A DNA stretch of 44,299 nt from an uncultured Bacteroidales bacterium (GTDB lineage: Bacteria > Bacteroidota > Bacteroidia > Bacteroidales > UBA932), in assembly GCA_900319855.1 (NCBI GenBank), contig ONQC01000015.1, forward strand, positions 1 to 44,299, written 5' to 3'. Below the pieces are notes generated by a model. It saw only the letters and a program-made list of their open reading frames with translations. It was not told the origin of the DNA and did not search any database. Numbering within the stretch: position 1 is the stretch's first letter; every line of letters starts with the position of its first letter. This document shows positions 1 to 44,299 of this stretch, piece by piece. A program made the translations under genes and the position numbers.

Positions 1-2
1 TC

Positions 3-956
3 CACCGCCAGCCGGTCCAGTCAATTGACCCCAGTGACCAGCAGGTCATGGATACCATCAGTACCCAGACCCCGGGGGTCAAGATCCTCCTGCTGACGGA
101 CAATACATGGAAATACTACCGGGATCCCGCCGAGGCCCTCAAGAGCGAGGCCTTTACGCGGAACTGGAGCACCAATACCATCAACCCGTACAATACCTCC
201 CTTTCCGACCTTCCGGATGATATCCGCATCTGGGTGGCCGATACGCTGAGCGAGTACCATTGCCCGTATCAGACGAAGGTCTTTTCCGCCTTCGGCATCC
301 GCCATCGCCGTCGCCATCAGGGGGTCGACCTGCCATTGAAGACCGGTGATCCGATCGGCGCCGCTTTCGCCGGTCGCGTCCGTGTGTCCAATTATACGCG
401 GGGTTATGGCAACCTTGTCGTAATCCGTCATGAAAACGGTCTGGAGACCTATTATGCCCACCTTTCCAAGCGGGAAGTGGAGCCGGGCGACTGGGTCGAA
501 GCCGGACAGTTGATCGGTCTGGGCGGCTCTACCGGCCGTTCGACAGGGCCCCATCTCCATTTTGAGACCCGTTATGAGGGCTATGCCTTCGACCCCCAGT
601 GGCTGATCGATTTCGAAACGGGCGTGCTCCGTCACCGTCTCTTTGTCTTGAAAAAACGGTATCTGGATGCCAACAGCAAGTATGTGCCGGAATCCGAGGA
701 TGAAGAGTATGAGATCAATGTGGGAGACGAGCGTGACCGCGCCGTGGCCGATTCCATCGAGGCTGTCCGTGCCGCGGAACGGGAGAAGGCCGCCCGCGAG
801 GCCGCTGCTGCGCAATACTATAAGATCCGTTCAGGCGATACGCTCGGCAAGATTGCCCGTCGCTATGGTACGACGGTCAATGCCATCTGCCGCCTGAACC
901 CGGGCCTGACCGCCCGCACGACCCTTCGCGTCGGCCGCAGCATCCGGGTGAAATAG
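3..956 (+). CDS. M23 metallopeptidase with C-terminal LysM domain (5' end outside window)
   Basis: The frame is open to the left edge, so this is probably a 3' fragment; an internal ATG lies at 48 but the text around it reads like mid-protein. Numbering from that Met, a peptidase M23 (LytM/glycyl-glycine endopeptidase-like) domain spans about residues 75-190. It has the zinc ligands H90 and D94 of the HxxxD motif and H161 in the HLH motif, plus H138 in YYAHLS. A charged, Ala-rich linker (about 215-255) leads to a LysM peptidoglycan-binding domain at 257-302 (YKIRSGDTLGKIARRYG). The family cleaves peptide cross-links of peptidoglycan in the periplasm, and LysM tethers it to glycan strands. The ligands are intact, so an active enzyme is likely. 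The upstream signal sequence cannot be seen. Confidence 0.9.
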   Translation, partial: HRQPVQSIDPSDQQVMDTISTQTPGVKILLLTDNTWKYYRDPAEALKSEAFTRNWSTNTINPYNTSLSDLPDDIRIWVADTLSEYHCPYQTKVFSAFGIRHRRRHQGVDLPLKTGDPIGAAFAGRVRVSNYTRGYGNLVVIRHENGLETYYAHLSKREVEPGDWVEAGQLIGLGGSTGRSTGPHLHFETRYEGYAFDPQWLIDFETGVLRHRLFVLKKRYLDANSKYVPESEDEEYEINVGDERDRAVADSIEAVRAAEREKAAREAAAAQYYKIRSGDTLGKIARRYGTTVNAICRLNPGLTARTTLRVGRSIRVK

Positions 957-981
957 ATGTCCGGATGCCACGCGGCTTTTG

Positions 982-1101
982 ATGGGTCGTGTCCCGGCGT
1001 GCACCATCCTGTTGGGCGTGTTTCCTCCAAGTCAGGCGTGCCCCATCCTGTTGGGCGTGTTACCTCTAAGTCCGGTGTGCACCATCCTGTTGGGCGTGTT
1101 T
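982..1101. repeat. 39-bp tandem repeat, about 3.3 copies
   Basis: Near-identical units start at 996, 1035 and 1074; the third is cut short near 1101, and a degenerate partial unit (982-995) precedes the first. The core CACCATCCTGTTGGGCGTG is conserved, with one change in the middle copy. The period is a multiple of three, so a short frame (979-1179) reads a 13-residue repeat around TILLGVF. No start signal supports its expression. It sits between the M23 gene and a two-way terminator. Confidence 0.85.
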
Positions 1102-1129
1102 CGTATTTGGCTGATATTTAATAAGATAT

Positions 1130-1167
1130 GCAAAATGCCTGCACCGATTTCGGCGCAGGCATTTTGC
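1130..1167. terminator. Probable bidirectional terminator
   Basis: A perfect 13-bp inverted repeat (GCAAAATGCCTGC at 1130-1142, partner at 1155-1167) has an inner CCG/CGG pair and an ATTT loop. It lies downstream of both the M23 gene (+) and the HU-like gene (-). The minus-strand flank is more A/T-rich than the plus-strand flank, but neither has a long T run. Confidence 0.6.
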
Positions 1168-1225
1168 GTTATTGCTTAACTATTAATAGGTTACGTAGCA
1201 CGGTCAATCGTGCTTCGCAACCGGA

Positions 1226-2224
1226 TTACTCAGGGTAATGCAGGATCTCGAGCTCTTCGGGGGAGTAGAGCAGGCTGTCGATGAAGTCCGGGGCGACATG
1301 GGCCAGGATGACGAAGACCACCAGGGCCAGGACAAGCAGTCCGATCAGCCCGAGTCCAATCCAGAGCCATACCTTCCAGGCCGGACGTTTCCGGAGAGTC
1401 TCCGGTTCTACAGGTTGAGGCTTTTCGACCACAGTTTCTTTTATATCCGCCCCGACTGCGGGCTCTGGCTCCACAACGGGTTCCGGCTCAATAACCGGCT
1501 CGGGCTCCGGCTCTGCAATGGGCTCCGGCTCAACAACCGGCTCGGGCTCCGGCTCTGTAACCGGTTCCGGCTCGACAACCGGTTCGGGTTCTGGTTCTGC
1601 AATGGGTTCCGCTTCAACGACGGGAACAGACTGGGGTTCCTCGGCGGTTGTGGGCTTTTCTTCTACTTCTGGAACGGGAGCGGCCTCGGCTGCTTCAGGT
1701 TCGTCCAAAACCGCCTCGACGGCAGGGGCGGGCGTCGCTTTTTCGGCGAGGATGGCACGGAGCTGCTCCACCACGGAAGACACCTCTTCGGGGGTTTCCT
1801 GGTGGGTCTTCAGGGAAATCGGTTCCAGTCCGAAACCGGCGGGATAGATATCCAGGTCCTCATCCGCGACGAAAAAGAAATGGTTCTCGCGTGTCGCACG
1901 CAGTTTCCCGAGACCCGGGAAGACGATGGATTTCTTCTGTTTGAGTACATCCCGCATCTCCAGCAGGAAGTCCGTAACGATCCGCTGGGCTCGGTCATTC
2001 TCAATTCCGTTGCTGGCGGCATAGAAATCGACCAGCGAGGTATCCGTTTCATCGACGCGCTGGCGGAAGAACAACCGTCGGTAGGGCGGAAGGATGGTAT
2101 AACCCCTGTCGGCAAAAGAAGAGGGGACCATTTCGGCAACGAAAGTCCCGACCCCCGGGAGGGCCACTTCATCTTTGTCAAGGATCAATTCCTTGACCAT
2201 CTTTGACAGGAGATCGATATCCAT
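1226..2224 (-). CDS. HU-like (HU-CCDC81 type) DNA-binding protein with Glu-Pro repeats and C-terminal membrane anchor
   Basis: 332 residues from ATG 2224. An upstream in-frame TTG at 2251 lies inside the -7 promoter box, so the ATG is preferred. Residues 1-130 look like the two tandem HU-like folds found in Bacteroidota HU-CCDC81/SPOR proteins (note [11 protein letters not shown] at 20-30 and [12 protein letters not shown] at 100-111). A Glu/Ala/Pro linker contains an [13 protein letters not shown]-type repeat (about 205-256). One transmembrane helix (about 285-309) is followed by a 22-residue tail. No SPOR domain is present, unlike longer relatives. The expected topology puts the DNA-binding part in the cytoplasm and the short tail in the periplasm, suggesting nucleoid-to-membrane tethering; that role is inference. 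The gene is monocistronic, with its own promoter and the terminator at 1130-1167. Confidence 0.8.
1457..1612 (-). repeat. In-frame repeat coding Glu-Pro-rich linker
   Basis: The DNA alternates GGCTC/CGGCTC blocks with a period near 36-48 bases, encoding EP(EP)2VVEPEPV-like units. Such tracts expand and contract easily, so linker length may vary between strains. Confidence 0.7.
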
Positions 2225-2248
2225 AAAGCTTGTTTTGCTTACGACTAA

Positions 2249-2256
2249 CAAAGATA
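2249..2256 (-). promoter_or_regulatory. -7 promoter box for the HU-like gene
   Basis: The minus strand reads TATCTTTG, an exact match to the Bacteroidota -7 consensus TAnnTTTG. It lies 24 bases upstream of the ATG at 2224. No convincing -33 TTG is seen at the expected distance. Confidence 0.6.
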
Positions 2257-2277
2257 GGAAAAAAAACAGAAAAATAT

Positions 2278-2307
2278 TTGGAGATACAGAAAAATGTAGT
2301 ACCTTTG
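2278..2307 (+). promoter_or_regulatory. Promoter of tRNA-Asn
   Basis: TTG at 2278-2280, a 19-base spacer, then TACCTTTG at 2300-2307: a textbook Bacteroidota promoter. A small hairpin (TCCCGA 2311-2316 with TCGGGA 2325-2330) lies in the leader before the tRNA. Confidence 0.8.
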
Positions 2308-2363
2308 CAATCCCGAAAAGGAAATCGGGACTGGTAATAACAAAGAGCCAGCGCTAACAAAAT

Positions 2364-2440
2364 TCCTCCTTAGCTCAGTTGGTTAGAGCACCTGACTGTT
2401 AATCAGGGGGTCGTAGGTTCAAGTCCTACAGGGGGAGCCA
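2364..2440 (+). tRNA. tRNA-Asn (anticodon GTT), CCA encoded
   Basis: A full cloverleaf is visible: acceptor TCCTCCT pairs with AGGGGGA, the D arm is GCTC/GAGC, the anticodon arm CCTGA-CTGTTAA-TCAGG carries GTT, and the T arm is GTAGG-TTCAAGT-CCTAC. The discriminator base is G and the 3' CCA is encoded. It has its own promoter and a rho-independent terminator. Confidence 0.97.
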
Positions 2441-2444
2441 AATT

Positions 2445-2485
2445 GGACAAATCGGTAAAATTATCGGTTTGTCCTTTTTCTTTTT
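2445..2485 (+). terminator. Rho-independent terminator after tRNA-Asn
   Basis: GGACAAA (2445-2451) pairs with TTTGTCC (2468-2474), followed by a T-rich tail CTTTTTCTTTTT. It ends the tRNA-Asn transcript. Confidence 0.85.
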
Positions 2486-2591
2486 CGATATAATTTTTCT
2501 CCGTATTTCATTGAAGTTGAACACCTTGGATATAATTGACATTTTCGGTTGGTGAAACACCAAGTAAGTATTTGATTTATTTATATTTATG

Positions 2592-2625
2592 ACTACTTTA
2601 TTGAAACCGGTTTCAATAAAGTAGT
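2592..2625. repeat. Perfect 34-bp palindrome in front of transposase start
   Basis: ACTACTTTATTGAAACC (2592-2608) is followed with no spacer by its exact reverse complement (2609-2625). It ends three bases before the ATG at 2629. In RNA it would fold over the start region; in DNA it could be a transposase or operator site, or two abutted element ends. Confidence 0.9.
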
Positions 2626-2628
2626 GAT

Positions 2629-2994
2629 ATGCCGAAAATAAGGAGACGTCAAAGATGCCCCAAATGTGGCTCTTTGAGTATCATTCGTTGGGGCCTTAGG
2701 GAGGGTCGCCAAAGGTATAAATGCCAGGATTGCGGAGCATCATTTGTCAAACATAAAGAAGGTGTTAGCAGAAGCAACAGGCTCGTCTGGTTCCGTAAAT
2801 GGGTTCTTGGCAAGCAAACCATTGAAGATATAGCGTGCGATAGCGGATATAGTGCTCGCCAGCTCCACAGATGGTTCGACGGCTACGGCTCACCGCTGCG
2901 GGGGGCTCCGGGAAATGGCCCTCCTCGCGGCGGCCGTCACCAACCACTTTTGTCAAGGTTACCAACCGTTTTTGTCAATTATACCACACCTTGA
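2629..2994 (+). pseudogene. Truncated transposase, N-terminal zinc-ribbon and helix-turn-helix portion
   Basis: Residues 1-86 resemble the start of Bacteroidota transposases with an N-terminal zinc ribbon: CPKCGS at 9-14 and CQDCGA at 33-38 supply four cysteines. An HTH-like stretch follows (KQTIEDIACDSGYSARQLHRW). After the FDGY motif, near base 2887, the reading changes to a GC-rich, Pro/Gly-rich sequence unlike the family, and the frame stops at 2994. The catalytic DDE/MULE core of roughly 200 further residues is missing. This is a dead insertion-sequence remnant or a rearranged end. The AT-rich first 250 bases differ sharply in composition from the neighbours, consistent with acquisition from outside. 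Confidence 0.75.
2939..2982. repeat. Two 22-bp direct repeats at the element junction
   Basis: Two tandem 22-base units begin at 2939 and 2961. Both start ACCAACC and share TTTTGTCAA with a few differences. They lie just after the GC-rich block that replaces the transposase body and may mark the end of a mobile element. Confidence 0.6.
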
Positions 2995-3051
2995 ACCCTA
3001 TCTTCCAAATCTTTGCAAAACTTACAATGATTTGGAAATCGTCGGAAAAGC

Positions 3052-3951
3052 TTACGGATTATGCGTCTTCCTGGGTTCCATGTGAATGATGATGTGGGAC
3101 TCCTTGCCAAAGCGATCCTTGAAACGCCTTTCCACTTCTGATGCCTTTTCGTGGGCGCTTTCCAGCGTGAGCTTCCCGTCCAGACGGATGTGCACCTCCG
3201 CGGCAATGTGGTTGCCGATGCGGCGAGTCCTAAGGTTATGAGGGTCCTCAACACCTTCTACGGCGCTGATAATCCGGAGCATTTCCTGCTCCATATCCGT
3301 CGGCAGCGAGCTGTCCGTGAGTTCCCCGAAGGACGGTCCCAGCAGGTCCCAGGCCACCTTTACCAGCATGGCACCCACCACGATGGACGCCAGCGGATCC
3401 AGCACCGTCCATCTCTCCCCAAGGACGATTGCCCCGCCTATGCCGATAGCCGTTCCTATGGAACTCAGGGCATCGGACCGATGATGCCACGCATTGGCCT
3501 CCAGTGCCGGAGAATTGAGCTTGCGACCCTTAATCCGGGTGTATTGGAAGAGGATTTCCTTCGTGATGATGGATATCAGCGCCGCCCACAGGGCAATCTT
3601 ACCGGGGCTTGGAAGGTCCTCTCCCTGCAGCCAGCTCGCAAGCTTGGTGGCACCGCTTACCACAATGCCCACCGCAGCCGCAGCCAGAGCCAGGCCGATA
3701 AAAAGCGTTGCCAGCGTCTCAAACTTGCCGTGTCCATAGTCATGGCCCTCATCCTGCGGCCGGGCAGAGACACGCACAAACACAAGAACGACAATATCCG
3801 TAACAAAGTCCGACAACGAATGCACCGCATCCGACACCATGGCGGCGCTGTGCCCTGCCACCCCGGCCAGCGCCTTCAGCCCCACCAGCAGCAGATTCAC
3901 AACGCTACCCGCCAGGGTAACCCGTGTTATTTCATCTTCACGTTTCTTCAC
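3052..3951 (-). CDS. Cation diffusion facilitator (CDF) family metal exporter
   Basis: Exports a divalent metal (Zn, Fe, Mn or similar) from the cytoplasm in exchange for protons. I choose the GTG at 3951 (first residues MKKREDEITRV); a TTG two codons upstream overlaps a possible -7 box, and no in-frame ATG fits. The 299-residue length is normal. Metal-site motifs are seen: DAVHSLSD with D41, H44 and D48; HDYGHGKFE (70-78); and HHRSD with H156 and D160. About six membrane helices are followed by the usual C-terminal cytoplasmic metal-binding ferredoxin-like domain (about 205-290), rich in His and Glu. It stands alone between transposon and gene remnants. Metal specificity cannot be read from the sequence. 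Confidence 0.92.
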   Translation of the reverse strand: MKKREDEITRVTLAGSVVNLLLVGLKALAGVAGHSAAMVSDAVHSLSDFVTDIVVLVFVRVSARPQDEGHDYGHGKFETLATLFIGLALAAAAVGIVVSGATKLASWLQGEDLPSPGKIALWAALISIITKEILFQYTRIKGRKLNSPALEANAWHHRSDALSSIGTAIGIGGAIVLGERWTVLDPLASIVVGAMLVKVAWDLLGPSFGELTDSSLPTDMEQEMLRIISAVEGVEDPHNLRTRRIGNHIAAEVHIRLDGKLTLESAHEKASEVERRFKDRFGKESHIIIHMEPRKTHNP

Positions 3952-3999
3952 ATGCAAAAATAGTGTAGTGTAGCCGCATTGAAAATATAAATGCTGGCC

Positions 4000-4241
4000 T
4001 TAATCCGCGTAAACGGGGCGGATGGCCAGCCCTTCGTATTTGAGTTTGCCATTCCCCGCTCCGAACAGCAAGTCATGTCTTTCGCCGCAGGAAAACGTTA
4101 TTCCGTTAATGGCGTTATCATATGAGGCGGTCCAATACCACTGCTCATACCAGGTCTGCGCTCCCACGATTACCAACGCTGCAGGAAGGAAGAGGTAGCC
4201 AATCCGGCAACCCACAGGCTACGTTTGAGAAGATAGTCCAT
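4000..4241 (-). pseudogene. Broken FISUMP-type (Fibrobacter succinogenes major paralogous domain-like) surface protein gene
   Basis: The minus strand has an ATG at 4241 that opens a 23-codon frame with a signal-like start (MDYLLKRSLWVAG) and stops at 4170. A different frame then runs from about 4215 to the stop at 4000. It encodes GYLFLPA, then YWTASYDNAINGITFS, ending GLAIRPV, which resembles the C-terminal end of FISUMP/DUF1566-type domains. The middle of the usual protein is absent and the two pieces are out of frame. I read this as a decayed gene that kept its promoter. The domain match is by eye only. Confidence 0.45.
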
Positions 4242-4257
4242 TTTCGGTTTGTTTTTA

Positions 4258-4265
4258 CAAATATA
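4258..4265 (-). promoter_or_regulatory. -7 promoter box in front of the FISUMP remnant
   Basis: The minus strand reads TATATTTG, a TAnnTTTG match, 16 bases upstream of the ATG at 4241. Confidence 0.5.
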
Positions 4266-4286
4266 GAGATTATTACTAAGTACCTG

Positions 4287-4422
4287 TATCTTTATCGGGT
4301 CCATCTATCCAATTATCAATGAACATTACTATCTTGAGAATGTCTCACCAGGTGTTCAACGATTCGACGCTCGGGGGAGCTCCTCAGAATCAAGCACTTG
4401 CAGCAATGCAAGTGCTTTTCTT
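4287..4422 (+). ncRNA. Possible small RNA or short transcript of unknown function
   Basis: A near-consensus -7 box (TATCTTTA, 4287-4294) precedes about 120 bases with no credible coding frame. The stretch ends in a strong rho-independent terminator (4392-4422). No known RNA family is recognised. The call rests only on the orphan terminator and a weak promoter. Confidence 0.2.
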
Positions 4423-4425
4423 TTT
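4392..4425 (+). terminator. Orphan rho-independent terminator
   Basis: AAGCACTTGCA (4392-4402) and TGCAAGTGCTT (4407-4417) form an 11-bp perfect stem with a GCAA tetraloop, followed by TTCTTTTT. The T run faces plus, although no plus-strand gene is obvious upstream. Its A-rich other flank may also serve the convergent lipoprotein gene. Confidence 0.75.
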
Positions 4426-4450
4426 ATCGACGGTCGCAGTTTTGTGGGTT

Positions 4451-4888
4451 TTATTTGTACCGGTGGAAGGTATACGTGGTCGGGGCTCCGAAGGACTCCT
4501 TCTGGAGGACCAGCCGCGTCCGGGTCATTTCCAGGACCTTATAGGTGCCGGACAGGCGCATTTCATAGTTAAGCCCCTGCGTGAGCCAGAGCGTCTTCTT
4601 GAAGCTGATCAGCTTCTTGGAAGCGTTGTAGGAAAACTGGGAGCCGTCGACATCCACATCCTTGAGGTCAAACTGCGTGAAACTGCCTTTCTTGGCCAGC
4701 GCGATCCGGGGCTCGCTCAGGGACAGATAGAAATGGACGCCGGAATAATCGACTTGATTCCGGGAGTCCAGCGCCCATACGCCGTAAATGGCGCCCGTAA
4801 AGTCTCCGGTATGATTGACACGCGGCACGCTGCAGGACGCCAGCAGGGCAAGACAGGCGGCTATTGCCGCAAATAAGAATTTCTTCAT
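4451..4888 (-). CDS. Small lipoprotein, lipocalin-like fold suspected
   Basis: 145 residues from ATG 4888; an in-frame ATG at 4900 would add MDPA and is less signal-like. A lipoprotein signal (MKKFLFAAIAACLALLASC) has a lipobox ending in C19, so the mature protein should be anchored in the inner or outer membrane. The remainder alternates short hydrophobic strands and turns (VWALDS, FSYNASKKLISF, MRLSGTYKVLEM, TRLVLQK), like the lipocalin-type domains common in Bacteroidota lipoproteins. No catalytic motif is seen and I do not recognise a named family. It is monocistronic. Function unknown. Confidence 0.7.
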   Translation of the reverse strand: MKKFLFAAIAACLALLASCSVPRVNHTGDFTGAIYGVWALDSRNQVDYSGVHFYLSLSEPRIALAKKGSFTQFDLKDVDVDGSQFSYNASKKLISFKKTLWLTQGLNYEMRLSGTYKVLEMTRTRLVLQKESFGAPTTYTFHRYK

Positions 4889-5048
4889 AGCAGGATCCAT
4901 CTTTAGACGTTTGACAAGTTAGCAATAATATCGGTAATAAACAACCGATCCGGTAGATGACCGCGTTCTTTATCTTGACGAATGTCTCAATGCGGTCCGG
5001 AAAGAAGGATGCTTACAGCTTACAATGCAGTCAAAAAACGGCTTTGTC

Positions 5049-5079
5049 TTGGAATCTTCCTTCTGAATTTCTATCTTTG
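5049..5079 (+). promoter_or_regulatory. Promoter of the membrane-protein gene at 5095
   Basis: TTG at 5049-5051, a 20-base spacer, and TATCTTTG at 5072-5079. Transcription should start near 5085, leaving a leader of only about 10 bases and ruling out longer in-frame starts upstream. Confidence 0.75.
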
Positions 5080-5094
5080 AGAGAGTCAAGGTGC

Positions 5095-5745
5095 ATGAAT
5101 ATGAAAGAGTTCCTTTCCAACCTCCTGTCGGTCGTGCTGGGTATCGCCATTACCTTTGCGGTACAGGCCATCATCGACCGGTCGCAAACGAAAAAAGATA
5201 TCCGGGCTGCCCTGGAGCTGGTCCGCACGGAACTCGGCACGAATATCGACGACATCGGCGTCATGACCGACTACCTGAATCAGGAGCGGGCGGCCGCCCG
5301 TTATTTCATCGACCATCGTCATACGCTGGACTCATGCCCCGCGGACTCCGTCAGCCATCATAGCGGCATCCTCTTTGCCGACGCCTCCATCTCCATCAGC
5401 AGCGATGCCCTGGAACTGCTGAAAAACTCTTCGATGTTTCCGAAGATCGGCGATCAGTCCCTGTCCATGAAAATCATCCGTGCCTATGACACCAGCCAGT
5501 CGATTGCAGCGGTATTGAATCAGCATGTCATCGACCGGAACAACCATTTTGAAGCAACGATCAATGAAAAGACGGCGGCACTCTATGCCTCCGACGGTTT
5601 CATTTCCATCCGGGATTATATCAAGACGGACTATGGCTATTATGCCTTAAGCCGGATCACGAGCCTGGCCGACATCGAGGCGTATGCCGATATTTCGGAT
5701 ATAGAAGATGCCATCGCCGCCATCAGCACTTATTTGAAAGACTGA
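5095..5745 (+). CDS. Uncharacterised single-pass membrane protein
   Basis: 216 residues from ATG 5095. The open frame extends upstream to 4957, but the promoter at 5049-5079 shows translation must start at 5095 or at the ATG at 5101. Residues 4-26 form a membrane helix (FLSNLLSVVLGIAITFAVQ). A long mostly helical domain follows (about 30-216), rich in charged residues, including KKDIRAALELVRTELGTNI and a second helical part ending in DAIAAISTYLKD. The plan resembles small Bacteroidota proteins with one N-terminal anchor and an extracytoplasmic helical bundle (DUF6090-like); that match is uncertain. No catalytic residues stand out. The 56-residue ORF at 5769 follows closely and may be co-transcribed. 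Confidence 0.75.
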   Translation: MNMKEFLSNLLSVVLGIAITFAVQAIIDRSQTKKDIRAALELVRTELGTNIDDIGVMTDYLNQERAAARYFIDHRHTLDSCPADSVSHHSGILFADASISISSDALELLKNSSMFPKIGDQSLSMKIIRAYDTSQSIAAVLNQHVIDRNNHFEATINEKTAALYASDGFISIRDYIKTDYGYYALSRITSLADIEAYADISDIEDAIAAISTYLKD

Positions 5746-5768
5746 ATAACCCTAAAACCTCCCATATC

Positions 5769-5939
5769 ATGTCTACGATCAAACGCGGTACTCCTTCCAA
5801 AGTGATCATTGTTCCCCGTCCCGGGAACACGTCCTCTTCTTCTGCTGAAACAAACACTTCGGAGCAGATTCCGGAGACCCCCGAGACGGAAGAAAAAAAG
5901 CTGGAACCCGTCCAGCCCGAAACGCCCAAGGAGAAATAG
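5769..5939 (+). CDS. Small disordered acidic protein (56 residues), hypothetical
   Basis: ATG 5769 opens a 56-codon frame ending at 5939. The product begins MSTIKRGTPSKVIIVPRPGN, then becomes a low-complexity Ser/Thr/Glu/Pro stretch ending in ETPKEK, so it is likely unstructured. An A-rich segment (CCTAAAACCTCCC) precedes the ATG, as is common for Bacteroidota initiation. It lies 23 bases after the membrane-protein gene in the same direction. No homolog is recognised, and a non-coding alternative is possible. Confidence 0.45.
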   Translation: MSTIKRGTPSKVIIVPRPGNTSSSSAETNTSEQIPETPETEEKKLEPVQPETPKEK

Positions 5940-5963
5940 CCAATCCGGCAGATCCCATTGATT

Positions 5964-6009
5964 CCGGCTGGTCCCGCGATGCGTCAATGCCAAAGTTTCC
6001 ACCAGCCGG
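5964..6009. other. Inverted repeat upstream of the dehydratase gene
   Basis: CCGGCTGGT (5964-5972) and ACCAGCCGG (6001-6009) are exact complements separated by 28 bases. No T run follows. It may be an operator or leader fold for the dehydratase/permease pair, which has no clear TAnnTTTG box of its own. Confidence 0.4.
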
Positions 6010-6070
6010 CGTTGGCGGTCGTGCGCATGATCCGGATGAATTCTCCTTTGTCTGAGCCTCACTATCCAAT

Positions 6071-7801
6071 ATGCAAAAGAATGATTTAAACAGCCAGCGG
6101 GTGCGGAAGCTGGCTCCGGAGAACGATCCGCTGAAGATCGGAATGGGCTGGACCCTGGAAGATCTGGAAAAACCGCAGATCCTGGTGGAGAGCACGTTCG
6201 GCGATTCCCATCCGGGCAGCGCCCATCTGCTGGAGTTCACCGACCTCGTCATGGAAGGCATCCGGTCCGCCGGCGGCCGTGGAGCGAGGTATTTCGTTAC
6301 GGATATCTGCGACGGCATCGCCCAGGGACATGACGGAATCAATTATTCCCTCCCGCACCGGGACCTGATGGCCGGCATGATGGAAGTCCACGGCCGTTCC
6401 TCCGGCTTCGACGGGGGCGTGTTCATCGCCAGCTGCGACAAATCCGTCCCGGCCAGCCTGATGGGTCTGGCCCGCCTGGACATGCCGGCGGTCATGGTGA
6501 CCGGCGGGGTCATGGATGCGGGCCCGAACCTCCTCACCCTCGAGCAGATCGGCGCCTACCAGGCCATGTGCCGGCGTGGCGAGATCACCCCCGGAGAACT
6601 GCAGTTCTATAAGCATCATGCCTGTCCTTCCTGCGGCGCCTGCTCGTTCATGGGAACGGCCTCGACCATGCAGGTCATGGCGGAAGCCCTGGGGATGATG
6701 CTTCCCGGGACCGCCCTGATGCCGGCCACCGGGAAAGAAATCCGCCAGGCGGCGGAAGCGGCCGGGAAACAGGTCCTCAAACTCGTGGAGGCGGGGATCA
6801 GACCTTCCGATATCATGACGCCGGACGCGTTCGAGAATGCCATCATGGTCCATGCCGCCATCTCCGGATCCTCCAATACCTTGCTCCATCTCCCGGCCAT
6901 CGCCCATGAACTGGGTCTGCGGATCGATGCTGATACGTTCGACCGGATGCACCGGAATGCCCATTATCTGCTGAACATCCGTCCGGCAGGGAAGTGGCCG
7001 GCGCAGTTCTTCTATTATGCCGGCGGCGTCCCCGCCATCATGGAGGAGATCAAGTCGCAGTTGCATCTGGATGTGATGACCGTGACGGGCAAGACCTTGG
7101 GCGAGAACCTGGAGCAGTTGAAGGGATCTGGCTACTACGAACATTGCGAAACCTTCCTGAAGCCCTGGGGGCTGAAGCGGACGGATATCATCAGGCCTTT
7201 CGACGATCCCATCTCCAAGGACGGGACCATCGCGATCCTGAAAGGGAACCTGGCTCCCGAGGGCGCGGTCGTCAAACATTCGGCGGTGCCGAAGGAAATG
7301 TTCCGTGCCACCCTCACAGCCCGTCCGTTCGATTGCGAAGAGGACGCCATCGAAGCCGTCCTGACCCACAGGATCCGGCCCGGTGATGCGGTTATCATCC
7401 GCTATGAAGGCCCGGTCGGCTCGGGCATGCCGGAAATGTTCTATACCACGGAGGCCATCTCCTCGGATCCGGAACTTGGGAAATCCATCGCCTTGATTAC
7501 GGACGGCCGTTTCTCCGGCGCCTCCAAGGGCCCGGCCATCGGCCATGTCTCACCGGAAGCGGCCGGCGGCGGTCCGATCGCACTGGTCGAAGAAGGGGAC
7601 CTGATCCGGATTGACATCCCGGGAAGACGGCTGGACATCGTCGGTGTCGGCGGAAAGCCGCTTCCAGCAGACGAAATCGCCCGTGTCCTGGACGAGCGCC
7701 GGAGGCGGTGGTCGCCGAAACCGGCGAAATACACGGACGGGGTGCTGGGACTCTATGCCAAACATGCGGTTTCGCCCATGAAGGGCGGTTATATGGAATA
7801 G
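6071..7801 (+). CDS. IlvD/Edd-family dehydratase, probably acting on a sugar acid
   Basis: 576 residues, normal for the family, which dehydrates 2,3-dihydroxy acids using an Fe-S cluster. Cluster cysteines C122 (in CDKS) and C185/C188/C191 (CPSCGAC) are present, as are the metal/active-site D81 (CDGIAQGH), D123 and K124. The first cysteine of the [2Fe-2S] subgroup is absent (the segment reads GDSHPGSAHL), as in the oxygen-sensitive [4Fe-4S] type. The C-terminal swivel domain ends with GHVSPEAAGGG. IlvD in valine/isoleucine synthesis would be expected beside ilvB/N/C; instead the next gene, four bases on, is a GntP gluconate-type permease. A sugar-acid (aldonate) dehydratase feeding 2-keto-3-deoxy acids is therefore favoured. 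Genuine dihydroxy-acid dehydratase remains possible. Confidence 0.85.
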   Translation: MQKNDLNSQRVRKLAPENDPLKIGMGWTLEDLEKPQILVESTFGDSHPGSAHLLEFTDLVMEGIRSAGGRGARYFVTDICDGIAQGHDGINYSLPHRDLMAGMMEVHGRSSGFDGGVFIASCDKSVPASLMGLARLDMPAVMVTGGVMDAGPNLLTLEQIGAYQAMCRRGEITPGELQFYKHHACPSCGACSFMGTASTMQVMAEALGMMLPGTALMPATGKEIRQAAEAAGKQVLKLVEAGIRPSDIMTPDAFENAIMVHAAISGSSNTLLHLPAIAHELGLRIDADTFDRMHRNAHYLLNIRPAGKWPAQFFYYAGGVPAIMEEIKSQLHLDVMTVTGKTLGENLEQLKGSGYYEHCETFLKPWGLKRTDIIRPFDDPISKDGTIAILKGNLAPEGAVVKHSAVPKEMFRATLTARPFDCEEDAIEAVLTHRIRPGDAVIIRYEGPVGSGMPEMFYTTEAISSDPELGKSIALITDGRFSGASKGPAIGHVSPEAAGGGPIALVEEGDLIRIDIPGRRLDIVGVGGKPLPADEIARVLDERRRRWSPKPAKYTDGVLGLYAKHAVSPMKGGYME

Positions 7802-7804
7802 CCT

Positions 7805-9139
7805 ATGGCGACGCGACTCATCCTGGCCGCCGTCCTCGGACTGGCCGTTATCCTTTTGCTGATCATCCGGTTCAAGATTCCGGCGATGATCGCCATCCTG
7901 GTCGGTGCCGTCCTCATCGGCCTGGGTGCCGGCATGTCTTTCGAACAGATTATTGATTCGGTCAACGACGGCGTGGGCAATACGCTCAAGGGCATCGCTT
8001 TGCTGGTCGGCTTGGGATCCATGTTCGGCGCCATCCTGGAGATATCGGGCGGGGCGCAGTCCCTGGCCGTCACGCTGGTGCGTCGTTTCGGCGACCGGAA
8101 AGCGGCCTGGGCCCTGGCGGTCACCGGACTGGTCATCGCCATGCCGGTTTTCTTCGACGCCGGCCTGATCATCCTGATTCCCATTGCTTTCTCTTTGGCC
8201 AAGCGGACCGGCCGTTCATCCTTGTACTATGCCATTCCGCTCTTTGCCGGCCTGGCCGTCGGGCACGCTTTCATTCCGCCGACGCCCGGCCCCGTCCTCG
8301 TCGCCTCGATGCTGGGGGTGGACCTGGGATGGGTCATCGGGATCGGCCTGGTTTGCGGAATCGCCGCGATGATCGTGGCGGGCCCGCTTTGGGGCGCCTG
8401 GTGCGGAAAGAAATACGATGTTCCCGTACCGGAGCATATCGCCAGCCTTCCGCCGCTTGACGAAAGCAAACTGCCCGGATTCGGGATGGTCGTATCCATC
8501 ATCCTGATTCCCTTGCTGCTGATGATCCTCCGGTCGGTGGGAAACGTCGTCCCCGCGATGGCGCCGGCCCGCCGTGTCCTGTCCTTCCTCGGGGAGCCCT
8601 TCGTTGCCCTGACCCTCGCGACCCTTGCCGCCATGCTGATGCTGGGCATCCGCCGGGGATACACCACCCGGGAACTGGAAAAGGTCATGACCAAGTCCCT
8701 GGAACCGGTCGGACTGATCTTGCTGGTGACGGCTTGCGGCGGCGTCCTGCGGTATATCCTGCAGAACTCCGGGCTGGGAACGCTGATCGGGGAAGGGGTG
8801 GCCTCCGCCGCCCTTCCGGTCGTTGTCGTGGCGTTCATCATCGCCGCCCTGGTCCGGATCTCGGTGGGCTCCGCGACCGTCGCGATGACCATGGCAGCCG
8901 GCATCCTGGCGGCCATGCCGGAGATCGGGTCCCTGTCGCCGCTCCACCTGGCGTGCGTCACGGCGGCCGTGGCCGGCGGAGCGACGGTCTGCTCGCATTT
9001 CAACGACTCCGGATTCTGGCTGGTCAAGAGCCTGGTCGGGATGGACGAGAAAACCACCTTGAAGACCTGGACGGTCATGGAAACCCTCGTCGGGGTCACG
9101 GGATTTGCCGTTGCGCTGGTCATTTCTTGTTTTTGTTGA
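7805..9139 (+). CDS. GntP-family gluconate-type H+ symporter
   Basis: 444 residues with about 12 hydrophobic helices across the whole length, matching gluconate/proton symporters (GntP/GntT/DsdX group). Family-like features include PTPGPVLVASMLGVDLG (about 159-175) and the conserved C-terminal CSHFNDSGFW segment. It is an inner-membrane importer of gluconate or a related hydroxy or sugar acid. The start lies only four bases after the dehydratase stop, so the two are surely co-transcribed and probably share a substrate. No regulator or aldolase of the pathway is within the window. DsdX-like members carry D-serine, so the substrate is inferred from the neighbour. Confidence 0.9.
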   Translation: MATRLILAAVLGLAVILLLIIRFKIPAMIAILVGAVLIGLGAGMSFEQIIDSVNDGVGNTLKGIALLVGLGSMFGAILEISGGAQSLAVTLVRRFGDRKAAWALAVTGLVIAMPVFFDAGLIILIPIAFSLAKRTGRSSLYYAIPLFAGLAVGHAFIPPTPGPVLVASMLGVDLGWVIGIGLVCGIAAMIVAGPLWGAWCGKKYDVPVPEHIASLPPLDESKLPGFGMVVSIILIPLLLMILRSVGNVVPAMAPARRVLSFLGEPFVALTLATLAAMLMLGIRRGYTTRELEKVMTKSLEPVGLILLVTACGGVLRYILQNSGLGTLIGEGVASAALPVVVVAFIIAALVRISVGSATVAMTMAAGILAAMPEIGSLSPLHLACVTAAVAGGATVCSHFNDSGFWLVKSLVGMDEKTTLKTWTVMETLVGVTGFAVALVISCFC

Positions 9140-9171
9140 GGCAGAAAGGGGCGCTTCTCCGAAATTATGCG

Positions 9172-9179
9172 TACCTTTG
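9172..9179 (+). promoter_or_regulatory. -7 promoter box at the head of the 9.2-22.7 kb gene run
   Basis: TACCTTTG matches TAnnTTTG exactly and lies 37 bases upstream of the ATG at 9217. A -33 TTG at normal spacing is not obvious. Confidence 0.6.
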
Positions 9180-9216
9180 CTTGATTATTCCACCAGGAAC
9201 GTAAATTTATACAGCC

Positions 9217-9861
9217 ATGAATACAGACCAGCGTTTCGTAGTGACCATCGCCCGGGAACTGGGTTCCGGCGGGCGGACCATCGGCCGGAAACTCGCCGCC
9301 CGGCTGGGTGTCCGTTACAGCGACAAAGATCTGATCAACACCCTTGTCAAAGAATTCAACCTTTCCGTCGGGGAAATCGAGCGTATCAAGGGCCGTCGCA
9401 GCAACTGGCTGACCGATTTCCTGGAACGAATCGCTCCGCTTCCCACGACGGATACCCAGCTTGGCGCCCATGGGGATGAATTCGTGCGTGCGGTGACATC
9501 GGATACCTTGTATGAGGCGGAATGCGCCGTGCTTAAGGACCTTGCGAAAGAGGAATCCCTGGTTATCGCCGGCCGCTCGGCCTTCTTTATCCTGGATGGA
9601 TTCCCCAACAAGATTGACATCCTGATCGTTTCCGAGATGAAGAACCGGATCGCCCGGGTGATGGAGCGGTACGGGGTTGATGAAAAGACGGCCGTCGCCA
9701 AGATCAAGGAGGCGGACGCCCAGCGGGAAAATTTCGTAAAGCATTATGCCAAGGTCAGCCGCTACGATGCCCGCAACTATGACATGACCCTTTACGCCGA
9801 TGAGATCTCCGAGGACGACGCCGTCGAACTGATCCTTCGATACATTCAGATGAAACCTTAA
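9217..9861 (+). CDS. Cytidylate kinase-like family protein
   Basis: 214 residues matching the AAA_26 cytidylate-kinase-like family. The N-terminus VTIARELGSGGRTIGRKLA is the family's modified P-loop, followed by YSDKDLI. A central IAGRSAFFIL segment and a lid-like stretch with ARVMERYG and RENFVKHY follow. True Cmk is longer in its NMP-binding region and has a classical GxxGxGK loop; this group lacks the lysine in that position and its substrate is unknown. It is the first gene after the promoter at 9172, and the next gene starts four bases later. Nucleotide kinase activity is inferred from the fold only. Confidence 0.85.
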   Translation: MNTDQRFVVTIARELGSGGRTIGRKLAARLGVRYSDKDLINTLVKEFNLSVGEIERIKGRRSNWLTDFLERIAPLPTTDTQLGAHGDEFVRAVTSDTLYEAECAVLKDLAKEESLVIAGRSAFFILDGFPNKIDILIVSEMKNRIARVMERYGVDEKTAVAKIKEADAQRENFVKHYAKVSRYDARNYDMTLYADEISEDDAVELILRYIQMKP

Positions 9862-9864
9862 TAT

Positions 9865-10752
9865 ATGCAAATGAAAAACTTCTCTCTGACCGCCGTCTGG
9901 GCGGTCTTGTGCATTTCGCTTGTCGTATCTTGTAAACATGCCGGCCCCATGCAGATGGATACTTTCCGCCAGGCGGATTCCGTGGCGCATGTCCGTCTGT
10001 CCTTCGACATCGAACTTCCCGCCGCGAAGACGCCGGCCGCCAGCACCGTCCGGCTCAAACTCCTGGATGTCCTCGACAACCGGCTCAGCCGTGTCACGTC
10101 TTTTGAAGGCGACCGCCTGTTCGGGCCTTACACCGGTGTCAACTCCGATACGGAAGCCTTCGCCGGCTATTATTTCAAGGAGCTGATGGGCAATATGGCG
10201 GAACAGATGGATGCGGATGTGACGGAGCGCCTGAACTATATGCAGGAGGATCCCTCCTTCACCGAAGAAGACAAGGAACGGTTCCTTGCCGATCTTCCCG
10301 ACTGGGAATATGATTTCACGCTGAAGAAGCTCGATGAAACGCCCCGGTACCTCGTCTTCCAGTCGCAGGACTATACTTATCTGGGCGGCGCCCACGGCGG
10401 TGTCGGCGGAGACGGTTGCCTTACTTTCAATGCAAAGGACGGCTCCTTCGTCGAGCACCTGATCGACCGGTCGCAGACCGCTGCCATGCAGCCGCTGCTG
10501 ATCGCCGGGATGCTCCGCTATTACAAGGAAGCCGACGTCGAGATGACGCAGGACGAACTGCTTGATAATCTCATGATCGAGGACAGGACCATCCCGCTGC
10601 CGGTCTGGGAACCGTATCCGACCGCGGAAGGCCTGGTGTTTACCTATCAGCAATATGAGATCGCCAGCTATGCCGAGGGCATGCCTTCCTTCACGGTTCC
10701 GTACGAAGAGATCCAGCCTTACCTGACAGAAGAATTCCGGCAACTTTTGTAA
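9865..10752 (+). CDS. DUF3298 (RsiV-like) lipoprotein
   Basis: 295 residues with a lipoprotein signal and lipobox LVVSC (C23); a start at the second ATG (9871) is also possible. The mature part has a DUF4163-like N-terminal half and a DUF3298 C-terminal half: TYLGGAHGG (about 172-180), then TYQQYEIASYAEG and VPYEEIQPYL near the end. In Bacillus, DUF3298 is the extracellular part of RsiV, which binds lysozyme, and it also occurs in the peptidoglycan deacetylase PdaC. Bacteroidota lipoprotein versions are uncharacterised. Placement in a run with SpoIID, AmpG and NamZ genes fits a cell-wall role, which is inference. Gaps are 3 bases upstream and 10 downstream. Confidence 0.85.
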   Translation: MQMKNFSLTAVWAVLCISLVVSCKHAGPMQMDTFRQADSVAHVRLSFDIELPAAKTPAASTVRLKLLDVLDNRLSRVTSFEGDRLFGPYTGVNSDTEAFAGYYFKELMGNMAEQMDADVTERLNYMQEDPSFTEEDKERFLADLPDWEYDFTLKKLDETPRYLVFQSQDYTYLGGAHGGVGGDGCLTFNAKDGSFVEHLIDRSQTAAMQPLLIAGMLRYYKEADVEMTQDELLDNLMIEDRTIPLPVWEPYPTAEGLVFTYQQYEIASYAEGMPSFTVPYEEIQPYLTEEFRQLL

Positions 10753-10762
10753 CATTTCCTCC

Positions 10763-11527
10763 ATGAAAGGCCATTTGGAAGCAGTCATAACTCCTGAGAG
10801 CAAGGTGGTTCTCCGTCAGGCCATCCGTTGCTATGATGTGGACGGAGCGATGCGGCTGAAGCCGGCCGCCTTCATGGACCTGGCCCAGGAGATGGCTTAC
10901 ATTGCCGCGGACCTGATGCACTTCGGTTACGATGAATTGCAGCAGGAAGGCAAGGCCTGGGTGTTGTCCCGGATGCATTTCACCTTCGTCGACGTACCCG
11001 TCTGGCGCGATGAAGTGGAGATCCAGACCTGGCATAAAGGCCCCTCCGGTCCCTTCTATCTCAGGGATTTCCGGATTAATGACCTCCAGGGAAACGCAAA
11101 GGTGCTCGGGACGAGTTCCTGGGTGATCCTGGATGTCCGCGAGCGTCGGATGTGCCGGACCTCCGAGGTGACGGAAATGATCCCGGAATCCACGGTCTGT
11201 CATGATTTCGCCATCGAGGCGCCGGCGGAGAAAGTGGCCATGCCGCGCGGCATCCAGCCGGAAGCCGTCGCTTCCCACAAGGTGGGTTACGCCGATGTGG
11301 ATCTGCTGGGCCATACCAACAACGCCCGCTACGTCGTCTGGGCGATGGAGTGCATCGATTATGAACTGGTTGCTTCCCGTCCCATCAAGGACCTGTGGGT
11401 CAATTTCAACCATGAGACCCGTGCCGGGGAGGAGGTGACCCTTTTCCGTCATCAGGAAGGAGATACTTATTTTGTGGAAGGCAAGGTTGAGGACCGTCAG
11501 GCCTTCTGCGTCAAGATACAGTTTTAA
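10763..11527 (+). CDS. Acyl-ACP thioesterase (FatA/FatB-like)
   Basis: 254 residues with a double hot-dog arrangement: one domain about 8-145, a second about 165-250. It hydrolyses fatty acyl-ACP to free fatty acid in the cytoplasm. The hallmark second-domain motif DLLGHTNNARYVVWAME (from about residue 180) includes H184, N186 and N187. Bacterial versions of this family are common in Bacteroidota and often occur singly. The stop is followed one base later by the ATG of the transporter gene, indicating translational coupling. Any link to the wall genes downstream is unclear. Confidence 0.92.
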   Translation: MKGHLEAVITPESKVVLRQAIRCYDVDGAMRLKPAAFMDLAQEMAYIAADLMHFGYDELQQEGKAWVLSRMHFTFVDVPVWRDEVEIQTWHKGPSGPFYLRDFRINDLQGNAKVLGTSSWVILDVRERRMCRTSEVTEMIPESTVCHDFAIEAPAEKVAMPRGIQPEAVASHKVGYADVDLLGHTNNARYVVWAMECIDYELVASRPIKDLWVNFNHETRAGEEVTLFRHQEGDTYFVEGKVEDRQAFCVKIQF

Positions 11528-11528
11528 T

Positions 11529-13211
11529 ATGCAAGATTTGTTTTTGGGAACGGGCATCGCCCATTCTATCCTGCTGTTCGCCGTCGTGATCGGCCTCGGC
11601 CTTTACCTGGGCCGTTTCAAGGTGAAAGGCGTCAGCATCGGCTCGACCTGGATCCTGTTCGTGGGAATCCTGCTGAGCCATTTCGGTCTTCGGGCCAACC
11701 CGACCGTCCTGTCCTTCGTCAAGGACTTCGGTCTAATCCTCTTCGTCTTTTCCATCGGCCTGCAGGTCGGTCCCGGTTTCTTCCATTCTTTCAAGAAAGG
11801 CGGCGTGCTGATGAACGTCCTGGCCGTCAGCCTGGTGCTTCTTGCCGTCCTGGTCACTTTCGTGATCCATGTCGTGACGGGGGAGAGCCTTTCGACGATG
11901 ACCGGTGTCATGTCCGGCGCCGTGACCAATACCCCGGGACTGGGTGCTGCGCAGCAGACGCTGCAAGACGCGACCGTCGCCGCCGGTGGTACCGCGGAGG
12001 CAGCTGCCTCGGCCTCGGCCGGACTGGCTTCCGCCTATGCGGTGGCCTATCCGCTGGGCGTGTTGGCCGTGATCTTCCTGATCATCCTGTTCAAGGGTGT
12101 GCTGAAAGTCGATCTGGATAAAGAGAAGAAGCAGTTGGATGAGGAAGGGGATGCCGGCGAGAGCGCCCGCCGGATGCACTGCGAGGTAGAAAATCCGGCC
12201 ATTTTCGGGAAGACCCTCAAGGAAGTGATCGGGGACATGGGCCATCGGTTCGTGATTTCCCGGATCATGAAAAACGGAGAGATCCTCGTCCCGGGCCCCG
12301 AGACCGTCTTTGAAAAAGGCGATAAAGTCCTGATTGTGACCACCCAGCAGAACGTAGACTCCGTCCGTATCATTTTCGGGGAGGAGATCCAGATGCACCA
12401 GCAAGACTGGGACAAGCTGGATGATCACATGGTCACGCGCCGGCTGGACATCACCAAGTCCAACCTGACCGGAAAGCGCCTGAGCGAACTGGGTATCCGC
12501 CGCAATTACAATGTGACCGTGACCCGCGTGATCCGTGCCGGTGTCGAACTGGTTGCCCGCCCGAACCTGGTGCTCCAGATGGGAGACTCCATCCAGGTTG
12601 TCGGTACGGAAGCCAACATCAACGATGTGGCGGGTATCGTCGGCAACAAGCCCGAGACCCTCAGCAAGCCGAATCTTGTCCCGATCTTCCTGGGCATCGC
12701 CCTCGGCGTGATCTTCGGCAGCCTGCCGATCCGTTTCCCGGGCATTCCGCAACCGGTCAAGCTCGGCCTTGCCGGCGGTCCGCTCATTATCGCGATCTTG
12801 CTGGGCTATTTCGGCCCGAAGTGGAAGATCACGACCTATACGACCTTGAGCGCCAACATGATGATCCGCGAAATCGGTATCTCCCTGTTCATGGCGGCCG
12901 TCGGTATCGGTGCCGGCGAAAACTTCGTGGCATCCATCCTGGGCGGCGGTTACTGGTGGATCCTTTATGGCGCCCTGATCACCATCATCCCGGTGGCGAC
13001 GATTTTCCTGGTCGCCCGCCTGGCGTTCAAGCTGAATTTCTACCAGATCTGCGGTCTGATCTCCGGCGGAACGACCGACCCGGCCGTCCTGGCCTTCGCG
13101 CAGGGGATGTACGGTACCGATTATACCTCCGTTAACTATGCGACGGTCTACCCGCTCACGATGTTCATGCGTGTGCTGATGGCCCAGCTGCTGATCTTGT
13201 TCGCATTGTAA
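11529..13211 (+). CDS. AspT/YidE-family carrier with two RCK_C (TrkA-C) domains
   Basis: 560 residues from ATG 11529, immediately after the thioesterase stop; a longer in-frame start at 11472 would overlap that gene and is rejected. The layout is typical of aspartate:alanine exchanger-like proteins. An N-terminal membrane half (about 8-190) contains GAVTNTPGLGAAQ. Two soluble RCK_C domains follow (about 208-285 and 295-375). A C-terminal membrane half (about 385-560) contains the matching SGGTTDPAVLAFAQ. The two halves are an internal duplication. The substrate is probably an amino or dicarboxylic acid, with nucleotide or ligand control through RCK_C. Known AspT exchanges aspartate for alanine; this member cannot be assigned precisely. 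Its stop overlaps the next ATG by one base. Confidence 0.9.
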   Translation: MQDLFLGTGIAHSILLFAVVIGLGLYLGRFKVKGVSIGSTWILFVGILLSHFGLRANPTVLSFVKDFGLILFVFSIGLQVGPGFFHSFKKGGVLMNVLAVSLVLLAVLVTFVIHVVTGESLSTMTGVMSGAVTNTPGLGAAQQTLQDATVAAGGTAEAAASASAGLASAYAVAYPLGVLAVIFLIILFKGVLKVDLDKEKKQLDEEGDAGESARRMHCEVENPAIFGKTLKEVIGDMGHRFVISRIMKNGEILVPGPETVFEKGDKVLIVTTQQNVDSVRIIFGEEIQMHQQDWDKLDDHMVTRRLDITKSNLTGKRLSELGIRRNYNVTVTRVIRAGVELVARPNLVLQMGDSIQVVGTEANINDVAGIVGNKPETLSKPNLVPIFLGIALGVIFGSLPIRFPGIPQPVKLGLAGGPLIIAILLGYFGPKWKITTYTTLSANMMIREIGISLFMAAVGIGAGENFVASILGGGYWWILYGALITIIPVATIFLVARLAFKLNFYQICGLISGGTTDPAVLAFAQGMYGTDYTSVNYATVYPLTMFMRVLMAQLLILFAL

Positions 13212-13798
13212 TGGCTCTGGTCTATCCTCCTTATCCGGCGCCCCTGCTGCCGCGCCCGACCGTGGACAATCCTTCGCCGGCGACGACCGCAGGCCTGGAA
13301 ATGTTCCCGGTGGTGGATCCGCAGGGCCTGGTCATCGGCCAGATGACGCGGAATTATGCCCATGGCGGTTCCCGTCTCCTGCATCCGGTCATCCATCTGC
13401 ACATCCTGAACCGGGCCGGTCAGCTGTACCTGCAGCGCCGGGCGCTGGACAAGGACCTGCTGCCCGGGTATTGGGATACGGCGGTCGGCGGTCATGTCGT
13501 CTATGGCGAGTCGGTGGAAGAAGCCCTCTACCGGGAAGCGGAGGAGGAACTGCATTTCCATGATTTCAATCCGACGGCGGTGGAGACCTATGTCTACGAG
13601 AGCGTCCGTGAGGAGGAGCTCGTCCACGTCTTTGCCTGTGTCGGGGATTTCCAGCCCCGTCCGGATGGCGTGGAGGTCATCGCAGGCCGTTTCTGGGACT
13701 TCAAAGAAATTGAAGATAATTTGGGAAAGTCCGTCTTAACTCCTAACTTTGAGCAAGAGTTCGCCCGCATCCGCGGGACCCTCGAATCCCTGCTTTAA
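13211..13798 (+). CDS. Nudix hydrolase
   Basis: 195 residues. The Nudix box lies at about 94-116: G94, E100, R108-E109 and E112-E113 fit GX5EX7REUXEE, with the usual last Gly replaced by His115. An N-terminal extension (1-55) precedes the fold. Overall it resembles the isopentenyl-diphosphate isomerase-like/YfcD branch of the superfamily, which cleaves nucleoside-diphosphate-X compounds; the substrate is unknown. The ATG overlaps the stop of the AspT-like gene (TAATG), so translation is coupled. It sits beside a glycosyltransferase and a HIT-like/SpoIID fusion, so a nucleotide-sugar or nucleotide-linked substrate is attractive but unproven. Confidence 0.9.
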
Positions 13799-13808
13799 AC
13801 AAAGGAAA

Positions 13809-15122
13809 ATGACGGATATCACCCTTATCACCGGCCGTGTGCCCAGGACCTCCGAGGCCCTGAAACAACTGGCGGCGGAAGCGACCGGGACCTATCTCCT
13901 GATCAATACGAAAAACGTTGACTACGACCTTGGCTATCTCGCATTGGAGCGGTTCGCCGAGGTCGCTGCTGATACGGGGGCCGACCTGGTCTTTGCCGAC
14001 CATTATGACCGGCTCGCCGATGGTACGGTCCGCCGGCATCCGTTGATCGACTGCCAGGCGGGCGCCTTGCGTGACGATTTCGATTTCGGCGCGCTCTGGC
14101 TGGTCCGTACGGCGGCCCTGAAAGCCCTGGACCTGCCGGACGGCCTGCGGTTCGGTGCCCTGTATGACCTTCGTCTCCGATTGGACAAGATCTTCCATAT
14201 CAAAGAGTTCCTCTATACGGAATTCGAGCCGGACCTCCGGGCTTCCGGCCAAAAGCAGTTTGATTATGTGGACCCCCGCAACCGTGAGGTCCAGATCGAG
14301 ATGGAGCGGATCTGTACGGATTACCTCCGCCGGACCGGCGCCCTGCTGGAAGGGCCCTGCCGCCCCGTTCCGGATTGCAAGGAGACCTTCCCCGTGGTCG
14401 CGAGCGTCGTGATCCCGGTCCTGAACCGGATCCGCACCGTCGGCGATGCCGTACGCAGCGCCCTCGGCCAGCAGACGGATTTCCCGTTCAACGTCATCGT
14501 GGTCGACAACCACTCCACAGACGGTACGACGGCGCTGCTGGATGCCATCGACGACCCGCGTCTGGTGCACATCGTGCCGCAACGGACCGACCTCGGAATC
14601 GGCGGCTGCTGGAATTCGGCCGTCCGGGATCCGCATTGCGGTGCTTTCGCCGTGCAGCTGGACAGCGACGACGTCTACAGCGGACCGGATACCTTGCAGA
14701 AAATCGTCGATACCTTCCGCAAGGAAGGTGCGGCGATGGTCATCGGCTCTTACCTGATGACGGATTTCAACATGGAACCGATTCCGCCCGGCGTGATCGA
14801 CCACCGCGAATGGACGGAAGAAAACGGGCGGAACAATGCCTTGCGAATCAATGGGCTGGGCGCTCCCCGCGCCTTCCGCACCGACTTGCTCCGCCAGGTC
14901 GGCTTCCCGAATGTCAGTTATGGCGAGGACTATGCCGTCGGCCTGCGCCTGTGCCGGGAATACCGGATCGCCCGGATCTATGAGCCGGTGTATTGCTGCC
15001 GGCGCTGGGACGGCAATTCCGACGCGGCCCTCAGCATCGAGAGAGTCAATGCCAACAACCTCTACAAAGACAGTATCCGGACCGTCGAACTGGCCGCGCG
15101 CCGCCGCATGCTTGCAAAATGA
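13809..15122 (+). CDS. GT2-family glycosyltransferase with extra N-terminal half-domain
   Basis: 437 residues from ATG 13809, ten bases after the Nudix stop; upstream in-frame starts would overlap it. A standard GT-A fold lies at about 197-400: [12 protein letters not shown], the donor motif VDNHSTDGT (D233) and the metal-binding DSDD (285-288), with [12 protein letters not shown] as the acceptor-side acid region. Residues 1-180 resemble the second half of another GT2 domain ([16 protein letters not shown], then [12 protein letters not shown]) without its nucleotide-binding half, suggesting a degenerate duplicated domain. No membrane helix is seen, so it acts in the cytoplasm or peripherally. 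It shares an ATGA overlap with the DUF4922-SpoIID gene, implying a joint job. Donor and acceptor are unknown. Confidence 0.85.
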
Positions 15123-17437
15123 GAGAACAGGACATCCTCGATAAATTCGTCCGGGACCAGCTGTCTGTCTGGCCCCTGGCCGCCGCCAATTTCCGCGCCC
15201 TGAAAGATGCGCAGACCCGCGAACTGCCGGTCGGCGGGCTGACGGTCCGCATCCAGCACAATCCGGCCCGCATCCGCTCCTCGGCCGCTAAAGTCGACAA
15301 AGCCTCGATCGAGGCCCGTTCGTGTTTCCTTTGCGCCGACGCCCGCCCGAAAGAGCAGCGCACCCTGAAGTTCGAAGGCCGCAAGGGCCGCAAATACGAT
15401 ATCCTGGTCAATCCCTATCCCATTTTCCCGGGACATCTGACCATCGCCCGGGACCGCCACGTCGACCAGTCGATCTGGAAATGCCTGACGGACATGGCGG
15501 ACCTGGCACATCACTACACCGGGCTGACGGTTTTCTACAACGGTCCGCGGTGCGGTGCATCGGCTCCGGACCACATGCATTTCCAGGCTTGCCCGCGCGG
15601 CATGCTCCCGTTGGAAAACGCAGTGGACCGCCAGTTGGATACCCATGGAGAAGACCTCGCTTTCCTGACCTCGGTCAAGGAAGCGCAGCTTTTCCATTAC
15701 AAGAAATTTACGCGGGGCGTCTTTGTGCTGCGCGCCCGTACTTCGAAATCCCTGGCCAAACTGTTTTACCGGCTGCTGGACTGCGTACCGACCCCGGAGG
15801 GGGAGACGGAGCCCATGTTCAACCTGCTGATGTGGTATAAGTCCCTCGCCGGCGGACGCCGTCCGGCAGGGAACACCCATGGCCTGGCGGCCTTCGAGTA
15901 CCGGGCCATCGTCCTGCTGCGCGGCGCCCACCGCTCGCATCACTACTTCGACGAAGGGCCGGACCATCTGACCATGAGCCCGGGATGTGCGGACATGGCG
16001 GGCCTGTTCATCGCCCCGCAGGCGGAGGATTATGCCAAGCTGGACAGCCGGCTGCTGACAGAAATGCTTTCGGAAGTGTCGGTCAGCCCAGCGATTGAAA
16101 AAGACGTCCTGTGGCGGTTGACCCGTTCCCAGCAGACCCTGCAGGTGGGAATCCTGTCCGGAAAGGAAATCGTCTTCGAGATCATTTCCGATGGCGCCGG
16201 CCCGCAGAAGGTCAGCTACCAGGAGGGAAAGATCAATTACAATGGCGTTCTCTACGATGAGCTGTTCTTCGAGGCCAGTACGCCGTCGACCCTGTTTGCC
16301 GAGCCGACGTTCATCCTCCACGACGTGGTCATCGGGGTCGACTTCCATTGGGAACGTCGCCAGAGCCAGCAATTTGCGGGCTCGCTGAAATTCATCATCG
16401 AAAAGAACCAGGTGGTCGCCGTCAATGTCATCGGCGTGGAAGACTACCTGCTCAGTGTCATCTCCTCCGAAATGAAGGCGACGGCCGGCCTGGAATTCCT
16501 CAAGGCCCATGCGGTGATTTCCCGTTCCTGGGTCCTCGCCCAGATTGCGCACCGTGCGCATCCGACCCGGAGTGCCGGCATCGATTTCAAGGAGCTGAAC
16601 AATGTCCCGGCCTTGGTGACCAGTCTGGAACAGCGTCGGGAAACGGCCCTTGCCGGTGGGGAAGCGGCCGATGAAACCGTCATCGAAAAATGGTTCGACC
16701 ACAGCGACCACAAGCATTTCGATGTTTGCGCCGACGACCATTGCCAGCGCTACCAGGGCCTGACCCTGGCCATCGGAAAGACCGTCCGCCAGGCCATCGA
16801 CCAGACCTGGGGCGAGGTGCTGACATCGGACGGGGAACTTTGTGACGCCCGTTTTTCCAAATGCTGCGGCGGCCGGACCGAACTGTTCAGCACCTGCTGG
16901 GAAGACAAAGACGAGCCTTACTTGGTTTCATTGCCGGATACGCCGGACCATGGGGACGGAGATCCTTTCTGCGACACGCATGACGAGACAGTCCTCCGGC
17001 AGGTCCTGAACGACTATGACCTGGAAACCAAGGACTTCTACCGTTGGACGGAGGAATACGGCGTCGAGGAACTCTCTGCACTCATCGCCCGTCGCAGCGG
17101 CATCGACATCGGTACGCTGACGGCGCTGGAACCGCTAGAAACAGGCCCGTCCGGCCGGATCAAAAAGCTCCGCATCGTCGGCACGAAACAGACGCTGACC
17201 GTCGGCAAGGAGCTGATGATCCGCAAATTCCTTTCGGAATCCCATCTGAAGAGTTCGGCCTTTACGGCTACGTTTACCCCCGACGGAAAAGTCCGCCTCG
17301 ACGGCCGCGGCTGGGGCCACGGCGTCGGCCTCTGCCAGATCGGCGCCGCCGTGATGGGCAGCCGCGGCTACTCTTACCGTGAAATCCTTTCGCACTATTA
17401 TCCCGGTGCGCAACTGACCCGCTATGAACAAGAATAA
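15119..17437 (+). CDS. Fusion protein: HIT-like DUF4922 domain plus SpoIID/LytB domain
   Basis: 772 residues from ATG 15119, overlapping the preceding stop as ATGA. Residues 1-320 match DUF4922, a HIT-superfamily relative. It has a CxxC pair (C69, C72) and HMHFQA (H152, H154, Q156), the HxHxQ signature of the GalT/Ap4A- and GDP-sugar-phosphorylase branch. Residues about 340-772 form a SpoIID domain: conserved Glu E451 in [19 protein letters not shown], and the C-terminal signature [12 protein letters not shown] followed by [11 protein letters not shown]. SpoIID proteins cleave or activate cleavage of glycan strands lacking stem peptides. No signal peptide or membrane helix is visible, which is odd for a wall enzyme and suggests action on imported or cytoplasmic material, or unusual export. 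Its stop overlaps the AmpG-like start by 14 bases. Confidence 0.85.
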
Positions 17438-18728
17438 TCCCTGGTGGTGGGTGCCGACCCTGTATTTCGCAGAGGGCATCCCGTACTTCATCGTCAATAC
17501 CATTTCGACCATCCTTTTCAAGCGGATGGGCCTTTCCAACGGCGACATCGCCGCCTATACCAGCCTGCTCTACCTGCCCTGGGTCATCAAGCCCTTCTGG
17601 AGTCCCTTCGTTGACATTCTCCGGACCAAGCGCTGGTGGGTCGTGGCCATGCAGGCCCTGATGAGCGTCGGATTCGCCCTGCTTGCCCTGTCCCTGCCGC
17701 ATCCGTCGTCCGAGGTGATGGCTTCCGGGCAGACCCCGGTCTCCCTTTTCGCCGTCACCCTGATCCTTTTCTGGATCACGGCTTTTGCCTCCGCGACCCA
17801 TGACATTGCTGCGGACGGATATTACATGCTGGCGCTGAGCCAGAAAGACCAGAGCCTCTTCGTGGGCATCCGAAGCACCTTCTACCGGCTTTCTTCCATT
17901 TTCGGCCAGGGGGTGCTCGTCGTGATCGCCGGCTTGCTGGAGACCCGGCTGGGCAACATCCCGCGGGCCTGGTCCATCACGCTCCTGTCGGCCGCCGTGC
18001 TGTTCGCCGCCGTTACGATGTGGCATGTCTTCGCGCTTCCGAAGCCGGCCTCGGACGCGGTCCGCAGCACGACCGGTGCCAAGGACATCTTCCGGGAATT
18101 CGGCCGGACCTTCGCGACCTTCTTCCGCAAGCCGCTGGTCTGGCTGGCCATCGTCTTCCTGCTGCTGTACCGCCTTCCCGAGGCCCTGCTGGTCAAGCTG
18201 GTCAATCCCTTCCTGCTGGACTCTCCGGATGCCGGCGGCCTGGGACTCGCCACGGAAACGGTCGGCTTGGTCTATGGCACCATCGGCATCCTCGGCCTGA
18301 CCCTGGGCGGCATCCTGGGTGGCATTGCCGCCTCCAAATGGGGCCTGCGCAAGTCCCTGTGGCCCATGGCCGTCGCCATCACCCTTCCGGACCTGGCCTA
18401 CCTGTGGCTGGCCATCGCCCAGCCGACCAACCTGATTGCGGTCAGCGCACTGGTCTTCATCGAGCAGTTCGGCTACGGCTTCGGCTTCACCTCGTACATG
18501 CTCTATATGATCTACATCTCGGAGGGCGAATTCAAGACGGCACACTATTCGCTGTGTACGGCGTTCATGGCGCTCAGCATGATGGTCCCCGGTTTCTTCG
18601 CCGGAGCGCTGCAGGAGTCCGTCGGTTATCCGGCTTTCTTCGGCATCGTCATGCTCTGCTGCCTGGTCACCGTCGCCGTCACCTTCCTGGTCCGGCAGAA
18701 GGTCGATCCGGAATTTGGTAAAAAGTAA
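17424..18728 (+). CDS. ampG: AmpG-like MFS importer (muropeptide permease family)
   Basis: 434 residues with about 12 membrane helices. The N-terminus PTLYFAEGIPYFIVNTIST, then YTSLLYLPWVIKPFWSPFVD and the Asp-containing HDIAADGYYM segment, are characteristic of AmpG-type MFS carriers. These bring GlcNAc-anhydroMurNAc and its peptides, or related muropeptides, into the cytoplasm for recycling. The start overlaps the SpoIID fusion gene by 14 bases and the serpin gene follows after 7 bases, so all belong to one transcript. A NamZ exo-muramidase two genes on supports a wall-salvage role. Some AmpG-like proteins carry other substrates, so specificity is inferred. Confidence 0.85.
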   Translation: MNKNNPWWWVPTLYFAEGIPYFIVNTISTILFKRMGLSNGDIAAYTSLLYLPWVIKPFWSPFVDILRTKRWWVVAMQALMSVGFALLALSLPHPSSEVMASGQTPVSLFAVTLILFWITAFASATHDIAADGYYMLALSQKDQSLFVGIRSTFYRLSSIFGQGVLVVIAGLLETRLGNIPRAWSITLLSAAVLFAAVTMWHVFALPKPASDAVRSTTGAKDIFREFGRTFATFFRKPLVWLAIVFLLLYRLPEALLVKLVNPFLLDSPDAGGLGLATETVGLVYGTIGILGLTLGGILGGIAASKWGLRKSLWPMAVAITLPDLAYLWLAIAQPTNLIAVSALVFIEQFGYGFGFTSYMLYMIYISEGEFKTAHYSLCTAFMALSMMVPGFFAGALQESVGYPAFFGIVMLCCLVTVAVTFLVRQKVDPEFGKK

Positions 18729-18735
18729 ATTGAAC

Positions 18736-19899
18736 ATGAAACATTTAATCGCTGTCTTGCTGATCATGGCTGCATGCGGAACCCCCCAAAAAAACTTTGC
18801 CGGAACGGATGTGATGCGCAAACCCATTGTTGACAACAAGAAAACGGACTTCTCCATGCGGCTGCTGGGCACGGGCCTGCGGCAGGGCGATCCGAAGCAG
18901 AACCTGGTCCTTTCACCGTTCAGCGCGGGTGTAGCCCTTTCGCTGCTGCTGGACGGCGCTGCCGGAAAGACGCAGTCCGCCTTGTTCGAGACGATCTCCT
19001 ATGCCACCTATGCCGGCACTGAAATCTATACGGATTCCCTGAACATCGTGACTTCCGCCAACTCGATCTGGGTCCGCAAGGGAATCGCTTTCAAGGACAA
19101 TTATCTGGACTATGTACGGGGCGGCTCCTATGGCGCCCAGGTGGAGTCCCGTGATTTCACCGACCGTGCAACCGTCGGGGAAATCAACGGCTGGTGTGCG
19201 GAAAAGACCCGCGGCCTGATTCCGTCCATCGTCAGTGAGCTGCAGCCGGAACTCGCGGCCATCCTCCTGAACGCCTTGTATTTCAAGGCGCCGTGGGCGG
19301 AAGAGTTTGAGAAGTCCGATACCCGCAAGGAGACCTTCCATGGCGCTGAGGGAGACCGGCAGGTCGATTTCATGCACAAGACGACCCGCGGCTACGGCTA
19401 TGCCGGCTTTGAAGGATGGCAGGTCGCCTCCCTCCCGTACAAGAACGGCCGCTACGCCATGCTGGTGGCCTTGCCTCCGCAGGATGCGGACCTGAATGCC
19501 TTGACATGGGACGTGGATCTTTTCAACAAGGTCCTGGATGCCTGCCAGGGTGGAGTCCGGGTCGCCCTGTCCCTGCCGAAATTCAAGATTGAGACGACCC
19601 TGGTCATGAACGACCTGCTCTCCGCGATGGGGGCGGCGCCCATTTTCACCGATGGCGCCGATTTCTCCCGGATGTCCGCCATGCCGCTGGCCGTTAGCCA
19701 GATCCTGCAGAAATGCTTCATCGAAGTAGGGGAGGAAGGAACCGAAGCGGCGGCCGTGACCGGCGCCTTCATGCGGCTGACTTCCGTGGCCCGGCCCGAA
19801 CCGCCGGTCGAGATGCGGGTGGACCGCCCGTTCCTGTTCGCCATCTATGACACGACGACGAAACTGATCCTCTTCGAGGGTCGCATCGCCAATATCTGA
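18736..19899 (+). CDS. Serpin-family lipoprotein, probably inhibitory
   Basis: 387 residues from ATG 18736, seven bases after the AmpG-like stop; an upstream in-frame start overlaps that gene. A lipoprotein signal ends at C14 (LLIMAACG). The full serpin fold is present, including NLVLSPFSAGVALSLLLDGA, AILLNALYFKAPW and the C-terminal DRPFLFAIYD. The reactive-loop hinge EEGTEAAAVTG (333-343) has the small residues expected of inhibitory serpins. Counting from the hinge Gly335 puts P1-P1' at about T349-S350, with R347 nearby. Serpins trap serine or cysteine proteases irreversibly. Surface-anchored bacterial serpins are thought to protect against host or competitor proteases. Its place inside a peptidoglycan gene set is unusual. 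The NamZ gene follows after 4 bases. Confidence 0.92.
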   Translation: MKHLIAVLLIMAACGTPQKNFAGTDVMRKPIVDNKKTDFSMRLLGTGLRQGDPKQNLVLSPFSAGVALSLLLDGAAGKTQSALFETISYATYAGTEIYTDSLNIVTSANSIWVRKGIAFKDNYLDYVRGGSYGAQVESRDFTDRATVGEINGWCAEKTRGLIPSIVSELQPELAAILLNALYFKAPWAEEFEKSDTRKETFHGAEGDRQVDFMHKTTRGYGYAGFEGWQVASLPYKNGRYAMLVALPPQDADLNALTWDVDLFNKVLDACQGGVRVALSLPKFKIETTLVMNDLLSAMGAAPIFTDGADFSRMSAMPLAVSQILQKCFIEVGEEGTEAAAVTGAFMRLTSVARPEPPVEMRVDRPFLFAIYDTTTKLILFEGRIANI

Positions 19900-19903
19900 T
19901 ACC

Positions 19904-21154
19904 ATGAAAGGCAATAGACTGATACTGACCGTCCTGCTTGGTTGCCTGTGCGTAGCCGCCCCGGCCCAGGTTCGTCCCGGCATCGAAGTGCTCGAGAGCC
20001 GGGGCTTCATCGGCCTCCGCGGGAAACGCGTCGGCCTGGTGACCAACCCCAGCGGCGTGGACCGCAACCTCCGTTCCACGATTGACATCCTGTTCGATGC
20101 CCCCGGCGTCGATCTGGTAGCCCTGTTCGGCCCTGAACACGGTGTCCGGGGCGATGCCTATGCCGGCGACCATGTCACCGACAGCAAGGATCCGCGCACC
20201 GGCCTTCCGGTCTATTCGCTCTACGGCGCGACACGCGAGCCTACGCAGGCCATGCTCGAGGGCATTGACGTGATGGTCTATGACATCCAGGATGTCGGCA
20301 CCCGCTCCTATACCTTCATCAGCACCCTGGGCCTGGTCATGCGGGCCTGTGCCAAGAAAGGCATCGAAGTGATGGTGCTGGACCGTCCGAATCCGCTCGG
20401 CGGCCTCAAAGTGGAAGGCAGTTATGTGGAACCCGGCTTCTTCTCTTTCGTCAGCCAGTTCAAGATCCCCTATGTCTATGGCCTGACGGTCGGGGAACTG
20501 GCGAAGATAATCAATGAAGAAGGGCTGAACTGCGGACAGCGCGGCAATGAAGAGCCCCTCCGCTGTAAGCTGCTGGTCGTCCCGATGCAGGGCTGGCACC
20601 GCTGGATGCGCTATGCCGATACGGGCCTTCCCTGGATCCTTCCTTCCCCGAACATCCCCTATGCCCAGAGCGCTGTCAATTATCCCTCCGCCGGTCTGTG
20701 CGGAGAGCTGGGCTACCTGAACATCGGCGTGGGCTACACCTTGCCTTTCGAGACCTTCGCCGCCGAGTGGATCGATGCCGGGAAACTGCTCGATAAACTG
20801 AACAGCTACCATCTTCCGGGGGTGGCTTTCCGGGAAATCCACTACAAGCCGATCTCCGGCGGATCGGCCGGGAAACTGCTCCACGGCGTTCAGTACCATT
20901 ATACCGATTACGAGGCCGCAACCATTACACTGACACAGTTTTACGTCATGCAGGCGGTCGGGGAACTATACCCTGACAGGAACCCTTTCAAGGGCGCTGC
21001 GTCGAAATATGAGATGTTCCATAAAGTTTGTGGTACGGATTATGTAAGGATAGCATTTTCAAAGAGGCAAAGAGTCGAAGACATCCTCGAACACTGGTCC
21101 AAGGACGTTGAAGATTTCAAAACTCTTTCAATGGGGTATTACCTCTATGAATAA
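19904..21154 (+). CDS. namZ: NamZ-type exo-beta-N-acetylmuramidase (DUF1343)
   Basis: 416 residues with a cleavable signal peptide (about 1-21, ending AAPA). The DUF1343 domain fills the mature protein: LVTNPSGVD (45-53), LFGPEHGVRG (74-83, with E78 and H79 in the proposed active site) and YDIQDVGTRSYTF. Characterised members (Bacillus NamZ and the Tannerella enzyme) remove MurNAc from the non-reducing end of peptidoglycan fragments in the cell envelope. It lies two genes after the AmpG-like importer, fitting a scheme where chewed wall sugars are taken up and reused. MurQ or MurK genes for MurNAc use are not in the window. Confidence 0.88.
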   Translation: MKGNRLILTVLLGCLCVAAPAQVRPGIEVLESRGFIGLRGKRVGLVTNPSGVDRNLRSTIDILFDAPGVDLVALFGPEHGVRGDAYAGDHVTDSKDPRTGLPVYSLYGATREPTQAMLEGIDVMVYDIQDVGTRSYTFISTLGLVMRACAKKGIEVMVLDRPNPLGGLKVEGSYVEPGFFSFVSQFKIPYVYGLTVGELAKIINEEGLNCGQRGNEEPLRCKLLVVPMQGWHRWMRYADTGLPWILPSPNIPYAQSAVNYPSAGLCGELGYLNIGVGYTLPFETFAAEWIDAGKLLDKLNSYHLPGVAFREIHYKPISGGSAGKLLHGVQYHYTDYEAATITLTQFYVMQAVGELYPDRNPFKGAASKYEMFHKVCGTDYVRIAFSKRQRVEDILEHWSKDVEDFKTLSMGYYLYE

Positions 21155-21173
21155 CTGCTAAAACTTTAAGAAA

Positions 21174-22688
21174 ATGAGAAACTTGATGACTTCGGCACTC
21201 GCTGCCCTGGCACTCGCAGGAATGCTTGCGATGCCTCTTGGAGCCCAGGCTCAGACCCGTCGCAGCGGCAGTTCTTCTTCGACTGGCCGCAGCACCACTA
21301 CCACTTCTGGAAGTTCCTCATCCAGCAATAGATCTTCCGCTGTCCGCAGCAGTTCCACCAGCTCCGCCACCCGCAGCAGCTCCTCCAGCGCCGTCCGCAG
21401 CTCCTCTACGAGCCCGACCCGCTCCAGCGCCACGCAGGTGACCCGGCAGAGCAATACCGGCCGCAGCACCTCTACCGGTTCCGCGACCCGCAGCAGCTCC
21501 ACTTCGAGCCAGACCCGCAGCAGCTCCTCCAGCGCCGTCCGTTCTTCCTCCAGCTCCTCCTCGACCCGGTCCGCCACCGCGCCGACCCAGTCCAGCCAGG
21601 TCCGCAGGGGCACGACGACCTCCGGCAGCAGCTCCTCCGGTTCCGCTACCCGAAGCAGCTCTTCCTCGAGCTCTGTCACGCGTAGCAGCTCTGCTACCCG
21701 CAGCAGCGCCACCTCCGGCTCCCAGAACGGCCAGGTTGTCCGCAGCAGCTCTTCTGCCGCAACGTCCAGCCCTTCTTCCAGCAACTCCCAGCAGGTGCGC
21801 CGCAGCAGCGCTTCCGCCGCCAGCGGCTCCGTCGCTGCCAACAACAACGTAACCCGCCGCGGCCTCAGCCCGGTGACCCAGGAAATGCAGAGCAAGAGCA
21901 ACAATGCTCCTGCCAACAACAACTACGGAGACTATCGCGTGGACAACCACAATGTCCAGCGGATCCCTCCGAGAGAGCGTGATTTCATGACCTATGACCG
22001 GCCCGGTGCCTTCTGGGGCAGGGATCCGCACTACTTCGGATGGAGGATCCAGACGCTTCCTCCGCGCTACAGGAGAGTCCGTTACTTCGGTATCGACTAC
22101 TACTTCTACAACAATGTCTACTACAGGCCTTACGCCGGACATTACGTGATCTGCCGTCCTCCTTTCGGCGTGATCATCGAGATCGCTCCCCGTCGCGTCA
22201 GCCTCGCCACCGTGGCCTTCGCGTACTACCACAACGTCTACAGGACGTATAATGGCTGGGATTCCTACAGCCGCTATATCGACGAGCAGAACCGCATCAT
22301 TGCGCAGAACAACGCGACCATCGCGGCGCAGAACGCGGCCATCGCCATGAACCTGAACGCAGCGCAGAACTCCTACTCCCTCGCCAACCAGCTTGGCCTG
22401 GCCCAGAGCTATGCCTACGCGAACCAGCAGTACTACTACGAGGACGGTGTCTTCTACATCATCAACCGCAAGGGCAGCTACGAGGTGATCGTACCTCCTG
22501 CCGGCGCGCTGGTGGAAGCCCTCCCGGAGGACTATGAGACCCTCACCCTCGGCGGCCATGAGTACTACCGCGTCGACGATACCGTCTACCGGATGGTCAT
22601 GGTCCAGGGACGTCCCTACCTCGAGGTCCTCGGTCAGATGTACGGCGACATGGCCCGCCGGTACAACACCTACTATCAGTACTATTAG
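21174..22688 (+). CDS. Secreted Ser/Arg-rich protein with C-terminal DUF6515 domain
   Basis: 504 residues. A signal peptide (about 1-26, ending GAQAQ) is followed by roughly 200 residues of RSSS/TRSSS low complexity, nearly free of aromatic residues, and an Asn-rich segment. The C-terminal part (about 270-504) is Tyr-rich with YFGIDYYFYNNVYYRPY, an Asn/Gln/Ala helical stretch (NRIIAQNNATIAAQNAAIA), and a DUF6515-like ending: YYYEDGVFYI, VIVPPAGALVEALPEDYE, HEYYRVDDTVY. The domain's function is unknown. The design suggests a surface- or wall-associated protein with a flexible, positively charged tether. It follows NamZ by 19 bases and precedes two terminator hairpins, so it ends the long gene run. 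Confidence 0.82.
   Translation: MRNLMTSALAALALAGMLAMPLGAQAQTRRSGSSSSTGRSTTTTSGSSSSSNRSSAVRSSSTSSATRSSSSSAVRSSSTSPTRSSATQVTRQSNTGRSTSTGSATRSSSTSSQTRSSSSSAVRSSSSSSSTRSATAPTQSSQVRRGTTTSGSSSSGSATRSSSSSSSVTRSSSATRSSATSGSQNGQVVRSSSSAATSSPSSSNSQQVRRSSASAASGSVAANNNVTRRGLSPVTQEMQSKSNNAPANNNYGDYRVDNHNVQRIPPRERDFMTYDRPGAFWGRDPHYFGWRIQTLPPRYRRVRYFGIDYYFYNNVYYRPYAGHYVICRPPFGVIIEIAPRRVSLATVAFAYYHNVYRTYNGWDSYSRYIDEQNRIIAQNNATIAAQNAAIAMNLNAAQNSYSLANQLGLAQSYAYANQQYYYEDGVFYIINRKGSYEVIVPPAGALVEALPEDYETLTLGGHEYYRVDDTVYRMVMVQGRPYLEVLGQMYGDMARRYNTYYQYY
21252..21848 (+). repeat. Serine/arginine codon repeat region
   Basis: Many degenerate copies of CGCAGCAGCTCCTCC-like units encode RSSS blocks with inserted Thr, Ala and Val. 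The irregular period argues for slippage-prone growth and not a clean tandem array. Confidence 0.75.
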
Positions 22689-22724
22689 AAAATGCTTCCC
22701 GGTCATCCGGGGGTAACCATACGG

Positions 22725-22789
22725 AAAGCGGCCGTCCTCGAAAGGGCGGCCGCCTTTGTGAAAGCCCGGTTCCGCACGAACCGGGCTTT
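22725..22789. terminator. Paired hairpins between convergent genes (bidirectional termination)
   Basis: The first hairpin pairs AAAGCGGCCG (22725-22734) with CGGCCGCCTTT (22746-22756), with one bulge. The second is a perfect 12-bp stem, AAAGCCCGGTTC (22761-22772) with GAACCGGGCTTT (22778-22789). A-rich and T-rich edges on both sides let them stop the DUF6515 transcript (+) and the fumarase transcript (-). Confidence 0.8.
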
Positions 22790-22797
22790 ATGCATGA

Positions 22798-24423
22798 TTA
22801 CAGACCGATGGTCTTGAAGAAATCGTTGCCCTTGTCATCGACCAGGATGAAGGCCGGGAAGTCCTCGACGCGGATCTTCCAGATGGCTTCCATGCCGAGC
22901 TCGGGATACTCCACGCACTCGATGCTCTTGATGTTGTTCTGGGCGAGGATGGCGGCGGGACCGCCGATGGAGCCGAGGTAGAAGCCGCCGTGTTTCTTGC
23001 AGGCGTCGGTGACGGCCTGGCTGCGGTTGCCCTTGGCAAGCATGATCATGGAGCCGCCATGATCCTGGAATTCATCGACATACGGGTCCATGCGGCCGGC
23101 CGTGGTCGGGCCCATGGAGCCGCAAGGCATACCGGCCGGGGTCTTGGCAGGTCCGGCATAGTAGATGGGATGGTCCTTGAGGTACTGGGGCATTTCCTCG
23201 CCGGCGTCGAGGCGCGCCTTGATCTTGGCATGGGCGATGTCACGTCCGACGATGATGGTACCGTTCAGGCTCAGGCGGGTGCTGACCGGATACTTGGAGA
23301 GGATCTTGCAGACCTCGCTCATCGGCTGGTCGAGGTTGATCTTCACGGCCTCGCCTTCGCCGGCCTTGCGGTACTCCTCGGGAATCAGCTCATAGGGCTT
23401 GTCGTCCATCTTCTCGATCCAGATGCCGTCGGCGTTGATCTTGGCCTTGATGTTGCGGTCGGCGGAGCAGCTGACGCCCAGGCCGATCGGGCAGCTGGCG
23501 CCATGGCGCGGCAGGCGCACGACGCGGACGTCGTGGGCCATGTATTTGCCGCCGAACTGGGCGCCGAGACCGATCTTGCGTGTCTCTTCGAGGAGTTCCT
23601 GCTCCAGCGCGAGGTCGCGGAAGGCGCGGCCGGTCTCATCGCCGGTGGTCGGCAGGCCGTCATAGTAGTGCGTCGAGGCGAGCTTGACGGTGAGGAGGTT
23701 CTTCTCGGCGGAGGTACCGCCGACGACGATGGCGATATGGTACGGCGGGCAGGCGGCAGTGCCGAGGGTCTTCATCTTCGAGACCAGAAAAGGCACGAGC
23801 GTTCCGGGGTTCTGGATGCGGGCCTTGGTCTCCTGGTAGAGATAGGTCTTGTTGGCGGAGCCACCACCCTTGGTGACGCAGAGGAAGCGGTATTCCATGC
23901 CCTCGGCGGCTTCGATGTCGATCTGGGCCGGGAGGTTGCACTTGGTATTCACCTCGTTGTACATGTCCAGCGGGGCGTTCTGCGAATAGCGGAGGTTCTC
24001 CTCGGTATAGGTCTTGAAGACGCCGAGCGAGAGGGCTTCCTCATCGCAGAATCCGGTCCAGACCTGCTGGCCCTTTTCGCCGTGGACGATGGCGGTGCCG
24101 GTGTCCTGGCAGAGCGGGAGCTTGCCCTTGGCGGCCACCTCGGCGTTGCGCAGGAAGGTCAGTGCCACGTATTTGTCGTTCTCCGAAGCCTCGGGATCGC
24201 TGAGGATCTTGGCGACCTGCTCGTTGTGCGAGCGGCGCAGCAGGAAGCTGACATCGCGGAAGGCTGTGTTGGCCATCACGGTGAGGGCCTCGGGGCTGAC
24301 TTTGAGGATGGGGTGCCCCTCGAAGTCTCCGACGCTGACAAGCTTTTCGGAGCCGGGGATCTTATAGTACTCGGTGGTGTCTGTTCCCAACTGGAACATC
24401 GGGGCGTAACGGAAATCTGCCAT
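22798..24423 (-). CDS. Fumarate hydratase class I (iron-sulfur)
   Basis: 541 residues, the usual length of one-chain class I fumarases like E. coli FumA. It interconverts fumarate and malate in the TCA cycle, in the cytoplasm. Cluster cysteines C105 (LCQDTG), C225 (ACPPYH) and C319 (GVSCSAD) match FumA positions almost exactly. The C-terminal swivel domain shows [15 protein letters not shown]. In Bacteroidota it usually works in the reductive branch towards succinate. It starts 22 bases after the RF2 gene, with no clear promoter in between, so it is probably co-transcribed with prfB and ends at the hairpins just past its stop. Confidence 0.95.
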
Positions 24424-24445
24424 ATCGTGTAAAAATTATGAGTTG

Positions 24446-25585
24446 CTAGTCAATGTCATCGATTACGGGGGTTGCGCCGGAGCCTTGCTGCATCAGGAAG
24501 GCCCGCATGAAGGCGTTCAGGTCGCCGTCCAGCACGCCCTGGGTGTCGGCCGTGCTCACGCCGGTACGCAGGTCTTTGACCATCTTGTACGGGTGGAGGA
24601 CATAGGAACGGATCTGGGAGCCCCATTCGATGCGTTTCTTCTGGCCTTCGAGTTCGGCCTGCTTCTCCTGGCGTTTTTTCAGCTCCAGGTCATACAGGCG
24701 GGATTTGAGGATGCGGAGGGCATTCTCCTTGTTGCCGATCTGGGTGCGGCCTTCGGTGTTTTCGACCACGATGCCGGTCGGGAGGTGGCGTACGCGGACG
24801 CCGGTTTCCACCTTGTTGACGTTCTGGCCGCCGTGGCCGCCGCTGCGGAAGGTATCCCATTCCAGGTCGGCATCCTTGATCTCGATATTGATGGTATCAT
24901 CCACGAGCGGATAGACGAAGACGGAAGAGAAGGTCGTCTGGCGCTTGCCCTGGGCGTTGAAAGGGGAGATGCGGACGAGGCGGTGCACGCCGTTCTCGGC
25001 TTTGAGATAGCCATAGGCATAGTCGCCTTCGATCTCGACGGTGGCGGATTTGATGCCGGCTTCATCCCCGTCCACCAGACCCGTGACTTCGGTCTTGTAG
25101 CCGTTGCGTTCGGCCCAGCGCAGGTACATGCGCAGCAGCATGGCGGACCAGTCGTTGGCCTCGGTGCCGCCGGCGCCGGAGTTGATGGTCAGGATGGCGC
25201 CGAGGTTGTCACCTTCCGCGCCCAGCATGTTCCGTAGTTCCAGGGCTTCGACCTTGGCGAGGGCATCCGCATAGGCGGCGTCGAGTTCCCGGCTCTCTTC
25301 GGTCTCGGCTCCTTCCTCGCCGGTGTCGGCATCTTTGGCAAATTCCAGCAGGACGTCCAGGTCGTCCGTGGCGGCAGCGGCGCCGTCATAGTCGGTGACC
25401 CAGGATTTGATGCCGTTCATCTGCTTGAGGAAGGTCTCCGCCGCTTTCGGATCGCCCCAGAAATCAGGGGCTTCGGTCTTTTTCTGCAATTCGGCGACCT
25501 GGAGCCGTTTGCCTTCGATGTCGAGGCAGTCGTGCAGGGTGTCCAGGCGCTGGCGGAGGTCTAGGATCTGTTCGGAAGAAGTCAT
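24446..25585 (-). CDS. prfB: Peptide chain release factor 2, without programmed frameshift
   Basis: 379 residues in one uninterrupted frame. RF2 identity comes from the stop-codon recognition motif S207-P208-F209; the catalytic GGQ is at 252-254 (SGGHGGQNVN). It reads UGA/UAA and triggers peptide release on the ribosome. In most bacteria the gene carries an in-frame UGA near codon 25 (CUU UGA C) needing a +1 frameshift. Here the equivalent place (codons 21-22, bases 25520-25525) reads CTC GAC, so the autoregulatory site is absent. An acidic insertion (about 85-105, DADTGEEGAETEESRE) lengthens the helical domain. The gene has its own -7 box at 25626-25633 and leads into the fumarase gene. Confidence 0.96.
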   Translation of the reverse strand: MTSSEQILDLRQRLDTLHDCLDIEGKRLQVAELQKKTEAPDFWGDPKAAETFLKQMNGIKSWVTDYDGAAAATDDLDVLLEFAKDADTGEEGAETEESRELDAAYADALAKVEALELRNMLGAEGDNLGAILTINSGAGGTEANDWSAMLLRMYLRWAERNGYKTEVTGLVDGDEAGIKSATVEIEGDYAYGYLKAENGVHRLVRISPFNAQGKRQTTFSSVFVYPLVDDTINIEIKDADLEWDTFRSGGHGGQNVNKVETGVRVRHLPTGIVVENTEGRTQIGNKENALRILKSRLYDLELKKRQEKQAELEGQKKRIEWGSQIRSYVLHPYKMVKDLRTGVSTADTQGVLDGDLNAFMRAFLMQQGSGATPVIDDID

Positions 25586-25590
25586 GTCGT

Positions 25591-25627
25591 AAAAACAGTG
25601 TGGACCGGCAGTTGTTGCCAGTCCACA
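25591..25627 (-). terminator. Terminator of the glutamine synthetase gene, overlapping the prfB promoter
   Basis: On the minus strand a 12-bp stem (25627-25616 with 25610-25599, one G-U pair) has a 5-base loop and is followed by CTGTTTTT. It lies after the glutamine synthetase stop and before the prfB ATG. Its first arm overlaps the prfB -7 box, so transcripts starting at prfB lack a full stem and should not be stopped. Confidence 0.7.
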
Positions 25628-25633
25628 AAGATA
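25626..25633 (-). promoter_or_regulatory. -7 promoter box for prfB
   Basis: The minus strand reads TATCTTTG (TAnnTTTG), 40 bases upstream of the ATG at 25585. No good -33 TTG is seen. Confidence 0.6.
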
Positions 25634-25651
25634 ACAATAATAATTGAATTA

Positions 25652-27184
25652 TTAGCCGCAGTAGAAGTACTCCTCGACCAGGCGGCGCATCAGGTCCGGA
25701 TCGGACTTGGCCTGCTCGTGCAGGTCATGGTCGTCGAACTTGCGGAGCTCGGCGACGATGCCGTCGATCATCCTGGGCTCGAAGACACCCCGGGCCTCGA
25801 AGACGTCCCGGCGGGCCTGGAGGGCGTCACCGGACTCGCTGCAGCAGACCGGGAGGGAATCGAGGGTAGCCAGGCGGGCGGCGTTCTCGGCCTTGTGGAT
25901 GTCCATGTCGACGTACTTGTCATCGGCGATCTTCAGGGCTTCGGCGGCCGGCATCTCGAGTCCGTAACGGGCGGCCACGCACAGGCCGGCCATCAGTTGG
26001 TAGATATCGGCGGAGCAGTCCGGGCAGCGCATCTCGAAGGTCTGTTTTTCGGTGGTATCCAATTGACGGGCAGGTTCCTGCGGGTTGGCCGCATGGCACA
26101 TGTCCTTGCCGCTGGACCAGCCGAGCGGGACGCGGACGAGGGCGGAACGGTTGCAGTCGCCCCAGCAGACGTTGGTCGGGGCTTCCTGGTGCGGGACGAG
26201 GCGGAAATAGGAGGTCGGGTTCTTGTTGCCGAAGGCGGTGATGGCCGGGGCCATGAGCATCAGTCCGGCGATGGCCCGGCGGGCCTCTTCGGAGAGCTTG
26301 CCGTCGGCGCCGAGGGTGGCGTTCTTTCCGTCCTTCATCAGGCGCATGTGGATGTGCATGCCGCTGCCGGCCTTGCCGACGGTGATCTTCGGGGCGAAGG
26401 AGACGTCCAGGCCCCACTGGTAGGCGAGGTTGCGGATGACCCATTTGGCCAGCAGGAGCTGGTCGGCGGCTGTCTCGACCGGATTCGGGAGGAACTCGAT
26501 CTCGTTCTGCTCATAGACCTTGCCGTCGAGGGTGAAATTGCCGACTTCGCTGTGGCCGTATTTGATCTGGCCACCGGTCTGGGCGACATAATCCATGCAC
26601 TGGCGGCGGAACTCGTTGAGTTTGGCGAACGGCCCGGATTCATGGTAGCCGCGCTGGTCCGTAGCCGGGAACATGCCGTCGGATTCGGAGATGACGTAGT
26701 ATTCCAGTTCGCCCATGGCCTCGAAGGTCATGCCGGTGGAGGCGTTGAAAGCTGCCTCTGCGCGCATCAGGGTCTGATATGGGGCGCAGGCAAAGGGGCT
26801 GCCGTCCTTGTCGAAGAAACTGCACAGGAAGCACAAGGTAGGAATCTCGGCAAAAGGATTGACAAAGGCCGTCCGGTAGCGGGGAATGACGTAGAGGTCG
26901 CTGTTGCCGGCTTCCACGAAGGCGGGGAAGAGGCTGGATCCGTCGACGCGCTCGCCTTCGGAGAGGATGGTCTCGGCATAGGCGAGGGAATTGACCGAGA
27001 AGGTCAGGGTCTTGACGCGGCCGTCCTGGGCCGGATACATGAAATCGACCATGCGGATGCCGTTTTCGCTGATGAAGCGGAGCAGGTCCGCGCGGGTGAA
27101 ATCCTGCGGCCGTTTCTGCAGGAAGGCGACGACCGCATTGGGATTCAAGGCAATGAAGTTGTCCATTATTTGCGTTTTAGTCAT
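25652..27184 (-). CDS. glnA: Glutamine synthetase (GlnA type)
   Basis: 510 residues from ATG 27184; ATG 27166 is an alternative and the TTG at 27205 is unlikely. It makes glutamine from glutamate, ammonia and ATP. The beta-grasp N-domain is at about 30-125. Catalytic-domain signatures are FEAMGELEYY (metal-binding acids), GKAGSGMHIHMRL (glutamate/metal His loop), and NPTSYFRLVPHQEAPTN followed by CNRSALVRVPL. The length fits GS type I and not the 700-residue GSIII also found in Bacteroidota. The usual adenylylation-site context is not recognised, so regulation may differ. It is monocistronic, with a strong promoter and its own terminator. Relatives acting on other amines are possible but less likely. 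Confidence 0.85.
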   Translation of the reverse strand: MTKTQIMDNFIALNPNAVVAFLQKRPQDFTRADLLRFISENGIRMVDFMYPAQDGRVKTLTFSVNSLAYAETILSEGERVDGSSLFPAFVEAGNSDLYVIPRYRTAFVNPFAEIPTLCFLCSFFDKDGSPFACAPYQTLMRAEAAFNASTGMTFEAMGELEYYVISESDGMFPATDQRGYHESGPFAKLNEFRRQCMDYVAQTGGQIKYGHSEVGNFTLDGKVYEQNEIEFLPNPVETAADQLLLAKWVIRNLAYQWGLDVSFAPKITVGKAGSGMHIHMRLMKDGKNATLGADGKLSEEARRAIAGLMLMAPAITAFGNKNPTSYFRLVPHQEAPTNVCWGDCNRSALVRVPLGWSSGKDMCHAANPQEPARQLDTTEKQTFEMRCPDCSADIYQLMAGLCVAARYGLEMPAAEALKIADDKYVDMDIHKAENAARLATLDSLPVCCSESGDALQARRDVFEARGVFEPRMIDGIVAELRKFDDHDLHEQAKSDPDLMRRLVEEYFYCG

Positions 27185-27213
27185 TATCTGTGGTTTTCCT
27201 TTCAAAAAGGACC

Positions 27214-27243
27214 CAAATGTACAGAGAATATTTCGGATTGCAA
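27214..27243 (-). promoter_or_regulatory. Promoter of the glutamine synthetase gene
   Basis: On the minus strand, TTG (27243-27241), exactly 19 bases, then TACATTTG (27221-27214): an ideal Bacteroidota promoter, about 30 bases upstream of the ATG at 27184. Confidence 0.85.
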
Positions 27244-27300
27244 GTGATTTCGCGGGAAAAGTTTGAACGTTTTAGTTTTTAAAGGGCGACTGGCCCGCTC

Positions 27301-27333
27301 TTGCGGCTTTCTGCGGAATAATCCTTATCTTTG
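27301..27333 (+). promoter_or_regulatory. Promoter of murI
   Basis: TATCTTTG at 27326-27333, with TTG at 27301-27303 (22-base spacer, slightly long). The start codon at 27346 is only 12 bases past the box, so the leader is very short. Confidence 0.65.
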
Positions 27334-27345
27334 TGGGAGAACGTA

Positions 27346-28185
27346 ATGCGTATGATCGGATTGTTTGACTCCGGCTCCGGCGGCCTTTCCGTGCTCCGGG
27401 AGATCGTGCGGCTCCTGCCGGATGAGAAATATGTCTATTATTCGGACAATGCCCATTGCCCGTATGGGGAGAAGTCGCCGGAGTACATCCGCGAGCGCTG
27501 CCGCGAGATCGTGCGGCTGCTGCTGGACAAGGGTGCGGACATCATCGTCGTGGCCTGCAATACGGCCACTGCTGCGGCCATCCAGGTGCTTCGCGAGGAA
27601 TTCCCGGTACGGTTTATCGGGATGGAGCCGGCGGTCAAGCCGGCGGCCCTGGGGACCCGGACCGGCGTGGTCGGCGTGCTGGCGACGGCCGGGACGCTCA
27701 AAGGCTCCAAGTATCTGACCACCAAGGGAAATTTCGAGGACGGCTGCACGATCGTGGAGCATGTCGGACAGGGATTTGTCGAACTGGTGGAAAACGGAGA
27801 CCTGGAGGGGAAGGCGACGGAGGAAGTGGTTCGGACCAGTCTCCAGCCCCTGCTGGATGCCGGCGCGGACATCATCGTCCTGGGCTGCACGCATTATCCG
27901 TTCCTGCTTCCGGTCCTGCGCAAACTGGCCGGTCCTGGCGTCCGTTTCATTGATCCCGCCCCGGCTGTCGCCCGGCACCTGATCTATGTCATGGTCCAGG
28001 AACGGCTCCTTTCCGAAAGGGAAGCTACCCGGGCGCTGGCCAAAGTGATCGAACTGGCTGAAAAAGAGGCGATGGGCCAGAAGCGTCCGCCTCTCGGAGC
28101 AGCCCCTGCCGTCGAACTGATCTCCTCCGGCGATCCGGCCCCGCTGCAGCGGATGTTCCACTCCATCTGGCCCGAAATCCAATAA
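27346..28185 (+). CDS. murI: Glutamate racemase
   Basis: 279 residues from ATG 27346; a start at the next ATG (27352) gives the classical MIGLFDSGSGG N-terminus. An upstream in-frame TTG overlaps the promoter and is rejected. The enzyme converts L- to D-glutamate for peptidoglycan stem peptides, without cofactor, using two cysteines: C71 (VACNTATAA) and C181 (GCTHYPFL). The substrate-binding N-terminal DSGSGG and the central YYSDNAHCPYG are present. The sialidase gene starts four bases after the stop, an unusual pairing. Confidence 0.96.
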   Translation: MRMIGLFDSGSGGLSVLREIVRLLPDEKYVYYSDNAHCPYGEKSPEYIRERCREIVRLLLDKGADIIVVACNTATAAAIQVLREEFPVRFIGMEPAVKPAALGTRTGVVGVLATAGTLKGSKYLTTKGNFEDGCTIVEHVGQGFVELVENGDLEGKATEEVVRTSLQPLLDAGADIIVLGCTHYPFLLPVLRKLAGPGVRFIDPAPAVARHLIYVMVQERLLSEREATRALAKVIELAEKEAMGQKRPPLGAAPAVELISSGDPAPLQRMFHSIWPEIQ

Positions 28186-28189
28186 TTGT

Positions 28190-29563
28190 ATGTTCCTTCA
28201 ATCCATCCTTACCCTGCTGGCCGCCGTCGTGCTGCCGGTCCGCCACCTGCAGGTACCGGTCGTCGCCGGCCAGGACGTGGCCGTCGCCGTCGTGACGGTT
28301 CCCGCGGGAGAACAGCTCGATTTCCGGATAAAAGCGAAAGGCCTTCCCCGCAAGGCCTTGCAGCAAGCCTATGTGCGGGACAGCCTGGTCTATGTCCGGC
28401 TGGACCCGGCCCGGATCAAGCGGCTGGATAAACCTTTCGGGCTGAAGATCAAGGCCAAAGGATACAAGGTCGTGCCTTCCGGCGCTGTCCGGCATCGCGT
28501 GGCCGTCAAGGTCCGGACGGCCGGGGACGACGGGGTCGCAGCCTACCGGATTCCGGGGCTGGTGACCACGAAGAGGGGGACCCTGGTTGCGTCCTACGAC
28601 ATCCGTCATGCCAATTCCCACGACCTGCAAGGGGACATCGATATCGGTGTCAGCCGTTCCGTGGACGGCGGACGGACCTGGGGCCCGATGATCACAGCCA
28701 TGGACATGGGCGAGTGGGGCGGGCTTCCGCAGGGAAGCAACGGGATCGGCGATCCGTGTATCCTCCTGGATGAAGTGACGGGCGATCTGCTGTTGTTCGC
28801 CACCTGGGTCCATGGCGGGGAAGCTGGGGAGTTCGCCTGGTGGAATGCCGGCGACGGGTTCGAGCCGGACCGGACGCCGCAGCTGATGATGGCCCGCAGC
28901 ACCGATGACGGGCTGACGTGGAGCGAGCCGGTGAACCTGACCCGCCAGGTCAAACGGGCGGAATGGAATTTCACGTTCCAGTGCCCCGGACGGGGCATCA
29001 CGATGGCGGACGGCACGCTGGTCGTCCCCTTCCAGCACCAGGAGGCGGACCGCACGCCGGCTGCCGGACTCATGTACAGTACCGACCGGGGCGCGACCTG
29101 GCAGGTCCACGAATATGCCCGGATCAATACGACGGAGGCCCAGGTGGTTGAACTTTCCCCGGGAGAGTTGATGCTCAACATGCGGAACAACCGCGGTACG
29201 GGCCGCGCGGTCTATGTGACCCGGGACCTGGGCCGTACCTGGACGCAGCATGCCTCTGACGAACAGTTGGTTGAGCCGGTCTGCATGGCGAGCCTCCTCA
29301 AGGCGCCGGCCTCCGGCAATGCCCTCCGCCGCGACCTGCTGCTCTTCTCCAATCCCGCCGACACTGCAGCGCGCCGGAACATTACCCTCCGCCTCAGTAT
29401 GGACGGCGGCGTGACCTGGCCTTCCTCCCTCCTGCTCGACGAAGGCACTGGCTGGGGCTACTCCTGCCTGACGATGCTGGACCGCAAGACGATTGGCATC
29501 CTCTACGAAAGCAGCCAGGCCCACCTGACCTTCCAGGCTATTTCCCTGAAAGACTTGCGTTAA
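28190..29563 (+). CDS. Secreted sialidase (GH33, BNR repeats)
   Basis: 457 residues with a signal peptide (about 1-17). An N-terminal beta-sandwich carbohydrate-binding-like domain (about 20-100, sialidase_N type) precedes the six-bladed propeller. The arginine-triad motif YRIP is at 119-122. Five Asp boxes (SxDxGxTW-like) lie at 157-164, 237-244, 297-304, 344-351 and 403-410. Likely catalytic residues are E316 (TTEAQVVEL) and the nucleophile Y424 (GWGYSCL). It releases terminal sialic acid from host glycans at the cell surface or in the periplasm. No sialic-acid uptake or nan genes are nearby. It is co-transcribed with murI. Confidence 0.93.
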   Translation: MFLQSILTLLAAVVLPVRHLQVPVVAGQDVAVAVVTVPAGEQLDFRIKAKGLPRKALQQAYVRDSLVYVRLDPARIKRLDKPFGLKIKAKGYKVVPSGAVRHRVAVKVRTAGDDGVAAYRIPGLVTTKRGTLVASYDIRHANSHDLQGDIDIGVSRSVDGGRTWGPMITAMDMGEWGGLPQGSNGIGDPCILLDEVTGDLLLFATWVHGGEAGEFAWWNAGDGFEPDRTPQLMMARSTDDGLTWSEPVNLTRQVKRAEWNFTFQCPGRGITMADGTLVVPFQHQEADRTPAAGLMYSTDRGATWQVHEYARINTTEAQVVELSPGELMLNMRNNRGTGRAVYVTRDLGRTWTQHASDEQLVEPVCMASLLKAPASGNALRRDLLLFSNPADTAARRNITLRLSMDGGVTWPSSLLLDEGTGWGYSCLTMLDRKTIGILYESSQAHLTFQAISLKDLR

Positions 29564-29586
29564 TTCCGAAATAATTCGTACCTTTG
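29555..29586 (+). promoter_or_regulatory. Promoter upstream of tRNA-Leu
   Basis: TTG at 29555-29557, a 21-base spacer and TACCTTTG at 29579-29586. It overlaps the end of the sialidase gene. About 80 leader bases precede the tRNA, including a CCTTCCGGAAGG palindrome and a T5 run just before it. Confidence 0.7.
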
Positions 29587-29670
29587 CGTCCCTTCCGGAC
29601 TCAGATCGCGACAGCTTCCCAAGGTCTCGTTCGGTGACGGGCACATGTTACTGCCTTCCGGAAGGTTTTT

Positions 29671-29750
29671 GCGGGTGTGTTGGAATTGGTAGACAAGCAA
29701 GACTTAGGATCTTGTGCTCCGGCGTGTGGGTTCGAGTCCCACCACCCGTA
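29671..29750 (+). tRNA. tRNA-Leu (anticodon TAG), CCA not encoded
   Basis: Acceptor GCGGGTG pairs with CACCCGT (first pair G-U). The D arm contains GGAATTGGTAGAC, the anticodon arm CAAGA-CTTAGGA-TCTTG carries TAG, a long variable arm (TGCTCCGGCGT) marks a class II tRNA, and the T arm is TGTGGG-TTCGAGT-CCCACC. The discriminator is A, followed by CGA, so CCA must be added after transcription. Confidence 0.96.
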
Positions 29751-29754
29751 CGAC

Positions 29755-29783
29755 GAGGCAGCCCCGCGGCTGTCTCTTTTTTT
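29755..29783 (+). terminator. Rho-independent terminator after tRNA-Leu
   Basis: GAGGCAGCC (29755-29763) pairs with GGCTGTCTC (29768-29776) through a CCGC loop, followed by seven T's. Confidence 0.9.
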
Positions 29784-29870
29784 GTGAGAGATTTGCAGCT
29801 GTGTTGAGTCGTATTGCGAGAGGTATGGAGCGCCTGCAACGTAAGTCGTTGAGGCCCATAAAATTATGAT

Positions 29871-29901
29871 TTTTAAGGATAAGAAAATGTGATCCTTAAA
29901 A
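29871..29901. other. Perfect 10-bp inverted repeat upstream of the DUF4298 gene
   Basis: TTTTAAGGAT (29871-29880) and ATCCTTAAAA (29892-29901) flank an 11-base A-rich loop. It is 40 bases before the DUF4298 start and could be an operator or leader hairpin. No clear TAnnTTTG box is found nearby. Confidence 0.5.
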
Positions 29902-29941
29902 TGCGGAATTAATTGTTAATCAGAAAATTATATTGCAGGCA

Positions 29942-30247
29942 ATGGAACAGATTGAACGGATCAAAGTGATGGAGGCCCTGATGGATCAGGCCGCTGCTGC
30001 CGTAAAGGGGCTGGAGCAGGCCCTGGACCAGTATGAAGCCGCCCAAACCGCGCTGCGCAGCCTGGGCGAATATCTCGGAAGCGAGGAATGGATCGAAGAT
30101 TTTGAGGCAGACGAAGCTGGGAATCTCCCGGCTGACCTCAAGCGCGGCGTCCTTTCCGAAGACGGTATCTACAACCTCCTGGCAGACGACCAGGGCCAGG
30201 CCGCCCGGATGCTTGACATTGTTGCCAGCCGCCTGCGGCAGGGCTAG
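29942..30247 (+). CDS. DUF4298 domain protein
   Basis: 101 residues from ATG 29942; an in-frame TTG three codons earlier is less likely. The protein is small and acidic, with a helical coiled region (about 1-50, MEQIERIKVMEALMDQAAAAV). Then LGEYLGSEEWIEDFEADEAGNLP and LKRGVLSEDGIYNLL follow, the conserved pattern of DUF4298. The function is unknown; members occur in gut bacteria as small cytoplasmic proteins. It stands alone, converging on the GH28 gene. Confidence 0.85.
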   Translation: MEQIERIKVMEALMDQAAAAVKGLEQALDQYEAAQTALRSLGEYLGSEEWIEDFEADEAGNLPADLKRGVLSEDGIYNLLADDQGQAARMLDIVASRLRQG

Positions 30248-30283
30248 TCGGCCTCTCAATACAGCCTATCTTACAGACTTACC

Positions 30284-31633
30284 TCAGAAACTCTCCAGCC
30301 GCACGTTCTCGAGGCGGATCATCTGCGGGTCGGCGATGTCCGTGGCTTCCTCGTTGTAGAAGATCGTGGCGTCCTTGACCGTGATGTCGTGGATCATCCT
30401 CAGCTGCCCCTGGGCGCGGATGCCGGTGGCGCAGCCGCGGCAGACGATCCGCTCCATGACGATGTCCCCGAAGTCCGGGATGAAGGACTCGGAGACGGCG
30501 GCCTGGTTGTCCTCGCGGCCGGCCGGGCGGTCGGCGTAATCGCACTGGAAGACAATGGCTTCGTCCTTGATGTCCGTCATGTAGATGTCGCTGATCCGGA
30601 TGCCGGAGGTCTTGCCGCCGCGCTCCGGGGCGCTCTTGAAACGCAGGCCCGTGTCGGTGCCGCTGAAGGTGTTATGCCGCACGATGATGTTCTCCATTCC
30701 GCCGCAGAATTCGGAGCCGATGACAAAGCCGCCGTGGGCGTGGTAGACCGTGTTGTACTCGATGAGGATGTCCTTGCAGGGGCCGTCTTTCAGGGCTTTC
30801 TCGCCGACGCCGCCCTTGAGGCAGATGCCGTCGTCGCCCACGTCCACGGTGCAGCGGGTGATTTGGACGCGCCGGCACTGCATGATGTCGATTCCGTCGC
30901 CGTTCTGTGCATTCCAGGGGCAGCGGACCGTCACCCCGTCAATGACGACGTCCGTGCAGCGCTGGGGCACCAGGTGGAACTTCGGGGCGTTCTGCAGGGT
31001 CACGCCCGTGACGCTGACCCGCTGGCAGTCCGTAAAGCGGACCAGGTGCGTCCGCAGGGATTCCTGGGCCTGGGCATCCTCCGCGATGTTGTCGTAATGC
31101 TTGAGCCCGAACGGGTACCACAGGGAACCATCTTCGCTGACGGTGCCGCCTTTCTTGCGGAATTCCTTCCACTCCGTGTCGCTGACCTTGTTGCGCTTGA
31201 CGGCCCGCCACCAGGCGCCGTTGCCGTCGATGATCCCTTCGCCGGAGATGCTCACGTCATGCCGCTTGGAAGCGTAGATGCCGGGCCGGACGGAGTCGCC
31301 GTTGAGGAAGTCTTTCTTGTCGGGGGACAGGAGGATGACCGCGCCGCGTTCCAGGTGCAGGTCGATTCCGTCCTTCAGGCCGATGGGGCCGGTCAGGAAG
31401 ATGCCTTCGGGAACGTTGAGGTGGCCGCCGCCTTGCTTGACCAGGGCATTGATGGCCTTGGTGAAAGCCTGGGTGTTGAGGGTGATTCCGTCCGGTACGC
31501 CGCCGTAGTCCAGCAGGGATACGGCGTTATCGGGGATGACGGCTTTTTCCGGTGCGGGCATGGCCGGCTGGGCGGCCAGGAGGGCGGCAAAAAGGGCGCC
31601 GAGGACGGTAAGGAGGGTACGTTTCATGTTCAT
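30284..31633 (-). CDS. Glycoside hydrolase family 28 (polygalacturonase-like), secreted
   Basis: 449 residues from ATG 31633, which overlaps the PrmA stop as ATGA; a second Met at 31627 is possible. A signal peptide covers about 1-25. The right-handed beta-helix carries the GH28 catalytic set: D246 in NGDGID, D267-D268 in VGDDG, and H300 in AHGG, with a GLRFKS segment in place of the usual RIK. The family hydrolyses galacturonan and related pectic links, or releases terminal galacturonic or other residues. No SusC/SusD partners are present, so it is an isolated enzyme, not part of a visible polysaccharide locus. It is the last gene of a run with asmA-like and prmA. Confidence 0.92.
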   Translation of the reverse strand: MNMKRTLLTVLGALFAALLAAQPAMPAPEKAVIPDNAVSLLDYGGVPDGITLNTQAFTKAINALVKQGGGHLNVPEGIFLTGPIGLKDGIDLHLERGAVILLSPDKKDFLNGDSVRPGIYASKRHDVSISGEGIIDGNGAWWRAVKRNKVSDTEWKEFRKKGGTVSEDGSLWYPFGLKHYDNIAEDAQAQESLRTHLVRFTDCQRVSVTGVTLQNAPKFHLVPQRCTDVVIDGVTVRCPWNAQNGDGIDIMQCRRVQITRCTVDVGDDGICLKGGVGEKALKDGPCKDILIEYNTVYHAHGGFVIGSEFCGGMENIIVRHNTFSGTDTGLRFKSAPERGGKTSGIRISDIYMTDIKDEAIVFQCDYADRPAGREDNQAAVSESFIPDFGDIVMERIVCRGCATGIRAQGQLRMIHDITVKDATIFYNEEATDIADPQMIRLENVRLESF

Positions 31634-32517
31634 GCTTTTTCAAATCGGACACAGGCCCAGCCGTCCCGCAGCCGTTCGGATACATACCGGAGGCCGTTGG
31701 CTTCGGCCTCCTGCCGGATGGCGGGGATGTCGTCGGCGTAGAAACCGCTGCAGAGCAGGGTGCCGCCGGCGCGCAGGGAACGGGCATAGGTGCGCAGGTC
31801 CATGATGATAATGTTCTTGTGGATGTTGGCCAGCAGGACATCGTATTTCCCCATCTGGAGCAGGGACGCGTCGCCGTAATAGGTCTCGAAATGGCGGGCG
31901 ACCCGGTTGCCGTGGGCGTTGTCATAGGCCGACTGGGCTGCTACTGCATCAATATCAATGCCATAGACGTGAGCTGCATGCAATTTGGCCGCCAGGATGC
32001 CCAGGACGCCGGTCCCGCAGCCCATGTCCATGACGACATGGCCCCGGATCCGGTCCTCGATCTCCATCATGGCCTCCATCATCATGTAGGTCGTCTGGTG
32101 GTGGCCGGTGCCGAAGGCCATCTGCGGATCGATCTTGATCGTGAACCGCGTCTTGCCCAGCGGCTTTCCCATGGCGGCATACGCCAGGATGAGGTCCTCG
32201 CGGGTGTGGTGCCAGGCCTTGACGGTCACGTCCCGCCCGACGATGATGGGCTCGAATTCGTTTTCCCACTGGCGGTTCCAGTTCTGGTAAGGGACCAGGT
32301 TGGCGCTGAAAGAAGTCTTGTAGGGGACCCCGGAGAGGACGACTTTCAAGGCGCGGGCGTCGTAGGCGTCCTTCGGGATATAGGCCTTCAAGGCGTCTTC
32401 CTCGATGACGAAGGAATCATAGGGAAGGTCGCAGAGTTCGGCTTCGACGATTTCGGCCGCTTCTTCGGAGAAGGGCTCGATACGGAGGGTTACTTCAATG
32501 TATTCGGCACTGTTCAT
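31630..32517 (-). CDS. prmA: Ribosomal protein L11 methyltransferase
   Basis: 295 residues from ATG 32517, four bases after the AsmA-like stop; an upstream in-frame start would overlap that gene. It transfers methyl groups from SAM to ribosomal protein L11. An N-terminal substrate-binding domain (about 1-95) is followed by a Rossmann methyltransferase domain with GTGHHQTT, the SAM loop DMGCGTGVLGILAAKL, and the LANIH motif at the NPPY position. Its stop overlaps the GH28 start, so the two are translationally coupled, although no functional link is known. Confidence 0.93.
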   Translation of the reverse strand: MNSAEYIEVTLRIEPFSEEAAEIVEAELCDLPYDSFVIEEDALKAYIPKDAYDARALKVVLSGVPYKTSFSANLVPYQNWNRQWENEFEPIIVGRDVTVKAWHHTREDLILAYAAMGKPLGKTRFTIKIDPQMAFGTGHHQTTYMMMEAMMEIEDRIRGHVVMDMGCGTGVLGILAAKLHAAHVYGIDIDAVAAQSAYDNAHGNRVARHFETYYGDASLLQMGKYDVLLANIHKNIIIMDLRTYARSLRAGGTLLCSGFYADDIPAIRQEAEANGLRYVSERLRDGWACVRFEKA

Positions 32518-32521
32518 AATC

Positions 32522-35500
32522 TTATTGTTCTTCATCCGGCAGGAGGGCCTCCTGTTCCCGGTAGAGCGCTTCGCGATACCGTTTGCAGAAGAAGGCGCGG
32601 ATGCGTTGGATCAGGGTGATCTTCTCTTCCTTCGGGGCGGCCAGGGCAGCATCCCGCAAGTCGGCGGCTTCCTGCGCAAGGGCGGCGTCCGGGTGGTCGA
32701 AGTCATACTGGAGGGAGTCCAGCACGGCCTGTTCGGCGGCGGACAGGGAATCCGTCGGCGTCAGCTGGTCGCCCAGGGATTCCCGGGTCAGGGCCGAACC
32801 GGAAGCTTCGTTCTGCCGGACGGCGACTTCCACGCCTTTGGCGAAAATGTCGTGGATGGAGTTGACCAGGTTCACCTGCAGGGTGTCGATCCGGGCCGTG
32901 TAGACCGGGACGTTGGTATTTTTGTATTTGGCCCGCACGATGCGGTATTTCCAATCGTCGAAGTTGCCCCAGAGGTTGACCCCGAACCGGAAGGGAAGCG
33001 GAGAACGGAGGACGGAGACGTGGTAGTTGAAGGTCTGGTCAAACCGCTGGATACCGCTCAGGGCCAGCTGGTAGCGATCGACGCCCAGGATGAACGGGAA
33101 GACCTCCAGCGTATTGTCGGCGATAAGGCCTTCGACGGACATGTCGTCGATCTCGCTGACTTTCTTGTTCTTGAACATCAGGATCTTGGCAATCTTCCGG
33201 ATGGCGTCGTTCTCCTCGATGGAAAGGTTTGAGCCCTTGATCTTCATGATGCCGCTGATGCTGGACGGGATGAGGTTCATCGTCGTATCCAGCCGGCTGG
33301 TCGCTGCCATCTCGCAGTCCAGCATGCCCTTGAAGGTCTTCAGCAGGGGCACGAGGCTGTCGATGACGGGGAAGAGGGTGATGACCTTGTCGGCGGTGAT
33401 GTCCACGAGGTTGAGGTTGAACCCGGCGGTCAGGTCGTCCTTCCGTTTCGAAGTATAGAAACCTTCGAAGTAAATGTCGCCCATGTTGGAGGTCGCGACG
33501 GTGTTGGTGATCTGCAGGGTGCGCTCTTTCATCAGCACGTCCGCGGCGAACCAGTCGATGTCCAGGTCGGAGTAGATGATCTCATTACCCATCAGGTGGA
33601 GGGTAGCTTCCAGGTTGGAAGGCAGGACGATCAGCGTGCTGTCGATCGTGGCGGCGTCCAGGGTGTCGACGGCGACCCGGGACAGGTATTCGGCATCGGA
33701 AATCCGTTCGTTGAGGGCGATGGCGCGGTCCTCGGGGTGGAAATGGTTGCCGGCGTCATAGGCGGCCAGCAATTCGTTGGCATGGAGCAGGTTGGAGGAG
33801 ACTTCGAGGTCCGCCTTGACGGTTCCGTTCCCGAGCAGGGCCCGTCGCAGGCCGGTCACGCTGCCTTGGGCGCTGACGTCGGACTGGCCGGAGGTGACGG
33901 TCAGGTTTTCCAGGTTGACCTGGTCCAGGGTGAAGGTCCCTTTGACGTCGGAGAATCCGTTGCGAAGCGGGAAGTACGGAGTGATCACCAGGCCCTCGCC
34001 GAGGGCGAGGCTGCCGCGGGCATCCCATTCCCGGACGTATTTCGCCATGGATTCATCGAGCCGGAAGTTGAGGTCGCGGCTGCGGAATTCGTCCAGCGGA
34101 AGCGGGGTGCGGAATCCCATCGAGTCGGGCCGGTGCTGCGGGCGCTGACGGGGCTCCCGCTTGACTGCCGTTGCCGAGAGGGAGGCATCCTGGATGCTGA
34201 TGCGGTTGACCCCCTGGCGGAACTGGACTTCGTCGTTGCGGCTGCTGACAACCACCACCGGGACGGTCCCTGATGTGACGGTTTTATTGCTGTATTTAAA
34301 GGAGTTACGGGTGTCTTTGAGGGCGACGAAGAGAGAGTCCGCGCCGGTCATGGCCAGGCTCTGTCCCGTCAGGGTGCCGACAATCGGGTGGACCTCCTTG
34401 CCGAACTCTTCGCTGATGGTCTCCGCGGCGTTCTGGGCGGTCAGGCCCACGCCCGTTCCGCGGATGAAGGTCGTACGGCCATATTGGGCATAGAGGCTGT
34501 CGGCTCGTCCGCGGACGCCGAGGAAGTCGGCTCCGAGGGCCATGTCGTCGCTCTTGCTCTTGGTCAGCCGGATGTCGGTCCGGTCCAGGAAGACGGACAG
34601 GGAATCGGGCTGGTCGAGGAAACGGATACCGGGACTGGTGATATGGCCGTCCAGGTCGGCGCGGGAGAAGTTGTACAGGTCCAGGTCTGAGAGGAAGACC
34701 ATACCGGAAACGGCGGCGTCCATTGCGCCGCTGGCGGTCATGCCTTCGGGCAGGAAGTCGTTGATGACATCCAGGTCGGCGCTGGCTTTGAGATCGATGC
34801 CGAAGAGCGGGTCATCACAGAGGACATCTTCGCTGAAACCGGAACCGGTCAGGTTGACGCCGGCCATGTCGAGGTCGATCCCATCGAGGGTCACGCTGAG
34901 CTTGCCGTAGCGGTCGGTCTCGGCGTTGACCTCGGCGGCCAGCCGGCCGCTGTAGTCGAATCCCGTCCAGGCCAGGGAGGACTTCGGGATGGAAACTTCG
35001 GCAACCAGTTCGGGAAGGGTCTTGTCGGCGGGGATGTACCATCCGTCGCAAAGGGCTGTCAGCGAAATGTTTGCGTCGGTCTTGAGTTTCTTGAGGTCCG
35101 GCAGGATGGAAGTTCCCAGGAAAGCGGTGACGTCGGAGACTTTGCAGTCGTCGATCAGGGCTTCGGCGCGGATGTAGGTGCTGTCGGGGCGAAGCTTTAC
35201 GTCGCCTTCACCCGTGAGTTCGACGGCGGCCGCCTTGAGGTAGAGGTCTCGGACGGACACCGCGGAGAATCCTTCCTCCGGGAAGGAAACGCCGGCCTGC
35301 AGTTCGATGGGCAGGTCCATCTTACCGAGCGAAGCCAGGGCGAGCCGGGCCCGGGCGGATGCGTCGATGTCATAGCGGTCGTCCTTCTGTCGCAGGGAAA
35401 GCCGGTCGAGCGCGACCTGGAGCGAGTCGGCGGGCAGGCGGCCGGCGAAATCGAGGGCGTCGATGTCGAGATCCAGCTGGCTTTTATCCATGTCCGGAAG

Positions 35501-36220
35501 CCTCAGCCGGCCGTCGAACCGGATCTCTTTCGAGGTAATCTCGGCGAAGAGCGTGTCGGACGGGGCGGTGAAGACGATATGCGGGCTGCCGGTCAGGGCG
35601 ACGCGGCCGACGGTGATGTCCGGCAGGGGAGCGGCCGAGGTGTCGGTTTTTTCGGTGGACAGGAATTTCAGGATGCTCCAGTTGGCGGCCGTGGAGTCGT
35701 AGCGGTGGGCGAAGATGCGGGCGCCGTCGAGGGTCGCCTTATGGACATTGATTTTGCTGCGCAGGGCGGCCATGTAGTCCACGGAAACGGACAGGCTGCG
35801 GAAGGAGGCCAGGGTGTCCATCTGCGGATGGCGGCCTTCGCTGCGGAGCGGGTGCGGGAAGCCGGTGCTGTCGTAAGCGGCGAATTTTTCGTGCGGATAG
35901 ACCAGCAGGGCGTCTTCGATCTCCAGGTTGAGGTTGGGGAAACTGCGGAAGGCGGAGGCGCTGATCTTGCCGAACTTGAGTTCTCCGTCTACATAGTCGG
36001 CGGCGAAACGGTTCACCGTCTTGGTCAGGAAAGAATCGGTCAGGACCAGCTGCAGCACAAGCATCACCAGGAGCCAGAGCCCCAGCAGGATGCCCAGGGC
36101 GATTTTCAGCCCCCGGAACCGTCTTTTCCGTTTTCCTTCTGTCCGTATTTCTGCAGTTTCCGGGCTCGAAGTCCTTTGTCTTTCCGCCCCTTTGCCTGCA
36201 GTCTTTTGTTCTTCTGCCAT
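32522..36220 (-). CDS. Large AsmA-family envelope protein
   Basis: 1232 residues from ATG 36220; longer frames upstream run into the promoter region. A short basic cytoplasmic segment (RKRRFRG) precedes one membrane helix at about 38-60. A very long periplasmic region follows with alternating beta-strand pattern: an N-terminal AsmA domain (SFLTKTVNRFAADYVDGELKF) and a C-terminal AsmA-like part (LDCEMAATSRLDTTMNL onward). AsmA/TamB-type proteins bridge the envelope and are implicated in phospholipid transport to, and integrity of, the outer membrane. It heads a transcript with prmA and the GH28 gene. A -7 box lies 22 bases upstream of the start. Confidence 0.88.
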   Translation of the reverse strand: MAEEQKTAGKGAERQRTSSPETAEIRTEGKRKRRFRGLKIALGILLGLWLLVMLVLQLVLTDSFLTKTVNRFAADYVDGELKFGKISASAFRSFPNLNLEIEDALLVYPHEKFAAYDSTGFPHPLRSEGRHPQMDTLASFRSLSVSVDYMAALRSKINVHKATLDGARIFAHRYDSTAANWSILKFLSTEKTDTSAAPLPDITVGRVALTGSPHIVFTAPSDTLFAEITSKEIRFDGRLRLPDMDKSQLDLDIDALDFAGRLPADSLQVALDRLSLRQKDDRYDIDASARARLALASLGKMDLPIELQAGVSFPEEGFSAVSVRDLYLKAAAVELTGEGDVKLRPDSTYIRAEALIDDCKVSDVTAFLGTSILPDLKKLKTDANISLTALCDGWYIPADKTLPELVAEVSIPKSSLAWTGFDYSGRLAAEVNAETDRYGKLSVTLDGIDLDMAGVNLTGSGFSEDVLCDDPLFGIDLKASADLDVINDFLPEGMTASGAMDAAVSGMVFLSDLDLYNFSRADLDGHITSPGIRFLDQPDSLSVFLDRTDIRLTKSKSDDMALGADFLGVRGRADSLYAQYGRTTFIRGTGVGLTAQNAAETISEEFGKEVHPIVGTLTGQSLAMTGADSLFVALKDTRNSFKYSNKTVTSGTVPVVVVSSRNDEVQFRQGVNRISIQDASLSATAVKREPRQRPQHRPDSMGFRTPLPLDEFRSRDLNFRLDESMAKYVREWDARGSLALGEGLVITPYFPLRNGFSDVKGTFTLDQVNLENLTVTSGQSDVSAQGSVTGLRRALLGNGTVKADLEVSSNLLHANELLAAYDAGNHFHPEDRAIALNERISDAEYLSRVAVDTLDAATIDSTLIVLPSNLEATLHLMGNEIIYSDLDIDWFAADVLMKERTLQITNTVATSNMGDIYFEGFYTSKRKDDLTAGFNLNLVDITADKVITLFPVIDSLVPLLKTFKGMLDCEMAATSRLDTTMNLIPSSISGIMKIKGSNLSIEENDAIRKIAKILMFKNKKVSEIDDMSVEGLIADNTLEVFPFILGVDRYQLALSGIQRFDQTFNYHVSVLRSPLPFRFGVNLWGNFDDWKYRIVRAKYKNTNVPVYTARIDTLQVNLVNSIHDIFAKGVEVAVRQNEASGSALTRESLGDQLTPTDSLSAAEQAVLDSLQYDFDHPDAALAQEAADLRDAALAAPKEEKITLIQRIRAFFCKRYREALYREQEALLPDEEQ

Positions 36221-36241
36221 GGCAGGATACCCTTTATCATA

Positions 36242-36249
36242 CAAAGATA
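36242..36249 (-). promoter_or_regulatory. -7 promoter box for the AsmA-like gene
   Basis: The minus strand reads TATCTTTG, a TAnnTTTG match, shortly before the ATG at 36220. No clear -33 TTG. Confidence 0.55.
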
Positions 36250-36393
36250 ATAAATCCAACGGACGAAAGTACGTCTTCCCCACTTTTTTGCACCACACTC
36301 TGTTCCTCTCTTCAGCGCATCAGAATCTCCCGTCCGTGTGCAAAACATTGCGGCCCATCCGCTTTCAACTCGATGTCGCGACATTTTGACAAG

Positions 36394-36500
36394 AAATATA
36401 ATGCGCTGTGGTTCAATTGATTACATGTTCATCATGTCGTCAGAATTCAACATGAAAAATGTGTAAATGGTTAGATGACAGCGTTTTGTATTTTCTGACA
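36394..36500. repeat. Diverged direct repeat, copy A
   Basis: Aligns without gaps for about 60 bases with 36675-36735 at a fixed offset of 281, and with one indel to the end. Shared blocks include TAATGCG, TCATGTCGTCA, CAACATGA and TTGTATTTTCT. Each copy holds the inverted repeat TCATGT/ACATGA separated by 12 bases. This is non-coding; the 36.25-36.9 kb stretch has no credible gene. Confidence 0.65.
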
Positions 36501-36556
36501 AAGTCGCGTGGCTTTTCAGGACGAGGCAAACTGCGAGACGAGATAGTTGCCCGGGT

Positions 36557-36653
36557 GGCGCAGGTGTGTAATAATGTGAGGTACCTGCACCGGTTTTTTC
36601 CGTAGGAGGGCGATTTGCGGAGCAGGTGTCGCATGAAATAACTCACCCGCGCC
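36557..36653. repeat. Two related hairpin sequences between the repeat copies
   Basis: 36557-36591 and 36619-36653 share GG-N-GCAGGTGT at the left and a C-rich complement at the right (CCTGCACC and CCCGCGCC), so both can fold. The first is followed by GGTTTTTTCC and could act as a plus-strand terminator. Confidence 0.5.
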
Positions 36654-36674
36654 AGCCAAGGTAAGAATAGCAAA

Positions 36675-36782
36675 AAATGTAATGCGTTTACAATGAATTA
36701 ATTACGCAGTCTTCATGTCGTCAAAATGCAACATGACAAGTAGATAAGAGATTAGCTGATAGGGAATTGTATTTTCTATACA
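36675..36782. repeat. Diverged direct repeat, copy B
   Basis: Partner of 36394-36500. Similarity appears to continue weakly (CGGGTG at 36552 and 36841, offset 289), so the duplicated unit may be about 170 bases. Small stems GGTAAA/TTTACC and GGAAAT/ATTTCC follow this copy. Confidence 0.65.
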
Positions 36783-36860
36783 ATTATCTGGTAAAACTGT
36801 GTCCGGATTTACCAAGCTGGAAATGGCGGTTATTTCCGTTCGGGTGCAGAGGGAAAACAC

Positions 36861-36893
36861 AAAAAAGGATGCCAAAAATTTGACATCCTTTTG
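36861..36893 (-). terminator. Terminator of rpsU
   Basis: On the minus strand AAAAGGATG pairs with CATCCTTTT and is followed by a T6 run. It lies 24 bases after the rpsU stop. Confidence 0.85.
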
Positions 36894-36916
36894 TATGACG
36901 TGAGCGTGTGGGCGGC

Positions 36917-37111
36917 TTACTGCTCGTCCATCAGCTGCATGTGCTGAACATAGATGGCTTTCTGCATCTTGACGCGCTTCTTCTCGCTCGGCTTTTCGAA
37001 AGTCTTGCGGGAGCGGAGCTCGCGGATGGCGCCGGTCTTTTCGAACTTCCTCTTGAATCTTTTCAGGGCGCGTTCGATGTTCTCGCCTTCTTTAACGGGT
37101 ACTATGATCAT
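36917..37111 (-). CDS. rpsU: 30S ribosomal protein bS21
   Basis: 64 residues from ATG 37111. MIIVPVKEGENIERALKRFKRKFEKTG is replaced here by its key parts: IIVPVKEGE at the N-terminus, the basic helix ALKRFKRKFEKTG, and RSRKTFEKPSEKKR. A longer frame (to 37231) crosses the promoter and is rejected. bS21 sits near the 16S rRNA 3' end on the small subunit. The gene has an exact-spacing promoter and, unlike its neighbours, a strong Shine-Dalgarno (37121-37128). In Bacteroidota, bS21 helps hide the anti-Shine-Dalgarno, so this site points to autoregulation. Monocistronic. Confidence 0.95.
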   Translation of the reverse strand: MIIVPVKEGENIERALKRFKRKFEKTGAIRELRSRKTFEKPSEKKRVKMQKAIYVQHMQLMDEQ

Positions 37112-37120
37112 TTCTTTACC

Positions 37121-37128
37121 ACCTCCTT
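37121..37128 (-). promoter_or_regulatory. Strong Shine-Dalgarno of rpsU
   Basis: The minus strand reads AAGGAGGT, fully complementary to the 16S 3' end, with 9 bases to the ATG at 37111. I see no comparably strong site at other starts in this window. Confidence 0.9.
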
Positions 37129-37144
37129 TTCTCAATAGCGGGTG

Positions 37145-37174
37145 CAAAGGTAACACAAAATGACCGATTTGCAA
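37145..37174 (-). promoter_or_regulatory. Promoter of rpsU
   Basis: On the minus strand TTG (37174-37172), exactly 19 bases, then TACCTTTG (37152-37145). The leader is about 25-30 bases and contains the Shine-Dalgarno. Confidence 0.85.
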
Positions 37175-37195
37175 ATTTTTTTCAGAAAGATTTCC

Positions 37196-37203
37196 TAACT
37201 TTG
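37196..37203 (+). promoter_or_regulatory. -7 promoter box for pyrG
   Basis: TAACTTTG matches TAnnTTTG, 37 bases upstream of the pyrG ATG. The nearest TTG (37169-37171) is about 24 bases upstream, longer than usual. Divergent from the rpsU promoter. Confidence 0.55.
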
Positions 37204-37240
37204 AATCCCGTGAATTTCCCCAACCTTCCATTCACGGACC

Positions 37241-38857
37241 ATGAACACGAAATATATTTTCATCAGCGGAGGCGTTGCTTCTTCGCTCGGCAAAGGGATT
37301 ATTGCATCCTCGCTGGCCAAACTGCTGCAGGCAAGGGGCTTGCGCGTCACCATCCAGAAATTCGACCCTTACATCAACATCGACCCGGGCACGCTGAACC
37401 CGTATGAGCACGGCGAGTGCTATGTGACCGAAGACGGCGCCGAGACCGACCTCGACCTCGGCCATTACGAGCGTTTCCTGGGCGTCTATACCTCCAAGGC
37501 CAACAATGTGACGACCGGCAAGATCTACCATACCGTCATCACGAAAGAGCGGGAAGGCGCCTACCTCGGCAAGACGGTGCAGATCGTCCCGCACATCACG
37601 GACGAAATCAAGCGGCGCATGCTCCTGCTGGGCCGGACGGGCGAATACGACGTCATCTTGACGGAAATCGGCGGGACCGTCGGCGACATGGAATCCCAGC
37701 CCTTTATCGAGGCCGTGCGCCAGCTTCAGTGGGAACTTCCCGAAGAAGACGTGATGTGCATTCACCTGACCCTGATCCCGTACCTGAACGCGGCGAAGGA
37801 ACTGAAGACCAAGCCGACCCAGCATTCGGTCCAGACGCTGCAGCAAGCCGGCGTGAAACCGGATGTGATCGTCTGCCGGACGGAACATCCGCTGTCGCCG
37901 GAACTCCGTCGCAAGATCGCCCTCTTCTGTAATGTCCGGCCGGGCCACGTCATCCAGAGCATCGACGCCTGGAGCATCTACCAGGTCCCGCTCAACATGC
38001 ACGAGGAACACCTGGACGAACTGGCTGTCCGAAAGTTGCAGATCGACAACTACGCCCAGCCGGACCTGGTACGCTGGAGAGGTTTCCTGGATCGGCTGGC
38101 GCATCCTTCGCACGAGGTGGAGATCGTGCTGGTCGGAAAATATGTAGAGCTCCAGGATGCCTACAAATCCATCCAGGAGGCCTTCGTCCATGCCGGGGCT
38201 GCCCATGACTGCAAGGTGAACGTGCGGACGGTACAAAGCGAGTATGTAACGGAAGATACCGTCGCGGAAATGCTGAAAGGAGCGGACGGAATCCTGGTTG
38301 CCCCAGGCTTCGGCGAACGCGGACTCGAAGGCAAGATCTGCGCGGTCCGGCATGCGCGGGAAAACGGCATCCCGTTCCTGGGAATCTGCCTGGGCATGCA
38401 GATGTGCGTGGTCGAGTTTGCCCGCCATGTCCTGGGCTGGCCGGATGCCGTTTCCGCCGAAGTGGACCCGAAGTCCCCGCATCCGGTCATCTGCCTGATG
38501 GAAGAGCAGAAATCCACGACGATCAAGGGCGGGACCATGCGGTTGGGGGCCTATGCCTGCCGCCTGCAGCCCGGTTCCCTGGCCGCTACGCTCTACGGAC
38601 GGACCGACATTTCCGAGCGGCATCGGCACCGGTATGAATTCAATTCCGCCTATCTGACGGATTTTGAGGCCGCCGGTCTGAAAGCCACGGGACACAACCC
38701 GGATACGGGCCTGGTCGAAGTGGTGGAACTGCCCGCTCATCCGTTCTTCATCGGTGTCCAGTTCCATCCGGAATACAAGAGTACGCCGGAACATCCCCAT
38801 CCGTTGTTTACGGGCTTGGTGGATGCGGCTTTGCAATATCACAACGACCATGCGTGA
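37241..38857 (+). CDS. pyrG: CTP synthase
   Basis: 538 residues, full length. It aminates UTP to CTP with glutamine and ATP. The N-terminal synthase domain (about 1-265) has SGGVASSLGKGI and DPYINIDPGTLNPYEHGE. The C-terminal class I glutamine amidotransferase domain (about 290-535) has the nucleophile C383 in GICLGMQM and a late HPEY motif. The stop overlaps the purF start by 8 bases, coupling pyrimidine and purine synthesis genes. Confidence 0.98.
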   Translation: MNTKYIFISGGVASSLGKGIIASSLAKLLQARGLRVTIQKFDPYINIDPGTLNPYEHGECYVTEDGAETDLDLGHYERFLGVYTSKANNVTTGKIYHTVITKEREGAYLGKTVQIVPHITDEIKRRMLLLGRTGEYDVILTEIGGTVGDMESQPFIEAVRQLQWELPEEDVMCIHLTLIPYLNAAKELKTKPTQHSVQTLQQAGVKPDVIVCRTEHPLSPELRRKIALFCNVRPGHVIQSIDAWSIYQVPLNMHEEHLDELAVRKLQIDNYAQPDLVRWRGFLDRLAHPSHEVEIVLVGKYVELQDAYKSIQEAFVHAGAAHDCKVNVRTVQSEYVTEDTVAEMLKGADGILVAPGFGERGLEGKICAVRHARENGIPFLGICLGMQMCVVEFARHVLGWPDAVSAEVDPKSPHPVICLMEEQKSTTIKGGTMRLGAYACRLQPGSLAATLYGRTDISERHRHRYEFNSAYLTDFEAAGLKATGHNPDTGLVEVVELPAHPFFIGVQFHPEYKSTPEHPHPLFTGLVDAALQYHNDHA

Positions 38858-40217
38858 GTTGCACGAAGAATGCGGGGTCGTCGGCCTGTACGGCGTTCCG
38901 GATGCGGCCAGGGCGGCCGGCATCGCCCTCCAGTACCTGCAGCACCGCGGACAGCAGGGCTGCGGCATCGCCGCGGCGGGCCCGGACGGACAGATCCGCT
39001 TGTGCAAGCGGCCGGGACTGGTCAAGGATGTCTTCCGAGAGGAGAACCTGACCTCACTGCCCGGGTCGTCCTGCATCGGCCATGTACGCTATCCCACGTC
39101 GGACATCGGCGGGGTGGAAAACCTGCAGCCGTTCGCCATGACCGGACAGGCGGGATCCTTCGCCGTGGCCCACAACGGCAATATCGTCAATGCGGAGATC
39201 GTCCGGAGCTGGCTGGAGAAGCGGGGCAGCCTGTTCCATTCCACCTCGGACAGCGAACTGTTCGCGCAGTTGATCGGGATGAACGGACTGGGGTGGGAGT
39301 CCGGCATCCGGTCGGCTGCCAACCAGCTGGACGGAGCCTATTCGACCGTCGTGCTGACGGCGGATACGTTGTTCGCCTTCCGGGACCGGTACGGGTTCCG
39401 GCCACTGTCCCTCGGACGGCTGGGAGACGGTTGGATCGTCGCCAGTGAAACCTGTGCCCTGGATGCCGCAGGAGCGGATTTCATCCGGGACATCGAGCCG
39501 GGAGAAGTCGTCGCCATCGGGGCGTCCGGCCTGCGGAGTTTCCGCTATGCGCAGCCGGCGGGCCACTTCATGTGTGCGATGGAATATATCTATTTCGCGC
39601 GTCCGGACAGCGATATCGAGGGCTGCAACGTCCATGCTTTCCGAAAACGGGCGGGAGCCCTCCTGTACCGGGAGCATCCTGTCGAGGCGGATATCGTCAT
39701 CTGCGTGCCCGATTCGGGAATGAGCGCAGCCATCGGCTATTCCGAGGCGGGGAAGATTCCGCTGGAAATGGGCCTGTTGAAGAATGCCTATGTCGCCCGC
39801 ACCTTCATCCAGCCGGCCCAGGAACTCCGGGATATCGGGGTTCGGATGAAACTGTCTCCCATCCGGAGCATCGTCGGCGGCAAGCGGGTCGCGGTCATCG
39901 ACGACTCGATTGTCCGCGGTACGACGTCCCGGCGGATCGTCCGGATGCTGCGGGAGGCAGGCGCCACCCAGGTGCACATGCTGATTTCCAGTCCGAAATA
40001 CGCCTGGCCCTGTTTCTACGGGATCGATACGGGGAAGCGGGAACAGCTGATCGGGGCGGCAAACGATGTGGAGCGAATCTGCGCCTACATCGGTGCGGAT
40101 TCGCTCCATTATCTTTCAGAAGAAGCTTTGCTGGAAGCCTCCGGACGGTCCGGACTCTGCACGGCCTGTTTCAGCGGCCGCTATCCCACGGACCTGTACG
40201 GGCGGGAGGACGATTAG
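38850..40217 (+). CDS. purF: Amidophosphoribosyltransferase (Fe-S type)
   Basis: 455 residues from ATG 38850, overlapping the pyrG stop; the frame upstream is a pyrG shadow. It performs the first committed step of purine synthesis, transferring glutamine nitrogen to PRPP. The N-terminal Ntn glutaminase nucleophile is C8 after a seven-residue propeptide (MRELHEE). The PRPP-binding motif VAVIDDSIVRGTTS is at about 347-360. Cysteines C242, C388, C437 and C440 match the [4Fe-4S] ligands of the Bacillus enzyme, so this is the cluster-bearing type. Its stop TAG overlaps the stop of the convergent sirtuin gene. Confidence 0.93.
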   Translation: MRELHEECGVVGLYGVPDAARAAGIALQYLQHRGQQGCGIAAAGPDGQIRLCKRPGLVKDVFREENLTSLPGSSCIGHVRYPTSDIGGVENLQPFAMTGQAGSFAVAHNGNIVNAEIVRSWLEKRGSLFHSTSDSELFAQLIGMNGLGWESGIRSAANQLDGAYSTVVLTADTLFAFRDRYGFRPLSLGRLGDGWIVASETCALDAAGADFIRDIEPGEVVAIGASGLRSFRYAQPAGHFMCAMEYIYFARPDSDIEGCNVHAFRKRAGALLYREHPVEADIVICVPDSGMSAAIGYSEAGKIPLEMGLLKNAYVARTFIQPAQELRDIGVRMKLSPIRSIVGGKRVAVIDDSIVRGTTSRRIVRMLREAGATQVHMLISSPKYAWPCFYGIDTGKREQLIGAANDVERICAYIGADSLHYLSEEALLEASGRSGLCTACFSGRYPTDLYGREDD

Positions 40218-40927
40218 CCCTCTTCCAGGATCTTGCGGAAGGTTTCCATGCCTTTGGTGGCCGGTTCCTTGATGTGGGTCAGGCGACTGTCGCGGACCAT
40301 CAGGTCGTTGGGGTCGATGACATAGACCGGGGTGCTCCAGTTTGCGTACCGGTACAGGCCGGCGGCGGGGTAGACCTGCAGCGAGGTGCCCACGATCAGC
40401 AGGATATCGGCCTCCTGGACGGCTTCGATGGCCTTCTCGATCATCGGCACGCTCTCGCCGAACCAGACGATGTGCGGGCGTAACTGGCTGCCATTCGGGG
40501 CCTTGTCCCCGAGGTGGATCTCGGTATAGCCGATGTCGAAGACTTCTTTTTCGGAGAAGGTCCGGTCATATTCCCCGTATTCCGGGCGGACCTTGGTCAG
40601 TTCGCCGTGCAGGTGGATGATCCGGGTGCTGCCGGCCCGCTCGTGCAGGTTGTCCACGTTCTGGGTGATGACGGTGACGTCGTAATCCTTCTCCAGGGCG
40701 GCGATGGCCAGGTGGGCGGCGTTCGGCCGGGCGTCTTTGAGCTGCAGGCGCTGCATGTTGTAGAAATCCAGCAGCATTTTGCGGTCCGCCCGCCAGCCGT
40801 CGATGGAAGCGACCACCTGCGGGTCATATTTGTCCCACAATCCTCCGTTGTCGCGGAAGGTGCTGATGCCGCTCTCGGCGCTGACGCCGGCACCGGTCAG
40901 GACGGCGATTTTTTTCTTTCCTTTCAT
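40214..40927 (-). CDS. Sir2-family NAD-dependent deacylase lacking zinc cysteines
   Basis: 237 residues. NAD-binding motifs are intact: LTGAGVSAESGISTFRD (10-26), TQNVDNLHERAG (88-99) and the catalytic His in HLHGEL (H107). The family removes acyl groups from lysines using NAD. The four zinc-binding cysteines normally after HGE are absent; the region 108-150 has none. The class III (CobB/SIRT5) Tyr-x-x-Arg pocket reads FYNMQR with Y56 and Q59, so the acid-binding Arg may be lost or shifted to R60. The ATG overlaps the stop of the ATPase gene as ATGA, so the two are coupled. Its stop overlaps that of purF. Confidence 0.88.
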   Translation of the reverse strand: MKGKKKIAVLTGAGVSAESGISTFRDNGGLWDKYDPQVVASIDGWRADRKMLLDFYNMQRLQLKDARPNAAHLAIAALEKDYDVTVITQNVDNLHERAGSTRIIHLHGELTKVRPEYGEYDRTFSEKEVFDIGYTEIHLGDKAPNGSQLRPHIVWFGESVPMIEKAIEAVQEADILLIVGTSLQVYPAAGLYRYANWSTPVYVIDPNDLMVRDSRLTHIKEPATKGMETFRKILEEG

Positions 40928-42078
40928 ATTTTCTGTTCGAAATAGAATTTCCGTACCCAGTATTCGAAAAGCGGATCGATGACGACCGGTTCGTCTTTCT
41001 CATTGAAGGTGACGATTTCTTTTTTCATCAGCGCGTCCTTGAGTCGTTTGACGTTGGCCGAGGAGTTGAGCCCGTAGGCGCGGATGACCTCGGAGGCGCT
41101 GAACTTGACATGCCCGTCCAGGATGGCCTTGAGCAGGCTGACCTGGAAGGTGGTGAGGCTGTCCATGGTCGCCAGGAAACGGGGTTCGTGGACGGACAGC
41201 ACGATCCGCAGGGCCTCGGTCATCGTGGATTCGACGATGTAGCCGCGCGACAGGGAGTCGCAGATGGCGGTCAGGTGGTTGATGTAGCACATTTCGTTGC
41301 GGAAGAGGCGGCAGACCCCGTGCAGCAGGGTCCGGTCGACCTCCTTGCCGCTGTTCATGAATCCTTTGTGGACATAGTCGATGATTTCCTTCTCATCGAT
41401 GGTGCGGAGCGGGAGGAATTCCACCTGGCGGTAGAAGTAGCGTTTGTGCCGGAAGATTTCATTCATGGCGTTGACCATGGAGCCGCTGAAGATGTAGGTG
41501 CAGCCCGGTTTGGGTTCGCCGCGCATCTCGGCGAGCACCTTCTCGAAGACCTTGCAGACCTTGTCGCCGTCTTCGGTGTTGCCGATGCACTGGAACTCGT
41601 CCAGGATCAGGATCAGGGCCGTTCCCCGGTCGCGGGCGATCCGCTGGGGGAACCGGAGCATGGCCAGGATGTCATTGTCGTCCACGTCCCAGTTCAGGGA
41701 GACGATCCGGTCGGTCTCGGCGTAGCTGCGCTGGTCGAAGAGGAAGTGGGTGCCGTCCAGGTATTTGCCGATCAGCTCCTGGTATTCGCCCGGCGTGGTG
41801 GCGACGGTCCGCAGGGCCGTCGATCCCAACCGGGTCAGGAAATCGGCGATGGTCCTGATATTCATTAGGTTGAACTGGCCGACGGCAAACTGGCGCCCGG
41901 TGACCCGGAGGTTCAGCAGGGTCTGCTGGATGACGGAGGTCTTGCCGGCTTTGGGCGGCTCGCAGAGGACGACGTGTTCCCCTTGGGCGAGCAGGTTGCC
42001 CAGGATCTTGCAATCTTCCCGGCGCCCGAAGAAATTCTTTCCGGTGACGTAACGATAATAAATGAATGGACTGTCCAT
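40924..42078 (-). CDS. AAA-type ATPase with C-terminal winged helix
   Basis: 384 residues. Walker A is PPKAGKTS (41-48) and Walker B LILILDEFQ (D160, E161), followed by a sensor-like TYIFSGSM. The C-terminal third (about 285-384) looks like a winged-helix domain (SASEVIRAYGLNSSANVKRLKDAL), ending DPLFEYWVRKFYF, the layout of the archaeal-type/STAND-like ATPase group widespread in Bacteroidota. Partners and substrate are unknown; roles range from regulation to stress or defence. It has its own -7 box, divergent from rplU, and is translationally coupled to the sirtuin gene. Confidence 0.85.
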   Translation of the reverse strand: MDSPFIYYRYVTGKNFFGRREDCKILGNLLAQGEHVVLCEPPKAGKTSVIQQTLLNLRVTGRQFAVGQFNLMNIRTIADFLTRLGSTALRTVATTPGEYQELIGKYLDGTHFLFDQRSYAETDRIVSLNWDVDDNDILAMLRFPQRIARDRGTALILILDEFQCIGNTEDGDKVCKVFEKVLAEMRGEPKPGCTYIFSGSMVNAMNEIFRHKRYFYRQVEFLPLRTIDEKEIIDYVHKGFMNSGKEVDRTLLHGVCRLFRNEMCYINHLTAICDSLSRGYIVESTMTEALRIVLSVHEPRFLATMDSLTTFQVSLLKAILDGHVKFSASEVIRAYGLNSSANVKRLKDALMKKEIVTFNEKDEPVVIDPLFEYWVRKFYFEQKI

Positions 42079-42103
42079 GGCTCAGAAACATTCTTGTTAC
42101 ACG

Positions 42104-42111
42104 CAAATATA
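42104..42111 (-). promoter_or_regulatory. -7 promoter box of the ATPase-sirtuin pair
   Basis: The minus strand reads TATATTTG. At a 19-base spacer the -33 triplet is CTG instead of TTG. It overlaps the divergent rplU promoter region. Confidence 0.6.
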
Positions 42112-42120
42112 CAAATAATT

Positions 42121-42150
42121 TTGTGATTTGCAGGAAATTCACTACTTTTG
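42121..42150 (+). promoter_or_regulatory. Promoter of rplU-rpmA
   Basis: TTG at 42121-42123, exactly 19 bases, TACTTTTG at 42143-42150. The leader to the rplU ATG is about 85 bases. Confidence 0.8.
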
Positions 42151-42159
42151 CAGTCCCAA

Positions 42160-42243
42160 AATTGTGAAATGGCCGCTGAGCCCGGAAAGACCTGCCTTAG
42201 GGAGCAGGCGCTTACGGCTGGAAACTTTAAGAGTTCAAAGATA
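42160..42243 (+). other. Structured leader of the rplU transcript
   Basis: The leader contains a CCTGC/GCAGG stem (42191-42195 with 42204-42208) and possible outer GCCG/CGGC pairing. Ribosomal protein leaders often fold for autoregulation. I do not recognise a named RNA family here. Confidence 0.4.
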
Positions 42244-42555
42244 ATGTACGCAATCGTAGACATTGCCGGCCAGCAGTTTAAAGTAGAAGCTGGTTCCAAG
42301 ATCTTCGTCAACCGCCTGGCCGCGAAGGCCGACGAGTCCGTCGAGTTCAACAAGGTGCTCCTCATCGACAGCGAGGGAGCAGTCAAAGTCGGTGCCCCGT
42401 ATGTCGAGGGTGCTGTAGTCAAAGCCACCGTCCTCCGTGACGACATCAAGGCCAAGAAGGTCCTTGTGTTCAAGAAAATCCGTCGCAAAGGCTTCCAGAA
42501 GCTCAACGGCCATCGCCAGAAGCTGACCCAGATCCGCATCGACGCTATCGCTTAA
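42244..42555 (+). CDS. rplU: 50S ribosomal protein bL21
   Basis: 103 residues from ATG 42244 (MYAIVDIAGQQFKVEAG); an in-frame upstream start at 42148 lies at the promoter and is rejected. Typical bL21 features include the KVLVFKKIRRKGFQKLNGHRQ basic stretch with GHRQ near the C-terminus. It binds 23S rRNA in the large subunit. First gene of rplU-rpmA, 20 bases ahead of rpmA. Confidence 0.98.
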   Translation: MYAIVDIAGQQFKVEAGSKIFVNRLAAKADESVEFNKVLLIDSEGAVKVGAPYVEGAVVKATVLRDDIKAKKVLVFKKIRRKGFQKLNGHRQKLTQIRIDAIA

Positions 42556-42575
42556 CTTTGTAAAAGATTTAGATT

Positions 42576-42836
42576 ATGGCACATAAAAAAGGTCAATCCA
42601 GTTCCAAGAACGGTCGTGAGTCGCATTCCAAACGACTCGGTCTCAAGAAGTTTGGCGGTCAGGTCGTGAAGGCTGGCAACATCATCGTCCGTCAGCGCGG
42701 CACCGTCCACAACCCGGACACCAACGTCGGTATGGGTAAGGACCACACCCTGTATGCCCTCGTCGACGGCACCGTCGTCTTCAAGAAGAAGAGAAACGAC
42801 AAGTCCTATGTTTCCGTCGTTCCGTTCGAGAACTAA
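42576..42836 (+). CDS. rpmA: 50S ribosomal protein bL27
   Basis: 86 residues. [16 protein letters not shown] begins the protein directly with the mature N-terminus reaching the peptidyl transferase centre; there is no cleavable Firmicutes-type extension. [17 protein letters not shown] and [13 protein letters not shown] are family hallmarks. Paired with rplU, and followed by a terminator. Confidence 0.98.
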
Positions 42837-42859
42837 GTCGCGGAGATAGAAGATACACA

Positions 42860-42897
42860 AGAGGATTGCACTTCGAAACCGCAGTCCTCTTTTTTAT
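42860..42897 (+). terminator. Terminator or attenuator between rpmA and serS
   Basis: AGAGGATTGC (42860-42869) pairs with GCAGTCCTCT (42881-42890, one G-U), followed by TTTTTATT. The serS ATG is only 15 bases further with no promoter in between, so serS must rely on read-through. Confidence 0.8.
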
Positions 42898-42911
42898 TAA
42901 AAGCGAGAAAG

Positions 42912-44183
42912 ATGCTTACACTCAAAACGCTCCGCGAGAATCCGGAGCATGTCATCGCCAAACTGGCCGTCAAGAATTTCGACGCCCGCGAGATCGTCAA
43001 CCGCGTCATCGCGCTCGATGACAACCGCAAGGCCCTCCAGACCGAAAGCGACGCCCTCCTGGGCAAGCAGAAGCAGATGGCCGCCCAGATCGGCAGCCTG
43101 ATGAAGCAGGGCAAGCGCGAGGAAGCAGAGGCTGCCAAGCAGGAAGTCGCCGCCCTCAAGGCCCGTTCCACCGAATTGCTGGCCCAGGCCGACGCCAACA
43201 ACAAAGAGCTTCTCGACCAGCTCGTCCTCCTGCCGAACCTCCCGTGCGACCAGGTCCCGGAAGGCAAGGGCGCCGAAGACAACGTCGTCGTCCGCATGGG
43301 CGGGGAAGAGCCGAATCTTCCCGAGAATGCGCTTCCGCACTGGGAGCTCGCCAAGAAATACGACATCATCGATTTCGACCTCGGTGTCAAGTTGACCGGC
43401 GCCGGTTTCCCGGTCTACAAGGGCAAGGGCGCCCGCCTGCAGCGCGCGCTGATCAACTTCTTCCTCGACCGCAACATCGCGGCCGGTTACCTGGAGGTTG
43501 AGCCTCCGGTGATGGTCAATGCGGATTCCGGTTTCGGTACCGGCCAGTTGCCGGACAAGGAAGGCCAGATGTACTATGTGAATGAGGATAAGTTCTACCT
43601 GGTCCCGACCGCCGAAGTCCCGGTGACCAACATTTTCCGCGACGTGATCCTGGGCGCTGACCAGTTCCCGCAGAAGATGACGGCCTACACCCCGTGCTTC
43701 CGCCGTGAGGCCGGTTCCTACGGCAAGGATGTCCGCGGCCTGAACCGCCTGCACCAGTTCGACAAGGTCGAGATCGTCCGCGTCGAAAAGCCGGAGAACA
43801 GCTACGCCGCCCTGGATGAGATGATCGCCCATGTCGAAGGCCTGGTCAAGGACCTCGGCCTGCGTTACCGCATCCTCCGCCTCTGCGGCGGGGACATGAG
43901 CTTCACCTCCGCCATCACCTACGACTTCGAACTCTGGTCCGCCGCCCAGGGCCGCTGGCTCGAGATCTCTTCCGTCTCCAACTTCGAGAGCTACCAGGCC
44001 AACCGCCTGAAACTCCGCTATAAGGACGAGAACGGCAAGACCCAGCTCTGCCACACCCTGAACGGATCCTCCCTCGCGCTGCCGCGCGTGGTGGCCGCCC
44101 TCCTGGAAGACAACCAGAAAGACGGATACATCGAGATCCCGGAGGTCCTTCGCCCGTACACCGGCTTCGACCGCATCGGGTAG
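42912..44183 (+). CDS. serS: Seryl-tRNA synthetase
   Basis: 423 residues. The N-terminal antiparallel coiled-coil arm (about 25-105, rich in Lys/Glu/Gln/Ala) binds the long variable arm of tRNA-Ser. The class II catalytic core shows motif 2 (CFRREAGSYGKDVRGLNRLHQF) in shortened form here as FRREAGSYGKD, and motif 3 NGSSLALPRVVAALLE near the C-terminus. It charges tRNA-Ser with serine. Third in order after rplU and rpmA, but separated by a hairpin terminator. Confidence 0.98.
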   Translation: MLTLKTLRENPEHVIAKLAVKNFDAREIVNRVIALDDNRKALQTESDALLGKQKQMAAQIGSLMKQGKREEAEAAKQEVAALKARSTELLAQADANNKELLDQLVLLPNLPCDQVPEGKGAEDNVVVRMGGEEPNLPENALPHWELAKKYDIIDFDLGVKLTGAGFPVYKGKGARLQRALINFFLDRNIAAGYLEVEPPVMVNADSGFGTGQLPDKEGQMYYVNEDKFYLVPTAEVPVTNIFRDVILGADQFPQKMTAYTPCFRREAGSYGKDVRGLNRLHQFDKVEIVRVEKPENSYAALDEMIAHVEGLVKDLGLRYRILRLCGGDMSFTSAITYDFELWSAAQGRWLEISSVSNFESYQANRLKLRYKDENGKTQLCHTLNGSSLALPRVVAALLEDNQKDGYIEIPEVLRPYTGFDRIG

Positions 44184-44214
44184 TTGGCCGTTCGCGGCGA
44201 ATTTCGTACATTTG
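44184..44214 (+). promoter_or_regulatory. Promoter of ruvC
   Basis: TTG at 44184-44186, a 20-base spacer, TACATTTG at 44207-44214. Only four bases separate the box from the ATG, so the transcript may be leaderless. Confidence 0.75.
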
Positions 44215-44218
44215 CGCT

Positions 44219-44299
44219 ATGGAACAGGAGCGCATCATCTTAGGCATTGATCCCGGAACCCAGCTGTTGGGTTTCGGGATTATCCGTGCCATCGGCCGC
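44219..44299 (+). CDS. ruvC: Holliday junction endonuclease RuvC, N-terminal part (runs off window)
   Basis: ATG 44219 opens a frame to the window end. The 27 visible residues include ILGIDPGTQLLGFGII, the RuvC N-terminal strand pair with the first catalytic Asp (D11). RuvC resolves Holliday junctions with RuvA and RuvB. Only the start is present, so completeness cannot be judged. Confidence 0.9.
   Translation, partial: MEQERIILGIDPGTQLLGFGIIRAIGR

Follow-up and report, generated by a model that had tools for sequence, protein, structure and literature searches.

A conserved GT2-DUF4922-SpoIID-AmpG gene core in Bacteroidota and its possible role in cytosolic muropeptide processing

Known recycling systems and the gene run

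The closest described counterpart of the locus reported here is the ampG-murTKQ muropeptide/MurNAc operon of Tannerella forsythia (Tanf_08345-08385), arranged as gtf-gtf-lytB-ampG-ybbC with murTKQ in the accessible portions of the published accounts (PMC5388701, PMC7670621), and marked by control through GppX and by co-transcription, the latter demonstrated by RT-PCR (PMC5388701). The first three genes appear in the accessible text as figure-legend labels only, with lytB labelled 'amidase enhancer precursor' (PMC5388701). With the T. forsythia AmpG, E. coli regains muropeptide-dependent induction of a reporter, and in T. forsythia ampG is required for growth on muropeptides (PMC5388701, PMC7670621); it is required as well for growth on GlcNAc-anhMurNAc, yet no AnmK is predicted, free anhMurNAc gives only poor growth, and the authors call fragment processing after import an open question (PMC7670621).

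The window, i.e. the whole stretch of 44,299 nucleotides analysed from an uncultured Bacteroidales bacterium, carries the following genes and domains.

13211..13798, + strand: Nudix hydrolase (Pfam NUDIX 9.8e-16), a local upstream neighbour of the core
13809..15122, + strand: GT2 glycosyltransferase, 437 aa (Glycos_transf_2 3e-19), first member of the trio
15119..17437, + strand: DUF4922-SpoIID fusion, 772 aa (DUF4922 2.9e-58, SpoIID 2.5e-20), without signal peptide
15119..16120, + strand: DUF4922 domain, Ap4A-phosphorylase/GalT-like nucleotidyl-transfer type (HxHxQ at 152-156, CxxC at 69/72)
16124..17434, + strand: SpoIID domain (E451 at the catalytic position; zinc-type site H531/C537/H541/C542)
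17424..18728, + strand: AmpG-like MFS muropeptide permease (TIGR00901 1.1e-47, 162.7 bits)
18736..19899, + strand: serpin with lipobox-like N-terminus (Pfam Serpin 4.9e-87; best PDB match 5ncs, 1.7e-50)
19904..21154, + strand: NamZ-type exo-beta-N-acetylmuramidase with signal-peptide-like N-terminus (NamZ_N 2.7e-84, NamZ_C 6.4e-36)

The initial annotation had described six tightly packed same-strand genes, and the packing was confirmed (gaps of at most 10 bases, overlaps up to 14): the Nudix start overlaps the stop of the preceding transporter gene by 1 base, gaps of 10, 7 and 4 bases separate Nudix from GT2, AmpG-like from serpin and serpin from NamZ, and overlaps of 4 and 14 bases join GT2 to DUF4922-SpoIID and the latter to the AmpG-like gene. 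Pfam/NCBIfam profiles upheld all six family assignments and the DUF3298 lipoprotein upstream in the same run (4.8e-10). The six-gene limits are nevertheless arbitrary, because the same-strand run extends upstream through transporter, thioesterase, DUF3298 and kinase genes (no gap from 9217 on exceeds 10 bases) and continues downstream, 19 bases past NamZ, with a serine-rich protein at 21174. Promoter and terminator scans of the window gave no excess over shuffles (3 vs 4.6 and 9 vs 11.3, respectively), and therefore do not set the operon ends.

With the serpin intervening, the window's GT2-DUF4922-SpoIID-AmpG-NamZ order matches gtf-gtf-lytB-ampG-ybbC, a correspondence based on published gene labels and like-ordered relatives, with the second gtf taken as DUF4922 and ybbC as NamZ by label. 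The remark in the initial annotation that the combined system was not known to be described is wrong for the core, the operon having been published in 2017 (PMC5388701). The window differs in having Nudix and serpin genes and in lacking adjacent murTKQ, the serine-rich protein following NamZ instead. A fuller T. forsythia-like order with MurT-, MurK- and MurQ-like genes was seen in the ORF listing of the relatives L083, L091, L123 and L129, supported by family score for MurQ of L083 and by a weak match for the MurT-like gene of L123. A search of titles and abstract openings among largely open-access papers found no description of the GT2/DUF4922/SpoIID trio.

Conservation, fusion and co-inheritance of the core

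In total, 80 loci were named, 63 of which had 7.5 kb or more of flank past the start of GT2. Same-strand DUF4922, SpoIID, AmpG and NamZ genes were found downstream of GT2 in 58, 60, 54 and 16 of these 63, respectively, and the first three jointly in 48. The grouping of the core genes is beyond chance, and the conserved order across Bacteroidales that had been named as a check was observed for the core across families of the order; members of Prevotella and Bacteroides carry the trio as well. In Bacteroides and Tannerellaceae loci the core is followed by MurQ and a MurK-like gene, and some of the recurrent neighbour clusters were identified, as PdxA, RlmN, a hexapeptide protein and a sigma-54 regulator.

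The Nudix, serpin and DUF3298 genes were rejected as pathway members because, in the loci searched, they were either local or found once. The Nudix gene was present in 12 of the 80 named loci (L052-L063, those closest in GT2 identity); five loci had the serpin, the same-genus locus L032 not being among them, and comparison with the ORFs of the window and L031-L130 gave no match to the DUF3298 protein except itself. The serpin is a local insertion and probably encodes an accessory protease inhibitor.

Recurrent fusion marks the trio. Among the 80 named loci, 37 have a triple fusion, 16 a DUF4922-SpoIID fusion and five a GT2-DUF4922 fusion; in 15 the trio genes are separate or cut by a contig end, and in seven DUF4922 was not found. 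On a tree built quickly from 99 GT2 proteins (86 with an assigned state), architecture changed at least 13 times, and the fused versus separate state at least seven times. No DUF4922 was found, even by profile, in L083, L091, L123 and L129, where GT2-SpoIID-AmpG-NamZ is kept; it is therefore dispensable there or encoded elsewhere.

The trio genes are also inherited together. In a phylum sample of 296 genomes, with four that gave only weak SpoIID-region matches (77-118 bits) dropped from the count, GT2 was detected in 40 genomes, SpoIID in 40, DUF4922 in 41 and all three in 39, every one of the 39 having an AmpG homologue. Of 36 other-class genomes, 21 did not have SpoIID and DUF4922 on the same contig and less than 10 kb apart (on different contigs in 16; 26 kb to 3.2 Mb apart on one contig in five). 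In an order sample of 247 genomes, an AmpG homologue occurred in 63/64 DUF4922 genomes versus 29/183 others, and lay within 7 kb of DUF4922 in 45 of the 64.

AnmK was depleted alongside the trio in the phylum sample, being present in 15/39 trio genomes versus 56/57 AmpG genomes without any trio gene; at least one AnmK-lacking genome was seen in 8/8 trio families versus 1/14 AmpG-only families, a contrast among related, non-independent genomes in which the families with the trio may represent a small number of higher groups. As 15 of the 39 keep AnmK, the trio is not a simple AnmK replacement everywhere. Compared with E. coli-type recycling (AmpG, NagZ, AmpD, AnmK, MurQ), the system of the window shares AmpG-type import and has the GT2-DUF4922-SpoIID unit, whereas the source genome gave no AnmK or MurQ match, absences that are soft at 90.9% completeness. 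Its 14 GH3 matches comprise 13 in frames of 577-880 aa and one of 226 aa, none near the size of E. coli NagZ.

Domain features and a predicted cytosolic pathway

SpoIID lytic transglycosylases are sporulation proteins, with structures 5i1t and 4rwr from C. difficile and B. anthracis. By fold and profile the window's domain belongs to this family, and differs in lacking a signal or anchor, in its fusion to DUF4922 (and to GT2 in triple fusions) and in its occurrence in Bacteroidota. E451, H531, C537, H541 and C542 were invariant in 44/44 rows, E451 (E101 in C. difficile SpoIID) being assigned by HMMER alignment and the zinc-type ligands by motif spacing against H134, C140, H145 and C146, as given for C. 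difficile SpoIID in the accessible text of PMC6221140, with one residue fewer between C537 and H541 than in that counterpart.

DUF4922 belongs to the Ap4A phosphorylase/GalT superfamily by fold and HxHxQ active site. The HxHxQ/CxxC residues were conserved in 42/42, Ap4A_phos_N matched 19/19 members (E up to 0.1), and H154 falls on the His position of Apa2 that is occupied by Ala in entry 4i5v. Unlike the Apa2/GalT/ADP-glucose phosphorylase members, it has its own invariant CxxC and other residues and is fused to SpoIID/GT2. The GT2 protein carries ~190 additional N-terminal residues. The window's NamZ is an ordinary GH171 member by sequence (PDB 4k05, 7.3e-144), with both Pfam domains and an export-type N-terminus.

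On balance, we lean towards the view that the core serves peptidoglycan-fragment salvage, with the trio as one cytosolic enzyme that would make AnmK dispensable. This view draws on sequence and structure prediction, namely that the gene order is conserved, fusion recurs, co-inheritance is almost all-or-none, an AmpG homologue constantly accompanies the trio, no export signal is seen, active-site residues are intact and AnmK is depleted; from these we infer where the enzyme resides, what it acts on and what each domain catalyses. NamZ would trim wall glycan outside the inner membrane, and the AmpG-like permease would import GlcNAc-MurNAc and GlcNAc-anhydroMurNAc, either bare or still bearing peptide. 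Whether separate or fused, GT2, DUF4922 and SpoIID would then form one enzyme for these sugars: GT2 would transfer a GlcNAc-type sugar, DUF4922 would transfer a nucleotidyl group or phosphorolyse a nucleotide sugar, and SpoIID would open or transfer the 1,6-anhydro bond. Counting against this view are the four loci without DUF4922, AnmK in 15/39 trio genomes, the AmpG scores under the family cut-off and the poor growth of T. forsythia on free anhMurNAc (PMC7670621). The salvage pathway proposed in the initial annotation is supported for the core by its kept order, the MurQ/MurK-like neighbours and the T. forsythia ampG order in the accessible accounts, and is not supported for Nudix, serpin and DUF3298; the GT2 and HIT-like proteins may, as suggested there, handle recovered sugars.

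A specific version, which casts the trio as a phosphorolytic muropeptide splitter with nucleotide cycling, is quite doubtful. GT2 would run in reverse, with GlcNAc-(anh)MurNAc as the donor of GlcNAc and a nucleoside diphosphate as the acceptor; DUF4922 would phosphorolyse the nucleotide sugar to GlcNAc-1-phosphate and free the diphosphate for the next round; and SpoIID, in the cytosol, would give MurNAc kinases access by opening the 1,6-anhydro ring. If true, NagZ and AnmK would be replaced with no ATP spent on GlcNAc, and to our knowledge this would be the first cytosolic lytic-transglycosylase chemistry.

Alternative readings and significance

An unlikely reading that still deserves weight gives the trio a biosynthetic role: GT2 and DUF4922 would use recovered parts to build or cap a glycan or a nucleotide-activated muramyl sugar, which SpoIID would trim or anhydro-cap, with the AnmK pattern a lineage by-product. 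The GT2 models match transferases that build polymers, for instance TarS and chondroitin polymerase (rows dominated by residues 166-437), the DUF4922 model matches nucleotide-sugar and Ap4A enzymes (rows dominated by residues 41-391), and AnmK retention in 15/39 trio genomes agrees with it. However, the constant partner is AmpG, joined in some loci by NamZ, MurK-like and MurQ genes, all salvage genes, and the neighbour clusters with an identity are not of glycan-export type.

We regard it as improbable that SpoIID reaches denuded glycan beyond the inner membrane by an unrecognised export route and acts on it there, with GT2 and DUF4922 as separate cytosolic helpers. Characterised SpoIID proteins act on wall glycan, in the accessible text of PMC6221140, NamZ is exported, and the 'amidase enhancer precursor' label of lytB (PMC5388701, in part) points the same way. 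Nevertheless, by a crude hydropathy test on ORFs begun at the first start codon after a stop, some N-termini of which are perhaps too long, the N-terminal 90 residues exceeded the threshold in 0/30 SpoIID, 0/21 DUF4922-SpoIID and 0/38 triple-fusion proteins, versus 21/26 NamZ N-termini. Because no N-terminal hydrophobic segment was found by this test in any of the 89 SpoIID-bearing proteins, the domain is most likely cytosolic, and with no export signal seen, an ordinary periplasmic enzyme becomes unlikely; fusion of SpoIID to GT2 and a nucleotidyl-transfer domain would place all three in one compartment, and several invariant cysteines also speak against export.

There is little to favour a true unit whose AmpG-like proteins import a small glycan other than peptidoglycan. 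The AmpG homologues do fall under the family cut-off (the single TIGR00901 match of the source genome scores 162.7 bits against a curated 350, reached in 0/247 genomes of the order sample and 0/296 of the phylum sample), and same-strand downstream AmpG and NamZ are missing from 9/63 and 47/63 flanked loci, respectively, but the like-ordered T. forsythia AmpG works in the E. coli reporter and in muropeptide growth in the accessible accounts (PMC5388701, PMC7670621), and MurQ follows the core in L083, L088 and L096. That the run merely packs unrelated genes is barely tenable: it may hold for flanking genes, since transporter, thioesterase and DUF3298 are not partners beyond the nearest loci, and is already contradicted for the core, which keeps its order, fuses repeatedly and co-occurs where unlinked.

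The trio in many Bacteroidota looks like an unrecognised intracellular fragment-processing machine that may stand in for AnmK, and offers a concrete candidate for the post-AmpG processing gap of T. forsythia, as that gap is put in the accessible text of PMC7670621. If the salvage reading is right, it would represent a second murein recycling route and a cytosolic role for a wall-cleavage fold, and would bear on the amount of immunostimulatory muropeptide released by these commensals.

Gene run and conserved core

The six genes that the initial annotation had grouped at 13211..21154 (Nudix, GT2, DUF4922-SpoIID, AmpG-like, serpin and NamZ) are real, with their families confirmed by Pfam and NCBIfam; the limits set around them are arbitrary, because transporter, thioesterase, DUF3298 and kinase genes lie equally close upstream. 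Comparisons were made with 20 further stretches, one from the window's own genome, and with 80 named loci, i.e. the best 80 of at least 584 relatives found by GT2 alignment. ORFs were labelled by their likeness to the window's proteins, at E ≤ 1e-8 in the case of the named loci, so divergent members may escape.

9217-22688, one same-strand run with gaps of at most 19 bases and several start/stop overlaps
18736-19899, serpin with a lipobox-like N-terminus, lying between AmpG and NamZ here and in five of the best 80 loci; its top PDB match is 5ncs, which is miropin judging by the neighbouring rows
21174-22688, Ser/Thr-rich, secreted-looking protein directly after NamZ, with a counterpart in six of the best 80 loci

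Among the 63 of these best 80 loci whose sequence continues downstream of the GT2 start for 7.5 kb or more, SpoIID was found in 60, DUF4922 in 58 and AmpG in 54, with the three together in 48; NamZ was present in 16, all four in 11 and the serpin in five. Nudix (12/80), thioesterase (11/80) and transporter (6/80 in the clustering, 7 when matched directly) were confined to L052-L063, the loci closest to the window by GT2 identity among the best 80. Thus, GT2, DUF4922, SpoIID and AmpG make up the core, to which some members of the family add NamZ.

Part of the neighbourhood was seen again on a small contig of the window's genome (L031, contig C8, 3,907 bases), ∼73% identical over 2.2 kb, where thioesterase, transporter and Nudix are followed directly by a DUF4922 gene start, without GT2, and the DUF4922 likeness ends before the HxHxQ motif; this could reflect a contig that strayed in from a relative, misassembly, or decay of a copy.

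Architecture and co-inheritance of the trio

Among the best 80 of at least 584 relatives, GT2, DUF4922 and SpoIID, hereafter the trio, form one chain of ∼1,200-1,300 residues in 37 loci, a DUF4922-SpoIID fusion, as in the window, in 16, and a GT2-DUF4922 fusion in five, while 15 loci have them as separate genes or truncated by the end of the contig, and in seven DUF4922 was not found. A quick tree built from 99 GT2 proteins, 86 with known architecture state, requires at least 13 changes of architecture and at least seven between fused and separate.

In the phylum sample of 296 Bacteroidota genomes, GT2 was detected in 40 (E 1e-60 or better), SpoIID in 40 (>500 bits) and DUF4922 in 41 (>230 bits), the two bit cut-offs being set at the score gap after inspection; all three occurred in 39 genomes and two of the three in 2. 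From the 45 genomes listed, G257, G262, G285 and G503 were dropped for having SpoIID-region matches alone, of 77-118 bits. SpoIID and DUF4922 were both present in 37 genomes of other classes, and their distance was tallied in all but G402. In 21 of these 36, no single contig held both within 10 kb: they were on different draft contigs in 16 and 26 kb to 3.2 Mb apart on one contig in five. Therefore, the trio genes are co-inherited, beyond mere neighbourhood. An AmpG homologue (E 1e-15) accompanied the trio in 39/39 genomes versus 98/296 overall, and in the order sample of 247 genomes was found in 63/64 with DUF4922 versus 29/183 others, Fisher values for this association treating related genomes as independent.

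AmpG homologues of ∼600-640 residues, a form common in the order sample and met in other classes too, were seen at L045 (11913-13787), L050 (11888-13681) and L096 (12259-14118); in proteins this long, ∼180 extra residues interrupt the match to the family profile around position 167 (by eye, L045).

Active site and predicted location

In the available part of its description, C. difficile SpoIID has Glu101 as catalytic residue and His134, Cys140, His145 and Cys146 as proposed zinc ligands (PMC6221140). Residues E451, H531, C537, H541 and C542 of the window's 772-residue DUF4922-SpoIID protein were invariant in 44/44 aligned rows, with the C537-H541 spacing one residue shorter than in C. difficile.

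By a hydropathy test of the first 90 residues (19-residue segment, threshold 1.6, loci L001-L030 left out), crude and with mechanically chosen starts yet uniform across proteins, the threshold was passed by none of 30 separate SpoIID, 21 DUF4922-SpoIID, 38 triple-fusion, 51 GT2 and 25 DUF4922 proteins, and by 21/26 NamZ N-termini. When whole chains were scanned, one of the 38 triple fusions (1.62, internal) and one of the 25 DUF4922 proteins (a low-complexity stretch) passed. The SpoIID-bearing trio proteins are thus probably cytosolic, a location that suits the fusion to two nucleotide-using domains.

AnmK and the processing of imported fragments

E. coli AnmK converts anhydroMurNAc to MurNAc-6-phosphate in the cytosol. 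Neither AnmK nor MurQ had a match in the window's genome (90.9% complete), and AnmK was found in 205 of the 296 phylum-sample genomes. With partial-trio genomes G402 and G469 excluded, AnmK occurred in 15/39 trio genomes versus 56/57 genomes with AmpG and no trio gene (Fisher 1.9e-11) and 189/255 of all genomes lacking trio genes (Fisher 2.1e-5), relatedness being ignored in both values. At least one AnmK-less genome was present in 8/8 trio families versus 1/14 AmpG-only families, with family f126 counted in both. The 15 trio genomes keeping AnmK count against its replacement, and the 14 GH3 matches in the window's genome against inferring lost NagZ activity. Elsewhere in this genome, L133 (contig C18) encodes at 832-2337 a candidate sugar kinase of 501 residues, in which an APH kinase domain is joined by a C-terminal region that, read from the sequence alone, looks like RapZ.

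The murein reading of the six genes is right in outline, although the AmpG homologues fall below the curated family cut-off, which counts against it; the combined operon, initially not known to be described, is already in print for Tannerella forsythia. As far as the accessible text goes, RT-PCR shows that Tanf_08345-08385 (xanthan lyase, gtf, gtf, lytB, ampG, ybbC, then murTKQ) is co-transcribed, a reporter in E. coli shows activation of its promoter by GppX, and AmpG function was demonstrated in E. coli (PMC5388701). Four loci (L083, L091, L123, L129) resemble this operon as described there, with ORFs for a large protein, GT2, SpoIID, AmpG and NamZ, then MurT-, MurK- and MurQ-like genes. By family search, MurQ of L083 is above its cut-off and its kinase weakly like N-acetylglucosamine kinase, while in L123 the MurT-like protein is weakly like NagX and DUF5009 and the large protein carries a Golvesin_C domain. 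DUF4922 was absent from these four loci, by profile search as well, which counts against the proposed role of the trio. A MurK-like kinase and MurQ also lie downstream of AmpG or NamZ in L088 (Bacteroides xylanisolvens) and L096 (Tannerellaceae).

The trio itself appears undescribed; new here are the GT2-DUF4922-SpoIID unit, probably cytosolic, and its inverse relation with AnmK. According to the consulted portion of PMC7670621, T. forsythia has no predicted AnmK orthologue and grows on GlcNAc-anhMurNAc via AmpG, neither GlcNAc-MurNAc(-peptides) nor GlcNAc-anhMurNAc(-peptides) supports growth of its ampG mutant, the organism uses free anhMurNAc poorly, and the authors call the processing of imported fragments an open question. 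For this step, the trio is a direct candidate.
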